Shown: piece by piece, positions 1 to 64,000 of the stretch
Layout of the letters: each line of letters begins with the position of its first letter
Numbering within the stretch: the first letter of the stretch is position 1
Notes under the pieces: generated by a model
Database searches by the model: none
What the model saw: the letters and a program-made list of their open reading frames with translations, nothing else
What the model was told of the DNA's origin: nothing
Made by a program: the position numbers and the translations under genes
Origin: Rheinheimera mangrovi
GTDB taxonomy: Bacteria; Pseudomonadota; Gammaproteobacteria; Enterobacterales; Alteromonadaceae
Direction: 5' to 3'
Assembly (NCBI RefSeq): GCF_003990335.1
Contig: NZ_CP034683.1
Span: 3,579,501 to 3,643,500, forward strand
Length of the DNA: 64,000 bases

Positions 1-828
1 TGCCCTTTGCTCGGCCAAACCAGCGATGGCAAACAGATTTATTTATACCAGTATCAGCAAAGTTCACCTGTGCTGCGTGAAATTGGTCGTTTACGGGAAA
101 TCGCCTTTAGAGCTGTAGGCGAAGGCAGCGGTCAGCGCCGTGATATTGATCAGTACGACAGCTACTACGAACAACTGATTTTATGGGACAAAGACGACTT
201 AGAAATAGTAGGTGCATACCGTTTTGCCAACACAGCTAAAGTGATGGCGGACAAGGGCCTTTCAGGCTTGTATACAGCATCTTTATTCCAGTTTAACCTT
301 GCGATGACACCTTATTTAGATCAAGGCCTGGAGCTTGGCCGTAGCTTTGTACAACCTCGTTATTGGGGCAAACGTAGTCTGGATTATTTATGGTATGGCA
401 TAGGAGCATACTTAAAACAAAATCCGGAGATCCGTTATTTATTTGGTGGTGTCAGTTTATCCAACAGCTACCCTAAGGCCGCACGGGATCTGATGGTGTA
501 TTTCTACAGCCTGTATTTCCGCTGCCCGGAACAAAGCGCTGTGCCTAATATTCCTTATGAATTACCTATGGATACCTTAAGCCAGCTGCAGCAGCATTTT
601 AGCGGTGATAACTACAGTCAGGACTTTGTGCAGCTAAAGCACTTACTGGCCAATATGGGCGTTAGTATTCCCACTTTGTATAAGCAATACAGTGAACTGA
701 CCGAACCTGGTGGTGTGCGCTTTTTGGCCTTTGGCGTCGACCCTGACTTTGCCGACTGTGTCGACGGTTTAGTGCTGGTTGATATGACAATGCTGAAAGA
801 CAATAAAAAAGCACGCTATATTGCCTGA
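1..828 (+). CDS. GNAT-type acyltransferase, 3' part (5' end outside window)
   Basis: The reading frame is open from the first base and ends at TGA 826-828, so this is the C-terminal 275 residues of a longer protein. The sequence resembles the OlsB/hemolysin-like N-acyltransferase domain: conserved stretches include REIAFRAVGEG near the start, LELGRSFVQPRYWGKRSLDYL-like core residues, and a C-terminal block around FGVDPDFADCVDGLVLVD. In many gammaproteobacteria this domain is the C-terminal half of a lysophospholipid acyltransferase/GNAT fusion involved in ornithine-lipid type acylation; whether a PlsC-like half lies upstream cannot be seen. The internal TTG at position 7 is unlikely to be the true start. 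The domain family is fairly secure, the substrate is inference. Confidence 0.75.
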   Translation, partial: CPLLGQTSDGKQIYLYQYQQSSPVLREIGRLREIAFRAVGEGSGQRRDIDQYDSYYEQLILWDKDDLEIVGAYRFANTAKVMADKGLSGLYTASLFQFNLAMTPYLDQGLELGRSFVQPRYWGKRSLDYLWYGIGAYLKQNPEIRYLFGGVSLSNSYPKAARDLMVYFYSLYFRCPEQSAVPNIPYELPMDTLSQLQQHFSGDNYSQDFVQLKHLLANMGVSIPTLYKQYSELTEPGGVRFLAFGVDPDFADCVDGLVLVDMTMLKDNKKARYIA

Positions 829-837
829 TATCGCCAT

Positions 838-871
838 AGAGCCTGAGTGTTCAGGCTCTCTTTTCATTTTT
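838..871 (+). terminator. Rho-independent terminator of the acyltransferase gene
   Basis: Perfect 9-bp stem AGAGCCTGA / TCAGGCTCT (838-846 and 851-859) with loop GTGT, followed by a T-rich run CTTTTCATTTTT. It begins ten bases after the stop codon. Confidence 0.85.
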
Positions 872-886
872 GATTCTGTCATATGT

Positions 887-900
887 TTGTTTTACATCAA
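887..900 (+). promoter_or_regulatory. Candidate FNR/CRP-family box upstream of ompW
   Basis: TTGTTTTACATCAA matches the FNR consensus TTGAT-N4-ATCAA with one mismatch. It lies about 110 bases before the ompW start. E. coli ompW is known to respond to FNR, which makes the site plausible. The match is seen; the regulation is inference. Confidence 0.45.
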
Positions 901-1010
901 TAAAAACCTTAAAGACAGTACAGGCTTATAACAAGTATTGATCTGGGGCAAAGTTTCACTACACCAAAAGCGCAGAATGACGCCAGTTTCTTAAGCCAAG
1001 GATCATTCTG

Positions 1011-1712
1011 ATGAACACAAGTTATAAAACAATCCTCTCTCTGTTGTTAGCCGCCTCTGCCGCTCCAGCTCTGGCTAACTGGTCTGTAAATGTCGGTGCT
1101 ATTTCTGTAGCTCCACAAGACTCCAGTGGTCACCTGAATGTTGTTGAGACTGTCGCTGGTTTACCTGCTAATTCCACTGAAGTGTCTGTTAATAACAATA
1201 CCCAGTTGGGCATTACTATCGACTACCAATTGAATAAAAACTGGACCCTGGAGCTGATAGCGGCAACACCTTTTAGCCATGATGTTCAGGTAAAAGGTTC
1301 AGCCATCGACGGCTTGCCATTAGGCAGTACCAAACATTTACCTCCCACTTTATTAGCTCAGTACCATTTTGATTTGGGTGACAGCAGATTTGACCCTTTT
1401 ATTGGTTTAGGTCTGAATTACACTAACTTCTTTAAAGAAGAAGTGTCAGGCGAGTTAATCAGTACCTTGCAGGCACTGAATGTGACTGATGCAAATGACA
1501 AGGTAGAGCTTAAATTAAAAGACTCCTGGGGATTGGCCATGCAGGCTGGTGTTAATGTGAAGCTGGCGGATAGCTGGAGCGCACATCTGATGCTAAGTAA
1601 AATGGATATAGATACCACTGGCCGCGTACTGGTGAATAACACCAGCATTCAGTCTGTTGATGTCAGTATCGATCCTTATGTTTGGATGATTGGCGCCCGT
1701 TATTCGTTCTAA
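1011..1712 (+). CDS. ompW: OmpW family outer-membrane protein
   Basis: A 233-residue protein with a signal peptide (residues 1 to about 22, ending ALA) and the OmpW fold: an N-terminal NWSVNVGAISVAP segment, alternating amphipathic strands such as TLELIAATPFSHDVQV, the family motif LPPTLLAQYHFD near the middle, and an aromatic C-terminal residue (ARYSF) for BAM-dependent insertion. OmpW forms a small eight-stranded barrel in the outer membrane with a hydrophobic channel and is implicated in uptake of small hydrophobic compounds and in anaerobic or stress responses. AAGGA at 998-1002 is a good ribosome binding site. The gene stands alone, with a candidate FNR box upstream and a hairpin shared with the convergent PilZ gene downstream. 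Confidence 0.92.
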   Translation: MNTSYKTILSLLLAASAAPALANWSVNVGAISVAPQDSSGHLNVVETVAGLPANSTEVSVNNNTQLGITIDYQLNKNWTLELIAATPFSHDVQVKGSAIDGLPLGSTKHLPPTLLAQYHFDLGDSRFDPFIGLGLNYTNFFKEEVSGELISTLQALNVTDANDKVELKLKDSWGLAMQAGVNVKLADSWSAHLMLSKMDIDTTGRVLVNNTSIQSVDVSIDPYVWMIGARYSF

Positions 1713-1727
1713 AAGCAAACAGCAACT

Positions 1728-1766
1728 AACCAGTCCTTCTGACAGTGGCAACCTGAAGGACTGGTT
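1728..1766. terminator. Hairpin between convergent ompW and PilZ genes
   Basis: Perfect 12-bp arms AACCAGTCCTTC (1728-1739) and GAAGGACTGGTT (1755-1766) around a 15-base loop. It separates two convergent genes and touches the PilZ stop codon. There is no strong T run on either side, so terminator activity is likely but not certain. Confidence 0.6.
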
Positions 1767-2428
1767 CAGGAAGCAACGGCCAGTTTCTCTAAATACAGTT
1801 GCGGCAAGTTAAACTGAATACCAATAGATAACCCGCGTTCTTCCAGCCTGGAGTTACGTACTTCGCCCTTAATTTGCTGATTAATTCCTACTTTTTCACA
1901 TTGAATATGCAGAACTATAGGAGCCATATTGACTTTGTTGCCCTGAGGAGAAGGGTCAAATAAAAAACGACAGCCCCCACTGGATACGTCAATCACGTAG
2001 CCTTGAAAACTGCGGGCACTCTGCACAACTTCCAGATTGAGCCTCACCGACGCAGGAATAAAAATACTGTTACGGCGTTCATTACGCAACGCCCGACGCT
2101 GTATCATCACAGGGAAACTGACTACTACCAGTTTGTCAGGAAAACGCATCAGTTGCTGTAGTTCAGATTTAAAAGCGAAACATTCACCTACTGAATCTTC
2201 AACTAAAAAACGACAGACCACAGCCAAACCATTAATGAAAAAGCGGTCAGGTAAGGTATCATCATCAACCCTGAACAGCACATATTTACCCGCTTTATAA
2301 CCCACAAGTTCGCAGTTACACCGGCTTTTGCGTTGATCCAATAACTCCAAATCAAAACGCTGGCCAATTTTTACATGTGACAACCATTCTTTATTATCAG
2401 GATGTACAGAACTCACAGCTACTTGCAT
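1766..2428 (-). CDS. PilZ domain protein (YcgR-like, c-di-GMP binding)
   Basis: A 220-residue soluble protein. Residues 1 to about 105 look like the YcgR-type N-terminal PilZN beta domain. Residues 108 to about 215 form a PilZ domain with both c-di-GMP signature motifs: RxxxR at R115-R119 (within RALRNERRN) and DxSxxG at D147-G152 (DVSSGG). Proteins of this architecture bind cyclic di-GMP and act on motility, type IV pili or polysaccharide secretion. No flagellar or cellulose genes are next to it, so the partner is unknown. It is convergent with ompW and stands alone on its strand. Confidence 0.88.
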   Translation of the reverse strand: MQVAVSSVHPDNKEWLSHVKIGQRFDLELLDQRKSRCNCELVGYKAGKYVLFRVDDDTLPDRFFINGLAVVCRFLVEDSVGECFAFKSELQQLMRFPDKLVVVSFPVMIQRRALRNERRNSIFIPASVRLNLEVVQSARSFQGYVIDVSSGGCRFLFDPSPQGNKVNMAPIVLHIQCEKVGINQQIKGEVRNSRLEERGLSIGIQFNLPQLYLEKLAVAS

Positions 2429-2650
2429 ACCTTATCCTTCAGGTTTCACCGACTTCATGTCGGCAGTCTCGTTTGTGCGGGTGATAAAAGAGATACAACT
2501 AGTGTGTAAAAAAACAGGAGTAGGATCAAGAGCCAAAATGAAAAAAATTGCACATACAGTAAAAATGAAATACTTATTTAAACCTTCTGTTACATAAAAC
2601 AACAATGCGAAGTGGTGGCCTGAAAGGTGAGCGACAAGGATGGCCGCAAA

Positions 2651-2678
2651 AACAAGACCTGCCGAAGCAGGTCTTGTT
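2651..2678 (-). terminator. purL terminator
   Basis: Perfect 12-bp stem AACAAGACCTGC / GCAGGTCTTGTT (2651-2662 and 2667-2678) with a four-base loop, starting 19 bases past the purL stop. On the minus strand it is followed by a short T run. The 220 bases between it and the PilZ start hold no other gene I can support. Confidence 0.8.
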
Positions 2679-2696
2679 GTTATCATTTTTTCACTA

Positions 2697-5600
2697 TTAG
2701 CCTAACCAGACCCTGGCGTTGCGGAACATCCGCATCCACGGACTGTCTTCCTGCCACTCATCCGGGTACCAGCTGTTTGCCACAGTACGGAACACACGCT
2801 CTGGGTGAGGCATCATGATAGTGACACGACCGTCCGTTGTGGTTAACGAAGTGATACCCAGTGGTGATCCGTTTGGATTCGACGGGTATTGAGTCGTCAC
2901 ATTGCCGTAGTTGTCGACAAAACGTAACGCCACTGTGCCACTTTGATCCGCGGCTTGCAGTGCTGCTTGTGAAGCAAACTCTGCATGACCTTCGCCATGC
3001 GACACTGCGATAGGCATACGGGAACCTGCCATGCCTTTAAAGAATAAAGAGGCGCTTTCCTGTACTTCGACCAGGCTGAAACGGGCTTCGAAACGTTCAG
3101 ACTTGTTGCGGACGAAACGTGGCCATAAATCAGCACCAGGGATCAGGCTCTTCAGATTCGACATCATCTGACAACCGTTACAGACCCCTAAGCTAAAAGT
3201 GCTTTCACGCTCAAAAAACGCGGCAAATTCAGCACGGGCTTTGTCGTTAAACAGCACAGACTTCGCCCAGCCTTCACCAGCACCTAACACGTCACCGTAA
3301 GAGAAACCACCGCACGCCACTAAGCCGTTAAATTCAGCTAAAGAACGACGACCAGACAAAATGTCGCTCATATGCACGTCAACTGCATTAAAGCCTGCTC
3401 TGTTGTAGGCAGCAGCCATCTCAACATGAGAGTTTACGCCCTGCTCACGCAGAATAGCGACTTTTGGTTGTACACCTTTAAGGATATAAGGCGCTGCTAC
3501 ATCTTCGTTCAAATCAAAGCTTAATTTTGCGTTTAAGCCTGGATCTGTGACGTCTGCTTTAGCTACAAATTCCTGACGAGCCCCTTCAGGGTTATCACGC
3601 ATCAGTTGCATCTGATAGGTCGTTTCAGCCCAAATGGTACGTAAAGTGGTACGGCTGTTGCTGTACACCAGCTGATCGCCGCGGCTGATCTGAATTTGAT
3701 CGTCCGTCGTCACTTCACCTAATAAATGTGCCACAGCAGATAAATTATGCTGAGCTAAAATCGCCTGTACTACAGGTAAATCACTGTTTGCGACCTGCAG
3801 TACTGCACCTAACTCTTCGCTAAACAGCACGGCCAGGTTATCTGCGCCTAAGCTCGCAATATCAACTTTGATACCGGCTTTACCGGCAAAGGCCATTTCC
3901 GCCAGCGTGACAAATAAACCACCGTCTGAACGGTCATGGTAGGCCAGTAACTTCTGCTGGGCCACTAAAGCCTGCACAGCCTGATAGAAGTTCATCAGTA
4001 ATTCCGGGCTTTCCAGATCTGGCGCTGTTTGGCCTAACTGCTTATACACCTGAGCTAAACATGAGGCGCCTAAACGGTTGGCACCCTGGCCTAAATCCAA
4101 CAGGATCAGGCTGCTTGCGCCTTTGTCCGTGCGCAGCTGTGGTGTCACAGTGCGGCGAACATCTTCAACACGGGCAAAAGCTGTGATAATCAAGGATAAA
4201 GGTGAGGTCACTGTCTTCTGTTCACCATCCTGTTGCCAGCTGGTTTTCATCGACATGGAGTCTTTACCTACAGGGATAGTTAAACCCATAGCAGGACATA
4301 ACTCTTCGCCTATGGCCTTAACAGCCTGATACAAACCTGCATCTTCACCTGGGTGACCAGCTGCCGACATCCAGTTAGCCGACAGTTTGATATGTTTAAT
4401 ATCACCAATCTGAGTGGCTGCAATATTGGTAATAGATTCAGCAACAGCCAAACGGGCAGAAGCGGCGAAGTCTAATAAAGCAACAGGGGTACGTTCACCC
4501 ATCGACATGGCTTCGCCATGATAGGTATCGTAGGATGCAGCGGTCACACCACAGTTCGCTACCGGCACCTGCCATGGACCCACCATCTGATCACGGGCCA
4601 CTAAACCAGTGACTGTGCGGTCACCTATGGTGATCAGGAAGGTTTTTTCAGCAATAGTAGGTAAACGTAACAAACGCTCAGCTGCATCGGCCACTGTCAC
4701 GCCATTCAGATCTAAGGCTTTACCTTCTGTCACCTGAGATTTGACATCACGGTGCATTTTAGGCGCTTTGCCCAGCAGCACGTTCAGTGGCAAATCAATA
4801 GGCGTATTACCAAAATGCTGGTCTGACAGGGTCAGGTGGTGTTCAGCTGTGGCTTCACCCACTACAGCATAAGGTGCACGTTCGCGCTTACAAATCTCTT
4901 CAAACACAGCCATTTTGTCAGCTGGGATCGCCATCACATAACGTTCTTGTGATTCGTTACACCAGATTTCCAGTGGCGACATACCTGGCTCGTCGTTAGG
5001 CACGTTACGTAATTCGAACTTACCACCCACACCACCATCGTTGACCAGCTCAGGGAAGGCGTTAGATAAACCACCGGCACCTACGTCATGGATAAAACAA
5101 ATAGGGTTGGCATCGCCCAGCTGCCAGCAGCGGTCTATCACTTCCTGACAACGACGTTCAATTTCAGGGTTTTCACGTTGTACCGAAGCAAAATCTAAAT
5201 CTTCAGCCGACTGGCCTGAAGCCATAGAAGACGCAGCACCACCACCTAAACCTATGTTCATCGCCGGGCCACCCAGCACCACTAACTTGGCGCCAACAGG
5301 CATTTGGCCTTTTTGTACGTGCTCAGCACGGATATTGCCCATACCACCGGCAATCATAATAGGTTTGTGGTAACCACGAACTTCCTCGCCATTGTGGCTT
5401 GGCACTTTTTCTTCGTAAGTACGGAAGTAACCCAGAATATTCGGGCGACCAAATTCGTTGTTAAAGGCAGCACCACCTAATGGACCTTCTGTCATGATGT
5501 CTAAAGCAGTGACTATACGGTCTGGTTTACCAAAGTCAGTTTCCCATGGCTGTTCAAAACCCGGGATCCGTAAGTTAGATACAGAGAAACCTGATAAGCC

Positions 5601-6590
5601 AGCTTTTGGCTTGGCACCTACACCTGTGGCACCTTCGTCGCGGATTTCACCACCTGAACCAGTAGCGGCACCTGGGAATGGAGAAATAGCTGTTGGGTGG
5701 TTGTGAGTTTCCACTTTCATTAACACATGAATATCTTCATGGTTGTAGCCATATTCCTGGGTATCAGCAGACGGGAAAAAACGACCAGCTTTTGAACCTG
5801 TCATGACAGCGGCATTGTCTTTATAAGCCGACAACACATGATCCGGCGTTTTCTCAAAGGTATTTTTGATCATTTTAAACAGCGACTTCGGCTGTTGTTC
5901 ACCGTCTATAGTCCAGTCGGCGTTAAAAATTTTATGACGGCAGTGCTCAGAGTTGGCCTGCGCAAACATATAAAGCTCAATATCATTTGGGTTGCGGCCC
6001 AACTGATTAAAATTCGTTACCAGATAATCTATTTCATCTTCAGCTAATGCCAGACCCATCTCGATATTGGCTTTGACTAAAGCTTCACGGCCGCCGGAGA
6101 TTATGTCGACCGAGCTTAAAGGCGCAGGCTCAGCTTTATGAAATAAGGCAGCAGCTTGTTCAAACTCGCTGAATACCACTTCCATCATGCGGTCGTGTAC
6201 TAAGCCCTTTAACTGCTGCAACTGTGCTTCAGTCAAGGTAGCAGTAGTCTGGATATAATAAGCCACACCACGTTCTAAACGTTTCACCTGACTCAGGCCA
6301 CAGTTTTTGGCAATATCAGTCGCTTTGGACGACCATGGAGAAATAGTGCCAGGGCGTGGTGTCACCACCAGCAATAAACCTTCTGGAGTGTGGCTGACGA
6401 TAGTAGGTCCGTAAGTCAGCAACTTGCTTAAGGTGGTCTGTTGTTCAGCCGACAGTTCGCTGCTTAAATCAGCAAAATGCATAAATTCGGCATAAACACC
6501 ATTCACAGGCAAATTAGCTTTAACACAAAGATCGATGAACTTCTGAACTCTAAACTCGGACAGTGCAGGTGCACCACGCAGGATCAACAT
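2697..6590 (-). CDS. purL: Phosphoribosylformylglycinamidine synthase
   Basis: Large single-chain FGAM synthase (1297 residues; E. coli 1295). It converts FGAR, glutamine and ATP to FGAM in step four of de novo purine synthesis. The N-terminal PurS-like region, two AIRS-like ATPase halves (for example [19 protein letters not shown] and [12 protein letters not shown]) and the C-terminal glutamine amidotransferase domain are all present. The triad is Cys1137 (in GVCNGCQM), His1262 and Glu1264 (in PHPERVF). The start is set at ATG 6590 because the protein then begins [17 protein letters not shown], as in E. coli; the open frame runs a further 49 codons upstream, but those residues are not family-like. 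It is divergent from mltF. Confidence 0.97.
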
Positions 6591-6642
6591 AGGTTTTTTT
6601 TCCGTTGGTTGAGCGACAATGGAACCCAAAATCAGGCGCCGC

Positions 6643-6666
6643 ATTATAAAGAAAAAACGTCTGCAA
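6643..6666 (-). promoter_or_regulatory. purL promoter -10 with candidate PurR operator
   Basis: On the minus strand a consensus -10 TATAAT (6643-6648) sits just downstream of TTGCAGACGTTTTTTC (6651-6666). The latter shares the core GCA-ACGTTTT with the enterobacterial PurR operator (ACGCAAACGTTTTCGT; 10 of 16 positions). The location, about 55 bases before purL and overlapping the promoter, fits repression by PurR. I found no clear -35 box. Confidence 0.35.
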
Positions 6667-6741
6667 TGGTATGAATAAGATCTGACGACCAGCAGGAATT
6701 TTGGTATAAATGGCGCTCTCGCATATTCAAGGCACAACCGA

Positions 6742-8193
6742 ATGATTCGATTTGGAATTCTAGGAGCTGTATTAACAGCAGTAGTTTCTTGTACTCCGGT
6801 ACAGGAGCCTGTTCAGCTTCATGAAATTTATCAAAGAGATAGCATTCGTGTTGGCATTTTAAACAGCCCTACCAGCTACTATGTAGGCGCTGATGGCCCA
6901 ACAGGCTACGACTATGAACTGTCAGTTGCATTAGCAGAAAAGTTAGGCGTTGAACTGGAGTTATTTCCCAGTTATCAACGTGAAGAGCTATTACAAAAAT
7001 TAGATTCTGGTCAGGTTGACTACATAGCAGGTGGTTTAGCTGTCACTGAAAGCCGGAAACAGAAATACCGTATAGCACCAGCTTATTTATGGCGTAACGA
7101 AGTATTGGTCTACCGTAAAGGTCAGGCAAAACCCAATAGCTTTAAAGATATCAAAGAGCCTGTGCTGGTGCCAAAAGACAGTTCGCTGGCAGAAACCTTA
7201 AGCCTGGTGCAAAAAGACTATCCACAATTGCAGTGGCAGGAAACTGAATCTGAAGATGCGGATGAGTTACTGCAACAAGTCGAAGATGGCAAAATCCCTT
7301 ATACGCTGGTTGACTCAAACTTACTGGCGGTGAATCAACGCTTCTTTCCTAACTTAACAGTCGCCTTTAAAGTGAAAGAACAACAACCAGTGGCCTGGCT
7401 GCTTAATAACAAAGCCGATGATTCATTTTGGGCTGTGTTAATCGAGTTTTTTGGCCAGAATTATCAGTCCGGAGATTTGTTGAGCCTTGAAGATAAATAC
7501 TTTGGCCATATCCGCCGCTTCGATTACGTCGCGACTCTGGACTACATCAAGGCGATTGAAAAAGATTTGCCCCGTTATCAGCCGTTATTTGAGAAATATG
7601 CCGGTAACTTTGACTGGCGTTTACTGGCGGCTATTGGTTATCAGGAATCAAACTGGCGACCTGACGCCCGCAGTTCCACTGGTGTGGTTGGTATGATGAT
7701 GCTGACCGTCAGTACAGCACAGACTATGGGTGTCAGCAGCAGGCTGGACCCGGCCCAAAGTATCAGAGGTGGAGCAAAATACCTGCAGCGCATGGTTGAA
7801 CGTATACCTGAGCGTATTCAGATGCCGGATCGGCTTTGGTTTGCTATTGCTGCTTATAACATTGGCTGGGGTCATGTTGAGAGTGCTCGTGTGCTGACTG
7901 AACGGGATGGTGCCAATCCGGACAAATGGCATGAAGTAAAACAGCGCCTGCCTTTGCTGCAACAAAAACGTTACTACCAGAATACCAGGCTGGGTTACGC
8001 CCGTGGCGCTCAGGCCGTCTATTATGTTGAAAACGTCCGTCGTTTCTACGATACGCTGTTATGGGTCGATGAAAAGAGAAAAACCGAACAAAGGTTAGAT
8101 CAGCAAAAACAGAGGCTTAACGAGCAATTCGGCGATAAAGCGGTAAATTCAACAGAAAAGTCAGGGAACATCAGCACTCCTCTATCCAAGTAA
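6742..8193 (+). CDS. mltF: Membrane-bound lytic murein transglycosylase F
   Basis: A 483-residue protein with a short hydrophobic leader and a lipobox-like VVSC (Cys17), so probably a lipoprotein. Residues about 34-255 are a periplasmic solute-binding (SBP_bac_3) domain ([24 protein letters not shown]). Residues about 285-430 are an SLT/Slt70-type catalytic domain with catalytic Glu302 in GYQESNWRP and the MltF-typical GVVGMMMLT. It cleaves peptidoglycan glycan strands with 1,6-anhydro formation. The C-terminal tail from about residue 445 is charged and low complexity. The last codons and the stop lie inside a dispersed repeat (8183-8309), so the end of the protein may have been altered by repeat insertion. 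Confidence 0.95.
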
Positions 8194-8309
8194 CTTGAAG
8201 TTGCGGCGAGGCGACAAGCCAGTGCCCCCCCAGGAGCATAGTAAACCTATGTGACTGGGGTGAGATGGCGCAGTCAACAAAGTTGCAGCTTAAAGGGCGA
8301 CGGGTATAA
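8183..8309 (+). repeat. Dispersed modular palindromic repeat, copy 1
   Basis: About 127 bp. Starts TATCCAAGTAACTTGAAGTTG and ends with a TGCAGCTT... GACGGGTATA segment; the centre carries a hairpin formed by CCCCCAGGAGCATAG and CTATGTGACTGGGG. Related copies are at 12809-12931, 32786-32904 and 46895-47020. Its first bases supply the stop codon of mltF. Confidence 0.85.
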
Positions 8310-8321
8310 GCAGTCTTAATC

Positions 8322-8350
8322 TTGTAACTGCGCAGCTAAGCTTTTATATT
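8322..8350 (+). promoter_or_regulatory. Sigma-70 promoter for the small basic protein gene
   Basis: -35 TTGTAA (8322-8327), 17-base spacer, -10 TATATT (8345-8350). The predicted start of transcription is about 20 bases before the ATG at 8376. It lies just downstream of repeat copy 1. Confidence 0.6.
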
Positions 8351-8375
8351 AGCGAAAATAATTTGGAGTCAATGA

Positions 8376-8543
8376 ATGTTAAAACGTAAAAAACCTAAAA
8401 TGCTGCGCAAACGGCGATTAATGGATGTTGCATCCGGCAGAAGACGGGTCAGCCGCAATATGACGATGTTAAAGTTAAACAGACGCCGCCGCTCTTTTCA
8501 GTCTATTCAGGATTTAGCCAGCGCCACCGAAGCTATCGCTTAA
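8376..8543 (+). CDS. Small, highly basic protein of unknown function (55 aa)
   Basis: A 55-codon frame, ATG 8376 to TAA 8541-8543, with GGAG at 8364-8367 (eight bases before the start) and a well-formed promoter at 8322-8350. The product has 18 Lys/Arg and only three acidic residues, clustered as MLKRKKPKMLRKRRL, SGRRRVSR and NRRRR, followed by a more neutral tail SIQDLASATEAIA. No transmembrane segment or signal peptide is seen. Such a composition suggests nucleic-acid or ribosome binding, which is inference. The 3' end overlaps the end of convergent tadA by 11 bases. I do not recognise a family. The case for a real gene rests on the promoter, ribosome site and spacing. Confidence 0.6.
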   Translation: MLKRKKPKMLRKRRLMDVASGRRRVSRNMTMLKLNRRRRSFQSIQDLASATEAIA

Positions 8544-9057
8544 ACTGCCCTTCCTCAACACTCTGCTGTTTTTCCTGCTGTTTTAATGCCTTTTGTTCTG
8601 CTCTGCGACGGCGGAAAAATTCAGAGAGTTTGTCTGCGCATTGCTGCGCCAAAGGACCATCCAGTACATCTAACTGATGATTCAACACCGGATGCCGCAC
8701 TATATCCAGCACAGAGCCAGCAGCACCGGTTTTTGCATCTTTAGCGCCAAATACCAGTCGTTTTACTCTGCTGTGCACTAAAAGACCTGCGCACATAGCA
8801 CAAGGCTCTAAAGTGACATATAAAGTGCAGTCTATCAGACGGTAATTGCCGACTTTTGCCGCAGCCTGCCGGATAGCCATCATTTCAGCATGAGCAGAAG
8901 GGTCGTTCAGTTGGATCGACTGATTCCAGCCCTCCCCCAGCACCATACCGTCTTTGATCAGCACAGCACCTACCGGAATTTCGCCACTTTGTTCAGCTTT
9001 ATCGGCCAGTTGCAAGGCATACTGCATCCAGTGTAAATCGTCGTCTGCTGCTGTCAC
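8533..9057 (-). CDS. tadA: tRNA-specific adenosine deaminase
   Basis: A 174-residue zinc-dependent deaminase that converts A34 to inosine in tRNA-Arg(ACG). The CDA-fold signatures are HAE (His56, catalytic Glu58) and PCAMC (Cys86, Cys89), which bind zinc and activate water. FGAKDAKTGAAGS matches the tRNA-binding loop of TadA. The C-terminal tail (FRRRRAEQKALKQQEKQQ) is basic and glutamine-rich, as in gammaproteobacterial TadA. It stands alone. In enterobacteria tadA also lies near mltF and purL, so this neighbourhood is conserved. Confidence 0.96.
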   Translation of the reverse strand: MTAADDDLHWMQYALQLADKAEQSGEIPVGAVLIKDGMVLGEGWNQSIQLNDPSAHAEMMAIRQAAAKVGNYRLIDCTLYVTLEPCAMCAGLLVHSRVKRLVFGAKDAKTGAAGSVLDIVRHPVLNHQLDVLDGPLAQQCADKLSEFFRRRRAEQKALKQQEKQQSVEEGQFKR

Positions 9058-9170
9058 CTTGGCCTCTTATAGTGCTGCTGAATCTGGCTAATTTTACCAG
9101 CTCTGGTTAAGATTTTGACTATCTTTTAGTTATTTTGTTACAAATCAACTGACAACAAAATAGCTAACGC

Positions 9171-9187
9171 TTTGATAATGAATCAAA
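9171..9187. promoter_or_regulatory. Palindrome upstream of the sigma-54 promoter
   Basis: TTTGAT-AATGA-ATCAAA, a perfect 6-bp inverted repeat centred about 20 bases upstream of the -24/-12 element. The five-base spacer argues against a standard FNR box. It could be an activator site, but it is close to the promoter for a classical enhancer. Confidence 0.3.
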
Positions 9188-9196
9188 TAGTGGTTA

Positions 9197-9212
9197 TGGT
9201 ATAGCTATTGCT
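9197..9212 (+). promoter_or_regulatory. Sigma-54 (RpoN) promoter
   Basis: TGGTATAGCTATTGCT matches the consensus TGGCAYRN4TTGCW at all but one defined position, with GG (9198-9199) and GC (9210-9211) exactly ten bases apart. Transcription would start near 9223, about 28 bases before the ATG at 9251. Sigma-54 promoters need an enhancer-binding activator; which one is not visible here. Confidence 0.6.
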
Positions 9213-9250
9213 TAACCAGTAAAGTTTTCAATCTATACAGAGGGATGATC

Positions 9251-9469
9251 ATGGGTGTATTTGACGTAGGCTTTATCGCAGTCTTAGGCGCTTTTGCCTA
9301 TGCGTTTTATGAAAACCACAATAAAACTAAAATTAAGTTGCAACAATCCTCAGCCAGCAGAGATGAGCTTCGTCAGCAAATTGAACAGCTGAAACAACGG
9401 GTTGCCACTTTAGAGACTATAGTGACAGATAAGTCCTATCAGCTGAAACACGAAATTAATAAGCTGTAG
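9251..9469 (+). CDS. Small membrane-anchored coiled-coil protein (PspB-like layout)
   Basis: A 72-residue protein: an N-terminal transmembrane helix (about residues 3-20, FDVGFIAVLGAFAYAFYE) followed by a soluble coiled coil (DELRQQIEQLKQRVATLETIV). This layout and the LKQRVATLETI segment recall PspB, the membrane sensor partner of the phage-shock system, but the match is not strong enough to name it. The ATG at 9251 is preferred over 9245 because GAGGG (9240-9244) then has normal spacing. The sigma-54 promoter match just upstream is notable, since phage-shock genes are sigma-54 dependent. It is followed by a strong terminator, so it is a single-gene unit. Confidence 0.7.
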   Translation: MGVFDVGFIAVLGAFAYAFYENHNKTKIKLQQSSASRDELRQQIEQLKQRVATLETIVTDKSYQLKHEINKL

Positions 9470-9477
9470 AAAACAAA

Positions 9478-9505
9478 AGGGGCAGATTAAATCTGCCCTT
9501 TTTTT
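9478..9505. terminator. Bidirectional terminator
   Basis: Stem GGGCAGAT / ATCTGCCC (9480-9487 and 9491-9498) with flanking A and T runs, giving a T7 tract on the plus strand and TTTTGTTTT on the minus strand. It serves the small coiled-coil gene and probably also guaA from the other side. Confidence 0.88.
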
Positions 9506-9519
9506 CTATCCAAAGTAAT

Positions 9520-9549
9520 GTAGGGGTGGGGCTTGTCCCCACCCGTCCA
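9520..9549. repeat. Short GC-rich hairpin repeat (REP-like), copy 1
   Basis: GGGTGGGG (9524-9531), loop CTTGT, CCCCACCC (9537-9544), preceded by GTAG. Similar hairpins with the same GTAGGGG edge occur at 23006-23033 and within 46950-46985. Confidence 0.65.
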
Positions 9550-9570
9550 GAGTCATACGCGCAAGATAAA

Positions 9571-11148
9571 TTATTCCCACTCAATAGTTGCTGGTGGCTT
9601 ACCGGAAATGTCGTACACCACGCGGGAAATACCATTCACTTCATTAATAATGCGGTTCGAGATTGTACCTAACAGCTCATAAGGCAGATGCGCCCAGTGT
9701 GCCGTCATAAAGTCGATCGTCTCTACAGCACGAATAGACACCACCCAGTCGTATTTACGACCGTCGCCCATCACGCCTACAGATTTCACTGGCAGGAACA
9801 CGGTAAAAGCCTGACTAACTTTGTCATACCAGCCTGAATTACGCAGCTCTTCGATGAAAATCGCGTCGGCTTTGCGTAATAAATCGCAGTATTCTTTTTT
9901 CACTTCACCTAATACACGCACACCTAAACCCGGGCCTGGGAAAGGGTGACGGTACAGCATGTCGTATGGCAAACCTAAAGCTAAACCTACTTTGCGTACT
10001 TCATCTTTAAAGAGTTCACGCAGTGGCTCGACCAAGCCCATTTTCATATCAGCAGGTAAACCGCCGACATTGTGATGCGACTTAATTACATGAGCTTTAC
10101 CGGTTTTAGAAGCCGCAGATTCAATCACGTCAGGGTAAATAGTGCCCTGGGCTAACCATTTAGCGTTCGTCAGTTTTTTCGCTTCTTCATCAAAAACTTC
10201 AACGAAAACACGACCGATGATTTTACGCTTGGCTTCCGGCTCAGCAACACCTTTTAAGGCGTCGAGGAAACGGTTTTCAGCTTTAACATGAATAATGTTC
10301 AGACCAAAGTGGTCGCCGAACATGTCCATCACTTGTGCGCCTTCGTTTAAACGCAATAATCCGTTATCGACGAAGACACAGGTCAGGTTTTTGCCGATAG
10401 CACGGTGCAATAACATCGCAACCACTGAAGAGTCGACACCACCGGAAAGACCTAAAATCACCTGATCATCGCCCACTTGCTTTTTGATATTGGCAATAGC
10501 GTCATCAATGATGGTGGCCGGAGTCCAGAGTTTTTCACAACCACAGATATCCACCACAAACTGCTCTAACATGCGCAGGCCCTGACGGGTGTGAGTCACT
10601 TCAGGGTGGAATTGTACGCCGTAGAACTGACGGGCTTCATCAGCCATAGCAGCATGAGGGCAAGTTGGCGTTTGCGCTGTAGTGACAAAACCCTGTGGGA
10701 TTTGCACTACTTTATCGCCATGACTCATCCAGACATCCAATAAGCCACGGCCTTGTTCGTTCAGATGATCTTCAATACCGGTGAACATGGCATTCTCTGC
10801 AATCAGTTCAACCTGAGCATAACCAAATTCACGGTGATCAGAACTGGACACTTTACCGCCCAGTTGTTCAGCCATGGTCTGCATGCCGTAGCACACACCC
10901 AGCACAGGCACACCGGCTTCAAATACATAAGATGGCGCACGAGGTGAACCAGCTTCAGTCACACTTTCAGGACCACCAGATAAAATAATACCGGTTGGAG
11001 CAAATTCAGCGATTTGTTCTGCAGTAACGTCCCATGCCCACAGCTCACAATAAACGCCAATTTCACGCACACGACGGGCGATCAGCTGAGTGTATTGCGA
11101 ACCGAAGTCGAGGATCAGAATTCGATGGAAGTGAATGTTTTTGCTCAT
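9571..11148 (-). CDS. guaA: GMP synthase (glutamine-hydrolysing)
   Basis: 525 residues from ATG 11148, identical in length to E. coli GuaA; the 17 upstream in-frame codons are not family-like. Residues about 9-205 are a class I glutamine amidotransferase with nucleophile Cys86 (GVCYGMQ) and the FHPE motif. The ATP pyrophosphatase domain carries the P-loop LSGGVDSSV, and the C-terminal dimerisation domain ends KPPATIEWE. It aminates XMP to GMP. It lies 74 bases downstream of guaB in the usual guaBA operon, with a hairpin between them. Confidence 0.97.
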
Positions 11149-11187
11149 AATCACCTTGTAGTAACAAATGTCGAATGGATAAAACAC

Positions 11188-11212
11188 AGAGGCTGGCAAA
11201 ACGCCAGCCTCT
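11188..11212 (-). terminator. Hairpin between guaB and guaA
   Basis: Perfect 10-bp arms AGAGGCTGGC (11188-11197) and GCCAGCCTCT (11203-11212). On the minus strand it follows the guaB stop by ten bases and precedes GTGTTTTATCC. The weak T tract suggests partial termination or an RNA-processing site that lowers guaA relative to guaB. Confidence 0.5.
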
Positions 11213-11222
11213 GATTAAGCGG

Positions 11223-12692
11223 TTAACCTAAGCGGTAGTTTGGTGCTTCTTTGGTGATTTGCACATCATGCACGTGCGATTCACCCATACCAGCAGAAGT
11301 TACTTTGACAAAGACCGGCTTGGTGCGGACTTCAGCAATAGTTGAGCAACCTGTTAAGCCCATTGAAGAGCGCAGGCCACCCATTTGCTGGTGAATAATA
11401 GTGCCGATTGGGCCTTTGTACGCCACACGGCCTTCGATACCTTCAGGCACTAACTTCTCAGCATTGTTGCTGCCCTGGAAGTAACGGTCAGAAGAGCCAT
11501 TACGTTGTGCCATAGCACCTAATGACCCCATACCACGGTAGGATTTGTAGTAACGGCCCTGATACAGTTCAACATCACCCGGTGCTTCTTCAGTACCAGC
11601 AAACATAGACCCCACCATCACACAGTGTGCGCCAGCCACTAAAGCTTTGGCGATATCACCTGAGAAGCGGATACCGCCGTCAGCGATAATACAAACGTCC
11701 ATGCCCTGTACACCATCTACTGCATCAGAGATAGCTGTCAGTTGTGGTACACCACAACCTGTGACAATACGGGTGGTACAAATGGAACCAGGGCCTATAC
11801 CTACCTTCACCGCGTTGGCACCAGCTAAAGCAAGCGCTTTGGCGCCTTCAGCAGTGGCGACGTTACCTGCCACTATCTGTAAGTCAGGGTACATAGCACG
11901 GGTTTGACGGACGCGATCTAACACGCCTTCTGAGTGGCCATGTGAGGTATCTATTAATAAAATATCCACACCGGCTTCTACTAAAGCAGCAATACGTTCG
12001 TCTGTGCCTGGGCCTACGCCCACAGCTGCGCCAACACGTAAGCGACCAAATTCGTCTTTACAGGCGTTTGGTTTGCTGGCGGCTTTGTTGTAATCCTGTA
12101 CTGTGATCAGACCTTTGAGTTTAAAGTCATTGTCGACCACTAATACTTTTTCGATACGATGTTTGTGCATTAAAGCCAAAGCTTCAGCACGTGGGCCTGC
12201 TTCATTTACTGTGACTAAACGCTCTTTTGGCGTCATCACAGAAGAAATAGCCAGTTGTGGGTTGGTTTCAACGTTCAGGTCACGACCTGTCACAATACCA
12301 ACCAGGTTATTGTCAGCATCAACTACAGGGAAACCAGAGAATCCATGCTGAGCCGCCAGTTGCTGCACTTCGCGGATGCTTTGCTCCGGACGCACAGTGA
12401 CAGGGTCAGAGACGACACCACTTTCGTATTTTTTTACTTTACGAACATTGGCTGCCTGCTCTTCGATGGTCATATTTTTGTGAATAAAACCTAAACCGCC
12501 TTCCTGTGCTAAAGCAATAGCTAAACGAGCCTCGGTCACAGTGTCCATAGACGCTGATACCATAGGTATATTTAACGTAATTTTGCTGGTCAATTGAGTC
12601 CGCAGGTCTGCGGTATGGGGTAACACAGTGGAGTGCGCCGGAACAAGTAACACGTCGTCAAATGTAATGGCTTCTTTCACGATCCTGAGCAT
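11223..12692 (-). CDS. guaB: IMP dehydrogenase
   Basis: 489 residues from ATG 12692 (begins [21 protein letters not shown]). The open frame extends 50 codons upstream, but that part is not family-like. The catalytic TIM barrel holds the active-site loop [11 protein letters not shown] with nucleophile Cys305. Two CBS domains span about residues 90-205 ([10 protein letters not shown] and [11 protein letters not shown]). It oxidises IMP to XMP with NAD, the committed step to GMP. It is first gene of guaBA, with a promoter at 12740-12768. Confidence 0.97.
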
Positions 12693-12739
12693 TGCAACAA
12701 TCTCGCTGTTAAAAAAAGAGGGGGGAATGTTGCGGCGCA

Positions 12740-12768
12740 ATTTTATCCGCTTTTGCGCCTTGCCACAA
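12740..12768 (-). promoter_or_regulatory. Candidate guaB promoter
   Basis: On the minus strand, -35 TTGTGG (12763-12768), 17-base spacer, -10 TAAAAT (12740-12745), about 48 bases upstream of the start codon. The GC-rich discriminator after the -10 (GCGCCGC) is typical of stringently controlled promoters. Confidence 0.45.
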
Positions 12769-12808
12769 TCAATTTTTCGCTTTTGTGTTACATTAGCCAC
12801 AAAGTAAG

Positions 12809-12931
12809 CCCCAAAGTAATTGGAGTTGCAGCGCGACGACAAGTACTCGAGACCCCAGGAGCATAGTTAACCTATGTGACTGGGGCGAGAGAACGCAGTC
12901 AACAAAGCTGCGGCTTCAAGTACGAAGGGGG
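12809..12931 (+). repeat. Dispersed modular palindromic repeat, copy 2
   Basis: Starts CCCCAAAGTAATTGGAGTTG, ends CTTCAAGTACGAAGGGGG, with the central ACCCCAGGAGCATAG / CTATGTGACTGGGGC hairpin. It fills most of the space between divergent guaB and xseA and stops just before the xseA ribosome site GAGGA. Confidence 0.88.
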
Positions 12932-12945
12932 TTGAGGAATGCCTT

Positions 12946-14298
12946 ATGTCGCAAGCTGATATTTATACCGTCTCCCGCTTAAACTCTGAAGTTCGCCTGA
13001 CCCTTGAGCTGCAATTTCGTCAGCTGTGGTTAGTGGGCGAAGTGTCCAATTTTATCGCTGCTTCCTCCGGCCACTGGTACTTTTCATTAAAAGATCAGGC
13101 GGCACAGGTCAAAGTGGCGATGTTTAAACAAAGCAACAGATATGCCAGCCTACAGCCAAAAAATGGTCAACAAATTCTGATCCGCGCCCGTATCAGTGTG
13201 TACGAACCCAGGGGTGAATATCAGTTACTGGCCGATATGCTGGAACCTGCCGGTGACGGTTTACTAAAGCAACACTACGAACAAATCAAAGCCACATTAG
13301 CTGCTGAAGGGTTATTGGCGCCTGAGCGCAAAAAACCTCTGCCTAAAAAAGTACAAAAAGTTGGGGTGGTCACCTCCCCGACCGGCGCTGCCATTCGCGA
13401 TATCATCACAGTGCTGAAACGCCGGGCTCCAGCGCTGGAAGTTATTATTTATCCTTGTTTAGTGCAAGGTACTCAGGCGCCGGCGCAAATATATAACGCC
13501 ATCCAAAAAGCTATCTCCCGCAATGAAGTGGATGTATTGCTGATTGGCCGTGGTGGCGGATCGCTGGAAGATTTATGGTGTTTTAATGACGAACAGGTGG
13601 CACGTTTAATAGCGCATTGCCCCATCCCAACCGTCAGTGCCGTAGGTCATGAAATTGACTTTACCATAGCTGACTTTGTCGCTGACGTGCGCGCTGCTAC
13701 GCCTTCTGCAGCTGCAGAACTGGTGTCACCGGATCAGCAGCAACAGCTGCAAATGGTTCAGGCTGCAGAGCTGCGTCTTAAACGTTCAATGCACAGTTAT
13801 TTACGGCAGCAACAACCCCGTTTAACGGCTTTAGTGCATCGTTTAACCTTGCTAGATCCGGCACGGCGTTTACAACAGCAACAGCAGTATCTGGATGAAT
13901 TACAGCTGCGATTGCAAAATGCCCTGCTCAGACGGATCGACAAAGCGGCTCAACAGCAGCAGTTTTTACAACATAGATTGCAGCAACTGACACCTCTGGT
14001 GCGGATTAAACAGCAGCAACAAAAGCTGGACCAGCACCAGCACCAGTTGCATCAATCCATGCAGCAGCTCCTAAGACAAAAACAGCAGCAGTGGTTACTG
14101 CAAAGTAGCCGTTTGCATACCGTCAGCCCCCTCGCCACTTTAGAGCGCGGTTACAGCATCAGCTTTGATGACCAGCAGCAAGTGATCACTGATGCATCGA
14201 CACTACAGCCTGGTCAACAGATCAAAACCCGGCTGGCGAAGGGGCAGTTTATCGCCCGTGTCGAGCAAGTTTTTCCAGACGCCGATGCAAGTCACTGA
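12946..14298 (+). CDS. xseA: Exodeoxyribonuclease VII large subunit
   Basis: 450 residues (E. coli 456). The N-terminal OB fold (about 1-100; LWLVGEVSNF, GHWYFSLKD) binds single-stranded DNA. The catalytic domain (about 120-320) contains VVTSPTGAAIRDI and LIGRGGGSLEDLW plus PTVSAVGHEIDFT. Residues about 240-400 form a long, strikingly glutamine-rich coiled coil, and the C-terminal LERGYSI block is conserved. Together with XseB it degrades single-stranded DNA to oligonucleotides. GAGGA lies nine bases upstream. The 3' end overlaps the next gene by 14 bases. Confidence 0.96.
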   Translation: MSQADIYTVSRLNSEVRLTLELQFRQLWLVGEVSNFIAASSGHWYFSLKDQAAQVKVAMFKQSNRYASLQPKNGQQILIRARISVYEPRGEYQLLADMLEPAGDGLLKQHYEQIKATLAAEGLLAPERKKPLPKKVQKVGVVTSPTGAAIRDIITVLKRRAPALEVIIYPCLVQGTQAPAQIYNAIQKAISRNEVDVLLIGRGGGSLEDLWCFNDEQVARLIAHCPIPTVSAVGHEIDFTIADFVADVRAATPSAAAELVSPDQQQQLQMVQAAELRLKRSMHSYLRQQQPRLTALVHRLTLLDPARRLQQQQQYLDELQLRLQNALLRRIDKAAQQQQFLQHRLQQLTPLVRIKQQQQKLDQHQHQLHQSMQQLLRQKQQQWLLQSSRLHTVSPLATLERGYSISFDDQQQVITDASTLQPGQQIKTRLAKGQFIARVEQVFPDADASH

Positions 14299-14737
14299 GA
14301 TCAGACAAGTCGCCGAAGAACTGGTCCAGCTACTTGGTCATACAGACTGGGCTATAGGCGGCAGCTTTTTACTTCAGTGTTACGGTATAGAACCCCAGGC
14401 CAGAGATTTGGATCTGGTCTGTACTCTCGAACACTTTGAGCATTTTAAAGCATTACTCAGCCAGTACGCACAAGCTGTGCCTGTGACGCCCCACCCCAGC
14501 TATTGCAGCCTTGGCTTTGCCCGTTTTGAAAAAAATGGTCTGATGATCGAATTGATGGCAGGCATTCAGGTGCTCACAAACAACAGTCTGCGGCAGTTTC
14601 AGTTTTTGCCGGAACGCACCAGTTGGCAACAAGGTTTGCCATTGATGGCATTAACAGACTGGCAGGTTTTGTATCAGCTATTTGACCGCCCACAGCGAGT
14701 CGCGCAGTTGCAACAGTATCTACACTCAACGCACTGA
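14285..14737 (+). CDS. Nucleotidyltransferase-like protein
   Basis: 150 residues from ATG 14285, overlapping the end of xseA by 14 bases, so it is probably translationally coupled. The N-terminal half has the polymerase-beta/MNT-type signature: GGS (Gly25-Gly26-Ser27) followed by DLD (Asp41, Asp43) after a helix, the arrangement of metal-binding acids in nucleotidyltransferases. A third acid could be Glu in LMIELMAGI. An earlier in-frame ATG lies inside xseA and is less likely. The substrate is unknown. No HEPN partner is adjacent, so a toxin-antitoxin role has no support. Confidence 0.6.
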   Translation: MQVTEIRQVAEELVQLLGHTDWAIGGSFLLQCYGIEPQARDLDLVCTLEHFEHFKALLSQYAQAVPVTPHPSYCSLGFARFEKNGLMIELMAGIQVLTNNSLRQFQFLPERTSWQQGLPLMALTDWQVLYQLFDRPQRVAQLQQYLHSTH

Positions 14738-14845
14738 TGCATTATTTTTCCGCTATAAATCATATCAACTCAATCACTTAAGTTTAACTACTGTCAAAAA
14801 TGGCTTTTTGTTCAAAAAAAGTACTTGCCAATAAACGACAATAAA

Positions 14846-14865
14846 AATATGATGCACATCATATT
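14846..14865. promoter_or_regulatory. TetR operator, copy 1
   Basis: AATATGATGCACATCATATT is a perfect 20-bp palindrome 20 bases upstream of the TetR start. Its ATATGAT-N4-ATCATAT core recurs upstream of the SDR gene. Autoregulation is inferred. Confidence 0.75.
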
Positions 14866-14885
14866 ATCAACCGCAGGCCATTTTG

Positions 14886-15473
14886 ATGACAGCATTAACC
14901 AAAAAAGAGATGACCCATCAGCGCATTTTGCAGACCGCTGCAAAGATTATCCGCAGAGATGGTTTTGATGCTCTGGCCGTGGCTGACGTCATGAAACAAG
15001 CGGGTTTAACTCACGGTGGTTTTTACGCCCATTTTGCCAACAGAGATGCATTACTGGCGGAAGCTTTAGGCTATGCCGGTGCAGAATCTGCCACTTTGCT
15101 TGAACAAAGTCTGGCAGAGCGCATCAATGCGGGAGTACAGCCACTTACTGCTTTTATTGAGATTTATCTGTCAGAGCAACATCTGAATACTTGCACTGAT
15201 GGCACAGGCTGCCCTGTAGCTGCGCTAGGTTCAGATTTTTTTCGGCTGGATCCGGACACTAAGGCAGTGGCTGCCAAAACTATCGAAGCTTATGTAGATA
15301 AAGTGCAGTGGCTCAGTAAGCAAAGCTTAAGCCGTGAAAGTGCATTCTTACTGACCAGTACCTTAGTTGGCGCACTGCAACTGGCGCGTGGTTTAAAAGG
15401 CACAGCTCAGGCTATGCAGTATTTAACGGCCTGTCGCGAAGATTTAGTTCGACGTTATGCTGGTCATGAATAA
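14886..15473 (+). CDS. TetR/AcrR family transcriptional regulator
   Basis: 195 residues from ATG 14886 (a TTG one codon earlier is less likely). The N-terminal helix-turn-helix spans about 10-55 (ILQTAAKIIRRDGFDALAVADVMKQAG, then HGGFYAHFANRDALLAEAL). The ligand domain contains two nearby cysteines in NTCTDGTGCPVAAL, a pattern common in TetR regulators of short-chain or quinone reductases, which could serve redox or electrophile sensing (inference). A perfect palindrome precedes it and a near-identical site precedes the downstream SDR gene, so it very probably represses both. Confidence 0.9.
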   Translation: MTALTKKEMTHQRILQTAAKIIRRDGFDALAVADVMKQAGLTHGGFYAHFANRDALLAEALGYAGAESATLLEQSLAERINAGVQPLTAFIEIYLSEQHLNTCTDGTGCPVAALGSDFFRLDPDTKAVAAKTIEAYVDKVQWLSKQSLSRESAFLLTSTLVGALQLARGLKGTAQAMQYLTACREDLVRRYAGHE

Positions 15474-15509
15474 AACTCTTGTTAGGTCCAACCGTTTTTT
15501 TAAATCAAA

Positions 15510-15527
15510 ATATGATAACCATCATAT
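15510..15527. promoter_or_regulatory. TetR operator, copy 2
   Basis: ATATGATAACCATCATAT: the same 7-bp arms and four-base spacer as at 14847-14864, placed 18 bases before the SDR start codon, in position to block its promoter. Confidence 0.75.
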
Positions 15528-15545
15528 AAACAAAAGGTAACAGCT

Positions 15546-16256
15546 ATGAAACTTGAAAATGCAGTAGTACTGGTCACAGGCGCTAACCGTGGTTTAGGTT
15601 TAGCTTTTGCCAAAGCAGCACTGGCCCGCGGTGCCCGTAAAGTCTATGCCGCGGCGCGTAACCCGGACAGCATCACACTGGAAGGTGTGATTCCGGTGAA
15701 ATTAGATGTAACCAATAAAGACGATATCGCCAAGCTGGTTGAACAATGTTCGGATCTGACCTTGTTAATCAACAACGCAGGTGTCGCTGAACTTGGCGCT
15801 ATGCTGACCGAAGATGCTGAAACTATGATGCGTCGTCAGCTGGAAACTAACCTGTATGGCCCGCTGCGTTTAACTCAGGGTTTTGCCCCAGTGCTGGCGA
15901 ACAACGGCGGCGGTGGCATTATCAATGTGTTGTCTATTGCCAGCTGGATCACAGGCCCATTACTGGCCACTTACTCTGTGACTAAATCGGCAGCCTGGTC
16001 TATGACCAATGCGGTGCGTCAGGAACTGGCGGCACAACAGACCCAAGTATTAGGTTTACACGTAGGTTTTATCGACACTGATTTAACCAAAGGTTTAGAA
16101 GTGCCTAAAGTGTCCGCAGAGCAAGTCGTCAGCCGTACTTTTGACGGTTTAGAAGCTGGCGCCGATCAAGTACTGGCTGATGAGCCAACTCAAATGATCC
16201 ATCAGGCGTTCTCCACTGCACCGCAAGTGTATTTGCACGCACTGCCAGGCCATTAA
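15546..16256 (+). CDS. Short-chain dehydrogenase/reductase
   Basis: A 236-residue classical SDR. The cofactor-binding TGANRGLG motif is at residues 11-18, NNAG at 76-79, a catalytic serine is in NVLSIAS (about 130-133), and the YxxxK pair is Tyr143 and Lys147. The arginine-rich AAARNP after the second strand suggests NADP(H). The substrate cannot be read from sequence. It is the likely target of the adjacent TetR regulator, so it may detoxify or modify the compound that regulator senses. AAAGGTAACAGCT upstream supplies the ribosome site, and a strong terminator follows. Confidence 0.9.
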   Translation: MKLENAVVLVTGANRGLGLAFAKAALARGARKVYAAARNPDSITLEGVIPVKLDVTNKDDIAKLVEQCSDLTLLINNAGVAELGAMLTEDAETMMRRQLETNLYGPLRLTQGFAPVLANNGGGGIINVLSIASWITGPLLATYSVTKSAAWSMTNAVRQELAAQQTQVLGLHVGFIDTDLTKGLEVPKVSAEQVVSRTFDGLEAGADQVLADEPTQMIHQAFSTAPQVYLHALPGH

Positions 16257-16263
16257 ACACAAG

Positions 16264-16310
16264 AAAAAACCCGGACGAACTGCAGTTTTGCGGTTCGCCG
16301 GGGTTTTGTG
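16264..16310. terminator. Terminator between the SDR gene and the convergent kinase gene
   Basis: Interrupted stem AAAACCCGGACGAAC / GTTCGCCGGGGTTTT around a short loop, with flanking A and T tracts on both sides. It begins eight bases after the SDR stop and can work for both strands. Confidence 0.8.
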
Positions 16311-16372
16311 TTTTGCCCGCAACTGAAGCTACAAACTTGCACAAAGCGGAGCTATGCACTAAACAGCCCAAC

Positions 16373-17602
16373 TCACCACGAAAGACGGGCTACGACTGAC
16401 TTCTCATCAACGTGCAACGAAAAGGACCAGCCATTGCGCTCACACAGCCTTTGCACTATGCCAAGCCCTAAACCATAACCCTGAGACGAAGATGCCTCAG
16501 ATGCTGTATCCCCTGTCGCAGCCGAATGCACTTGATTGGTGATAAAAAGCTCCCGCTCTTTAATATGAATAGAGATTGGCCCCTGTCCGCTATGGCTGTG
16601 CTCAAAGGCATTGCGCACCAGATTATTCACAGCTATGGCAAAAGCCTGCGGATGCCCACTGACACAAGGGTTAGCCAGCGGCTCGATTTCCACCTCAAGC
16701 CTCTTATGGCATAGCAGGTGGCGCTGCAGATCTACGGCGTTGCTGACCAGTGGCGCCACCAGAAACTGCTCATCATACAAAGCATCATCCGTTTCGCGGG
16801 CCAGACACAAGAACATCTCAATGGTGGTTCTCATTTCAAGAGTGGCTCGCCTTACCCTGTCCAGCGCCTTCACATCAGCCTCTGACAACTTACTTTGTTC
16901 CAACAGCTCAAGTGCTCCTGTAATCACAGTAATAGGAGTGCGCAATTCATGGCTGGCTGAACTGGTAAAGTAGCGCTCTCTGGCGACAAAGGCGCTGATG
17001 CGCTCGAGGGTCTTTTCAATAGTCGCCGCCAGCAGCCCCACTTCATCGTCACCAAAGCGGCTGGATCCGATGCGTTTATAATCTTCAACCGACAAGTGTT
17101 CAAGGTCGATGTCCGCCACAGCTTTGGCCAGTTGAGCAACTGGGGCTACCGCTCGTCGCATCACCACTATGCCCAAGCCGAATCCCAGCATGCCAAGGGT
17201 TCCCACTGCGCCAGTGATCACAAGCAGCAACCACCAATCCTCTGACGAGGCAGCCTCAATACCTGCCACATCAAACACCACAAAAGCCTTTTGTTGGTCA
17301 TTGTCAGCAGTGACAACAGCTACATGTAATTCGTCGGCTTCGAATTCGTACAAGCCTTCAGCCGGATTTGTCTTAGCCCAGTCCTGCAGCGATGCCGGCA
17401 AGCTGGCAACCTTATCGTATCCGCTAAGGTTCATGCTCAATCTGGGATAGCTTTTGGCGGCAACCTCCAGTTGTTGCATCAGCACACGGTCTTCACTCAA
17501 GCGGATGGCAGCAAAAAAAGCCAGCCCCCAGGCAATACTGAGTACAGCGACGCAAATCGCAAATGCAATAGCGACACGCTGACGTAAACTGCGCCTGTAC
17601 AT
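16373..17602 (-). CDS. Sensor histidine kinase
   Basis: 409 residues. Transmembrane helices at about 10-33 and 124-148 flank a ~90-residue periplasmic sensor region with no domain I recognise. HAMP lies at about 149-205, followed by HisKA with phospho-acceptor His218 (SASHELRTP) and an HATPase domain with N box NNLVRNAFEH (about 326-335) and G box GYGLGLG (375-381). It is the last gene of a receptor-regulator-kinase unit, and its ATG directly abuts the stop of the regulator gene (TAAATG), so the two are co-translated. The signal is unknown. Confidence 0.93.
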   Translation of the reverse strand: MYRRSLRQRVAIAFAICVAVLSIAWGLAFFAAIRLSEDRVLMQQLEVAAKSYPRLSMNLSGYDKVASLPASLQDWAKTNPAEGLYEFEADELHVAVVTADNDQQKAFVVFDVAGIEAASSEDWWLLLVITGAVGTLGMLGFGLGIVVMRRAVAPVAQLAKAVADIDLEHLSVEDYKRIGSSRFGDDEVGLLAATIEKTLERISAFVARERYFTSSASHELRTPITVITGALELLEQSKLSEADVKALDRVRRATLEMRTTIEMFLCLARETDDALYDEQFLVAPLVSNAVDLQRHLLCHKRLEVEIEPLANPCVSGHPQAFAIAVNNLVRNAFEHSHSGQGPISIHIKERELFITNQVHSAATGDTASEASSSQGYGLGLGIVQRLCERNGWSFSLHVDEKSVVARLSW

Positions 17603-18307
17603 TTAGTCTGTATCCTCTGCAATACGGTAGCCTATCCGATGTACGGTATGGATCAGCGGCCTGTCGAAGGGCCTGTCTATCGCCTGTCGCAGCTTATACA
17701 TATGGGAGCGAAGCGCGTCACCATCCGGCACCTCGTCTGCCCATAACAAGGTTTCAAGTGCATCGCGATCCACCACTGCAGGAGCTTCTTCCATCAATCG
17801 TTGCAATAGCTTCAGGCCCGCAGGGTTAATATCAACCCTGCACCCCGCTCTGTGCACCTGCAGTGTGGACTTATTGAATGTCAGCTCACCTACAGTAAGC
17901 AGATTATCGGTTTTGCCATGACTGCGTTTGTACAGAGCCTGCAGCCGGGCATGCAGCTCCTGCAAAGCGAATGGCTTGACCAGATAGTCATCTGCTCCTG
18001 CCTCAAAGCCTTTGAGTTTGTCTTCAAGGGTGTCACGCGCCGTCAGCATAAGCACAGGCTTATCCAGAGTGGCATCAGCGCGCAACTTTTTGCAGAAACT
18101 CAGACCATCCATTCCCGGCAGCATCAGGTCCAGTACAATCACGTCGAAGGGGGTAGTTAAGGCCAGATGCATAGCGCTTATCCCGTCATAAGCAAAATCC
18201 AGAATATAGTTATGCTGTTCGAGATAAGCGGCAATGTTGGCACAAATGTCGCGATTATCTTCGACAATCAAGACTCGGATTGGCGCTGCACCCAGTTTGT
18301 GGACCAT
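17603..18307 (-). CDS. OmpR-family response regulator
   Basis: 234 residues. The receiver domain has acidic pocket Glu16/Asp17, phospho-acceptor Asp60 (VIVLDLMLPGMDG), Thr89 and Lys111 (LVKPF). The C-terminal winged helix (about 135-230) ends HTVHRIGYRIAE, typical of OmpR/PhoB DNA-binding domains. AAGGAG lies ten bases before the start. It is cotranscribed with the downstream kinase and probably with the upstream TonB-dependent receptor, a likely regulatory target (inference). Confidence 0.94.
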   Translation of the reverse strand: MVHKLGAAPIRVLIVEDNRDICANIAAYLEQHNYILDFAYDGISAMHLALTTPFDVIVLDLMLPGMDGLSFCKKLRADATLDKPVLMLTARDTLEDKLKGFEAGADDYLVKPFALQELHARLQALYKRSHGKTDNLLTVGELTFNKSTLQVHRAGCRVDINPAGLKLLQRLMEEAPAVVDRDALETLLWADEVPDGDALRSHMYKLRQAIDRPFDRPLIHTVHRIGYRIAEDTD

Positions 18308-18377
18308 CTGTTGTTACTCCTTACCCCATCCCGCCCTTGCACTAGCCCGTACCAGGGCCTCGCTCTCACCCTTATTG

Positions 18378-20762
18378 TTACCACGCATAGTCAAATCGAA
18401 GACCAATCAGTGGCTCGGCTTCGCTATCGTCTTTCACTTCCACGCCCCGGCGGTAGTCAAACTCGGTGTCATCGCTGGACGAGGCTGAGGTGACGTTGAT
18501 CACATCCAGAAAGGCCGTAACATCTATAGGGCCAAATGCGCGTCTATAGTCCACACGAAGGTTCAACAAAGCTGAACCGCTTTTACGACCTACATTACGC
18601 TCTGTGATCTCTTTCGAATAGCGTAACGGTTGTCCGGCACCCAATACGTCTGCATGAATAATAAACTGGTCGTCTGGCCTGCCGGAAAGGTATTTGTAAC
18701 GCCCGGCGACTTTCCAGCGATCATTAATTTCCCAGGTCAGGCCAAGGGTAGCCACATGGTCGCGACTGAATTCGGCAGCGACCTCACCCCGACCATCTTT
18801 GCGGTCAACCACGGCATCATTGTAAGAATAGGTTGCGCTAGCGTATAGGCCTTCGCGAATTGTCCCCATAAGCACTATGTCGACTCCGTACGATCTGCCG
18901 TCCCCCATGTTGGCAAAGGTACCACTTGCTCTATCCAGGTCGACCACCAGATCGTCGAGCTTTTGATAATAAGCCTCAGTTAACAGCGACCACTGGGTGT
19001 TCGGGAAATATTTGAAACCAACACTAGCATGGCTGATTTTTTCATTCTTCAAATCGTTTGACTCGTTAGCCGCCAGGTAGAGAAAGCGTGGCGACTGATG
19101 AAAAAGTCCTGCGGTTGCAAAATATCTGACCAGACCAGCTGGCTGCCAGTTAAGGCTGAACCTGGGTGACACCAGGCTTTCGTCGGCAAAACCGTCCCGT
19201 TCGAGCCGCAGACCAGTGCCGAAATCCCAATCACCCCGCTCAAATACCTGATTAACGTAGCCAGCATAGCTGGTTTCTTTTTGCTTTATTGCAGAATTAA
19301 TGTTCTCGGGCTCAAGCACAATAAAGCGCTGCTGTGGGTCTGGTCTGAAATCATCGTCGTCGTAAACAAAGCGGTTCCAATCGCCATCTAACACTGTGTT
19401 GTAGTCCAGATCAATTTGCGTGATCTGACCACCTGCACTAAACAACCCCCATTGATTCGTCACCTCAAAATCACTTCGCCAACCCGTCTCCGTTTCGCGC
19501 TCACCTATGGTAATAATATCTTCCCGCACCGGAAAATCAGCGGCTGGCGATCCTGCTGGTACCAGATCAGGAAAGGCTTCGCCCTCTGAGCTTATTTTGT
19601 CGCTTTTGCGGTAGTAAACTTTATTGGTCCAGACCGCATCTTCACCTAGCAATGATCGCAAGGTCAGGCCATACAAATCACTATCTTGTTCGGCAGACTG
19701 CAGCGCAACATCTTCGAAATCAGGCGATGCAAACACGTGAGTGACATCACGAACATAGTCTTCGTGAGTATCCATCAATAAAACTTCAACGCTGTGATCC
19801 TGATTGACAGGAATAACCGACTTTAGAATGACGTCTCTGAGCACAGGGTTGCCGATGTCCAGTTCTTCAATAGTTTCAAACAAAGCGCCGAAGTCCAGCC
19901 GTCTGGCAGAAAACAGCATAGTAGAGTCATCGGTGATACCGGCAGGGCCGTCGTAACCTACTTCATAACCGGCAAGGTCGTAGCGAAAACTGGCTGAAGG
20001 GCTTGGATTACCATCAGCGACGTCTAACTTGAGTAGCGATGCTGCCCGGCCACCATAAGCCGGCCCCCAACCACCGGGCGAGAACTCTGCTCCGCCTATC
20101 ACGTTCGGCGCAAAAATCGAGAAACGCCCCCCACCACCCACATCTTCCTCTTCACCTAAAGTGGCGTCAAAGTGCACGGCTTTATCAAAGGGAAAGTCAT
20201 CAACAAATAACAAATTATCCCTTGGACCACGGCCACGCACACTAAAGCTGGCGAATTCACTGGCGGATGCCAGGCCAGGCAAGCCGTCCAACGACAGCAG
20301 CGGATCTGCACCTCCGCCTACAGCACTTGCCAGAGCTTCTCTGTCGAGATAGGTACTGGAGCCTGATGCAAAAACATCAGATTGTCGTCCCCGAACCTCT
20401 ACGACCTCGATGGAGTGCTGTTTAAGTTCGAATTCTATTTTGATAGTTTTGCGCGTCACCACCCGTACACTGGGCGCATTTAATGAAGCAAAGCCGCTTT
20501 TGGCGATGTCCACCGAGTACAGACCTGGCTCGAGCGATTCAACAAGGATACGACCTTGCTCGTCAGTTTCTAAGGTTTGAGTGGCAGAGCTTTCCCGTTG
20601 CTTAAGAGTGATCTGCACCTTTGACAGTGGCCGATCAGTATTCTGATCTTTGACGATAAAAGTCAGCGCACCGGGCGCTTCTGCTGCATGGGTAAAAACT
20701 GGCATGCCAATAAGGCCTCCCCACAACGTGATCCAGCATAGGTGTTTTAACTGTCTATTCAT
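18378..20762 (-). CDS. TonB-dependent outer-membrane receptor
   Basis: 794 residues from ATG 20762. A TTG five codons earlier overlaps the ribosome site GGAGG and is rejected. A signal peptide ends near THAA. The mature N-terminus carries a carboxypeptidase-regulatory-like beta-sandwich (about 30-115; TDEQGRILVESLEPGLYSV), then a plug domain (about 120-240, LLSLDGLPGL and SVRGRGPRDNLLFVDDFPFD). The rest is a 22-strand barrel rich in DxxF/Y strands, ending in aromatic DYAW. This architecture is used for siderophores, oligosaccharides or peptides. No Fur box or siderophore gene is near. Linkage to a two-component system suggests signal-controlled uptake. Confidence 0.9.
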   Translation of the reverse strand: MNRQLKHLCWITLWGGLIGMPVFTHAAEAPGALTFIVKDQNTDRPLSKVQITLKQRESSATQTLETDEQGRILVESLEPGLYSVDIAKSGFASLNAPSVRVVTRKTIKIEFELKQHSIEVVEVRGRQSDVFASGSSTYLDREALASAVGGGADPLLSLDGLPGLASASEFASFSVRGRGPRDNLLFVDDFPFDKAVHFDATLGEEEDVGGGGRFSIFAPNVIGGAEFSPGGWGPAYGGRAASLLKLDVADGNPSPSASFRYDLAGYEVGYDGPAGITDDSTMLFSARRLDFGALFETIEELDIGNPVLRDVILKSVIPVNQDHSVEVLLMDTHEDYVRDVTHVFASPDFEDVALQSAEQDSDLYGLTLRSLLGEDAVWTNKVYYRKSDKISSEGEAFPDLVPAGSPAADFPVREDIITIGERETETGWRSDFEVTNQWGLFSAGGQITQIDLDYNTVLDGDWNRFVYDDDDFRPDPQQRFIVLEPENINSAIKQKETSYAGYVNQVFERGDWDFGTGLRLERDGFADESLVSPRFSLNWQPAGLVRYFATAGLFHQSPRFLYLAANESNDLKNEKISHASVGFKYFPNTQWSLLTEAYYQKLDDLVVDLDRASGTFANMGDGRSYGVDIVLMGTIREGLYASATYSYNDAVVDRKDGRGEVAAEFSRDHVATLGLTWEINDRWKVAGRYKYLSGRPDDQFIIHADVLGAGQPLRYSKEITERNVGRKSGSALLNLRVDYRRAFGPIDVTAFLDVINVTSASSSDDTEFDYRRGVEVKDDSEAEPLIGLRFDYAW

Positions 20763-21007
20763 CTTGCTAACCTCCAAAAATCAACCCTGTTTATTTGAAG
20801 AACTGCAGGCAGGCTAGCAGAGCCAATGTGACTAAAAAGTCGCCAAATTATGAAAGTTACATCAATGTCATGGTCTTAAATTTGGGGGAAAGGTCAGTCG
20901 CAGCGACAACGCTTGCGTTGAACAGCAGTAGGTTGTACTCGTCGCGCAGCGGCAGTACAACAATGAAACTAGCGGTAATAAACAATTTAGGATTTTGAAT
21001 TCAAAGC
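20763..21007. other. Leader region of the receptor gene
   Basis: About 245 bases upstream of the TonB-dependent receptor. A minus-strand TTGATG and CATAAT lie near 20845-20870 but with poor spacing. I find no clear operator and no gene here. Region ends where the left inverted-repeat arm starts. Confidence 0.4.
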
Positions 21008-21237
21008 GTATCGCCTTTGGCGAGATACTTTCTTTTGCTTCGCCAAAAGAAAGCTATCCAAAGAAAAGGCGACCCCAGGTCGCAGCGAAAGCCCGGCCCA
21101 AAACCGTGCGTCCAAGGCGACTCGGCAACTCGTTCGTCGCTACCGCTCCTCGCTCAAACACTCCTCGTCTTAAAACCTTGGCCACCCAATTTTGTCCGGC
21201 TCGCGCCCCAATGGGGATTTGGTGCCAGTAGTTGGTA
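21008..21237. repeat. Left arm of ~230-bp inverted repeat
   Basis: Imperfect inverted copy of 22699-22928, about 90% identical by eye. The outer edge has GGCGAGATAC, then a self-complementary CTTTCTTTTG-CTTCGC-CAAAAGAAAG hairpin (21028-21053), AAGAAAAGGCGACCCCAGGT, and an inner edge CCAGTAGTTGGTA. Together the arms enclose 1.46 kb with two genes. Confidence 0.9.
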
Positions 21238-21499
21238 TGGTTTTTGCTGATTGGCAGTTAAGAGCGAAAAGCGACATTAGGGCACATCACAAGACCTAAC
21301 CCTAGCGTCCCTCAAGGCTCCATTCTGGCATGTATAAAGTTTGTGTGGCCCATTTTAGGCATTTTAGAAAAAGTTGTTGAAATAGAGGTATGTCAGCGTT
21401 AGTTTGGTATGAGTGAAAATCAGGAGATAAGGCTGGAAAAGTTCTGCGTGTTAGCAGGCTGCCTTTGAAAAATCATTGTTACAACTACATGGAGTAGCT
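21238..21499. other. Non-coding lead-in inside the inverted-repeat cassette
   Basis: About 260 bases between the left arm and the lipoprotein gene. It is more A+T-rich than the arms. No terminator, tRNA or convincing promoter was recognised; it presumably carries the promoter for the cassette genes. Confidence 0.35.
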
Positions 21500-21856
21500 A
21501 TGCAAATTTGGAGTGCTTTGCTGTTGGTGCTTTTGCTGTCCGGATGTGCAACACCCGTGAGTCACACAAACATACCGCTTTCAACCTATGACAAAGATAC
21601 CGAGTATGGTATAGAAAAAAGGGACGATGGATTCGCAATTACCGTTTTCTACTCACGCTATCAATTCATACCTGAAAGTGATGTTTTAGCAACAGCTTGC
21701 AAGAGCCAGCTAACCTCTATCGCTTGGGAACATGCAGATAACGAGGGGCGTGAAATTGAACCAGTCAACGAGCAAAGAATTCGCATTTCAATGGGCCGCA
21801 ATGAGTTAACAGGTATAACCTCTTGCCAGGCCAATGCCATCGCTAAGTGGAAGTAG
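21500..21856 (+). CDS. Small lipoprotein of unknown function (cassette gene 1)
   Basis: 118 residues from ATG 21500, chosen because GGAG (21491-21494) lies five bases upstream; the open frame starts at a TTG eight codons earlier. The leader MQIWSALLLVLLLSGC has a clear lipobox LSGC (Cys16), so it should be lipidated and carried to the inner or outer membrane. The mature part has no domain I recognise; two further cysteines (in TACKSQ and TSCQAN) could form a disulfide. It lies inside the inverted-repeat cassette, 66 bases before the zinc-ribbon gene, on the same strand. Confidence 0.8.
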   Translation: MQIWSALLLVLLLSGCATPVSHTNIPLSTYDKDTEYGIEKRDDGFAITVFYSRYQFIPESDVLATACKSQLTSIAWEHADNEGREIEPVNEQRIRISMGRNELTGITSCQANAIAKWK

Positions 21857-21922
21857 ATTAAATTGAATCGCTGCGATCTCAATTTATCGGATAGTAGGGC
21901 TTGAACTTCGTTTGGAGGTACA

Positions 21923-22696
21923 GTGGGTTATTTCCCGAAAGTTCATTTTGAAAATGCTAGAGCTCTTTCTGAGAGTAAAGAAGATAGCCAACTTCGATAT
22001 TGTTGCTTAGAGCTTCGCTACTGTATTGAAGCAATTGTATACAAGAAGTTATCTGCTTTTCGTGATATTCCAAACACTATTACTGAAACTTGGCAACCGC
22101 ATAAAGCTATCAAAATGCTTAGTAAGATTGATGAGTTTGCAGACAAATACTGTAAAGTAGAAATAAATTTTTGTCAGTCAAATATTCCGCCGATAGATGG
22201 TTGGATCGCTCTGGGAGAACAAAAGATACCATCCGTACAATGGCTGACTAAAAATTACAGCAAGCTTGGAAATTTTCTGCACTTACCTAAGCCTAATGAG
22301 AGCGAGTCATTCAATACTGAAAAGATAAAAAAGTGTGTAATTGATGTACTTGACGGCATAGAACAATATGTAAACACGGATATTTGGATTAGGGCGTCTG
22401 GTATTGAACTTCAGGCTTGCCTAGAGTGCTCCGAAGATCTTATTTTTGATCGTAACCAACTTAAAGAAGCTGATGTTGTCGAGTGTGACTCATGCAAATT
22501 TCGCTATCGAGTAAAGTCGAAAGGTGGTAACAAACTTACCTTGTCATATACGGTACATGACGTTAAATGTGGTCGCTGTGGTGAGATGCTACAAATTGAT
22601 GACCAGAAAATCATGAAAAATCGTGAGTTCGTATGCGGGTTTTGTGGAGAAGATCATGTTGTTGTCCCAGCATATCGTCGCAGCTCTCAGACCTAA
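21923..22696 (+). CDS. Zinc-ribbon protein of unknown function (cassette gene 2)
   Basis: 257 residues from GTG 21923, with GGAGG four bases upstream. The N-terminal ~160 residues are predicted helical, with a motif LELRYCIEAIVYKKL and a WLTKNYSKLGNFLHLPKP block that I associate with an unnamed family found scattered in bacteria. The C-terminal third has CxxC knuckles: CLEC and CDSC (first ribbon), then CGRC and CGFC (second ribbon). No catalytic motif is visible. A+T content is visibly higher than in flanking core genes, consistent with transfer. The stop codon lies two bases before the right inverted-repeat arm. The function is unknown; defence or stress roles are only possibilities. Confidence 0.75.
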   Translation: MGYFPKVHFENARALSESKEDSQLRYCCLELRYCIEAIVYKKLSAFRDIPNTITETWQPHKAIKMLSKIDEFADKYCKVEINFCQSNIPPIDGWIALGEQKIPSVQWLTKNYSKLGNFLHLPKPNESESFNTEKIKKCVIDVLDGIEQYVNTDIWIRASGIELQACLECSEDLIFDRNQLKEADVVECDSCKFRYRVKSKGGNKLTLSYTVHDVKCGRCGEMLQIDDQKIMKNREFVCGFCGEDHVVVPAYRRSSQT

Positions 22697-22698
22697 GC

Positions 22699-22928
22699 TA
22701 CCAACTACTGGCACCAACCCCCCATTAGGGCGCGAGCCGGACAAAATTGGGTGGCCAAGGTTTTAAGGCTGGGAGTGTCTGAGTGAGGAGCGGTAGCGAC
22801 GAGCGAGTTGCCCAGCCGCCTTGGACGCACGATTTTGGGCCGGGATTTCGCTGCGACCTGGGGTCGCCTTTTCTTTGGATACTTTCTTTTGGCGAAGCAA
22901 AAGAAAGTATCTCGCCAGCGGCGAAACG
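22699..22928. repeat. Right arm of ~230-bp inverted repeat
   Basis: Inverted counterpart of 21008-21237, with the same internal hairpin (22882-22907) and the same edge TACCAACTACTGG. Differences from the left arm are scattered substitutions plus short indels. It starts immediately after the zinc-ribbon gene. Confidence 0.9.
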
Positions 22929-23005
22929 GTTTAAAACAAAAAATGTAGCAATGAAGAACTTAGCTAATCAGCGCTAAAAGACGGTCATTGATCCCTCTGA
23001 TACCA

Positions 23006-23033
23006 CGGGCGGGTGCAAGACCCGCCCCTACAA
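23006..23033. repeat. Short GC-rich hairpin repeat (REP-like), copy 2
   Basis: GGGCGGGT (23007-23014), loop GCAAG, ACCCGCCC (23020-23027), followed by CTACAA. Inverse orientation of the GTAGGGG-edged element at 9520-9549. Confidence 0.65.
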
Positions 23034-23065
23034 TTTCGAATCGACGAAAAGCCCAAAAACAACAA

Positions 23066-23083
23066 GGCCAGCTTGCGCTGGCC
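23066..23083 (-). terminator. der terminator
   Basis: Perfect 7-bp stem GGCCAGC / GCTGGCC with four-base loop, 12 bases past the der stop. On the minus strand it is followed by TTGTTGTTTTTG. Confidence 0.8.
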
Positions 23084-23094
23084 CTGAATCAAAC

Positions 23095-24573
23095 TTACTT
23101 CTTATTCACCAGATTCGCTCTGGCTTTTAAGATACGGTCTCGTTTGTACTGCTGATTAGGTGTCAGCGTATTACGTTTACCGGCAAATGGGTTTTCGCCT
23201 TCGCGGAATTCAATCCGTACCGGAGTACCCATCATCTGCAGCGATTTACGGAAATAGTTCATCAGATAACGTTTGTACGAATCTGGCAAGTCATCGACCT
23301 GATTACCGTGGATCACGATAAGAGGTGGATTGTAACCACCGGCGTGAGCGTATTTCAGCTTGACGCGACGACCTTTCACCATAGGTGGCTGGTGATCTTC
23401 CACTGCCATTTTCATAATACGGGTTAAAAGCGCAGTGCTGACACGACGGGTGGCCGAGTCGAAGGCCTCTTCTACCGATTCAAATAAGTTACCTACACCA
23501 GAGCCGTGTAAGGCAGAGATAAAATGCAAACGGGCAAAGTCGATAAAACCTAAACGTCTATCTAGCTCACGTTTCACATCATCTTTAATGCGATCGTCCA
23601 ATCCGTCCCATTTATTGACCGCGATCACCAAAGAGCGGCCTGAATTTAAGACAAAACCTAAAATACTTAAATCCTGATCCGAAATACCTAAACGGGCGTC
23701 CAGCACTAAAATCACTACGTTGGCATCTTCTATTGCCTGCAGGGTTTTAATTACAGAGAACTTTTCGACCATATCGTCAATTTTGCCACGACGACGCACA
23801 CCAGCTGTATCAATCAGGGTGTATTCGCGCTCACCACGGGTCATAGGGATATAAATCGAATCCCTTGTGGTGCCTGGCATGTCGAATACCACGACACGCT
23901 CTTCACCTAAAATTCTGTTGGTTAAAGTCGATTTACCAACGTTTGGACGACCCACTATGGCCAGCTTGATATGCTGATCCTTCGCCTGGGTGATGTCTTC
24001 TTCGCTTTCGTCCTCTGGCTCAAATTCTTCCGGTAATTCTTCGCCCTTTTCAATGGCAGCAATACGCTGTTGTTGCTGTTCAGACAACATAGGCAATAAC
24101 GCATGTTGCAGCAAAGACAGCACACCACGGCCATGCACAGCAGCTATTGGGTAGACCTCGCCTAAAGCCAGACTATAGAAATCTGCTGTGGCTGTGTCTG
24201 CATCCAAACCATCGGTTTTATTGGCGACTAAAAACACCTTTTTATTGATACGGCGTAAATGCTGCGCTATCGCATCATCTGCCACCATGGCACCGGCACG
24301 GGCGTCGACCATAAACAGCACAACATCGGCTTCATCTATGGCTTTAAGTGACTGCTCGGCCATTTCTACTTCAATGCCTTGCTCATTGCCGTCTATACCA
24401 CCGGTATCCACCACAATAAATTCGTAACCTTCGTATTTGACTGAACCGTATTTGCGGTCACGCGTCAGGCCCGGATAATCCGCCACTAAGGCGTCACGGG
24501 TGCGGGTCAAACGGTTAAATAATGTTGATTTTCCAACGTTGGCTCTGCCAACCAAAGCCACTACAGGTAACAT
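23095..24573 (-). CDS. der: Ribosome-assembly GTPase Der (EngA)
   Basis: 492 residues with two tandem GTPase domains: first P-loop GRANVGKST (about 8-16) and second GRPNVGKST (about 208-216), each with DxxG (DTGG, DTAG) and NKxD (NKTD, NKWD) motifs. An acidic linker ([15 protein letters not shown]) joins them, and a KH-like domain follows (about 380-470; [16 protein letters not shown]). It is needed for 50S subunit maturation. It is the last gene of the rlmN-to-der cluster, about 190 bases after bamB. Confidence 0.97.
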
Positions 24574-24700
24574 GGTTTTACCTCAAATAAAATTACTATG
24601 TATCCTTGTGGATACCGCAGGCCAACTGGCCTTCTTACTTTGTCACACCAGGCTTTTCAGCCATGGCAACTACGTATAATTGGTTAAACTTTATTAAGCA

Positions 24701-24739
24701 ACAAGGCCGGAGGCGATGGTTTACCGGCTCCGACCTTGT
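24701..24739 (-). terminator. Hairpin between bamB and der
   Basis: Interrupted stem ACAAGGCCGGAGGC / GGCTCCGACCTTGT (two mismatches) 22 bases after bamB. No clear T tract follows on the minus strand, so it may attenuate rather than end transcription into der. Confidence 0.45.
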
Positions 24740-24760
24740 CTTATTCCATACTCAGCTGGT

Positions 24761-25945
24761 TTAAGGTAAGCGTATTAAACTTAGCTCACCGTCCCGGGTT
24801 TGGATCACTAATTCATCCGGGCTACTTACACCCTGAACATAAAAACCTGAGCCATATGAATTCTTGGCAACAAAAGCACCGGTGTTTTTATCTAACCAAA
24901 ACAGGTTACCTTCCACATCACCAATGGCCAGATAGTCTTTATACACAGCAGGACCTGTCAGGAAATGTTTATGTAAACCCAATTGAGCCCACTGCTCTAG
25001 GCCATTACGACGGTCAATGGCAAAGATCTTACCTACGCTGTCGACCAGATAAATGGTATTACCTTCAACCACCATATCGCGGAAACTGGCATACTCACGT
25101 TTCCATATAACCCGGCCGGTACGCAGCTCAAGCGCAACTAACTCACCATTAAACGCAATGGCGTACACTGTACCATCCACCACTATTGGGGTTGCATCTA
25201 CGTCGACCATGCGGGATAAATCTGTTGCTCCTTTTGGCACTGCAATCGCAGCGTCCCATGCCATTACGCCTTTATCGGCGATCAACACTGAAACTTTGCC
25301 TGCACCGCTACCAAAAATAACGCCGCCACTGGCAATAACAGGTTCACTGGTGCCACGTAAGCTTAATAATGCACTTTCCTGCTCGTGCATCCAGCGCTGC
25401 TCGCCTGTGTCAGGGTGCAAAGCAAACAAATTACCAGCAGAGGTATTCACCAGCACATAACCTTCGCCTGCAGCAGGGCTGGCAATGACTTCACCTTTCA
25501 CTTTAACGCGCCATACCAGCTCGCCTGTTTCAGGATTTAAAGCCACTACATCGCCATTTTCAGTGCCGACAAATATCTTATCGTAGCCTTGACTAACGCC
25601 GCCAGAAACACGGGCAGTTTCTGAATTCCAGAATTTAAGCCCATCTAACAAGCTGCCTGTGCCATCATTGCGCACATCAAAAGTCCACAGACGTTTGCCA
25701 GACTCTTTGTCGAACCCCATGACTAAACCAGCACGGCTGGCTGCAAAAACTTTATCTTTGTAGATCAGTGGACGCAGTGCTGAATCATAATGTTCAACAC
25801 CATCACCAACAGATGCACTCCAAATTTCTTCGGGTTCAATTTTGTTGTTAATTTCCGGATACACCAATTCTTCCTTGGAAGAACAAGCCGCCAAAGTCGT
25901 CAACAACACCAGCATTAAGCTGATACGGGACCTGAATAACTTCAC
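24761..25945 (-). CDS. bamB: Outer-membrane assembly lipoprotein BamB
   Basis: 394 residues with a lipoprotein leader (LTTLAAC, Cys21). The mature protein is an eight-bladed PQQ-like beta-propeller: repeated blades such as GKRLWTFDVRNDG, GELVWRVKVKGEV, GEQRWMHEQES and GRVIWKREYAS. As part of the BAM complex at the inner face of the outer membrane it binds BamA POTRA domains and helps fold barrel proteins. It follows yfgM after nine bases. Confidence 0.96.
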   Translation of the reverse strand: MKLFRSRISLMLVLLTTLAACSSKEELVYPEINNKIEPEEIWSASVGDGVEHYDSALRPLIYKDKVFAASRAGLVMGFDKESGKRLWTFDVRNDGTGSLLDGLKFWNSETARVSGGVSQGYDKIFVGTENGDVVALNPETGELVWRVKVKGEVIASPAAGEGYVLVNTSAGNLFALHPDTGEQRWMHEQESALLSLRGTSEPVIASGGVIFGSGAGKVSVLIADKGVMAWDAAIAVPKGATDLSRMVDVDATPIVVDGTVYAIAFNGELVALELRTGRVIWKREYASFRDMVVEGNTIYLVDSVGKIFAIDRRNGLEQWAQLGLHKHFLTGPAVYKDYLAIGDVEGNLFWLDKNTGAFVAKNSYGSGFYVQGVSSPDELVIQTRDGELSLIRLP

Positions 25946-25954
25946 TCTTACACC

Positions 25955-26593
25955 TTAAGCAGCAGTTACGTGCGCCAGTTCGTCTAATTTCACTTTCAGA
26001 ATTGGATTCTGAGCATCTTTATTCGCTGCAGCCGCAGCCTGGTAAGCTGTTTTAGCCTTAGCCAGCTCACCTGAGTTCAGCAGCACGTCACCTGTCAGCT
26101 CTTGCTGTTGGGCTTTAAATGACTCCGGCACAGCCAAGGCTAAGGTTGCTAAAGCAGCAGGATAGTCTTTTTGTTCGTTTTGTACACGAGCCAGACGCAG
26201 TTGAGCTAAAGCTTTGATTTCAGGTTGTTTGGCTGTAGTCACGACCCAATTCAGCTGTTTGGCTGCACTGGTGTAGTCTTCTTTAGCTACAGCTTCTTTG
26301 GCTGCCACAAAAGCAGCCAGCAACGCATAAGAAGAGTCGCTGTTTTTATCGACAAAAGTCTGGAACTGAGCCAGTAATTCAGGGTTATCTGCAGCTTTTT
26401 CTTGCTGTTCCAGCAACTTAGTATAAGCACTTGAAACCGCCATAGTGGCTTCAAGTTGCTGATTCTGAAAATAGCGCCAGCCGTACAAACCACCTAAACC
26501 TAACACTACACCAGCGATAATGGCGGTGCCGTTTTCTTTCCAAAAGCGTTTAATTGCTTCGACTTGTTGTTCTTCGCTGTTGTAAATTTCCAT
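25955..26593 (-). CDS. yfgM: YfgM, ancillary SecYEG/PpiD partner
   Basis: 212 residues: cytoplasmic N-terminus MEIYNSEEQQVEAIKRFWKENG, one transmembrane helix (about 23-41), then a periplasmic tetratricopeptide-like domain. YfgM associates with PpiD and the SecYEG translocon and helps secreted proteins into the periplasmic chaperone network. It lies 11 bases after hisS and 9 before bamB, the conserved order. Confidence 0.93.
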   Translation of the reverse strand: MEIYNSEEQQVEAIKRFWKENGTAIIAGVVLGLGGLYGWRYFQNQQLEATMAVSSAYTKLLEQQEKAADNPELLAQFQTFVDKNSDSSYALLAAFVAAKEAVAKEDYTSAAKQLNWVVTTAKQPEIKALAQLRLARVQNEQKDYPAALATLALAVPESFKAQQQELTGDVLLNSGELAKAKTAYQAAAAANKDAQNPILKVKLDELAHVTAA

Positions 26594-26604
26594 CTTCGAT
26601 CCCT

Positions 26605-27879
26605 TTAAACCAGCTGCTTTATGAAGCCGCTTAATTCAGTCAATTTAATATTTTGTTGTGGCTTTTCTTCTCTGAGCCATTTCAGCGTAATTTCGCCTGC
26701 AGCCAGTTCAGTTTCACCTAATAACAGACCAAGGCTGGCGCCAGACTTATCCGCTTTTTTCAGTTGTTTCTTTAAGTTGCCACCACCGGAATGCGTCATT
26801 AAACGCATATCCGGTAAATCATTCCGCAGGCCTTCGGCAATAGAAACTGCTGCAAGTTCCGCGCTCTCCCCTAAGGCCATCAGATAAACATCAGTTTGAG
26901 GCTGGGCTTGTGGCAATAAGTCTAAAGTTTGCAGCAATAATACCAGTCGCTCCATACCTAAGGCAAAACCAACTGCAGGAGTGGCTTTGCCACCCAGCTG
27001 TTCAACTAAACCATCGTAGCGACCACCAGCACAGACTGTGCCTTGTGAGCCCAGGCTGCTAGTCACCCATTCGAATACAGTTTTATTGTAATAATCCAGC
27101 CCACGCACTAAACGTGGGTTGAGCACAAAGTCTACGCCAGCGGCTTTTAAACGCTTTTGCAAGCCATCAAAATCAGCTTTGGATTCATCATCTAAATAAT
27201 CTAACAGCTGTGGCGCTTTGCCCAGCATGTCTTGCATCACTGGATTTTTGCTATCCAGTACCCGCAGCGGATTGCTGTACATACGGCGTAAGCTGTCTTC
27301 ATCCAGCAGTTCTTTATGTTGCTCTAAATAGGCGACTAAAGCAGCGCGGTAATCAGCACGGGCCTGATTCGAACCTAGAGAGTTCATCTCCAGCGTGACA
27401 TGAGCAGATAAACCTAAGCTTTTCCACAAACGGGCGCTGAGTAAAATCACTTCAGCATCTATGTCCGGGCCTGCCATACCAAAAGCTTCTAAACCAAACT
27501 GGTGGAACTGGCGGTAACGGCCTTTTTGTGGACGCTCATGGCGGAACATTGGGCCCATGTACCACAGGCGTTGCTCCTGGTTGTACAACAAACCATTTTG
27601 GTTGGCTGCACGCACGCAAACTGCTGTGCCTTCAGGGCGTAAGGTCAGGCTGTCACCATTGCGATCGGCAAAGGTATACATTTCTTTTTCGACTATATCG
27701 GTCACTTCGCCGATAGAACGTTTAAACAGTTCCGTCATTTCGACTATAGGAAAACGAATTTCTTCGTAACCATAGTTGCGCACTGTTTTACGTAAAATCT
27801 GTTCCACGTACTGCCATGCTGGGGTATCCGCAGGTAAGCAGTCGTTCATGCCACGAATGGCCTGGATATCTTTTGACAC
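26605..27879 (-). CDS. hisS: Histidine-tRNA ligase
   Basis: 424 residues, E. coli length. A class II synthetase: begins [12 protein letters not shown], motif 2 ([19 protein letters not shown] region), histidine-specific motifs [15 protein letters not shown] and [14 protein letters not shown], motif 3 GFALGMERL, and a C-terminal anticodon domain (about 325-424). It charges tRNA-His. Cluster position is between ispG and yfgM. Confidence 0.97.
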
Positions 27880-27923
27880 GGGTTTTATCTCTTTATCCTA
27901 AGCGGATGATGCAGCGAAGCTAC

Positions 27924-29039
27924 TCAATCCAGCTGTTTAATTTCAATCAGTCGTTTTTGCTCTGCCAAATACAGTCGTATCTGAGCTTCCAGCTGTTCTG
28001 CGACACTGTTGTTATCAATACGTAATTTCTGGCGCTGGCCTTTGAGGTAAAAACCACTCATACGGTTTGCCCCTGCTACCCCTAAATCAGAGATCAAGGC
28101 TTCGCCAGGACCATTCACCACACAGCCGATGACGGATACAGTGACAGGGTCTATCACGTCTTCCAGTCGTTGTTCCAGCTCGTTCATGGTTTTGATCACA
28201 TCAAATTCCTGACGGGAACAGCTTGGGCAGGCAATAAAATTGACACCACGGGAACGAATACGCAGTGATTTTAAAATATCAAAACCCACTTTCACTTCTT
28301 CCACCGGATCGGCTGCAAGTGAAATACGCAAGGTATCGCCTATGCCTTCGGATAACAGCATGCCAAGGCCAATAGCAGACTTCACTGAACCGGCACGGGC
28401 GCCGCCTGCTTCAGTAATACCTAAATGCAAGGGTTGTTTAATTTGTTTCGCCAGCAATCGGTAAGCACCTACAGCTAAAAATACGTCTGATGCTTTGACA
28501 CTGACTTTAAACTGGTCGAAGTTCAGGCGATCCAGAATTTCGACATGACGCATCGCCGATTCCACCAATGCTTCTGGGGTGGGTTCGCCATATTTTTCCT
28601 GTAAATCTGCCTCCAGCGAGCCGCCATTGACACCAATACGGATAGGAATATTTTTATCGCGCGCAGCTTCAACCACAGAGCGGATCCGGTCTTCACGACC
28701 TATATTACCCGGGTTGATACGCAAACAATCGACGCCATATTCAGCCACTTTCAGCGCGATACGGTAATCAAAATGAATATCGGCCACCAGCGGAATAGGC
28801 GATTGCTGTTTAATCAGCTTAAAGGCTTCCGCCGCTTCCATAGTCGGCACAGACACACGCACCAAATCAGCGCCAGCTCTCGCTATAGCCTGAATTTGTG
28901 CCACTGTGGCGGCCACATCTGTGGTTTTAGTATTGGTCATCGACTGCACTGCGATAGGCGCATCACCGCCTATCAGTACATTACCCACTTTGATCTGGGT
29001 CGACTGGCGTCTTTTAATAGGATTTTCTGCGTAACTCAT
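27924..29039 (-). CDS. ispG: (E)-4-hydroxy-3-methylbut-2-enyl-diphosphate synthase
   Basis: 371 residues. A [4Fe-4S] enzyme of the MEP isoprenoid pathway, converting MEcPP to HMBPP. The cluster ligands Cys271, Cys274 and Cys306 are in CPSC and [10 protein letters not shown], and the N-terminal TIM barrel begins [16 protein letters not shown]. Its start ATG overlaps the rodZ stop by one base (TGATG), so translation is coupled. It depends on the ISC system encoded later in the window for its cluster. Confidence 0.97.
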
Positions 29040-30115
29040 CAGTTCTGTCCGAGGGTTAACCGGGCGACCCGACCTGTTGGATAACCTGACAGGTCAATGG
29101 CTTCGCCATTAAAGCTAAGAGTGGCTGCGGCTGCGTTGCCCAGTAACACTTTGACTGGCGCTACACCACGCAAATTTAACTGCTCACCGGCCTGACGACT
29201 GCCAAACACCAGTCGTTTACCTGTAGCATCCACTATATCGACCCAACATTCTGCATTCAGTGACAAGTTGATGGTGGCGTTAGCTGACGCATCAACCAAA
29301 GCAGAAGTCTGAGTTTCTGCAGCGGCGCTCGTTGCGGGTTGAACGGTAGTGGTCACAACAGGTGCGTCATTTGTTACCGGAGCCGATGTCAGAGGTTCGC
29401 TCTGAACAGTATTTGTAACTGCAGGCGCTGTTGCCGAGGACTCTGTGACTAATGCAGGTGATTGTCGCGGCATCACAGCCGGAACATCTGTGGTTAAGCT
29501 GCTTTGTGGCATAGCCGGAAGGCTTGGAGCATCAGTCGCTGTGGGCGAATGATCCAACTGTGTCACGGGAATGCTGTTTTGCTGGGTCTGTTCGGTTGGC
29601 TGATACGGTGGCGTTTCAACAGGCTTAACCTCTTCGCTGGCCAACATAGCTTCATCTGTTTGTGCCATTGGCAAAGCTGTGCCCGACGCTGAACTACCAA
29701 AACGGCTTTGCCAGAATCCGACTACCAGCAACACCACAAACACAAAAATGACAAAATAAGTCACCCACATAAAGCGGTTTTCTGTAGCTTCTTTAGCGGT
29801 TCGCCTCGAGAAACTCCGGGTCAGGCTTGGGATCTGATGTAAACCTTTGGAGTTACTGCTGTAAGCCTCCAGCACTTGCTGAGCTGGTATTTTCAGTAAC
29901 TTAGCATAAGAGCGTAAATAACCCCGGACGAAAGTTGAAGACAGCTTGGCATCCACCTGATCCATTTCCAGATCCTCAATCAGGCTTTTACCTAAATTCA
30001 GTTGCTGTGCCACTTGCGCTACGGTCAGATTTTGTTGCTCTCTGGCCTGGCGTAAGGTTTGTCCTGCGCTCAATACTTTTGGTGCGCTGCTAGGCGGCGT
30101 TAATTCAGTCGTCAT
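29039..30115 (-). CDS. rodZ: Cytoskeleton protein RodZ
   Basis: 358 residues. An N-terminal Xre-type helix-turn-helix (about 18-80; [30 protein letters not shown]) binds MreB. A juxtamembrane basic segment leads to one transmembrane helix (about 115-134). A long Thr/Pro/Ala-rich periplasmic linker follows (about 150-270), then a C-terminal DUF4115 beta domain ([21 protein letters not shown]). It links MreB to the elongation machinery to keep rod shape. The start overlaps the pilW stop by four bases. Confidence 0.93.
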
Positions 30116-31509
30116 AATTCCAATTGTGCCGGATCTTTTAAGTAGATAAATTGCCCAGCCCTTATCGGGCTTTGCTCAGTTAAGTTGTTCCATTGCAGCA
30201 GGCTGGTTAGTTTCACCCTGTAACGCATCGAAATCCGGAATAAGGTGTCGCCATACTGGATTTGATAACGTTCTGGTACTTCAATTTGTGGTTCGATCTG
30301 CCGGGGTGCTTGTTGTCCAATCCAAAGGATCTGGCCCTTGACTATAGGCTGATTATCACGCAAAGAGTTCCAGCTGATTATATCGCTAATAGTAACACTG
30401 TAACGCTGCGCTATGCCATACAAGGTTTCATCTTGTTGCACTTCGTGTTGCCGGACCTGCCCTTCTGGCTCTGGTTGTGTCACTTCAGCCTGATTTTCTT
30501 CGACTGCAGCGCTTTCTGTGACAGCTAGATCCTCAGACACCATTCGTGCTTCAGGTAAAGGGGCTGTAACTGTTGCCGCGCTAGGCCGGGCTTGTTCTGT
30601 CGCCACAGCTGCAGGTGGCTTTTTACGGGTGATTTTGATTTTGGGTTGAACCACGCCAGCTTTAACTTGTTCAGTGGGATGTTGCAGTAACTGCTGCTTA
30701 TAGTCCTGTCGGAGTTGGCTAAATTCAGATTCATTCAACTTGCCCTGACTGAATAACAAGGTTTCCTGACTTTGCGGATAAGTGGTCAGCAGTAACTGCT
30801 CTGCCGTTTGCATCCGGCTGTAGTCCTGTTGTTCCTGCGCTATTAAATAGCCCAATAACACAGAACGGGGAGAAATTTGTGAGGCACTTTGCATGCGCTC
30901 CAACAGCACCTGAGCGGCTGGCAAATCGGCCATTGCATAATTCACTGAAGCTAAGTTAAATAAAGCACTGGGGCGACTGGCATTGTGTTTAATGGATAAA
31001 TCGAGGTAGGTTTTGGCCTGAATAAAGTCTTTTTGCTCTAAGCGGCACAAGGCGATGTTTTCATAGCTGTCTGCTGCACGGATATAACCTGGGCGGCTTA
31101 TCGCCTGTAACAGTAACTGTTCGGCTTGATCATATTTACCACGCTGACATAAAAAAGCACCATAGTTGTTATAAGAGTCAGCGTTATTGGGTTCAAGATC
31201 TATGGCTGTTTTGTAGGAGTTTTCGGCGGCTTCAAACTCTGCCACCTGCTGATAATAATAAGCCATGGCGTTATGCACTTCAGCCAGTTCAGGCGCTAAG
31301 CTTTTAGCTTTTTCCAGATTGAACTTGGCCTGTGCATTATCCCCCCGTTGCAGGTAGTTAATACCAAGCGCTATGCGGGTACGGGCAGCTTCCTTTTGAT
31401 CCATCTTCGGACGAATTTGCCGGTCACTGCCCACTACTGTGGTTTCAGTGACGCAAGCTGCCAACTGTAAACTGAAAATAACACAAGCAAGAAGCCTGAG
31501 TTTTTGCAT
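30112..31509 (-). CDS. pilW: Type IV pilus pilotin PilW/PilF with C-terminal LysM pair
   Basis: 465 residues, far longer than the usual ~250-residue PilF/PilW. A lipobox LAAC (Cys19) and TPR repeats (about 40-250; NNADSYNNYGAFLCQRGKYD, typical of PilF) form the pilotin part, which helps the PilQ secretin reach and assemble in the outer membrane. A charged linker (about 270-350) leads to two LysM domains at about 354-400 (DETLYGIAQRYSVTISDIISWN) and 415-459 (GDTLFRISMRYRVKLTSLLQWN), which bind peptidoglycan. The fusion is the odd feature. It lies between rlmN and rodZ, the normal pilW position. Confidence 0.9.
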   Translation of the reverse strand: MQKLRLLACVIFSLQLAACVTETTVVGSDRQIRPKMDQKEAARTRIALGINYLQRGDNAQAKFNLEKAKSLAPELAEVHNAMAYYYQQVAEFEAAENSYKTAIDLEPNNADSYNNYGAFLCQRGKYDQAEQLLLQAISRPGYIRAADSYENIALCRLEQKDFIQAKTYLDLSIKHNASRPSALFNLASVNYAMADLPAAQVLLERMQSASQISPRSVLLGYLIAQEQQDYSRMQTAEQLLLTTYPQSQETLLFSQGKLNESEFSQLRQDYKQQLLQHPTEQVKAGVVQPKIKITRKKPPAAVATEQARPSAATVTAPLPEARMVSEDLAVTESAAVEENQAEVTQPEPEGQVRQHEVQQDETLYGIAQRYSVTISDIISWNSLRDNQPIVKGQILWIGQQAPRQIEPQIEVPERYQIQYGDTLFRISMRYRVKLTSLLQWNNLTEQSPIRAGQFIYLKDPAQLEL

Positions 31510-31532
31510 AGGGGTACCAGTTGAATGGAGTG

Positions 31533-32657
31533 TTACACCATTTTTACTGAAATCTCCTGACCTTTCATCTGTTTTTTTTCTAAACGTTTAGTACGGTCAA
31601 TTACATCACCCACTAATTGACCACAAGCAGCGTCAATATCGTCGCCGCGGGTCTTGCGCACCATCACGGTATAACCGTGTTCCTGCAGCACTTTATTAAA
31701 GCGGTCGATGCGCGAATTGCTGGAGCGTTTGTACGGTGAACCAGGGTATGGATTAAATGGGATCAGGTTCACTTTTGACGGCGTGCCTTTAAGAGCATGC
31801 GCTAATTCGTGGGCTTGTTCCATGCTGTCGTTCACCCCATCCAGCATCACATATTCGACTGTGACTTTATCGTTGGCACGTGAATCTGTGACATAACGCT
31901 TCGCCGCAGCCAGGAATTCTTCCATAGGGTATTTTTTATTCACCGGCACTAACTCATCACGCAGGGTGTTATTCGGCGCGTGTAAAGAAATCGCCAAGGC
32001 CACATCGATGCGCTCTTTCAGCATATCCAAAGCTGGTACTACACCTGAGGTACTTAAAGTGACGCGGCGTTTGGATAAACCAAAACCAAAGTCTTCCAGC
32101 ATTAGCTCCATGGCAGGCACTACGTTGTTCAGATTCAGCAAAGGTTCGCCCATGCCCATCATGACCACGTTGGTGACTGGTTTTTCGCCTGTGTCGCCGT
32201 AGCTGCCGATGATCTGCGCTACACGCCAAACCTGGCCAATGATTTCAGATACTTTTAAATTGCGGTTAAAACCCTGCTGGGCTGTGGAACAAAAGGTACA
32301 TTCTAAAGCACAGCCAACTTGCGAAGACACACATAAAGTGCGGCGGTCTTTTTCCGGGATCCAGACAGTTTCCACTTCCTGACCACCAGCCAAACCCATC
32401 ACAAACTTGATTGTGCCATCGGCGCTGTCCTGACGCGTCACCACAACTGGTGCTGCAATCACGGCTTTTTCTTTTAATTTGTCACGCAACTTCTTGTTGA
32501 TGTTGGTCATTTTATCAAAGTCGTCGATGCAGAAATGGTAAATCCATTTCATCACTTGATCGGCTCTGAAGCCTGCTTCACCAATAGAGACAAAAAACTC
32601 CTTCATCTGGGTACGGGTCAGATCAAGCAGATTGACTTTGTTTTCTGTTTGGCTCAT
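31533..32657 (-). CDS. rlmN: Dual-specificity rRNA/tRNA m2A methyltransferase RlmN
   Basis: 374 residues. A radical-SAM enzyme with CxxxCxxC at Cys116, Cys120 and Cys123 (CALECTFC), methylating A2503 of 23S rRNA and A37 of some tRNAs. A C-terminal cysteine in [10 protein letters not shown] is the one that forms the transient methyl adduct. The N-terminal helical domain ([27 protein letters not shown]) is family-typical. First gene of the rlmN-pilW-rodZ-ispG-hisS-yfgM-bamB-der run. Confidence 0.97.
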
Positions 32658-32713
32658 TTGGGCTTTTCCTCACAACATAGAAAGATAAAAAATAGGACAG
32701 TTTAAATAGATAG

Positions 32714-32734
32714 AAAGGGAGCTAAGCTCCCTTT
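32714..32734 (-). terminator. ndk terminator
   Basis: Perfect 9-bp stem AAAGGGAGC / GCTCCCTTT with three-base loop, between ndk and rlmN. On the minus strand it is followed by a T-rich stretch (CTATCTATTTAAAC). The A/T-flanked stem could also work in the other direction. Confidence 0.65.
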
Positions 32735-32785
32735 TATACAAATCGTCCCTGTGGATCCGTTTGTTAAATCAAACATCTCCGTAAA

Positions 32786-32904
32786 CCTAAGTAATTGGAG
32801 TTGCAGCGAGGCGACAAGAGCTTGAGACCCCAGGAGCATAGTAGTCCTATGTGACTGGGGCGAAAGCGCGCGGTCAACGAAGCTGCAGCTTCAAGAACGA
32901 CGGT
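32786..32904 (+). repeat. Dispersed modular palindromic repeat, copy 3
   Basis: CCTAAGTAATTGGAGTTGC start, central ACCCCAGGAGCATAG / CTATGTGACTGGGGC hairpin, GCTGCAGCTTCAAGAACGACGG end. It ends four bases before the ndk stop codon, so it forms the immediate 3' flank of ndk. Confidence 0.88.
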
Positions 32905-32908
32905 TTAA

Positions 32909-33340
32909 TTAACGAGTACGGGCACACAGTTCCGCTTCAGTGAAGAAGAACGCGATTTCACGGGCAGCAGAAGCAGCAGCGTCTGAACCATGAACAGCGT
33001 TTTCGTCAATGCTGGCAGCGTAGTCAGCACGTAAAGTACCGGCAGCAGCGTCTTTAGGGTTAGTAGCACCCATGATTTCACGGTTCTTACGAACAGCGTC
33101 TTCGCCTTCTAACACCTGAACCATTACTGGACCAGAGGTCATGAAAGATACTAAAGCTTTGAAAAATGGACGCTCTTTGTGCTCACCGTAGAAGCCTTCA
33201 GCCTGTTCCTGGCTTAAGTGCAACATTTTTGCTGCAACAATACGTAAACCTGCAGACTCAAAACGGTGGTAGATAGCGCCGATGTGGTTCTTCGCTACTG
33301 CATCTGGTTTTACGATTGAAAAAGTACGTTCTAAAGCCAT
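32909..33340 (-). CDS. ndk: Nucleoside diphosphate kinase
   Basis: 143 residues. Begins [14 protein letters not shown]; the phospho-histidine is His117 in NAVHGSDA. It balances NTP and dNTP pools by phosphate transfer. AGGAGTC lies just upstream on the minus strand. Separated from fdx by 180 bases that include a strong terminator, so it has its own promoter. Confidence 0.97.
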
Positions 33341-33476
33341 GACAGACTCCTGTAATCAAAAGGGTGAATAAATTTAAGGCCGCGAATTATACGCTAAGCA
33401 AAATAAAAAACCTATTTTTTCTAAATAGAGAGGATAAAGCTTTTATTTTGTGCTCAGAACCCGTACTGCAATTAGT

Positions 33477-33503
33477 AAAAAAGCAGCACGAAGCTGCTTT
33501 TTT
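33477..33503. terminator. Terminator at the end of the isc operon
   Basis: Stem AAAAAAGCAGC / GCTGCTTTTTT (33477-33487 and 33493-33503) 18 bases after fdx. A tracts and T tracts on both sides make it bidirectional. No iscX lies between fdx and this terminator. Confidence 0.88.
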
Positions 33504-33520
33504 GTCTCGCCAGACCAGGC

Positions 33521-33859
33521 TTAATGCCCTTCGCTGACCATATTGACTGTGTACTTAGGAATTTCAACCACTAAGTCTTCATCCGCAATGCGCGCCTGAC
33601 AGCCTAAACGTGAATCTGGTTCTAAACCCCAGGCTTTATCCAACATATCGTCTTCCAGCTCATCGCTAGGATCAAGAGAGCGGAAGCCTTCACGCACTAT
33701 GACGTGACAGGTGGTGCAGGCACAGGATTTTTCGCAGGCATGTTCAATCGAAATGCCACAACGAAGCGCCACATCCAGCACAGTTTCACCTGTTTTGGCT
33801 TCGACTGCGACACCTTCAGGGCATAACTCTGCATGGGGTAAAAAGATGATTTGTGGCAT
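33521..33859 (-). CDS. fdx: [2Fe-2S] ferredoxin of the ISC system
   Basis: 112 residues from ATG 33859, one base after the hscA stop; the open frame begins 25 codons further upstream inside hscA and is rejected. Cluster ligands Cys42, Cys48, Cys51 and Cys87 have the same numbering as E. coli Fdx. It supplies electrons for sulfur reduction during cluster assembly on IscU. Last gene of the operon; iscX, usual next gene in E. coli, is absent. Confidence 0.96.
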   Translation of the reverse strand: MPQIIFLPHAELCPEGVAVEAKTGETVLDVALRCGISIEHACEKSCACTTCHVIVREGFRSLDPSDELEDDMLDKAWGLEPDSRLGCQARIADEDLVVEIPKYTVNMVSEGH

Positions 33860-33860
33860 A

Positions 33861-35717
33861 TCAGACCTCGTCGACCTTATGACCTTGCAATGCCTTACGG
33901 ATAGAAATATCCATACGGCGTGCTGCAAACTCATCCGTTATGTGATTGGTATGTTCAATGGCGGCTTTAATAGCGGCCGTGTTGTCGCCTTGTTTCACTG
34001 TGGCAAGTTCAGCAAGGGCTTGTTCTACACTTAATTTTTCTTCTGCAGTTAAAAGTGCAGCATCGGCATTTAAGGCCGCACTGACAGCTTCCAGTACCCG
34101 CTCAGCTTCTACCTGTTGCTCTTTTAACAAACGCAGCTGCATATCCTGCTTGGCATACAACATAGAGCTTTGGATCATGGTTGCGACCTGATCGTCACTT
34201 AAACCGTACGAAGGTTTGACCTGAATACTGGCGCTGACTCCGGTCGATTTTTCCTGAGCAGTGACACTTAATAAACCATCGGCATCGACCTGGAAAGTGA
34301 CCCGAATATGAGCGCCACCAGCGGCCATAGCCGGAATATTAGTCAGATTAAAACGGGCGAGTGAACGACAAGCATCGACCAGTTCACGTTCACCTTGCAG
34401 CACGTGAATAGCCATAGCGGTCTGGCCATCTTTAAAGGTGGTAAATTCCTGAGCACGGGCCACAGGGATAACAGTATTACGTGGAATAATTTTTTCCACT
34501 AAACCACCCATGGTCTCCAAACCTAAAGACAGAGGTATCACGTCAAGCAGCAAGGTATCGTGATCGGACTTATTGCCGACCAGCACGTTGGCCTGAATAG
34601 CTGCACCTATAGCAACCACTTTGTCCGGGTCTATCGAAGTCAGTGGTTCTGTGTCGAAAAACTCTGCCACAGCGCTTCGCACTAATGGTACGCGGGTAGA
34701 CCCACCGACCATCACCACTTGCTGAATTTCTTCGGTATCTAAACCGGCATCTCGCAGTACTTGCTTGCAAGCTCGAATGGTCTTGCGCACTAAAGGCTGA
34801 ATTAAGGCATCAAAATCAGCTCTGCTGATCTGGCCTTTAAATTCACCGGAAGCTAAAGGCAGAACAAAATCCAGCTGCTCTGTGGCACTTAAGTTTTCTT
34901 TAATTTGACGGGCTGTGACCAGATACTGGCGCAGCTCTGAATGCGAAAGTGTGCTTTGACCAGTTTGCTGTTGTAACCAGTTGACTAAAGCGTGATCAAA
35001 ATCATCACCACCTAAAGCCGAATCACCACCTGTGGCTAGTACCTCAAACACACCACGCTTTAAGCGCAGGATGGAGATATCAAAAGTACCACCACCTAAA
35101 TCATAGACAGCAACTACACCCTCCTGACCTGAATCCAGGCCATAAGCTAAAGCTGCTGCTGTCGGTTCGTTTAATAAACGTAATACAGTTAAACCAGCAA
35201 GCTTGGCTGCATCTTTGGTCGCCTGGCGCTGCGAGTCATCAAAATAGGCAGGTACTGTAATCACCACACCAGTCAGGTCACCACCTAAGGTTTGGCTGGC
35301 AGTATCGGCCAAAGTCGCCAGAATTTCAGCTGAGACTTCAACCGGGTTTTTAATACCCTGAATGGTGTTTATCGCCACTAAGCCAGATTGGTCTACCAGC
35401 TCGTAAGGAATATGTTCGGCATCGGCGTTGATTTCAGCAAAACCACGGCCCATCAGACGTTTTACTGACACTATGGTATTGTGTGGGTCCAGCACAGCAT
35501 CCGCTGCTGCTGCATGACCTACTATGACCTTGTCCGCGGTATAACGCACCACAGAAGGCACCATGTCCTGGCCTGCTTTATTAAACAGAGTTTTGGCTTC
35601 GCCACTGCGAACAGTAGCAACAAGCGAATTAGTGGTACCGAGATCAATACCTGCGGCTAACTTGTGCTGATGTGGAGCCGCGCTTTGACCGGGCTCTGCA
35701 ATTTGTAATAACGCCAT
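33861..35717 (-). CDS. hscA: Fe-S assembly Hsp70 chaperone HscA
   Basis: 618 residues. The actin-like ATPase domain ([46 protein letters not shown]) and the substrate-binding domain are typical of HscA. It recognises the LPPVK motif of IscU and, with HscB, drives transfer of the cluster to target proteins. Eight bases after hscB. Confidence 0.97.
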
Positions 35718-35725
35718 GCTGCTCT

Positions 35726-36247
35726 TTAATCTTGTGTTTGTTCAATCAGCTCCAGCTCTTGCTGCAGCTTAAAGAAAAATTTGAGTTTGCGGATTATATC
35801 AGCCGCCTGATGATCGTGCTCAGGGTTGTTGGCGTCCAGTGCCGATTGCAACTGTCGTAATAAGGCTTTTTTCTGCTGCTGAATTTGTTGATCGGCTTCA
35901 TCAATTAACGCATCAGGATCCGCTGCATCACTGATCTCGGCCAGCAATTCACGTAATTCCATTTGCTGCATTAAAAAAGCAGGCTCCATAAAGCTACGCT
36001 GCTCGTTACTGATTTTTAAACCCCGTAACGCCAGTAAATGTTCGGCGCGCAACAAGGGCTGCTTTAAGCTGTGATAGGCATCATTGATATTGGCAGCTTG
36101 TTGCACCGCCATCAGCTTATCGCGCTCAGAGCCCGCTGCATGTTTATCCGGGTGAAACTGACGCTGCAGTTCCAGATAACGCGTGCCTAATTCAGTCAAA
36201 TCCAGCTCAAATTGAGCTGGCAGATGAAAAAGCTGAAAGTAATTCAT
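35726..36247 (-). CDS. hscB: Fe-S assembly J-domain co-chaperone HscB
   Basis: 173 residues. The N-terminal J domain contains the HPD tripeptide (His32-Asp34) that stimulates HscA ATPase, and a C-terminal helical bundle (about 85-170) binds IscU. Starts [16 protein letters not shown]. Twelve bases after iscA. Confidence 0.96.
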
Positions 36248-36259
36248 CTGCGCCCTTAG

Positions 36260-36583
36260 TTAAACAGTGAAGCTTTCGCCACAACCACATTCGCCATTGA
36301 CGTTGGGGTTGTTAAACTGGAACCCTTCGTTTAAACCTTCTTTGACAAAATCAAGCTGGGTGCCGTCTATGTACACCAGGCTTTTACCATCAACAATGAG
36401 TTTCAGATCGTTCTGTTCAAACACCTGATCGTCATCGTTTAACTCGTCAACAAACTCCAGCACATAAGCTAAACCTGAACAGCCAGTGGTTTTTACCCCC
36501 ACACGCAGGCCGAGGCCTTTGCCTCTGTTGGCGAGGAAGCTTCTGACGCGATCCGCTGCCGCTGGTGTCATTGAAATAGCCAT
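36260..36583 (-). CDS. iscA: Fe-S assembly A-type carrier IscA
   Basis: 107 residues with the three conserved cysteines Cys35, Cys99 and Cys101 (GCSGLAY, ECGCGES). It carries or donates Fe-S clusters, especially [4Fe-4S], to apo-enzymes. Three bases after iscU, so tightly coupled. Confidence 0.97.
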
Positions 36584-36586
36584 AAC

Positions 36587-36970
36587 TTAGTTCCCGTGAC
36601 GTTGTTTGTAATCAGCAATGGCTGCTTTGATTGCATCTTCCGCCAGAATAGAGCAGTGAATTTTTACCGGAGGTAAAGCCAACTCCTGCGCTATATCGGT
36701 GTTCTTGATTAAAGCAGCTTCGTCGATGCTTTTGCCTTTCACCCATTCAGTCACTAATGAGCTGGACGCAATAGCGCTGCCACAGCCATAAGTCTTGAAC
36801 TTGGCATCTTCAATAATGCCCTGGTCGTTAATTTTTAACTGTAACTTCATTACGTCACCACAAGCCGGTGCGCCAACCATACCTGTAGCTATAGTTGGGT
36901 CGTCTTTAGCGAATGAACCGACGTTACGCGGATTTTCATAATGGTCTATGACTTTAGTGCTGTATGCCAT
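36587..36970 (-). CDS. iscU: Fe-S cluster scaffold IscU
   Basis: 127 residues. Ligand cysteines are Cys37 (GAPACGD), one in YGCGSAIA, and one in KIHCSILAE; Asp39 follows the first. The HscA recognition motif LPPVK immediately precedes KIHC. Clusters form here from sulfur supplied by IscS. Confidence 0.97.
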   Translation of the reverse strand: MAYSTKVIDHYENPRNVGSFAKDDPTIATGMVGAPACGDVMKLQLKINDQGIIEDAKFKTYGCGSAIASSSLVTEWVKGKSIDEAALIKNTDIAQELALPPVKIHCSILAEDAIKAAIADYKQRHGN

Positions 36971-36999
36971 GGTACTTACCCTCTAATCCTGCAAATAAC

Positions 37000-38214
37000 T
37001 TAGTGTGCAACCCAGGCTACGCTGCCTAAATCCACGCCGTCTTTGTACATTTCCCACAGAGGTGACATGTCGCGTAATTTACCAATGGCGTCATGCACAA
37101 TCTTAATGGTGTGATCAATTTGCTCTTCCGTGGTGTAACGGCCGATGCTGAAACGAATAGAACTGTGTGCCAGCTCGTCGGTTAAACCTAAAGCACGTAA
37201 TACATACGAAGGTTCCAGACTGGCTGAAGTACAAGCTGAACCTGAAGATACGGCGATGTCTTTTAACGCCATAATCAGTGATTCACCTTCGACATAGTTG
37301 AAGCTGACGTTGGTAATGCCAGGCACTCGTTGCACAGCATCACCATTTAAAAACACCTGTTCGATGTCTTTAATACCGTCCAGCAGACGATCACGTAACA
37401 CAGCAACACGTTCACGCTCAGCGTGCATTTCTTCTTTGGCAATACGGAAAGCTTCACCCATGGCCACAATCTGGTGTGTGGCTAAAGTGCCTGAACGCAT
37501 ACCACGCTCATGACCACCACCGTGCGTCTGAGCTTCTAAACGAATACGTGGCTTACGGCGCACATACAAAGCGCCCACGCCTTTTGGACCATAAGTTTTA
37601 TGGCCTGAGAACGACATCAGATCGACTTTTAAGGTCTCTAAATCTATATCCACTTTGCCTGTGGCCTGAGCCGCATCGACATGGAAAATAATACCTTTGC
37701 TGCGGCACAGCTCGCCAATAGCAGCGATATCCTGAATAACACCAATTTCGTTGTTCACGAACATGATGCTGATGACAGTGGTATCTGGGCGGATAGCGGC
37801 AGTTAACTTGTCTAAGTCAACTAAACCACTGGCTTCTACATCCAGATAAGTCACTTCAAAACCTTCACGTTCCAGAGCACGCATAGTGTCCAGTACAGCT
37901 TTATGTTCGGTTTTAGCGGTGATCAGGTGCTTACCCTTTTTATGGTAAAACTGCGCAGCACCTTTAATAGCTAAATTGTTTGATTCGGTTGCACCTGAAG
38001 TGAATACAATTTCACGTGGGTCAGCGTTAACCAGTTCGGCAATTTGCGCACGGGCAATTTCTACCGCTTCTTCTGCCTGCCAGCCGAACTTGTGCGAACG
38101 TGACGCTGGATTACCAAAACAACCATCCATAGTCAAAAATTGCATCAGTTTTTCAGCGACCCGCGGATCAACCGGGGTTGTGGCTGCATAATCTAGATAA
38201 ATAGGTAGCTTCAT
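37000..38214 (-). CDS. iscS: Cysteine desulfurase IscS
   Basis: 404 residues, E. coli length. A PLP enzyme with the lysine in [11 protein letters not shown] and the persulfide cysteine in [10 protein letters not shown]; the C-terminal ends GSVAWVAH, as in IscS. It provides sulfur to IscU and to tRNA thiolation. 19 bases after iscR and under its control. Confidence 0.97.
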
Positions 38215-38233
38215 TTTCTGCTCCGGCTTTTGC

Positions 38234-38716
38234 CTACAACTGGCAACTGACTTCGATTTCAGTTGCTGGATTTTTTAACACACGGCCATCTTGCCGTTTC
38301 GCCACTTTTTTCACTTCATTCTGGCGAACCAGTTCACCTAAGGTGATACCAGTAAGGAAGTCTTCTATGCGTTCGCTTAAATCAGTCCACAAGGTATGGG
38401 TTAAACATTTAGCGCCGCTTTGACAATCTGATTTACCCTGACAACGTGTAGCATCTACGGATTCATCAACCGCACTGATCACCGCGGATACCGAGATCTG
38501 CATTGGATCTAAGCCCAACTGGTAACCACCGCCAGGACCACGCACACTGCTGACCAGACCTTGTTTGCGTAAACGGGCAAACAGCTGTTCAAGGTAAGAC
38601 AGGGAAATACCCTGACGTTCAGAGATATCCGCCAATGATACCGGACCGGATTCAGCATGTAATGCAACATCCAGCATAGCTGTCACTGCGTAACGGCCTT
38701 TTGAAGTTAAACGCAT
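38234..38716 (-). CDS. iscR: Fe-S-sensing regulator IscR
   Basis: 160 residues. An Rrf2-family winged helix (about 1-80; [20 protein letters not shown]) and the [2Fe-2S] ligands Cys92, Cys98, Cys104 and His107. With cluster it represses its own operon at type 1 sites. Two such sites overlap its promoter, so feedback on iscRSUA-hscBA-fdx is well supported. Confidence 0.97.
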
Positions 38717-38744
38717 AACGGACTCCCTGAAACGAATGGCGCAA

Positions 38745-38772
38745 ATTGTACATTCTTGACTGTTTTAGTCAA
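38745..38772 (-). promoter_or_regulatory. iscR promoter
   Basis: On the minus strand, -35 TTGACT (38767-38772), 16-base spacer, -10 TACAAT (38745-38750). The -35 box lies inside IscR site A, so bound IscR blocks the polymerase. Confidence 0.75.
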
Positions 38773-38776
38773 GTAT
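38752..38776. promoter_or_regulatory. IscR type 1 binding site A
   Basis: 25-bp near-palindrome with halves ATTCTTGACT and AGTCAAGTAT around GTTTT. It matches the E. coli type 1 consensus ATASYYGACT-N5-AGTCRRSTAT at all but one defined position when read on the minus strand. Confidence 0.8.
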
Positions 38777-38801
38777 TAATCCTACCATTTTAGTCAGGTA
38801 T
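38777..38801. promoter_or_regulatory. IscR type 1 binding site B
   Basis: Directly abuts site A. One half (AGTCAGGTAT) is perfect; the other is degenerate (TAATCCTACC). Tandem strong and weak sites are also known at the E. coli iscR promoter. Confidence 0.65.
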
Positions 38802-38847
38802 TATCCGTTTAGGTTCAACTCTTTTTTCGATGATTCAATCGCATCTA

Positions 38848-39657
38848 TTAAATAGTTGGGTCAAAAGCATCCACTGCTTTTTTGCGATGTTCAGCCGCTT
38901 CACGTTCGGCCTGGATAAAAGTTTCATCCTCAATAGTGATTTCCGGCACTATGTCGCAGACGTTGCCACCAAGCTTGTTGACGCTTTGGCACAGCTCCGT
39001 CACTTTGTTATCCAGAAAGTGCATATGATCCAGCATCCGCCCCATCGCATTGGCTACAGGGTCCGGGTTATCGCTGGAGACAGCGTACGCATCAAAGCCA
39101 AATTTTTTCGCCATTTGCTGACGTTGCTCCGTCAGTGCCATATCCTGTTTGGCGACAATACGACCGGGAATACCCACCACTGTTGCGCCAGCTGGTACAT
39201 CTTTCACCACCACAGCATTTGAACCTATACGGGCAGATTCGCCGACATACAAAGGCCCCAGAACTTTGGCACCTGCACCTATGACGACGCCATTGCCTAA
39301 GGTTGGGTGACGTTTACCCGGGTTCCAACTGGTACCACCTAAAGTCACACCGTGGTACAAAGTCACGTCATCACCTATTTCGGCGGTTTCACCTATCACC
39401 ACCCCCATGCCATGGTCGATAAAAAAACGACGGCCTATTTTGGCGCCGGGGTGAATTTCAACTCCTGTTAACCAGCGGGCTATGGTGCTTAAAAAACGCG
39501 CCAGCCATTTCCAGTTCGCTCTCCACAGGCGATGATTCATTCTATGCCACCAGATGGCATGCAAACCTGGATAGTTAGTCAGTACTTCAAAAGCACTGCG
39601 CGCCGCCGGGTCCCGCTCGAACACACTTTTAATGTCTTCTTTGATACCTGCAAACAT
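38848..39657 (-). CDS. cysE: Serine O-acetyltransferase
   Basis: 269 residues from ATG 39657; the 17 in-frame codons upstream overlap trmJ and are not family-like. An N-terminal helical domain precedes a left-handed parallel beta helix of hexapeptide repeats ([38 protein letters not shown]). The active-site histidine is in FIDHGMG. It acetylates serine for cysteine synthesis, the sulfur donor for IscS, which fits its place between trmJ and iscR. The long charged C-terminal tail is of the regulated type. Confidence 0.94.
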
Positions 39658-39667
39658 CGTACAAATC

Positions 39668-40390
39668 CTATTGCTTGGTGGTGCGTTGAATCGAGGCCAA
39701 AATGCCACGTAAAATATTCAGTTCTTGATCATCTGGTCTGGAACGGGCAAATAAGCGGCGTAAACGCGCCATCACAATGCCTGGATGCTGCTTAATGATA
39801 AAACCTGTGTCGCTCAGGGTTTGTTCCAGATGAACATAAAACTTCTCCATCTGGTCAATTTCCGGATAAATAGTTAAATCAGCTTCAGGGGTTTTATCCT
39901 GCTGCGCTAAAAAGGCCACCCGAACTTCATAAGCGATAATTTGGACTGCCATAGCTAAATTCAAGGAGCTGTATTCAGGATTAGCGGGAATACAAACATG
40001 GTAGTTACACATTTGCAGCTCTTCATTGGTCAAGCCATTGTTTTCACGGCCAAATACCAATGCCACAGGTTTTTGGTTGGCTTCCAGCACAGCTTTTTCA
40101 CCACATTCACGCGGTTCCAGCATAGGCCAGGATAAAGTACGGGAACGGGCACTGCTGCCAACCACCAAACCACAGTCAGCAATAGCCTGCTCTAACCTAT
40201 CCACGACTTGAGCATTAGCCAGAATGTCGCTGGCTCCCGCCGACAATGCATAAGCCTGACCGTCTGGTAACTCTTTTGGTGACACCAGCACCAGCTTGCT
40301 CAGGCCCATAGTTTTCATGGCGCGGGCAACAGAACCTATGTTTCCGGTATGAGAGGTACCCACTAATACAATACGGATTTGCTCTAACAT
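39668..40390 (-). CDS. trmJ: tRNA (cytidine/uridine-32-2'-O)-methyltransferase TrmJ
   Basis: 240 residues from ATG 40390, with GGAG five to eight bases upstream; a start five codons earlier is possible. A SPOUT methyltransferase with the three trefoil-knot motifs: [29 protein letters not shown] and [18 protein letters not shown]. It methylates position 32 of tRNAs. The trmJ-cysE-iscR order is conserved in related genomes. Its leader contains a perfect 21-bp hairpin. Confidence 0.95.
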
Positions 40391-40417
40391 GCCCACTCCA
40401 ACCAATACTTAGGACAG

Positions 40418-40463
40418 AAGTCTGCTGCTGTGCTGAAGTCGTCTTCAGCACAGCAGCAGACTT
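40418..40463. other. Perfect 21-bp hairpin in the trmJ leader
   Basis: Inverted arms at 40418-40438 and 40443-40463 with loop TCGT, no mismatches. The arm begins AAGTCTGCTGCTGTGC. It sits 27 bases before the trmJ start. No T run follows it in the trmJ direction, so it is not a standard terminator. Confidence 0.9.
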
Positions 40464-40651
40464 AAAAATTCAAGGGGCGGCATTTTATCACAGCATTAAA
40501 ATTTTGTTGATTGAAATTTAGCAGTCCAGCCATCTAAAGCTTTTTATTCAGCCCCGTTATCCCATAAACACGGCCGCTGGTTTTTTCTGACTGCAAAAGA
40601 TCTTGTGCTTTGTTACACTAGCGCAGGTTTTTAACTCAGAAGGATCGTGTT

Positions 40652-41476
40652 ATGAAGGCGTTATCGCAATTCGTTTTAGTATCCAGTTTAGTGCTTAGCC
40701 AGTTTTCTTTTGCAGATACTGCAACCACAGCTTTACAGCAAGCGGTGCAAAACCCAGCCCGTACTGAAGCCAACAAAGTACGAGACCAATACAGACATCC
40801 GGTTGAAACCTTAGCTTTTTTTGGGGTTACACCACAAAGCACTGTGGTTGAAATAGCTCCTGGTGCTGGCTGGTACACCGAAATTCTGGCGCCCTTACTG
40901 GCCAAAGAAGGCAAATACTATGCGGCTCATTTCCCTGCCAACAGCACCTCCGAATACGCGACACGCAACCTGAAAGCCTTTAAAGAGAAGCTGGCTGCTG
41001 ATGACGCCTACTCTCAGGTTGTTATCACTGAATTCTCTCCGTTACCTAATCAACAAGTCGCTCCGGCTAACAGTGCCGATGTGGTACTAACCTTCCGTAA
41101 CCTGCATAACTGGTATATGCAAAAAGGTGAACAAGGTATGCTCGATGCTTTTGCTTCCTTTTACGCAGCGTTAAAACCTGATGCTGTGTTAGGTGTAGTG
41201 GAACACCGTTTACCCGAAGATAAAAAATCAGCCGACTGGTTAAAGTCAGGCTACTTCCCGCAAAGTCTGGCGGTTGAATTGGCGCAAAAAGCGGGTTTTG
41301 TCTTAGAAGAGAGTAGCGAAATTAACGCCAATCCAAAAGATACAGCCGACCATCCGGGTGGTGTCTGGACTTTACCTCCTACTCTGTCACAAAAAGAGCA
41401 GGACAAAGACAAGTATCTGGCCATTGGTGAAAGTGACCGTATGACTCTGAAATTCCGCAAACCAGCAGCCAAATAG
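40652..41476 (+). CDS. Exported class I SAM-methyltransferase-like protein
   Basis: 274 residues with a clear signal peptide (cleavage likely after FSFA, residue 21). The mature part has a Rossmann methyltransferase fold: motif I VVEIAPGAGWYTEILAPLL, acidic and middle motifs ADVVLTFRNLHNWYMQ, and a C-terminal VEHRLPED region, seen in a family of predicted periplasmic methyltransferases. SAM is not normally available in the periplasm, so the real activity is an open question. AAGGA lies nine bases before the ATG. It runs toward purD, about 75 bases away. Confidence 0.82.
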   Translation: MKALSQFVLVSSLVLSQFSFADTATTALQQAVQNPARTEANKVRDQYRHPVETLAFFGVTPQSTVVEIAPGAGWYTEILAPLLAKEGKYYAAHFPANSTSEYATRNLKAFKEKLAADDAYSQVVITEFSPLPNQQVAPANSADVVLTFRNLHNWYMQKGEQGMLDAFASFYAALKPDAVLGVVEHRLPEDKKSADWLKSGYFPQSLAVELAQKAGFVLEESSEINANPKDTADHPGGVWTLPPTLSQKEQDKDKYLAIGESDRMTLKFRKPAAK

Positions 41477-41551
41477 GCTGCTGTTTGTTTTAGCAACACT
41501 GATTTTTTAGTTTTTAATATTTTTTAGTTTTTGATTAGGGCGAGACTGACA

Positions 41552-42838
41552 ATGAAAGTATTAGTAATAGGTGGTGGTGGTCGTGAACATGCTCTGGCAT
41601 GGAAAGCAGCACAATCTGCTCATGTGACACAAGTTTTTGTAGCTCCGGGTAACGCAGGTACTGCGCTGGAAGCCAATCTGACTAATGTGGCTATTGCAGC
41701 AGACGATGTGCCTGCCCTGACCGCTTTTGCCAAAAGAGAAGGCATAGCTTTGACTATAGTGGGTCCTGAAGCACCACTGGCCAAAGGTGTGGTTGATACC
41801 TTCCGTCAGCAAGGCTTAGCTATTTTTGGCCCAACTCAGGCCTCTGCTCAGTTAGAAAGCTCGAAAGCTTTTGCCAAAGACTTTTTAGCCCGTCACAAAA
41901 TCCCTACTGCGTCTTACGCTAACTTTACGGACATAGAGCCAGCTAAAGCTTATGTGAAAGCCAATGGCACTCCAATAGTCATCAAGGCCGATGGTTTAGC
42001 TGCCGGCAAAGGCGTGATTATCGCCCAGAATGAAGCTGAAGCTTTTGCAGCCATTGACGATATGCTCTCTGGTAACAAGTTTGGTTCAGCTGGCAGCCGT
42101 GTGGTGATTGAAGAGTTTTTAACAGGTGAAGAAGCTTCCTTTATCGTGATGGTCGATGGTACTCACGCTTTAGCTTTTGCATCATCTCAGGATCATAAAG
42201 CCCGTGATGATGGTGACAAAGGTCCAAACACAGGTGGTATGGGTGCTTATTCGCCAGCACCAGTAGTGACTCCTGCCGTACACGATTGGGTAATGCAGAA
42301 TGTAATTTACCCAACAGTGAATGGGATGGCGTCTGAAGGCCATATCTACACAGGTTTCCTCTATGCAGGTTTGATGGTATCGCCAGATGGCACCTGTAAA
42401 GTACTGGAATTTAACTGTCGTTTTGGTGACCCTGAAACTCAGCCAATTATGATGCGTTTACAGTCCGACTTAGTTGAGCTGTGCCAGGCCGCTGTGGAAG
42501 GTAAATTAGCCCAGCAAGAGATTAAATTCGACGGCCGCGCCGCTGTAGGTGTAGTGCTGGCTGCTGGTGGTTATCCGGATGATTATCGCAAAGGTGATGT
42601 GATTTCAGGTTTACCTACAGAGGACAGCCGTGAAGCCAAAGTATTCCACGCTGGCACTGTATTAAAAGACGGTCAGGTGCTGACAGCAGGTGGTCGGGTG
42701 CTTTGTGCCACAGCTTTAGGCGCCAATGTGACCGCGGCACAAAAAGCAGCCTATGAGCTGACTGATAAAGTGCAGTGGGACGGTGTTTTCAGCAGACGTG
42801 ATATAGGTTACCGCGCCATCAAACGTGAAAACAGCTGA
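41552..42838 (+). CDS. purD: Phosphoribosylamine-glycine ligase
   Basis: 428 residues from ATG 41552 (MKVLVIGGGGREHALAWKAA); the open frame begins seven codons earlier. An ATP-grasp enzyme (FAKDFLARHKIPTASY; GLAAGKGVIIA; FNCRFGDPETQPI) making GAR in step two of purine synthesis. purH, its usual partner, is not adjacent here. Followed by a hairpin and a triple tandem repeat. Confidence 0.96.
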   Translation: MKVLVIGGGGREHALAWKAAQSAHVTQVFVAPGNAGTALEANLTNVAIAADDVPALTAFAKREGIALTIVGPEAPLAKGVVDTFRQQGLAIFGPTQASAQLESSKAFAKDFLARHKIPTASYANFTDIEPAKAYVKANGTPIVIKADGLAAGKGVIIAQNEAEAFAAIDDMLSGNKFGSAGSRVVIEEFLTGEEASFIVMVDGTHALAFASSQDHKARDDGDKGPNTGGMGAYSPAPVVTPAVHDWVMQNVIYPTVNGMASEGHIYTGFLYAGLMVSPDGTCKVLEFNCRFGDPETQPIMMRLQSDLVELCQAAVEGKLAQQEIKFDGRAAVGVVLAAGGYPDDYRKGDVISGLPTEDSREAKVFHAGTVLKDGQVLTAGGRVLCATALGANVTAAQKAAYELTDKVQWDGVFSRRDIGYRAIKRENS

Positions 42839-42854
42839 TTAGATGGATATCAGA

Positions 42855-42879
42855 CAAGGGCGCCTTTATGGCGCCTTTG
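42855..42879 (+). terminator. purD terminator
   Basis: Stem CAAGGGCGCC / GGCGCCTTTG with loop TTTAT, 17 bases after the stop. The T tract after it is short, and three further hairpins in the tandem repeat may add to termination. Confidence 0.65.
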
Positions 42880-43121
42880 TTATTCGCTGCCATCCTTGGC
42901 GCTCACCCTTGGGGCCATCGTCGCTGCGCTCCAATGTTAAAAATTGCTCCAGGCAATTTTTTATTCGCTGCCATCCTTGGCGCTCACCCTTGGGGCCATC
43001 GTCGCTGCGCTCCAATGTTAAAAATTGCTCCAGGCAATTTTTTATTCGCTGCCATCCTTGGCGCTCCCCTTGGGGCCATCGTCGCTGCGCTCCAATGTTA
43101 AAAATTGCTCCAGGCAATTTT
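42880..43121. repeat. Triple 81-bp tandem repeat with terminator-like hairpins
   Basis: Units 42880-42960, 42961-43041 and 43042-43121 (81, 81 and 80 bp) are almost identical; the third lacks one base in the CGCTCACCCTTGGGG segment. Each holds AAAAATTGC-TCCAG-GCAATTTTT, a 9-bp stem flanked by A and T tracts. An open frame of about 110 codons crosses the array but simply repeats itself and has no ribosome site. Together with the hairpin before it, this fills most of the 406-base gap between purD and the nuclease gene. Confidence 0.9.
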
Positions 43122-43243
43122 TTATTTAACCGCCGTTCACAGCAATTTCATACGAATTTCAACGATTTGCCCTTGTAGATTTTTCTGGGTGCCTTAGGCT
43201 GTACGGATCTGTGCTTATGCTCCTGAATTAAAGGACTCTTTTG

Positions 43244-45022
43244 ATGAAATTATCCATTTTTACTTTACTGGTGCTATCCACTGGTTCATTTGCTGTTTCT
43301 GCCGCTTGTCAGACAGAAACCGCTATTGCAGCAATTCAGGGCGATGCGAAACAAAGCCCGCTGTTAAACAACACTGTGTCTACATCAGGTGTAGTCACTG
43401 CAGTGTTGTATCCGGGCAGTAAAGCGGCAGGCATTTTGATCCAAAGTTTGACGCCTGATAACAATCCAAAAACCAGTGAGGCTCTATTTATCGCCAGCAA
43501 AGAGCTGGTGCAGACAGCGAAGCCAGGTCAGCAGGTTCAAGTGAAGGGTAAAGTGGCTGAGCTCAATGGCATGACAGCTTTAGTGGATGTCACCAGTTCA
43601 GTCTGTGGTCAACAAACAGCGCCAAAGCCTGTAGCCGCAAAATTGCCTGTTCAATCCAGACAAGATTGGGAAGCTTTGGAAGGTCAGTATTTGTCGTTCT
43701 CCCAACCTCTCATTGTCAACGACACTTATCCGTTAGCACGCTACGGTGAAATTTTACTGGCCGATAAAAGACTCTGGGTTGCCACAGAGTTACACAGACC
43801 AGGTAAAGAAGCCCAGCAGTTAGAGCAACAACAGCGTTTAAGCCAACTGTGGCTGGACGATGGTATTTTTAAACAGAATCCAGACCCTGTTATTTTCCCT
43901 GACGGCAATTTATCAGCCAGCAATACGGTGCGGGTTGGCGATACAGTGAAAAACCTGCAGGGTTATTTAATTGAAACTAAACAAGGTTACCGCTTAGTTG
44001 CGGCACAAGTGCCTGATTTTGAAACCAGCAATGCAAGAACTGAAGCGCCAAAAGCCAAAGCGGCGGATCAAATCCGGGTGGCCAGTTTTAACGTGCTGAA
44101 CTTTTTTACCGGTGAAACCGCAGCCAATCCTTTTCCTACCCGCCGTGGTGCTACAAATGCAAATGAGCTAGAGCGCCAGCAAGCCAAAATGATAGCGGCT
44201 TTATCCCGCATGGATGCTGATGTGATAGGTTTGCTGGAAGTAGAAAACAATGGTTTTGACGAGCGCAGTGCTTTGGCCACTATAGTGCGCGAACTGAATA
44301 AAGCGCTTGGCGAAAATCGTTATGCTTTTGTCAAACCAGAGAGCTCTCAGGGCAATGATGCGATTAAAGTTGCGATGATCTATAACCAGCAAAAGGTGAC
44401 TGAGACAGGCAAAGCGGCAGTGACAGCCGAAGGACCATTTGCTTATGGTTCACGTGCCCCTTTAGCGCAGAGCTTCAAAGCCAAAACAGCGTCAACCTCC
44501 TTTACCGTCAGTATTAATCACTTTAAATCCAAAGGCAGTTGCCCGGATAAGCAATCCAACACAACAACCCATGGCAACAATGACAATAAAGATGGCCAAG
44601 GCTGCTGGAATCAGTCTCGTGTAGAAGCGGCAAAAGCCTTAGCTGCCTGGCTGCAAAGCCAACCTACAGGCGTCAATACCCCACATCAACTGGTGATTGG
44701 CGATTTAAATGCTTACCGTAAAGAAGACCCAATTTATGCACTGGAACAAGCAGGTTGGATGCATTTGGCGCCAGTTGCTGAAACCGGCCATTATTCTTAT
44801 GTGTATCAAGGTCGTACAGGGTCTTTAGATCACGCCCTTGCCAGCAAAAGCATGGCGAAACAGCTGACTCAATTCCAGCACTGGAATATCAATGCCGACG
44901 AGCCAGCCGTACTGGATTACAACACAGAATTTAAATCAGAAGCACAGCAAAAGATGTGGTATGCACCGGATCCTTACCGCTCGTCGGATCATGACCCGGT
45001 GTTGATCGACTTTAAGTTTTAA
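43244..45022 (+). CDS. Extracellular ExeM/NucH-type endonuclease
   Basis: 592 residues from ATG 43244, with AAAGGA about ten bases upstream. A signal peptide ends near VSAA. The N-terminal ~250 residues include an OB-like nucleic-acid-binding region (GVVTAVLYPGSKAAGILIQS). From about residue 275 it is an endonuclease/exonuclease/phosphatase domain: RVASFNVLNFF, IGLLEVENNG, SINHFKSKGSCPDK, VIGDLNAY and the terminal SSDHDPVLIDF. Cysteines around CPDK and GCWN may form a disulfide. This family degrades extracellular DNA for nutrition and biofilm turnover. Ends four bases inside the convergent propeller gene. Confidence 0.9.
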   Translation: MKLSIFTLLVLSTGSFAVSAACQTETAIAAIQGDAKQSPLLNNTVSTSGVVTAVLYPGSKAAGILIQSLTPDNNPKTSEALFIASKELVQTAKPGQQVQVKGKVAELNGMTALVDVTSSVCGQQTAPKPVAAKLPVQSRQDWEALEGQYLSFSQPLIVNDTYPLARYGEILLADKRLWVATELHRPGKEAQQLEQQQRLSQLWLDDGIFKQNPDPVIFPDGNLSASNTVRVGDTVKNLQGYLIETKQGYRLVAAQVPDFETSNARTEAPKAKAADQIRVASFNVLNFFTGETAANPFPTRRGATNANELERQQAKMIAALSRMDADVIGLLEVENNGFDERSALATIVRELNKALGENRYAFVKPESSQGNDAIKVAMIYNQQKVTETGKAAVTAEGPFAYGSRAPLAQSFKAKTASTSFTVSINHFKSKGSCPDKQSNTTTHGNNDNKDGQGCWNQSRVEAAKALAAWLQSQPTGVNTPHQLVIGDLNAYRKEDPIYALEQAGWMHLAPVAETGHYSYVYQGRTGSLDHALASKSMAKQLTQFQHWNINADEPAVLDYNTEFKSEAQQKMWYAPDPYRSSDHDPVLIDFKF

Positions 45023-45888
45023 AGCTTACAAACAAAAGCCAGCTGACTGCGCTCTTTATTGAGCGCAAAACGGCTGACTTCAGTACCACAGTCTTTCGAT
45101 AAATCTAACCACAAAGTCCAGCCTTGTTTATCTGAGGCTTGCCACTGATAAATTTTTGTACCAGCTGATACCAGTAAAGTATCAGCTGACCACCAGACTA
45201 AATCCTGACCTTTCTCAGGCAGCGCCAGCTCAGTCGCAGTCGTAGTTCTGGTTTTCACATCGTAAAAACTTAAATAGAGTTGCTCGTGTTTGGCCTCAGT
45301 GTAATAAGCTTTTTGAGTACCAGGTTGCCAGCTTAACGCCCGGCCTACCCCTGTCGCCAGCGTCGTCAGCTTGCCGTTTTTATCCAGATAACGCACTGTA
45401 TGGTTGTCTTCTTTATCGCCCAGAATAAACAACAACAGATCCTGATCCTGCCCCCAGGCATGATAACCCACCCCTTTCGGATCGGCTTTTAGCAAACTGC
45501 TGTTGCCCTGCCAGTCCACTTTCCATAATCGTTGTGTTTGATCGGCTTCCACTACAACTACGGATACACCTGAACCATCAGGTAATAAGGTGGGCGAATA
45601 TTCACTTAACGCTGTTTTGCTCAGCAGTTGCTGCTTTCTCTCTACTACAGAATAAAGCCCTATATCAGTTTGAGCTGCTGTATCTTTACCTTGCTCCAGC
45701 GTAAAAAATAAGCTTTTCCCGTCCATGCTAAAAGTTGGCTGATTGATATAAGTTGGAGCTTCGTTAATTTTTACGCTGTTAGAAACAGACAAATCTTTTG
45801 ATAAATCAGCCAGATATAAATTGTATTGTGGTAAAGCTGCTGCCACGGGTAAAACCATAGCAGCCAAAGCAAGAGAAAGTAATCGCAC
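45019..45888 (-). CDS. Periplasmic TolB-like beta-propeller protein
   Basis: 289 residues with a signal peptide (MRLLSLALAAMVLPVAAA). The mature protein has repeated WD40/PD40-type blades: QPTFSMDGKSLFFTL, YSPTLLPDGSGVSVV, GYHAWGQDQDLLLFI and ALSWQPGTQKAYYT. Such propellers act as binding platforms; no catalytic residue is evident. It stands alone, divergent from prkB. Function unknown. Confidence 0.75.
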   Translation of the reverse strand: MRLLSLALAAMVLPVAAALPQYNLYLADLSKDLSVSNSVKINEAPTYINQPTFSMDGKSLFFTLEQGKDTAAQTDIGLYSVVERKQQLLSKTALSEYSPTLLPDGSGVSVVVVEADQTQRLWKVDWQGNSSLLKADPKGVGYHAWGQDQDLLLFILGDKEDNHTVRYLDKNGKLTTLATGVGRALSWQPGTQKAYYTEAKHEQLYLSFYDVKTRTTTATELALPEKGQDLVWWSADTLLVSAGTKIYQWQASDKQGWTLWLDLSKDCGTEVSRFALNKERSQLAFVCKL

Positions 45889-45996
45889 TTGATAGTCCTT
45901 GTGGGTGAATGAGCAACAGCTTCATTACTGTGCTTGCAGTAACCTTACTTTATCCTTTATGGTAGTCGGCTGACAATCAACACAACCTGGCTTTTT

Positions 45997-46890
45997 ATGT
46001 CTCACAAAAACCCTATTATTGCGGTCACAGGTTCTTCAGGTGCTGGCACTACCACCACGATGAGCGCTTTCTCACATATATTCCGCAGCCTTGGTATAGA
46101 CGCAGGTTTTGTCGCAGGAGATTGTTTTCACAAATACAGCAGACCAGAAATGGATCTGGAAGTACGTAAAGCTAAGGAACATGGCAAACATATCAGCTAC
46201 TTTGGCGCAGAAGCGAACGACTTTGCCGCTTTAGAATCGCTGTTCTCAAGTTATGCCGAAACAGGTACTGGCAAAGTACGACAGTATTTACATACCTTTG
46301 ATGAAGCTGTGCCTTATAACCAACTGCCAGGCACTTTTACGCCCTGGCAAGATTTACGCCCTAACACCGATTTGTTGTTTTATGAGGGCTTACATGGTGG
46401 TGTAGTAACTGAACAAAACAATGTGGCTCAGCATGTGGATTTGCTGATCGGCATGGTACCTATAGTCAACTTAGAGTGGATCCAAAAAATCATCCGCGAC
46501 ACCTCTGAACGTGGCCATAGCCGCGAGGCCGTGATGTCGAGCATAGTGCGCAGCATGGATGATTACGTGAATCAGATCACTCCGCAGTTTTCCCGTACTC
46601 ATATCAACTTTCAGCGCGTGCCTACGGTCGATACTTCCAACCCATTCAGTGCCAAAGATATTCCGTCATTGGATGAAAGCTTTGTGGTGATCCGCTTCCG
46701 TGGCATTAAACATGTCGACTTCCCTTATTACCTGCAAATGATCAACGGCGCTTTTATGTCACGGGTCAATACACTGGTGGTGCCGGGAGGAAAAATGAAT
46801 CTGGCGATGGAACTGATTTTAACGCCGCTGGTAGAGCAGCTGATTATTAAAAGGCGTCAGGCCAGGGGGCAGATTAACTGGCTGGAATAA
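45997..46890 (+). CDS. prkB: Phosphoribulokinase-like protein PrkB
   Basis: 297 residues. P-loop GSSGAGTTTT (12-21) and PRK family segments such as AGDCFHKYSRPEMD, FYEGLHGGVV and GMVPIVNLEWIQKI. It is similar in length to E. coli PrkB, whose role in non-autotrophs is not settled. No RuBisCO gene is in the window. In E. coli prkB-yhfA-crp are neighbours; here speD and yhfA follow on the other strand and crp is missing. Downstream is repeat copy 4. Confidence 0.93.
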   Translation: MSHKNPIIAVTGSSGAGTTTTMSAFSHIFRSLGIDAGFVAGDCFHKYSRPEMDLEVRKAKEHGKHISYFGAEANDFAALESLFSSYAETGTGKVRQYLHTFDEAVPYNQLPGTFTPWQDLRPNTDLLFYEGLHGGVVTEQNNVAQHVDLLIGMVPIVNLEWIQKIIRDTSERGHSREAVMSSIVRSMDDYVNQITPQFSRTHINFQRVPTVDTSNPFSAKDIPSLDESFVVIRFRGIKHVDFPYYLQMINGAFMSRVNTLVVPGGKMNLAMELILTPLVEQLIIKRRQARGQINWLE

Positions 46891-46894
46891 TTAG

Positions 46895-47020
46895 CCTTCG
46901 TACTTGAAGCTGCAGCTTTGTTGCCTGCCTGTTCCCGGCATTGGTTTGGCGTCGGGACGGGCGCGGATAAACCACGCCCCTACGTGCCGCCGATCTGCAA
47001 CTCCAATTACTTTGGGTATA
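46895..47020 (-). repeat. Dispersed modular palindromic repeat, copy 4 (chimeric)
   Basis: The outer segments match the other copies in reverse (TTCGTACTTGAAGCTGCAGC at the left, TGCAACTCCAATTACTTTGG at the right). The centre lacks the CCCCAGGAGCATAG hairpin and carries an unrelated segment with a GGGCGCGG-ATAAA-CCACGCCC hairpin and CCTACG, which resembles the short GC-rich repeat seen at 9520 and 23006. It forms the 3' flank of both prkB and speD. Confidence 0.85.
46958..46983. repeat. Short GC-rich hairpin repeat (REP-like), copy 3, nested
   Basis: GGGCGCGG, loop ATAAA, CCACGCCC followed by CTACG: same design as copies 1 and 2, but embedded inside chimeric repeat copy 4. The stem has a GCGG/CCAC irregularity. 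Confidence 0.5.
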
Positions 47021-47034
47021 ACGGGGAAACTAAG

Positions 47035-47841
47035 TTATTCCATTTCCGGTAAATTGCGGCCGTAAAAGATTTCCCGCATTTCGCGTTTTACTTTTTTGTT
47101 GATGGTTTTACGCTCAACATCGTCCAGCTCACCAACACCTGTACCAAACAGATAGTTGTTCAAGTCATACTCTTTGAGCATCATTTTGGTGTGAAACAGG
47201 TTTTCCTGGTACACATTCACATCCACCATCTGGAAGGCATTTTTAGTCTGCTCGTCCATAAAATTCTGAATCGAATGAATAGGATGGTCTATGTAGTGTT
47301 TGACACCTTTCACGTCACGGGTAAAACCACGCACCCGGTAATCTATGGTCACTATGTCTGACTCAAAACTGTGGATCAGGAAGTTCAGCGCCTTCAAGGG
47401 TGAAATTAAACCACAAGTCGAAACTTCAATATCAGCGCGGAAAGTACAGATGCCATCCTGTGGATGCACTTCAGGATAGGTATGCACACAAATATGGCTT
47501 TTATCCAGGTGAGCCACCACAGAATCCGGCAATGGGCCTGGATTTTCTGAGTTATCCGGTGAACCTTCAATAGGTTCTTCACAGACCAAAATGGTCACGC
47601 TGGCGCCTTGTGGGTCATAATCCTGCCGGGCAATATTTAAAATATTGGCGCCGATAATATCCACCACTTCACTCAGAATATCGGTCAGACGATCGGCATT
47701 GTATTGCTCGTCGATGTAGGAGATATACTCCTGACGATGTTGCTCAGTCTGGGCATAGCAGATATCGTAAATGCTGAAACTCAGGCTCTTGGTCAGGTTA
47801 TTAAAACCATGCAGTCTTAGTTTTTCAAAAGGTTTAACCAC
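47035..47841 (-). CDS. speD: S-adenosylmethionine decarboxylase proenzyme
   Basis: 268 residues, E. coli class. Self-cleavage at Lys114-Ser115 in [14 protein letters not shown] makes the pyruvoyl cofactor; His and Cys of the active site are in DKSHICVH and STCGLISP. It makes decarboxylated SAM for spermidine synthesis. speE is not adjacent here. It precedes the repeat on its 3' side. Confidence 0.96.
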
Positions 47842-47904
47842 GTCTTCTTTACCTCAATAGTCAGCACTGTGGTCCAGTATAGAACAACAGCTCTGATGCA
47901 ATCC

Positions 47905-48339
47905 TTATTCAGATTCAGCCGCAGGCTGTACTTCGGATTGTTTCACACTAAAAGAATGCGTCACTTCGACACTTTGTGACAACATAATAGAAACAGAACA
48001 GTATTTCTCAGCCGACAAATTCACTGCTTTTTCCACATGTTTTTCGCTGACATTAAAACCAGTCACGACAAAATGCAGATGAATTTTACTGAATACACGA
48101 GGAATGGTTTCTACACGCTCTCCAGTTAAAATCACTTCACAATCCGTGACTTGCTGTCTGGCTTTTTGCAGAATACTAACAACGTCAACCGAAGAACAGG
48201 CACCAGCTGACATCAGCACCATTTCCATAGGGCTGGGTGCAGCACTGCCTTCTTTATGAGCGTCAAACACCACATTGTGGCCACTATCAGAACGACCGAT
48301 AAAAGTCTGGTCACCGGCCCATTTTACGCTGGCTTGCAT
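47905..48339 (-). CDS. yhfA: OsmC-like peroxiredoxin-family protein YhfA
   Basis: 144 residues. OsmC/Ohr fold with the two reactive cysteines Cys48 (AGACSSVD) and Cys114 (EKYCSVSIML). OsmC proteins reduce organic hydroperoxides; the YhfA branch is poorly characterised. In E. coli it lies between prkB and crp; here crp does not follow. Confidence 0.88.
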   Translation of the reverse strand: MQASVKWAGDQTFIGRSDSGHNVVFDAHKEGSAAPSPMEMVLMSAGACSSVDVVSILQKARQQVTDCEVILTGERVETIPRVFSKIHLHFVVTGFNVSEKHVEKAVNLSAEKYCSVSIMLSQSVEVTHSFSVKQSEVQPAAESE

Positions 48340-48408
48340 AGAAGATCCTGTTGTCCGTATAAAAGAACGACTATTTTACGGAAAACAGTCAGATGAGGCT
48401 AGTTAAGA

Positions 48409-48759
48409 TTAATCCATCAAAGCCGCAATGGCATTGTCAAACAGGTTTTTGATCAACAATGATATTTCCTGAATGAGCTCTGTCTGCTGCGCCGTGGCCG
48501 GTTCTTCCAAAACAGAAGCTAAAACCTCCTGGAAGTCATACAAAATACCATCTACTTCGCGCACTATCATGCTGCGATGGTTCATTTCCAGTTCGGTATG
48601 CTGAGTACACAGCTGGATAATTTGCTCAGCGATGGACTCTTCCAGCACTTCACCCAGAGTTTTAGCACCAGCGACGACAGGGCCGCGTTGTTCAAACAGC
48701 GACAAATGCTCCGTGAGAAACTGGATCAAATGCTCATAGCCGGGTTTATCAGTTACCAT
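48409..48759 (-). CDS. DUF3802-like protein
   Basis: 116 residues from ATG 48759; 17 in-frame codons upstream have no ribosome site and are not family-like, while AGGTGTCC precedes 48759. Entirely helical, acidic, with blocks TLGEVLEESIAEQI, LEMNHRSMIVREVDGILYD and EVLASVLEEPAT that match the DUF3802 family of Vibrio/Shewanella as I recall it. No signal peptide or catalytic motif. Function unknown. It sits between yhfA and the arginine genes. Confidence 0.7.
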   Translation of the reverse strand: MVTDKPGYEHLIQFLTEHLSLFEQRGPVVAGAKTLGEVLEESIAEQIIQLCTQHTELEMNHRSMIVREVDGILYDFQEVLASVLEEPATAQQTELIQEISLLIKNLFDNAIAALMD

Positions 48760-48877
48760 ACAAAAAGGACACCTATAGTGCACAACGCAGAAATTCAACC
48801 TTCTGAGCATGACACAAAAGCCCAGACAAGTTGTGGTTAAGTGAGTGTCATTTAAGCAAATTTTTTTTCATAAAACA

Positions 48878-48898
48878 AATCGGGGCAAGGCCCCGATT
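48878..48898 (-). terminator. Terminator after astD
   Basis: Perfect 9-bp stem AATCGGGGC / GCCCCGATT with loop AAG, 32 bases after the astD stop. On the minus strand TGTTTTATG follows. Confidence 0.7.
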
Positions 48899-48930
48899 GA
48901 AATAAAACTAAAAAACACACGTCGCTTGCG

Positions 48931-50415
<1,485 letters not shown>

Positions 50416-50422
50416 TTAAAGA

Positions 50423-51439
50423 TTAAATCCGGGCTAAACGCACCCAATCGCCGTTACCTACCTGCAATAGTTCTGCGCATTCAGCAGGTAAGATTACCAC
50501 TTCGCTGTCTTCTGCCAGTTGCAGGTAAAGCCAGGTGGCTCTGAAGTCCTCCAGTTTGGTGTTTGACACCATGTAGGATTGGCCACCTGTGACAGCACCA
50601 ATCTGGACTTGCAACTTACGGCTACTGCGCACACTGCGGATATGCTCTACTTTGGCTTCAACCGTTGGGCCTGCGTCAAAAATATCGACATAACCAGTAT
50701 TAGAAAAACCTTCTGATTGCAGCAAAGCTAAAGCCGGACGGGTTTTTTCGTGCACTTTGCCTATTACAGCCTGAGCTTCTTTACTTAATAAAGTGACGTA
50801 AATTGGGTACTTCGGCATCAGCTCAGCAATAAACACCTTCTGGCCTATACCTGTCAGGTAGTCTGCTGTTGGGAAATCCACTGAAAAGAAGCTGTCCTGC
50901 AGCCATTTCCAGAACGGTGAGTGCCCATCTTCATCGGACACTCCTCGCATTTCAGCAATCACCCTGTCGGCAAAACGCGAACGGAATTCGGCAATAAATA
51001 AAAAACGGAACTTAGATAACAAACGACCATTGTTTTGTTTGCGACTCGTCTCGCGTAAAAACAAGGTACAAAGCTCTGACACTCCGGTGTAATCATTACA
51101 AAGCGTCAGAATATCTACCGGGTTATAAACCCCTAAAGCACGGGAGGTATGCACTACCTTACCTAAATGGTAATGATAAAACGCATCTTCCAGCCCTACT
51201 GCGGCTTCGATAGCACTGGTGCCTACTACAGCGCCTGTTGCAGGGTCTTCCAGTACAAACAGATACCCCTCATCACCTGGCTTCGTTACCTTTTTGGCAA
51301 AGGAACTTTCCGACCGGCTGATCTTACGTTGTAACAACTCATCATTGACGGGCAACGAAGTAAAGCCATGACCTGATTCGACAGCAATGTCGTACAGTTC
51401 AGCATAATCTTCGGCTCGGATTGGGCGAATGACCATCAT
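50423..51439 (-). CDS. astA: Arginine N-succinyltransferase
   Basis: 338 residues. GNAT-like, with IRPIRAEDYAELYDIAVESGHGFTSLP, FLFIAEFRSRFADRVIAEMRG and SPFWKWLQDSFF typical of AstA. It transfers succinyl from succinyl-CoA to arginine, the first step of ammonia-producing arginine breakdown. The start is ambiguous between two adjacent ATGs (51439, 51436). A hairpin lies about 30 bases upstream. Confidence 0.95.
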   Translation of the reverse strand: MMVIRPIRAEDYAELYDIAVESGHGFTSLPVNDELLQRKISRSESSFAKKVTKPGDEGYLFVLEDPATGAVVGTSAIEAAVGLEDAFYHYHLGKVVHTSRALGVYNPVDILTLCNDYTGVSELCTLFLRETSRKQNNGRLLSKFRFLFIAEFRSRFADRVIAEMRGVSDEDGHSPFWKWLQDSFFSVDFPTADYLTGIGQKVFIAELMPKYPIYVTLLSKEAQAVIGKVHEKTRPALALLQSEGFSNTGYVDIFDAGPTVEAKVEHIRSVRSSRKLQVQIGAVTGGQSYMVSNTKLEDFRATWLYLQLAEDSEVVILPAECAELLQVGNGDWVRLARI

Positions 51440-51468
51440 AGTCGCTTACTCCAGTTAGTTTGCTTCAG

Positions 51469-51491
51469 AGCGCCCGATCGTAGCGGGCGCT
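51469..51491. other. Hairpin in the astA leader
   Basis: AGCGCCCG / CGGGCGCT (8 bp) around ATCGTAG, followed on the plus strand by TCATTTTTT. Read in the astA direction no T run follows, so here it looks more like an RNA-processing or stability element between argD and astA. Confidence 0.5.
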
Positions 51492-51542
51492 TCATTTTTT
51501 GCTTTATTGTATTTGTAATCAGACAGTGTACAGAGGCAAAGT

Positions 51543-53083
<1,541 letters not shown>

Positions 53084-54202
53084 TTATTCAAATGACAGTT
53101 TTTTCAGGTCAAGTCCAGATAACATTTTTCGCATTTCATTATGAATGCCAGCGTCATTTAATAACTTATTGGCATCATCCACTTCAAGCCGTTGTTCCTG
53201 AACTAAAAATTTCACCTGAACATAAGTATTGGCTTGTTTAACTACACGGGTTAAATCTGTGCAGCTGCTTAAAGGCGTTTCATCAACAATCTGATCCAAA
53301 ATAGCAGCAAGCGGCATACGTTTTAACTGCCAGCGGGCAATTAAATCAGCACTGATGATGCCGGCAAATTCTTCAATGCTGCTGGATAAGAAACCAGCAT
53401 CTGCATCTAAAGCTTCTAAAGCGTCTGTCAGCTCATTATCGCGGGCATCACGGGCTCGCAACAACTCGGTGCGCTTCACCTGAGCATAACTTCGCAGGTA
53501 ATTTCGGATCACCACCATATGCCCCATGGTCTGGAACATAGCGGCGCAAAAGGCAACAAAACCATTCAGACCCTGTGAATTTGCAATTTCACGGGCAGAT
53601 AAAGCAGTAGCTAAAGAATACTCCCATATTTTGACTTTAAACTGGGCAAAAGGATCTGTGGAGTGTGGAATACAATGGCGAAATGCATAAACGGGTACCA
53701 ATGCCTGCAAAGCTTCAATACCCAAAAAGCGCAATGCCGTTTTAATATCTTTCACCAGATTACCAGAGCTGGTTTTATTGCGATAACGCGGCTGGTTCAC
53801 TAACCTCAGTACATCTTCTTTCAACCATTGCACGTTAGTGATCAACGGGTCCAATTGGTTCAAGGTCACAGCTTTAGCGCTTAATGCATCGATTAATGCC
53901 GGAAAGTTTGGTCCCAGGTCAAACAACGAACTGCTGACCACTTCAATGCTGCTCAGGCGTTGCATTAGTTCCTGAGCAACTTCATCGTGCAAATGGGCCT
54001 GAGTAAAGTCGAGGAAGATTTTTTTTGCATTCTCGCCAGACTGGCGTGCCTCCTGAGCTTTACGTTCTACTTCCAGCATAGGACGTTGCTCGTTCGTTGT
54101 TTGCTGGTTTTTTAAATAACGTAACCGCTTCTGATTAGGGTCAACACCAATCAGATTATCGATAAACAGCTGCTCCAGGGAGGAGAAAGAAGACAAAGAC
54201 AT
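53084..54202 (-). CDS. HDOD-domain protein
   Basis: 372 residues. The central segment (about 105-310) is an HDOD domain, a degenerate HD fold: LVNQPRYRNK, VKDIKTALRFLGIEALQALVPVYAF, and IWEYSLATALSAREIA in place of the metal-binding HD. Such proteins lack phosphohydrolase residues and act as signalling scaffolds, often linked to c-di-GMP or motility. The N-terminal ~100 residues are helical. Lies just downstream of pabA. Confidence 0.85.
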   Translation of the reverse strand: MSLSSFSSLEQLFIDNLIGVDPNQKRLRYLKNQQTTNEQRPMLEVERKAQEARQSGENAKKIFLDFTQAHLHDEVAQELMQRLSSIEVVSSSLFDLGPNFPALIDALSAKAVTLNQLDPLITNVQWLKEDVLRLVNQPRYRNKTSSGNLVKDIKTALRFLGIEALQALVPVYAFRHCIPHSTDPFAQFKVKIWEYSLATALSAREIANSQGLNGFVAFCAAMFQTMGHMVVIRNYLRSYAQVKRTELLRARDARDNELTDALEALDADAGFLSSSIEEFAGIISADLIARWQLKRMPLAAILDQIVDETPLSSCTDLTRVVKQANTYVQVKFLVQEQRLEVDDANKLLNDAGIHNEMRKMLSGLDLKKLSFE

Positions 54203-54224
54203 AACTACCCTTTACTTTATGTGT

Positions 54225-54830
54225 TTACACATCATATTTATCATTATTGTTCAGGCCTTTGCACAATGTCAGAAAGTTCCGTAATAACTGATGACCTTGC
54301 TCAGTTAATATGGCCTCAGGATGAAATTGCACCCCATGCACAGCCAGCTTTTTATGCGACAGAGCCATGATTTCCGGGCTATCTGCTTCAGTCCAGGCTT
54401 CAATACTAAAATCATCAGGCACCGAATCTTTTTCAACCACCAAAGAGTGATAGCGAGTCACACTCAAGGGGTTATTCAAGCCTTTAAACAGGCCTTCTTC
54501 TCTGTGCTTAATCAGCGAATTTTTGCCATGCATCACAGTTTTAGCCCGCACCACTTTAGCGCCAAAAGCCTGGGCTATTGCCTGATGCCCCAGGCAAACC
54601 CCTAATATAGGAATTTGTCCGGCAAAATGCTGAATGGCAGCCAGCGATATTCCGGCCTGATCAGGACTACAAGGACCTGGTGATATCACCAGGCTAGAAG
54701 GCCGGATAGCCGCAATTTGCGTCAGGCTGATTTCATCATTACGACGCACCAGCACCTGCTCACCTAATTCAGCAAAATACTGAACTAAATTGTAGGTAAA
54801 AGAATCGTAATTATCTATCAATAAAATCAT
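54225..54830 (-). CDS. pabA: Aminodeoxychorismate/anthranilate synthase component II
   Basis: 201 residues. Glutamine amidotransferase with Cys79 (GVCLGHQ) and the FHPEA motif; starts [19 protein letters not shown]. It feeds ammonia to PabB for p-aminobenzoate and folate. Called pabA rather than trpG from its argD and trpS neighbours, as in E. coli; the protein may serve both. Confidence 0.92.
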
Positions 54831-54877
54831 AACAATCCGGCTTTTAAAGCACTATTATCAATCAAACCCAAGGTTAG

Positions 54878-55909
54878 TTAGCCAGGTAAGACAAAACCTA
54901 CAGCGTCATAGACTTTCTCAAGTGTGACTGAAGCACGGGCTCTTGCCTCTGCTGCACCTTGTTTTAATACCTGATTCATCAGGCTCTGATCCTGACGAAT
55001 TTCATGGAATTTGGCCTGCACTGGTTCTAATAACGCAATCACGGCATCAGCCACGTCGCCTTTTAAATGGCCATACATTTTGCCTTCATACTCAGCAACC
55101 AGACTGTCAATCGGCTTCCCAGTCACACCACTTAAGATGCTCAGCAGGTTGGCAACACCGGCTTTGTTTTCCAGATCGTAAGTGACACGAGGAGGATCCT
55201 CTGAGTCTGTCATGGCCTTTTTGAATTTTTTGCTGATCATCTTCGGATCTTCCAGCAAACCAACAAAATTCCATGGGTTCTCATCCGACTTCGACATCTT
55301 TTTCGTCGGCTCCTGCAAACTCATTACCCGCGCTGCAACGTCAGGAATATAAGGTTCTGGCACAGTAAAAATGTCGCCATGCAAAGCATTAAAACGAGTG
55401 GCGATGTCACGGGCCAGTTCCAGATGTTGCTTCTGATCATGGCCGACCGGAATTTGGTGGGCGTTATAGATCAGAATATCAGCCGCCATCAGCACAGGAT
55501 AAGTAAACAAACCAGCATTTATGTTATTGGCATGGCGTTCAGATTTATCTTTAAACTGCGTCATACGGCTTAATTCGCCAAACTGGGTATAGCAATTTAA
55601 AATCCAGTTCAGTTGACTGTGCTCCGGCACATGAGACTGCATAAAGACGCTGGAGCGGTTTGGATCTATACCACAAGCCAGATACAAAGCCAGACTGTCG
55701 AGCGACGCATTACGCAGCGCAACAGGGTCCTGACGCACTGTGATGGCATGCAAATCCACAATGCAGTACAAACAGTCGTAGTCGTCCTGCATCCTGTCCC
55801 AATGGCGCAAGGCCCCCAGATAATTGCCTATGGTGAGCTGACCTGAAGGCTGAGCACCACTTAAAACTATAGGTTTAGCTGTTGGGCTATTGGATTTTGA
55901 CTCTGACAT
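54878..55909 (-). CDS. trpS: Tryptophan-tRNA ligase
   Basis: 343 residues. Class I synthetase with [13 protein letters not shown] (HIGH-like) and KMSKS ([13 protein letters not shown]). Its ATG follows directly on the gph stop (TAGATG). Conserved rpe-gph-trpS order. Confidence 0.97.
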
Positions 55910-56593
55910 CTATCTTTCCTGTTCTAAACTACAAATGGCATCTGGCAGCGAGGAAAAAGACTCCAACACCAGATCCGGCTGACTATGCGCAATGGATTGG
56001 CCGTGATTATACCCATAGCTCAGCGCAATAACAGGCATACCAGCGGCACGGGCAGCAAATATATCGTTTTCCGAATCACCCACCAGCAAAATATCTGTAA
56101 CCTGAAGTTGCTGCTGTTCTGCAAGTGCCAGCAACATCTGCGGATCAGGTTTGGCTTTAGCCACGTCATCTGCACACCAGATAGCTTTAAAAAAGCGCCC
56201 GATCCGCAAATGTTCTAACAAAGGTTCGGTAAACTGCCGTGGTTTATTGGTGACCAAAGCCAGGGGATAACGCTCACTTAGCTGTGCTAATACTTCAGGC
56301 ACCAGATCAAATAAGCGGGTTGCAGAGCCGTTGCTTTGTTGGTAAAAATCAATAAACAACTGCTGTGCAGTTTCAAATTCAGCTGCATCGCAACTGCCGG
56401 GTTCAAGCCTGCCTGTTAGTGCTCTTTTAATCAGCATCGCCATGCCGTTGCCAAGCCAATGCTGCACTTGCATCAGACTAACCTGCGCTTTGCCAAGCCT
56501 AGCCATCATCTGATTTAATGCGGCTAAAATGTCAGGAGCGCTGTCGACTAAAGTGCCATCTAAATCAAAGGCTAATAACTGAAAAGGCTGCAC
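55910..56593 (-). CDS. gph: Phosphoglycolate phosphatase
   Basis: 227 residues, HAD family. DLDGTLVD holds nucleophile Asp9 and Asp11 (FDLDGTLVD); later motifs ALVTNKPRQF and LLVGDSENDIFAARAAG. It removes 2-phosphoglycolate made during DNA repair. Starts with GTG 56593, which overlaps the rpe stop by one base (TAGTG), so translation is coupled. Confidence 0.94.
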   Translation of the reverse strand: MQPFQLLAFDLDGTLVDSAPDILAALNQMMARLGKAQVSLMQVQHWLGNGMAMLIKRALTGRLEPGSCDAAEFETAQQLFIDFYQQSNGSATRLFDLVPEVLAQLSERYPLALVTNKPRQFTEPLLEHLRIGRFFKAIWCADDVAKAKPDPQMLLALAEQQQLQVTDILLVGDSENDIFAARAAGMPVIALSYGYNHGQSIAHSQPDLVLESFSSLPDAICSLEQER

Positions 56594-57267
56594 TAGTTCA
56601 CTCCAGCCAGTTCAGCTCTCATCTGATCAATTACTTTTTGATAATCGCTCTGGCTGAAAATAGCAGAACCGGCCACAAAAGTATCAGCGCCTGCTTCTGC
56701 TATCTCGCGGATATTTTCTACCTTCACACCGCCATCTATTTCCAGCCGAATGGGTAACCCACTTTGGTCGATGATCTGTCGGGCCTGTTGCAGCTTCTTT
56801 AAGGTTGCGGGAATAAAAGACTGACCGCCAAACCCCGGGTTGACCGACATCAACAGCACTAAGTCCACTTTATCCAGTACATAGTCTAAGTAACTTAATG
56901 GAGTGGCCGGATTAAACACCAGACCCGCCTTACAGCCGTGTTGACGAATAAGCTGCAAAGTACGATCGATGTGTTTCGACGCTTCAGGATGAAAACTAAT
57001 GATCGAAGCACCAGCATCAGCAAAAGCAGGTACCAGAGTATCGACGTTTTCCACCATCAAATGCACATCGACAGGAGCTGTTACACCATAGTTACGCAAC
57101 GCACTGCAAATCATCGGACCAAAAGTTAAATTTGGCACATAGTGGTTGTCCATCACATCAAAATGCACAACATCGGCTCCGGCTTTTAACACACGAACGA
57201 CGTCTTCACCCAGGCGAGCAAAATCTGCGGATAAAATTGACGGAGCAATCCAGTTTGGTTGACGCAT
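56593..57267 (-). CDS. rpe: Ribulose-phosphate 3-epimerase
   Basis: 224 residues, TIM barrel: [46 protein letters not shown] and [11 protein letters not shown]. Metal ligands are the His and Asp residues in these motifs. It interconverts ribulose-5-P and xylulose-5-P. First of rpe-gph-trpS. Confidence 0.97.
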
Positions 57268-57507
57268 CTGATCTCCAAAAGGCAGTTGTAATAACGCAAG
57301 GCCCAGACTTTACTGAATCATTAAGAAAAAATCATCTTTGTCGGCAAGGCGTTCTGCACGAAAATCAAGCAACAACGCACCGTTTTTGCACATAAATAAT
57401 AAAACACTCTGGCACATTTTAACTATCCAATTGATTTACATAGAAATAAAGCAATGGCATAAAAAATGGACTGTATTGATGGGAACTAATAGATAAGGGC
57501 AAATAAA

Positions 57508-58260
57508 ATGACAAAAAAAGTAACACTGGGATCAAAAGCAACAAGTAAAACAATTCGCCGTAGCCTCGTAGCATTACTCATTGCAGGCAGCAGTTTCGGT
57601 GTAGGTGCGGCAAGCCTGACAGGCAACGTAGCCTTGACCTCTGATTATTTATTCCGTGGTATCTCTCAGACGGATGAAGGCCCGGCTGTGCAGGGTGGTT
57701 TTACATTAAGCGGTGAATCAGGCTTTTATTTGTCAACCTGGGGTTCAAATATTAAATTTGGCGAAGGCAGCATGGAGCTGGATATTCTGGCTGGCTGGAC
57801 CGGTGCCTTAAACGACAGCTGGAATGTGGACGTTGGCGTGATGCAATACCGCTATCCAAAAGGCGACAATGCGGTTGATGAATTTAACTTCTACGAAGGT
57901 TATGCCAAGTTCTTCTATGACAGCTGGACTTTAGGTGTAGCTTATTCACCTGACTATTTTGGTACTGGTGTCGATGACTATTACTACCTGTCTGCAGACT
58001 ACAAATACAGCCTGGTAGAAAACATCGCATTAGATTTACACTTTGGCTACAACGCTTTTGAAGACGAAGCCGAGTTTGAAACCTTTTTAGCCGCGGGTCC
58101 TGTTGGTAGCGATACTTACATAGACTGGAGCATCGGCTTCAGTACTGAAGTCTTAGGTGCAGGCGTGTCTCTGAAGTATGCTGATACGGATATCGACGGT
58201 TCAGCAGAATGTAATTTATGTGACGGTCGTGCAGTGCTGACCTTAAGCAAAACCTTCTAA
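57508..58260 (+). CDS. TorF-family putative porin
   Basis: 250 residues with a signal peptide (ends VGA, about residue 34) and the TIGR02001/TorF pattern: ASLTGNVALTSDYLFRGISQTDEGPAVQGGF, then YYYLSADYKYSLVENIALDLHFGYN, ending TLSKTF. Predicted outer-membrane barrel of unknown substrate. It sits with two further plus-strand genes between dam and rpe, breaking the usual minus-strand run. A strong terminator follows. Confidence 0.88.
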   Translation: MTKKVTLGSKATSKTIRRSLVALLIAGSSFGVGAASLTGNVALTSDYLFRGISQTDEGPAVQGGFTLSGESGFYLSTWGSNIKFGEGSMELDILAGWTGALNDSWNVDVGVMQYRYPKGDNAVDEFNFYEGYAKFFYDSWTLGVAYSPDYFGTGVDDYYYLSADYKYSLVENIALDLHFGYNAFEDEAEFETFLAAGPVGSDTYIDWSIGFSTEVLGAGVSLKYADTDIDGSAECNLCDGRAVLTLSKTF

Positions 58261-58267
58261 ACCGTGC

Positions 58268-58299
58268 AAACAGGGCAAAATCTAAGTTTTGCCCTGTTT
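58268..58299 (+). terminator. Terminator after the TorF-like gene
   Basis: Perfect 13-bp stem AAACAGGGCAAAA / TTTTGCCCTGTTT with loop TCTAAG, seven bases after the stop. Confidence 0.85.
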
Positions 58300-58333
58300 A
58301 TTCAACCCACTGTAGTAAAAAGCTGGTATAAAA

Positions 58334-58349
58334 AGTGACTTTTGTCACT
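58334..58349. promoter_or_regulatory. Palindrome upstream of the small exported-protein gene
   Basis: AGTGACTTTTGTCACT, perfect 6-bp arms, about 20 bases upstream of the -35 box. A regulator site is possible; I cannot name the regulator. Confidence 0.35.
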
Positions 58350-58368
58350 ACTCTGTGAAGTTATAAAC

Positions 58369-58397
58369 TTGTAACTTGTAGTCAACTTGAGTATTAT
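58369..58397 (+). promoter_or_regulatory. Promoter for the small exported-protein gene
   Basis: -35 TTGTAA (58369-58374), 17-base spacer, -10 TATTAT (58392-58397). Predicted transcript start is about 25 bases before ATG 58429. Confidence 0.6.
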
Positions 58398-58428
58398 CCA
58401 GCACATAATTCAACCAGTTGAGGTTCAT

Positions 58429-58695
58429 ATGAAGCAGCTAGCATCCCGCAAAATAATGCCCGTTTTGGTCGTTAGTTTGTGTATTGGTGTTTTTGCTTAT
58501 AACCATAAGAGCGCAACGACTGAGTTATGTCAGGCTTCAGTGCAAGCCGATCCATCTAAGCCCCTGGTTATCACTTCATTATGCAAACCATCTCAGCAAA
58601 GTTGGTTTAGCTGGCTGCAAGGCAACAGCCGCTCCACTCAGTTTCATTTCGTCGATTTACTGGAGTTACTGAATCGTTTTGACCACAGAGGTTAA
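58429..58695 (+). CDS. Small exported or membrane protein of unknown function
   Basis: 88 residues from ATG 58429 (GAGG eight bases upstream; an earlier in-frame ATG at 58387 lies upstream of the likely transcript start). One N-terminal hydrophobic segment (about 8-22, KIMPVLVVSLCIGVFAY) serves as signal or anchor. Two cysteines follow (ELCQAS, SLCKPS), perhaps a disulfide outside the membrane. No family recognised. Only one base separates its stop from the DUF2970 start, so they form a unit. Confidence 0.65.
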   Translation: MKQLASRKIMPVLVVSLCIGVFAYNHKSATTELCQASVQADPSKPLVITSLCKPSQQSWFSWLQGNSRSTQFHFVDLLELLNRFDHRG

Positions 58696-58696
58696 A

Positions 58697-58891
58697 ATGG
58701 CAAAAGCCCCTGGCTTTAAGCAAGTACTCAAAGCTGTATTCGGCGCTATTGTTGGAGTTCAATCTGAACAGCAACGGCAACAAGACTTTCAGACAACAGT
58801 CATCTGGCCTTATTTAGTTGCCGGAATTTTTGCTGTCGTGGCTTTTGTAGTGCTATTACTACTGCTGGTCAGCTGGGTTGTAGAACGCTGA
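58697..58891 (+). CDS. DUF2970-like small membrane protein
   Basis: 64 residues from ATG 58697. A short cytoplasmic N-terminus (KQVLKAVFGAIVGVQSEQQRQQDFQ) and one strong transmembrane helix (about 40-60, YLVAGIFAVVAFVVLLLLLVSWVV), the DUF2970 layout with its GVQS and DF residues. The last 82 bases overlap the 3' end of dam on the other strand. Function unknown. Confidence 0.75.
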   Translation: MAKAPGFKQVLKAVFGAIVGVQSEQQRQQDFQTTVIWPYLVAGIFAVVAFVVLLLLLVSWVVER

Positions 58892-59709
58892 TCCTTTGTT
58901 GCGTATAACGCAAACAGCTCTGCGACTTTTCCACGCGTTGCGCCTTTCTGACTAATAGAACGCCCTACCTGAATAGACGTCAGTTGTGCTTTTTCATACA
59001 GCTTACGGGTTAAAGTTGTGTCGTGATTACTGATCACCACACTGATACCGCGGCTTTGGCAGTTTTCCGCCAGATTCGCCAGTTCAGCCTGATCATCCAA
59101 ATCAAAACTGTTTTTCGCATAAGAGGTAAAACTGGCTGTACGGCTCAGTGGTACATAAGGTGGATCACAATACACCACTGCTGGTGAACTGATTTGCTGC
59201 ATCAACGCATTGTAATCCATACAAACAAACTTGGCTTTTTGCGCCTTTTCGGCAAAAAACCATAGCTCAGCTTCAGGAAAATACGGCTTTTTATAGCTAC
59301 CAAAAGGCACGTTAAATTTACCACTGCTGTTGTAACGGCATAAACCGTTATAACCATGGCGGTTTAAATACAAAAACAACAAAGAGCGCTGATAGCTGTC
59401 TGTACTCTGATTAAATTGTTCTCTGAAAGACAAATAGCTGCTTTTTTCGTTACTGCTTTGCACAAACAAACTTCTGGCATCCGCGATAAAACGAGCGGGC
59501 TGATTCTGCAATAACTGGTACAAATGGATTAAATCAGCATTGATATCGTTCAGCAGATACTCTGGATAATCTGTGTTTAAAAACACTGAACCAGCCCCAA
59601 CAAAAGGCTCCACCAATAAAGGTGCCTTTGGCAGCTGCTGTGAGATAGCATCAACTAAATTGTATTTGCCGCCAGCCCATTTCAGGAAAGCTCTGGACTT
59701 CTTTAGCAT
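58810..59709 (-). CDS. dam: DNA adenine methylase (GATC)
   Basis: 299 residues from ATG 59709 (E. coli 278). Motif I FVGAGSVF (36-43), K(A)WAGGK (10-15), and catalytic DPPY at 182-185. It methylates adenine in GATC for mismatch repair and replication control. The C-terminal ~27 residues (DQRSTTQLTSSSNSTTKATT) are a Ser/Thr-rich extension not found in E. coli Dam; they are encoded opposite the DUF2970 transmembrane helix. Part of aroK-aroB-damX-dam. Confidence 0.95.
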   Translation of the reverse strand: MLKKSRAFLKWAGGKYNLVDAISQQLPKAPLLVEPFVGAGSVFLNTDYPEYLLNDINADLIHLYQLLQNQPARFIADARSLFVQSSNEKSSYLSFREQFNQSTDSYQRSLLFLYLNRHGYNGLCRYNSSGKFNVPFGSYKKPYFPEAELWFFAEKAQKAKFVCMDYNALMQQISSPAVVYCDPPYVPLSRTASFTSYAKNSFDLDDQAELANLAENCQSRGISVVISNHDTTLTRKLYEKAQLTSIQVGRSISQKGATRGKVAELFALYATKDQRSTTQLTSSSNSTTKATTAKIPATK

Positions 59710-59745
59710 ACACAAGCCATATGTGAGCTCTGCAGCTGTGTGAAA

Positions 59746-61536
59746 TTAGTTCGCATTGGCTGAGCGGATCTCTCGCTGAATATCGCTTAATGGTTTTACA
59801 AAAGGAGTTTGTTGTCTTAACTCTTCCGGTAAAGACTTCACCTGTTGACGCGCCGCACCACCATTGACATAAGAGGCCGACACCACCACGAACTGGGTTT
59901 TGCCTTGCTGCTGACGTTTGTAAAGCTGCAGGTTTAAACTAGAGTATTGCTGCAGAAACTTTTTCGCAGCAGCTTCCTGTGAAAACACCCCAAGCTGAAT
60001 AGCTACTGTATCAGGCAACATCCCCAGTAAAGCGGCAGAATCATGCCCTGCGGAACTTGTTGCCGGGCTAGCAGCTGGAGCTGATTCCGGAAGCGTCTCC
60101 GGAACAATATCTGCTGCATCCGCAGCCATTTCTGCCACTAAATCATTTTGCTCAGATGCAGCCTCAGCCGGAGTCGGTTTTACAGACACTTCTGCAGCAG
60201 GCTCTGGCTCAGTAACCACTGGAGCTTCTTCACCAGGTGCAGGCAGCGCAGGGATCACAGGCTGCTCGCGCATTGGCTCAGATTCAATAGTCATAGAGAT
60301 CATTTTCTGTTGTGGCAAACCGTTGTCATCTTTTACTACTTCCTGTTGTATCGTCATGCTGGCGCTATCTGTATTCTTCTCCATCGCCATTTGAGGTAAA
60401 CCCTGATCAACAATAGAGTCTTGTGTCGCATTCGAGGTCTTTGCCGTTGTATTGGCAGAGGATGGAACTTCAGGTTTGATCTCGACTGTAGGCTCAAATT
60501 GCCGATCTTTTTCTAAACGAGCAGCTGCACTTGTATCCGTTGAGGCAGGATAATAAGGCACTATATCGTCAGCTACAGGGTGGCGGAACTGCTGTTCAGT
60601 CCACAACCAGAACATCACTACAGCTGCAATCAAGCCAAAACCAATACTCATCACTAAAAAGGGTGAAAAGAACTGGCCTGAAGCCTGTTTCGCTGCTTTT
60701 CGCTCTTCCGTAGCGCCACTGCGGTAATCAGTACGTTGCTCAGTTTCAATCGAAAACGACGGTTGCTCATCTGCCGTATCTATAGCCCGCAGACCTAATG
60801 GGTCGTCTCTGCCGCTTAAGTCAAAACCTGAGTCTGCTGCGCTTACAACAAAAGCCGGAGCTTCTCTGTCTTCCCGTGCCGAAAACGCCAGTGGAGAAGT
60901 GGCAACTTCTGGTTTTTGTTTGGGAATACCAGCTGTTTTACGGGGTGGATTGGCATTCAGACCATGCAGTAACAAATGCAGATCACCAGCACAATCTTCA
61001 ATACGCTCGCGCTGTTCGCGGCCCTGTAAATTGTATGGCGCCAATAATTCGGCGGCTTCGTCTTCAGTAAAAGCCGGAATATTCATCGCAAGGCGAATAT
61101 CACTTTTAGCTTTTAAGCTGCTGACAAACACACTGACAGGCAGTTGCTGTAGCAGTTGCCAGCTCTCTTCATTGAGTTGATCCGCGTCATCAACCAGCAA
61201 CAGGTATTGTTCTGATTTACTCAACTGAGCGACAAAATCAGTCAAAGTACGAGGCATAGATGCAGAACCGACCCATTGCTGCTGCAATACTTTTAACACA
61301 TCAACAGGAGCCAGGCCTATATCTGCCTGTAACAAGGCTACGTTAAACTGCTCAGAGCAAATTTCAGCTAAAGTCAGGATCAGCGTAGATTTGCCACTAC
61401 CACTTGATCCAATCAGTTGTAAGCGATCAGGTTGGTTAAACTCCAGTTGCAACAACAACCGTTGCAGTAACTGACGCTGAGAGGCTAAAAGGCCTGAATG
61501 TTGCGCTAAGCGCTGTTGCAGAGCTTGTTTACTCAT
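59746..61536 (-). CDS. damX: SPOR-domain cell-division protein DamX
   Basis: 596 residues. Unlike E. coli DamX it starts with a full AAA-type ATPase region (P-loop GSSGSGKST 43-51; Walker B YLLLVDDADQL). A transmembrane helix (about 293-312) and a long acidic Pro/Ala/Glu-rich linker lead to a C-terminal SPOR domain (about 510-590; VAIQLGVFSQEAAAKKFLQQY), which binds denuded peptidoglycan at the septum. Start overlaps the aroB stop by four bases (ATGA). Confidence 0.9.
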   Translation of the reverse strand: MSKQALQQRLAQHSGLLASQRQLLQRLLLQLEFNQPDRLQLIGSSGSGKSTLILTLAEICSEQFNVALLQADIGLAPVDVLKVLQQQWVGSASMPRTLTDFVAQLSKSEQYLLLVDDADQLNEESWQLLQQLPVSVFVSSLKAKSDIRLAMNIPAFTEDEAAELLAPYNLQGREQRERIEDCAGDLHLLLHGLNANPPRKTAGIPKQKPEVATSPLAFSAREDREAPAFVVSAADSGFDLSGRDDPLGLRAIDTADEQPSFSIETEQRTDYRSGATEERKAAKQASGQFFSPFLVMSIGFGLIAAVVMFWLWTEQQFRHPVADDIVPYYPASTDTSAAARLEKDRQFEPTVEIKPEVPSSANTTAKTSNATQDSIVDQGLPQMAMEKNTDSASMTIQQEVVKDDNGLPQQKMISMTIESEPMREQPVIPALPAPGEEAPVVTEPEPAAEVSVKPTPAEAASEQNDLVAEMAADAADIVPETLPESAPAASPATSSAGHDSAALLGMLPDTVAIQLGVFSQEAAAKKFLQQYSSLNLQLYKRQQQGKTQFVVVSASYVNGGAARQQVKSLPEELRQQTPFVKPLSDIQREIRSANAN

Positions 61537-62603
61537 ATGCTGAAGATAGCCATTAGTTCTTGTTCGGTCACATCATCGACTATTGCACTTTGTCCTAAGG
61601 AGGTCGGAACGATAAAGCGCATTTTGCCTGCCTGTACTTTTTTATCGGTTTTCATATAGGGCATAAAATCTGCGATCTTCATTTGCACAGGAGGCGCTAC
61701 AGGCAAATTAAAAGCAGACAATAAGCGAATGATACGTTGTAACTCGTCGCAACTGACATCACCACGGCTCACCGCTAGTTGTGTGGCCATCACCATACCT
61801 ACGGCCACAGCCTCACCGTGTAACCAGTGGCCATAACCCAGAAAGGCTTCAATAGCATGGCCAAAGGTATGGCCTAAATTGAGTAAAGCCCGTTCGCCCT
61901 GCTCTGTTTCATCGCGGCTGACAATGTCGGCTTTCATCTGGCAACAATGGCGGATCATTTCACCTAAGACTGCAGGTTGCAGTTCACGGATCGCCTGCTG
62001 ATTTTGCTCCAGCCAATTGAAAAATGCCAGATCGCTGATTAGTGCATACTTGATGACTTCCGCCATACCAGCTGCGAATTCTGAGGCAGGTAGAGAGCTT
62101 AAAACAGCAGTATTAATCAGTACCAGATCAGGTTGCTTAAAAGCACCAATCATATTTTTACCCAGCGGATGGTTCACTGCGGTTTTGCCACCCACCGAAG
62201 AATCCACCTGAGACAACAAAGTGGTAGGAATTTGAATAAAACGCACGCCACGCTGGTAACAAGCGGCAACAAAGCCGGTCAGATCGCCTATCACTCCGCC
62301 ACCTAAAGCCACCAGCAACACATCACGGTTAATCTTTTGCTCAAGCAAAAAGGACATCACCTGCTCAAAAGATTGCAGCGTCTTGTAGGCTTCGCCATCA
62401 GGTAAAATAAAGGAATGAACGACAGAGTCGGGAAATAATGCAGTGACAGCAGGCAAATATAACCCTGAAACCACTGGATTAGAAATAATTACCACCTGAC
62501 GGGCTTGAGGTAAGTAGTCCGTCAGAGGCAGGGTAAATAAATGGGGGCTGATCAGGATAGGGTAGCTGCGCTCTCCAAGTTGTACTGCAACTTTTTGCAT
62601 CAA
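61533..62603 (-). CDS. aroB: 3-dehydroquinate synthase
   Basis: 356 residues. NAD-binding GGGVIGDLTGFVAA, metal and substrate motifs QVDSSVGGKTAVN and NLGHTFGHAIE. Second step of the shikimate pathway. Overlaps damX by four bases and follows aroK by about 35. Confidence 0.97.
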   Translation of the reverse strand: MMQKVAVQLGERSYPILISPHLFTLPLTDYLPQARQVVIISNPVVSGLYLPAVTALFPDSVVHSFILPDGEAYKTLQSFEQVMSFLLEQKINRDVLLVALGGGVIGDLTGFVAACYQRGVRFIQIPTTLLSQVDSSVGGKTAVNHPLGKNMIGAFKQPDLVLINTAVLSSLPASEFAAGMAEVIKYALISDLAFFNWLEQNQQAIRELQPAVLGEMIRHCCQMKADIVSRDETEQGERALLNLGHTFGHAIEAFLGYGHWLHGEAVAVGMVMATQLAVSRGDVSCDELQRIIRLLSAFNLPVAPPVQMKIADFMPYMKTDKKVQAGKMRFIVPTSLGQSAIVDDVTEQELMAIFSI

Positions 62604-62638
62604 CAGCTCTCCTTATATCCCTGAAAAGTTATCTCAAA

Positions 62639-63157
62639 CTAGAAACCAAGTTGTTCAACGATTTGATTCGCCACTGAACGGGCACTTTGCTCGTCTGTGC
62701 GCACGGTAAAGTCTGCAATCTCTTCATACAGAGGATTACGCTCAGCCGCCAGACGTTCCAGCACCTCTTTTGGTGCTTCTTCGGTTTGTAACAACGGACG
62801 TCTTTTGTCACGTTGAGTACGAGCCACTTGTTTCTCTATAGGGGTTTCTAAATAAACCACTATGCCACGCGCGGATAAACGGTTGCGGGTTTCTTTGCTC
62901 AGTACTGAGCCACCGCCAGTCGCCAGTACTATGCCTTGTAATTCTGTTAAGTCCGAGATCACGTTTTCTTCGCGAACACGGAATCCCTCTTCGCCTTCCA
63001 GATCAAATACCCAGGCTATATCTGCACCAGTGCGGCGTTCAATTTCCTGATCTGAGTCGTAGAATTCGAGATGAAGCATGTCTGCTAAATGACGGCCAAT
63101 TGTACTTTTGCCTGCACCCATTGGGCCTACCAGGAAGATATTGCGTTTTTCTGCCAT
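62639..63157 (-). CDS. aroK: Shikimate kinase
   Basis: 172 residues. P-loop GPMGAGKST (11-19), shikimate-binding [11 protein letters not shown] and TGGGSVLS, lid arginine in RDKRRPLLQ. Phosphorylates shikimate. In the conserved pilQ-aroK-aroB-damX-dam order. Confidence 0.97.
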
Positions 63158-63315
63158 AGTTCGTAATGCTGCTGCGCTAACTTAGAAGGTTAATTTCAGG
63201 ACCCGAAAGCTCCCACGAAAATTTGAAGCGGTGAATTATGTCAGTAATAGCCTTGGCTTGGCAAGCGAATTTTCTGCCGGAGCCTGCGTCAGCTCCGGCC
63301 TTGCTTTGGATCCTG

Positions 63316-64000
63316 CTACAAGCTTTCGGTCAGTATTTTTGGGGTGACGAAAATCAATAATTCAGTTTTTTCATTAAAGTCATTACGGCGTTTAAACAAA
63401 TTTCCTAAATAAGGAATGTCGCCAAAAACCGGTACTTTTGAGGTGGTGTTGGTCATCTGTTGCTGGTAGATGCCACCCAAGACCACAGTAGCGCCATTAT
63501 CGACCAGCACCTGGGTCTGGATACGTTGCGTATCTATCGCCTGAGCTGGGCCATTGCCTGTCGATACAGTTTCGCCGCGAGTGTCCTGAGTGATCTCCAA
63601 ATCCAGAATAATTTTATTGTCCGGCGTAATTTGTGGTGTCACTTCAAGGCTTAATACCGCCTTTTTAAAAGTAACGGTCGTGGCACCGCTGCTGGAAGCC
63701 TCCAGGTAAGGAATTTCAGTGCCCTGCTCTATCCGGGCTTTTTTCTGATTGGCCGTGGTAATACGTGGGCTGGCAATGATTTCACCCTTGTTTTCCTGCT
63801 CCAGCGCTGACAGTTCCAAATCCAGCAAAGTGCCATCGGCAAACTTAGTGACATGAAAAGCTATACTACCCGCCGGATTGGCGACAGGTAAGTTCACATT
63901 CCATCGGTCAGTTAACGAAGGTACTGTACCGCCCGCCAGATTATTAGCACCAGGCGCTGTACCAGACCAGGCCCTGTCATTTTGCTGGTCACTGAAGCCC
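63316..64000 (-). CDS. pilQ: Type IV pilus secretin PilQ, C-terminal part (5' end outside window)
   Basis: The minus-strand frame is open to the window edge, so the visible 227 residues are the C-terminal end. They carry the secretin signature: ENKGEIIASPRITTANQKKA, IEQGTEIPYLEASSSG, LEVTPQITPDNKIILDLEITQD and VPVFGDIPYLGNLFKRR, closing with TELLIFVTPKIL. The secretin forms the outer-membrane pore for type IV pili; the pilW pilotin at 30-31 kb would assist it. The preceding residues WNVNLP are in frame, so the GTG at 63897 is not the real start. Confidence 0.95.
   Translation of the reverse strand, partial: GFSDQQNDRAWSGTAPGANNLAGGTVPSLTDRWNVNLPVANPAGSIAFHVTKFADGTLLDLELSALEQENKGEIIASPRITTANQKKARIEQGTEIPYLEASSSGATTVTFKKAVLSLEVTPQITPDNKIILDLEITQDTRGETVSTGNGPAQAIDTQRIQTQVLVDNGATVVLGGIYQQQMTNTTSKVPVFGDIPYLGNLFKRRNDFNEKTELLIFVTPKILTESL

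Follow-up and report, generated by a model that had tools for sequence, protein, structure and literature searches.

A probable transposase-less unit with convergent self-folding arms around two small genes beside der in Rheinheimera mangrovi

In the window, that is the whole 64,000-nucleotide stretch of Rheinheimera mangrovi DNA analysed here, two small genes are enclosed by the arms of a long inverted repeat. Inverted-repeat search and blastn place the left arm, in the part common to the right arm, at 20993-21237 (plus strand) and the right arm at 22699-22942 (minus strand). The arms form one inverted blastn match of 245 columns with 91.4% identity, and the repeat search returns two inverted pairs, 21046-21237/22699-22890 (192 nt, 91%) and 20993-21053/22882-22942 (87%). 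The original prediction, made from the letters alone, of inverted arms about 90% identical at 21008-21237 and 22699-22928 is borne out, with coordinates some 15 bases short on the outer side. Each arm harbours a self-folding core that a covariance model (R1, see below) identifies as a copy, at 21086-21204 in the left arm (plus strand, G000:C1:3600586-3600704) and at 22732-22850 in the right arm (minus strand, G000:C1:3602232-3602350); G000 denotes the own genome, and further G and L numbers the other genomes and loci compared. An outer hairpin, P1, is located at 21024-21058 (plus strand) and at 22878-22911 (minus strand, stem GATAC/GTATC); in the left arm its stem differs on both sides among copies. 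The left arm also has an inner extension (21238-21297, plus strand) that is absent on the right and weakly resembles the inner flanks of solo copies from the own genome, where the match to L025 extends to 21297 at 71% and that to L028 reaches 63%.

Cargo gene 1 (21500-21856, plus strand) encodes a predicted lipoprotein of 118 amino acids with the lipobox LLSGC, and cargo gene 2 (21923-22696, plus strand) a protein of 257 amino acids with a HEPN-like helical part (residues ~1-156) and two zinc ribbons (~160-245). A lipoprotein gene and a double zinc-ribbon gene between the arms had been predicted, and both open reading frames are present. Further expectations for the cargo agree with the data: gene 2, with its stop codon at 22694-22696, ends two bases short of the right arm; the G+C content of the cargo (0.408) is below that of the window (0.471), der (0.473) and the TonB-like gene (0.506); and there is no transposase among the open reading frames between the arms or in a Pfam scan of both cargo proteins. 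The identities of der and the TonB-like gene rest on a Pfam scan. The latter gene (18378-20777) adjoins the unit, and a relative of it adjoins a loaded unit in G014 (L113:1-1700), beside another gene.

An alignment of 13 sequences of the gene 2 protein, with 46 further relatives outside it, contains two CxxC..CxxC sets in which seven of the eight cysteines are invariant, together with an invariant K114-x5-H120. In none of these 13 sequences is there an arginine at the place required by the Rx4-6H RNase motif of the HEPN superfamily, and since this usual arginine is absent, RNase activity of the gene 2 product is doubtful. Gene 2 matches no PADLOC defence family at E 0.01 and was not found in viral contigs, and no relatives of the lipoprotein were found in plasmids. 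The HEPN-like zinc-ribbon protein is inferred to act in conflict or stress as an accessory protein. On a Sinorhizobium plasmid (L329:5273-8627) a distant relative of gene 2 shares an operon with genes for multiubiquitin, ThiF and DUF6527 proteins, and the gene order in L331 may resemble that operon. The cargo was also considered as integron cassettes, a candidate that gained no support from the one locus scanned: the stretch around the sole viral-contig relative of the lipoprotein (L332) has no attC-like site in a simple script scan.

Both window genes are found in three of 60 genomes (G000, G001 and G021), beside der, so that the same place and content in all relatives, named beforehand as evidence against a mobile unit, is not what the genomes hold. 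The window unit is 97.9-98.0% identical in G021 and G001 and the cargo 99.0% and 98.7%, compared to 88.5-90.8% on the der side (90.1% for der of G021). Bases 21008-21237 of the left arm are 98% identical to the left arms of both genomes. The right arm contains a step near 22875, with four differences in its 180 inner bases and then eight and eleven in the 61 bases beyond. Here the P1 hairpin is altered on both sides of its stem, which reads GCCGC/GCGGC in G001 and G021, and the outer right-arm form of these two genomes resembles the solo arms L022 and L023 of the own genome. By alignment, the species thus resemble one another far more in the window unit than in its flank, with one identity step inside the right arm.

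At the same der/TonB site G002 carries other cargo (159 and 279 amino acids) with one full arm and a fragment. One arm that lacks its hairpin core remains in G006, short outer-end pieces of ~31-48 bases remain in G008, G009 and G011, and in G004 and G013 an arm is located at a contig end. A check for empty sites at der therefore yields several relatives without an intact pair. The predicted interpretation as a cargo unit moved by recombination holds in part: contents do vary, and the close match of the unit to the two species stops near the outer arm ends.

The arms belong to a dispersed family. In the own genome (one contig of 4,628,354 bases) we find 18 BLAST pieces of the arm and 11 covariance-model copies, the window pair included, which places the window arms beyond chance. 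BLAST matches to the arm occur in 22 of the 60 genomes including the own, 19 in the genus Rheinheimera and three, weak ones, in other families. Model R1, a 120-position core built from 39 arms, gives 164 matches at E ≤ 0.001, a few of them partial or weak, in 19 of 19 Rheinheimera genomes searched; this search was run in two batches (48 and 116 matches), scored at most 150 candidates per genome and left out the genus genomes G004, G008 and G013. A motif scan of named species genomes returned at least 120 stretches in Rheinheimera, beta-proteobacteria and some MAGs. Among the matches listed, the genera other than Rheinheimera are Chromobacterium, Aquitalea, Vogesella, Craterilacuibacter, Pseudogulbenkiania and Chitinibacter; three viral contigs also matched the motif, while blastn of the arm against plasmid and phage collections gave no match. 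Judging from the copies aligned, the arms exist as compact, gene-loaded and solo units and as remnants. Optional palindrome-rich modules are inserted within the arm in the solo copies L024-L028 of the own genome, so that the repeats look nested.

Each arm is predicted to fold on its own. Across 30 base pairs in 39 sequences, 89.7% of the cells pair compared to 72.2% in shuffles, double-sided pair changes occupy 225 cells compared to 73.8, and the score is 0.457 compared to 0.160, although the structure was picked by hand on the same alignment and the test therefore favours it. Sliding the partners abolishes the signal. There is no clear excess in the number of pairs with a double change (20 compared to 17.1, with 30 of 500 shuffles equal or higher) and none in further pair types (35 compared to 40.1). 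The innermost helix pairs in 76.9% of cells only, where, judging by the alignment, failures are found mainly in window-type arms, and the outer P1 stem varies on both sides between copies. Since whole hairpins move as blocks, double changes can arise from that alone, and part of the covariation may be due to hairpins exchanged whole and not to selection for pairing. One-sided changes of the G-U type account for only 10 of 1160 cells; with Watson-Crick pairs on both sides and so few one-sided changes the arms fit DNA hairpins better than RNA, and the idea that they act as RNA is set back.

In the Rheinheimera genomes 32 of 36 neighbouring arms within 3 kb are convergent, three are tandem and one is divergent (P ~1e-15 at an expectation of 25%, a value that is too small because some of the 32 pairs are orthologous). 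A second arm set, comprising 96 of at least 123 stretches with 27 Rheinheimera-titled ones omitted, contains 22 convergent neighbours out of 32, most of the others belonging to tandem arrays of one Rheinheimera. Of 18 arm neighbours in the beta-proteobacterial loci, named or MAG (n = 72), 16 are convergent. Rheinheimera sp. UJ63 has three and four arms in the same direction (L257:4234-5109 and L270:275-2228). The 32 pairs of the genus comprise 14 compact ones, with 92-266 bases between the cores and open reading frames inspected in five, and 18 loaded ones with 697-2115 bases.

Partner arms resemble each other less than do arms drawn at random from one genome, as expected of the left and right ends of one unit. 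Their mean identity is 72.3% compared to 78.3% upon random re-pairing within genomes, and none of 2000 re-pairings was as low (27 pairs, eight genomes). For 52 of 54 arms some non-partner arm in the same genome is closer than the partner; in G001 partner and re-paired identities are no different (93.5 and 93.3). This two-subtype rule fades in the group formed by L093, the window unit and its counterparts in G001 and G021, because the arms there are 88-97% alike. The best reading of these comparisons is that the two arms of most units differ in subtype, much as a left end would from a right one.

The 18 loaded pairs represent 16 distinct units, as two repeat the window cargo. Family cargo includes Phd/ParE (L093), DUF2971 (L093 and L101), HEPN (L112) and MerR (L106) proteins, a UDG-family protein (L102), a zinc-ribbon protein (L097), a lipoprotein (L100) and unknowns. 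In L099 Phd/ParE is located between two tandem arms and a 160-amino-acid protein inside the convergent pair. PADLOC analysis of 18 proteins, a set without gene 1, assigns PDC-S31 to two DUF2971 proteins, with a partial Stk2 match in L111 and a weak AbiEii match in L099. A role of the family cargo in defence or stress is plausible from the kinds of genes carried. The viral contig L290 has a loaded arm pair (1248-4363) with a 769-amino-acid NACHT protein (PF05729, 6.4e-9) next to genes that we take to be Mu-like, and units may thus ride on phage DNA. A gene that is presumably IS110-like lies between two tandem arms in L109 (2804-4558), and related sequence is found near an arm in L124. The labels IS110, Mor and gp16 come from reading the sequence by eye, as do the flank names M48, LacI, GH3, M28, CorA, PLP decarboxylase, EamA, ilvB and cnoX.

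To the question posed at the outset, whether contents differ between arms, the answer is yes, at other sites and at the same site. Six sites carry a loaded pair in at least two species; one is the der site and the other five hold different genes, which encode toxin-antitoxin, DUF2971, HEPN, MerR, UDG-like and unknown proteins, in comparisons drawn from loci already fetched, a non-exhaustive sample. At these five sites the cargo is mutually dissimilar, the main flanks are 79-92% identical and the arms stand at corresponding places, with the second flank at site B common over 133 bases only, and at site D only the M48 side common and one G014 arm degenerate. At sites B and C 45-110 bases internal to the arms are also common to both species, and the exchange point there lies outside the arm proper. 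In L101 the arm at 8660 combines an outer stem of type 1 with a hairpin tip of type 2, pointing to block exchange inside arms. Phd/ParE is the only cargo set at two sites, where free shuffling among slots would predict more. Searches with the LacI and M48 flanks gave no clean empty site. As far as sequence comparison can tell, a site can exchange its cargo from one species to the next and still keep its arms and at least one flank collinear.

We consider it probable that 20993-22942 belongs, as a gene-loaded member, to a family of units that lack a transposase and exchange their cargo through recombination in the arms. Such a unit would consist of two convergent arms of ~200 bases, each folding alone into a chain of hairpins that would matter as folded DNA and not as RNA. 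As the slots offer similar end sequences, homologous recombination between arms could swap the cargo in one block once DNA has been taken up, as the identity steps suggest, and the ends may first have been spread by some factor acting in trans.

A rather unlikely alternative is a non-autonomous transposon, MITE-like or resembling an oversized REPIN, whose ends would be recognised in trans by a transposase elsewhere and whose loaded copies would move whole. This would account for the convergent ends of two types, the compact form repeated within genomes, the arms in both Rheinheimera and beta-proteobacteria and a unit on a prophage-like contig, and inverted hairpin ends are described for REPINs (PMC3116915). 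However, Y1 transposase matches, present in nine of 11 genomes at 15 loci, have an arm within ~1.5 kb on either side at none of these loci, and G003 and G019 have arms and no Y1 match, which lends a link to REPINs and RAYTs no support. The principal cargo ORFs in the 16 distinct loaded units belong to no transposase, integrase or recombinase family. No direct target-site duplication was seen at the two sites compared, where palindromic ends blur the test; an 18-base overlap in G010, considered as such a duplication, is the palindromic centre of a remnant. Moreover, shared sites differ in cargo, rather than one unit being found at many sites. At two sites in G010 (L294:1345-1515 and L325:2480-2640) a palindrome of ~150 bases consists of two outer ends joined, which represents either a collapsed unit or a simpler precursor.

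It is improbable that the arms are structured bidirectional terminators or insulators between whose shielded flanks accessory genes persist. The arms are intergenic and rich in hairpins, and a compact unit can stand in place of a terminator-like hairpin between genes. An example is the compact unit L096 of G003, whose position in G018 is taken by a short hairpin of terminator-like form with ~20 bases between matching flanks. The scarcity of one-sided changes is nevertheless unlike a structure kept as RNA, loaded units are also located between tandem and divergent genes on reading by eye, and Rfam scans of window positions 20900-23050 and five loci returned nothing at gathering score, with one sub-threshold match per scan. 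Two independent insertions of a common dispersed repeat that bracket two genes by chance, as the nine other model copies of the own genome, all unpaired, might suggest, are very improbable given the surplus of convergent pairs and unlike partners and the recurrence of this pair and its cargo in two other species as a single block of 98% identity.

The favoured reading, a recombining gene-loaded unit, has parallels in known systems. According to the REPIN study, 93% of 430 REP doublets are inverted and singlets are seen as remnants; the units are linked to RAYTs, and pairing across the unit takes place between conserved 16-mers, which in the GI type are 71 bp apart (PMC3116915). REPINs share with the arms the inverted pair as basic unit, singlets, hairpins, compensatory changes and the extragenic position. 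The convergent neighbours and many solo copies agree with an inverted pair as the unit. The two ends do not pair into one hairpin as in the REPINs described there, as partners are mostly unlike each other and stems pair within each arm, although cross-arm pairing is possible in the window group with its closely similar partners. The present arms are ~200 nt long and fold alone, the units carry genes, and no Y1 transposase was found beside an arm.

Mobile insertion cassettes and MITEs have inverted ends around passenger genes and no transposase, as is the case here. In contrast, the ends of the present units are far longer and structured, shared sites exhibit cargo turnover, and neither a parent IS nor a target duplication was found. 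Integron gene cassettes carry one attC per gene in direct arrays and depend on an integrase; both feature small exchangeable accessory genes and folded DNA sites that resemble one another within a lineage, whereas here an inverted pair surrounds the cargo and the scanned cargo is free of integrase. Foldback elements of eukaryotes also have long inverted ends and a variable middle, but in the present units every arm folds by itself and partner arms mostly have different sequences.

We conclude that these gene slots with self-folding ends form a real family, absent from the literature searched, in which no description of the arm repeat was found (subscription papers were largely outside the scope of that search). 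In related bacteria the same type of slot is occupied by other genes or is empty, which suggests a hitherto undescribed route for exchanging small genes that are possibly defence-related. More tentatively, self-folding DNA ends of two types, recognised by a host or phage factor, might make up a new class of mobile cassette platform in Rheinheimera and Chromobacterium-like bacteria. At fixed sites in chromosomes and prophages, single genes for defence or stress would be taken in, exchanged and lost, much as in an integron but with no integrase in the unit. The cargo swaps at single sites render the recombination route directly testable. If true, our reading adds a gene-exchange platform that finders based on transposases or integrases are likely to miss, since neither enzyme is in the unit and the cargo amounts to one to a few small genes. 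With the arm model, genomes could be scanned for convergent arms to list the accessory genes, of which several have no known function, as candidates for a role in phage defence or stress.
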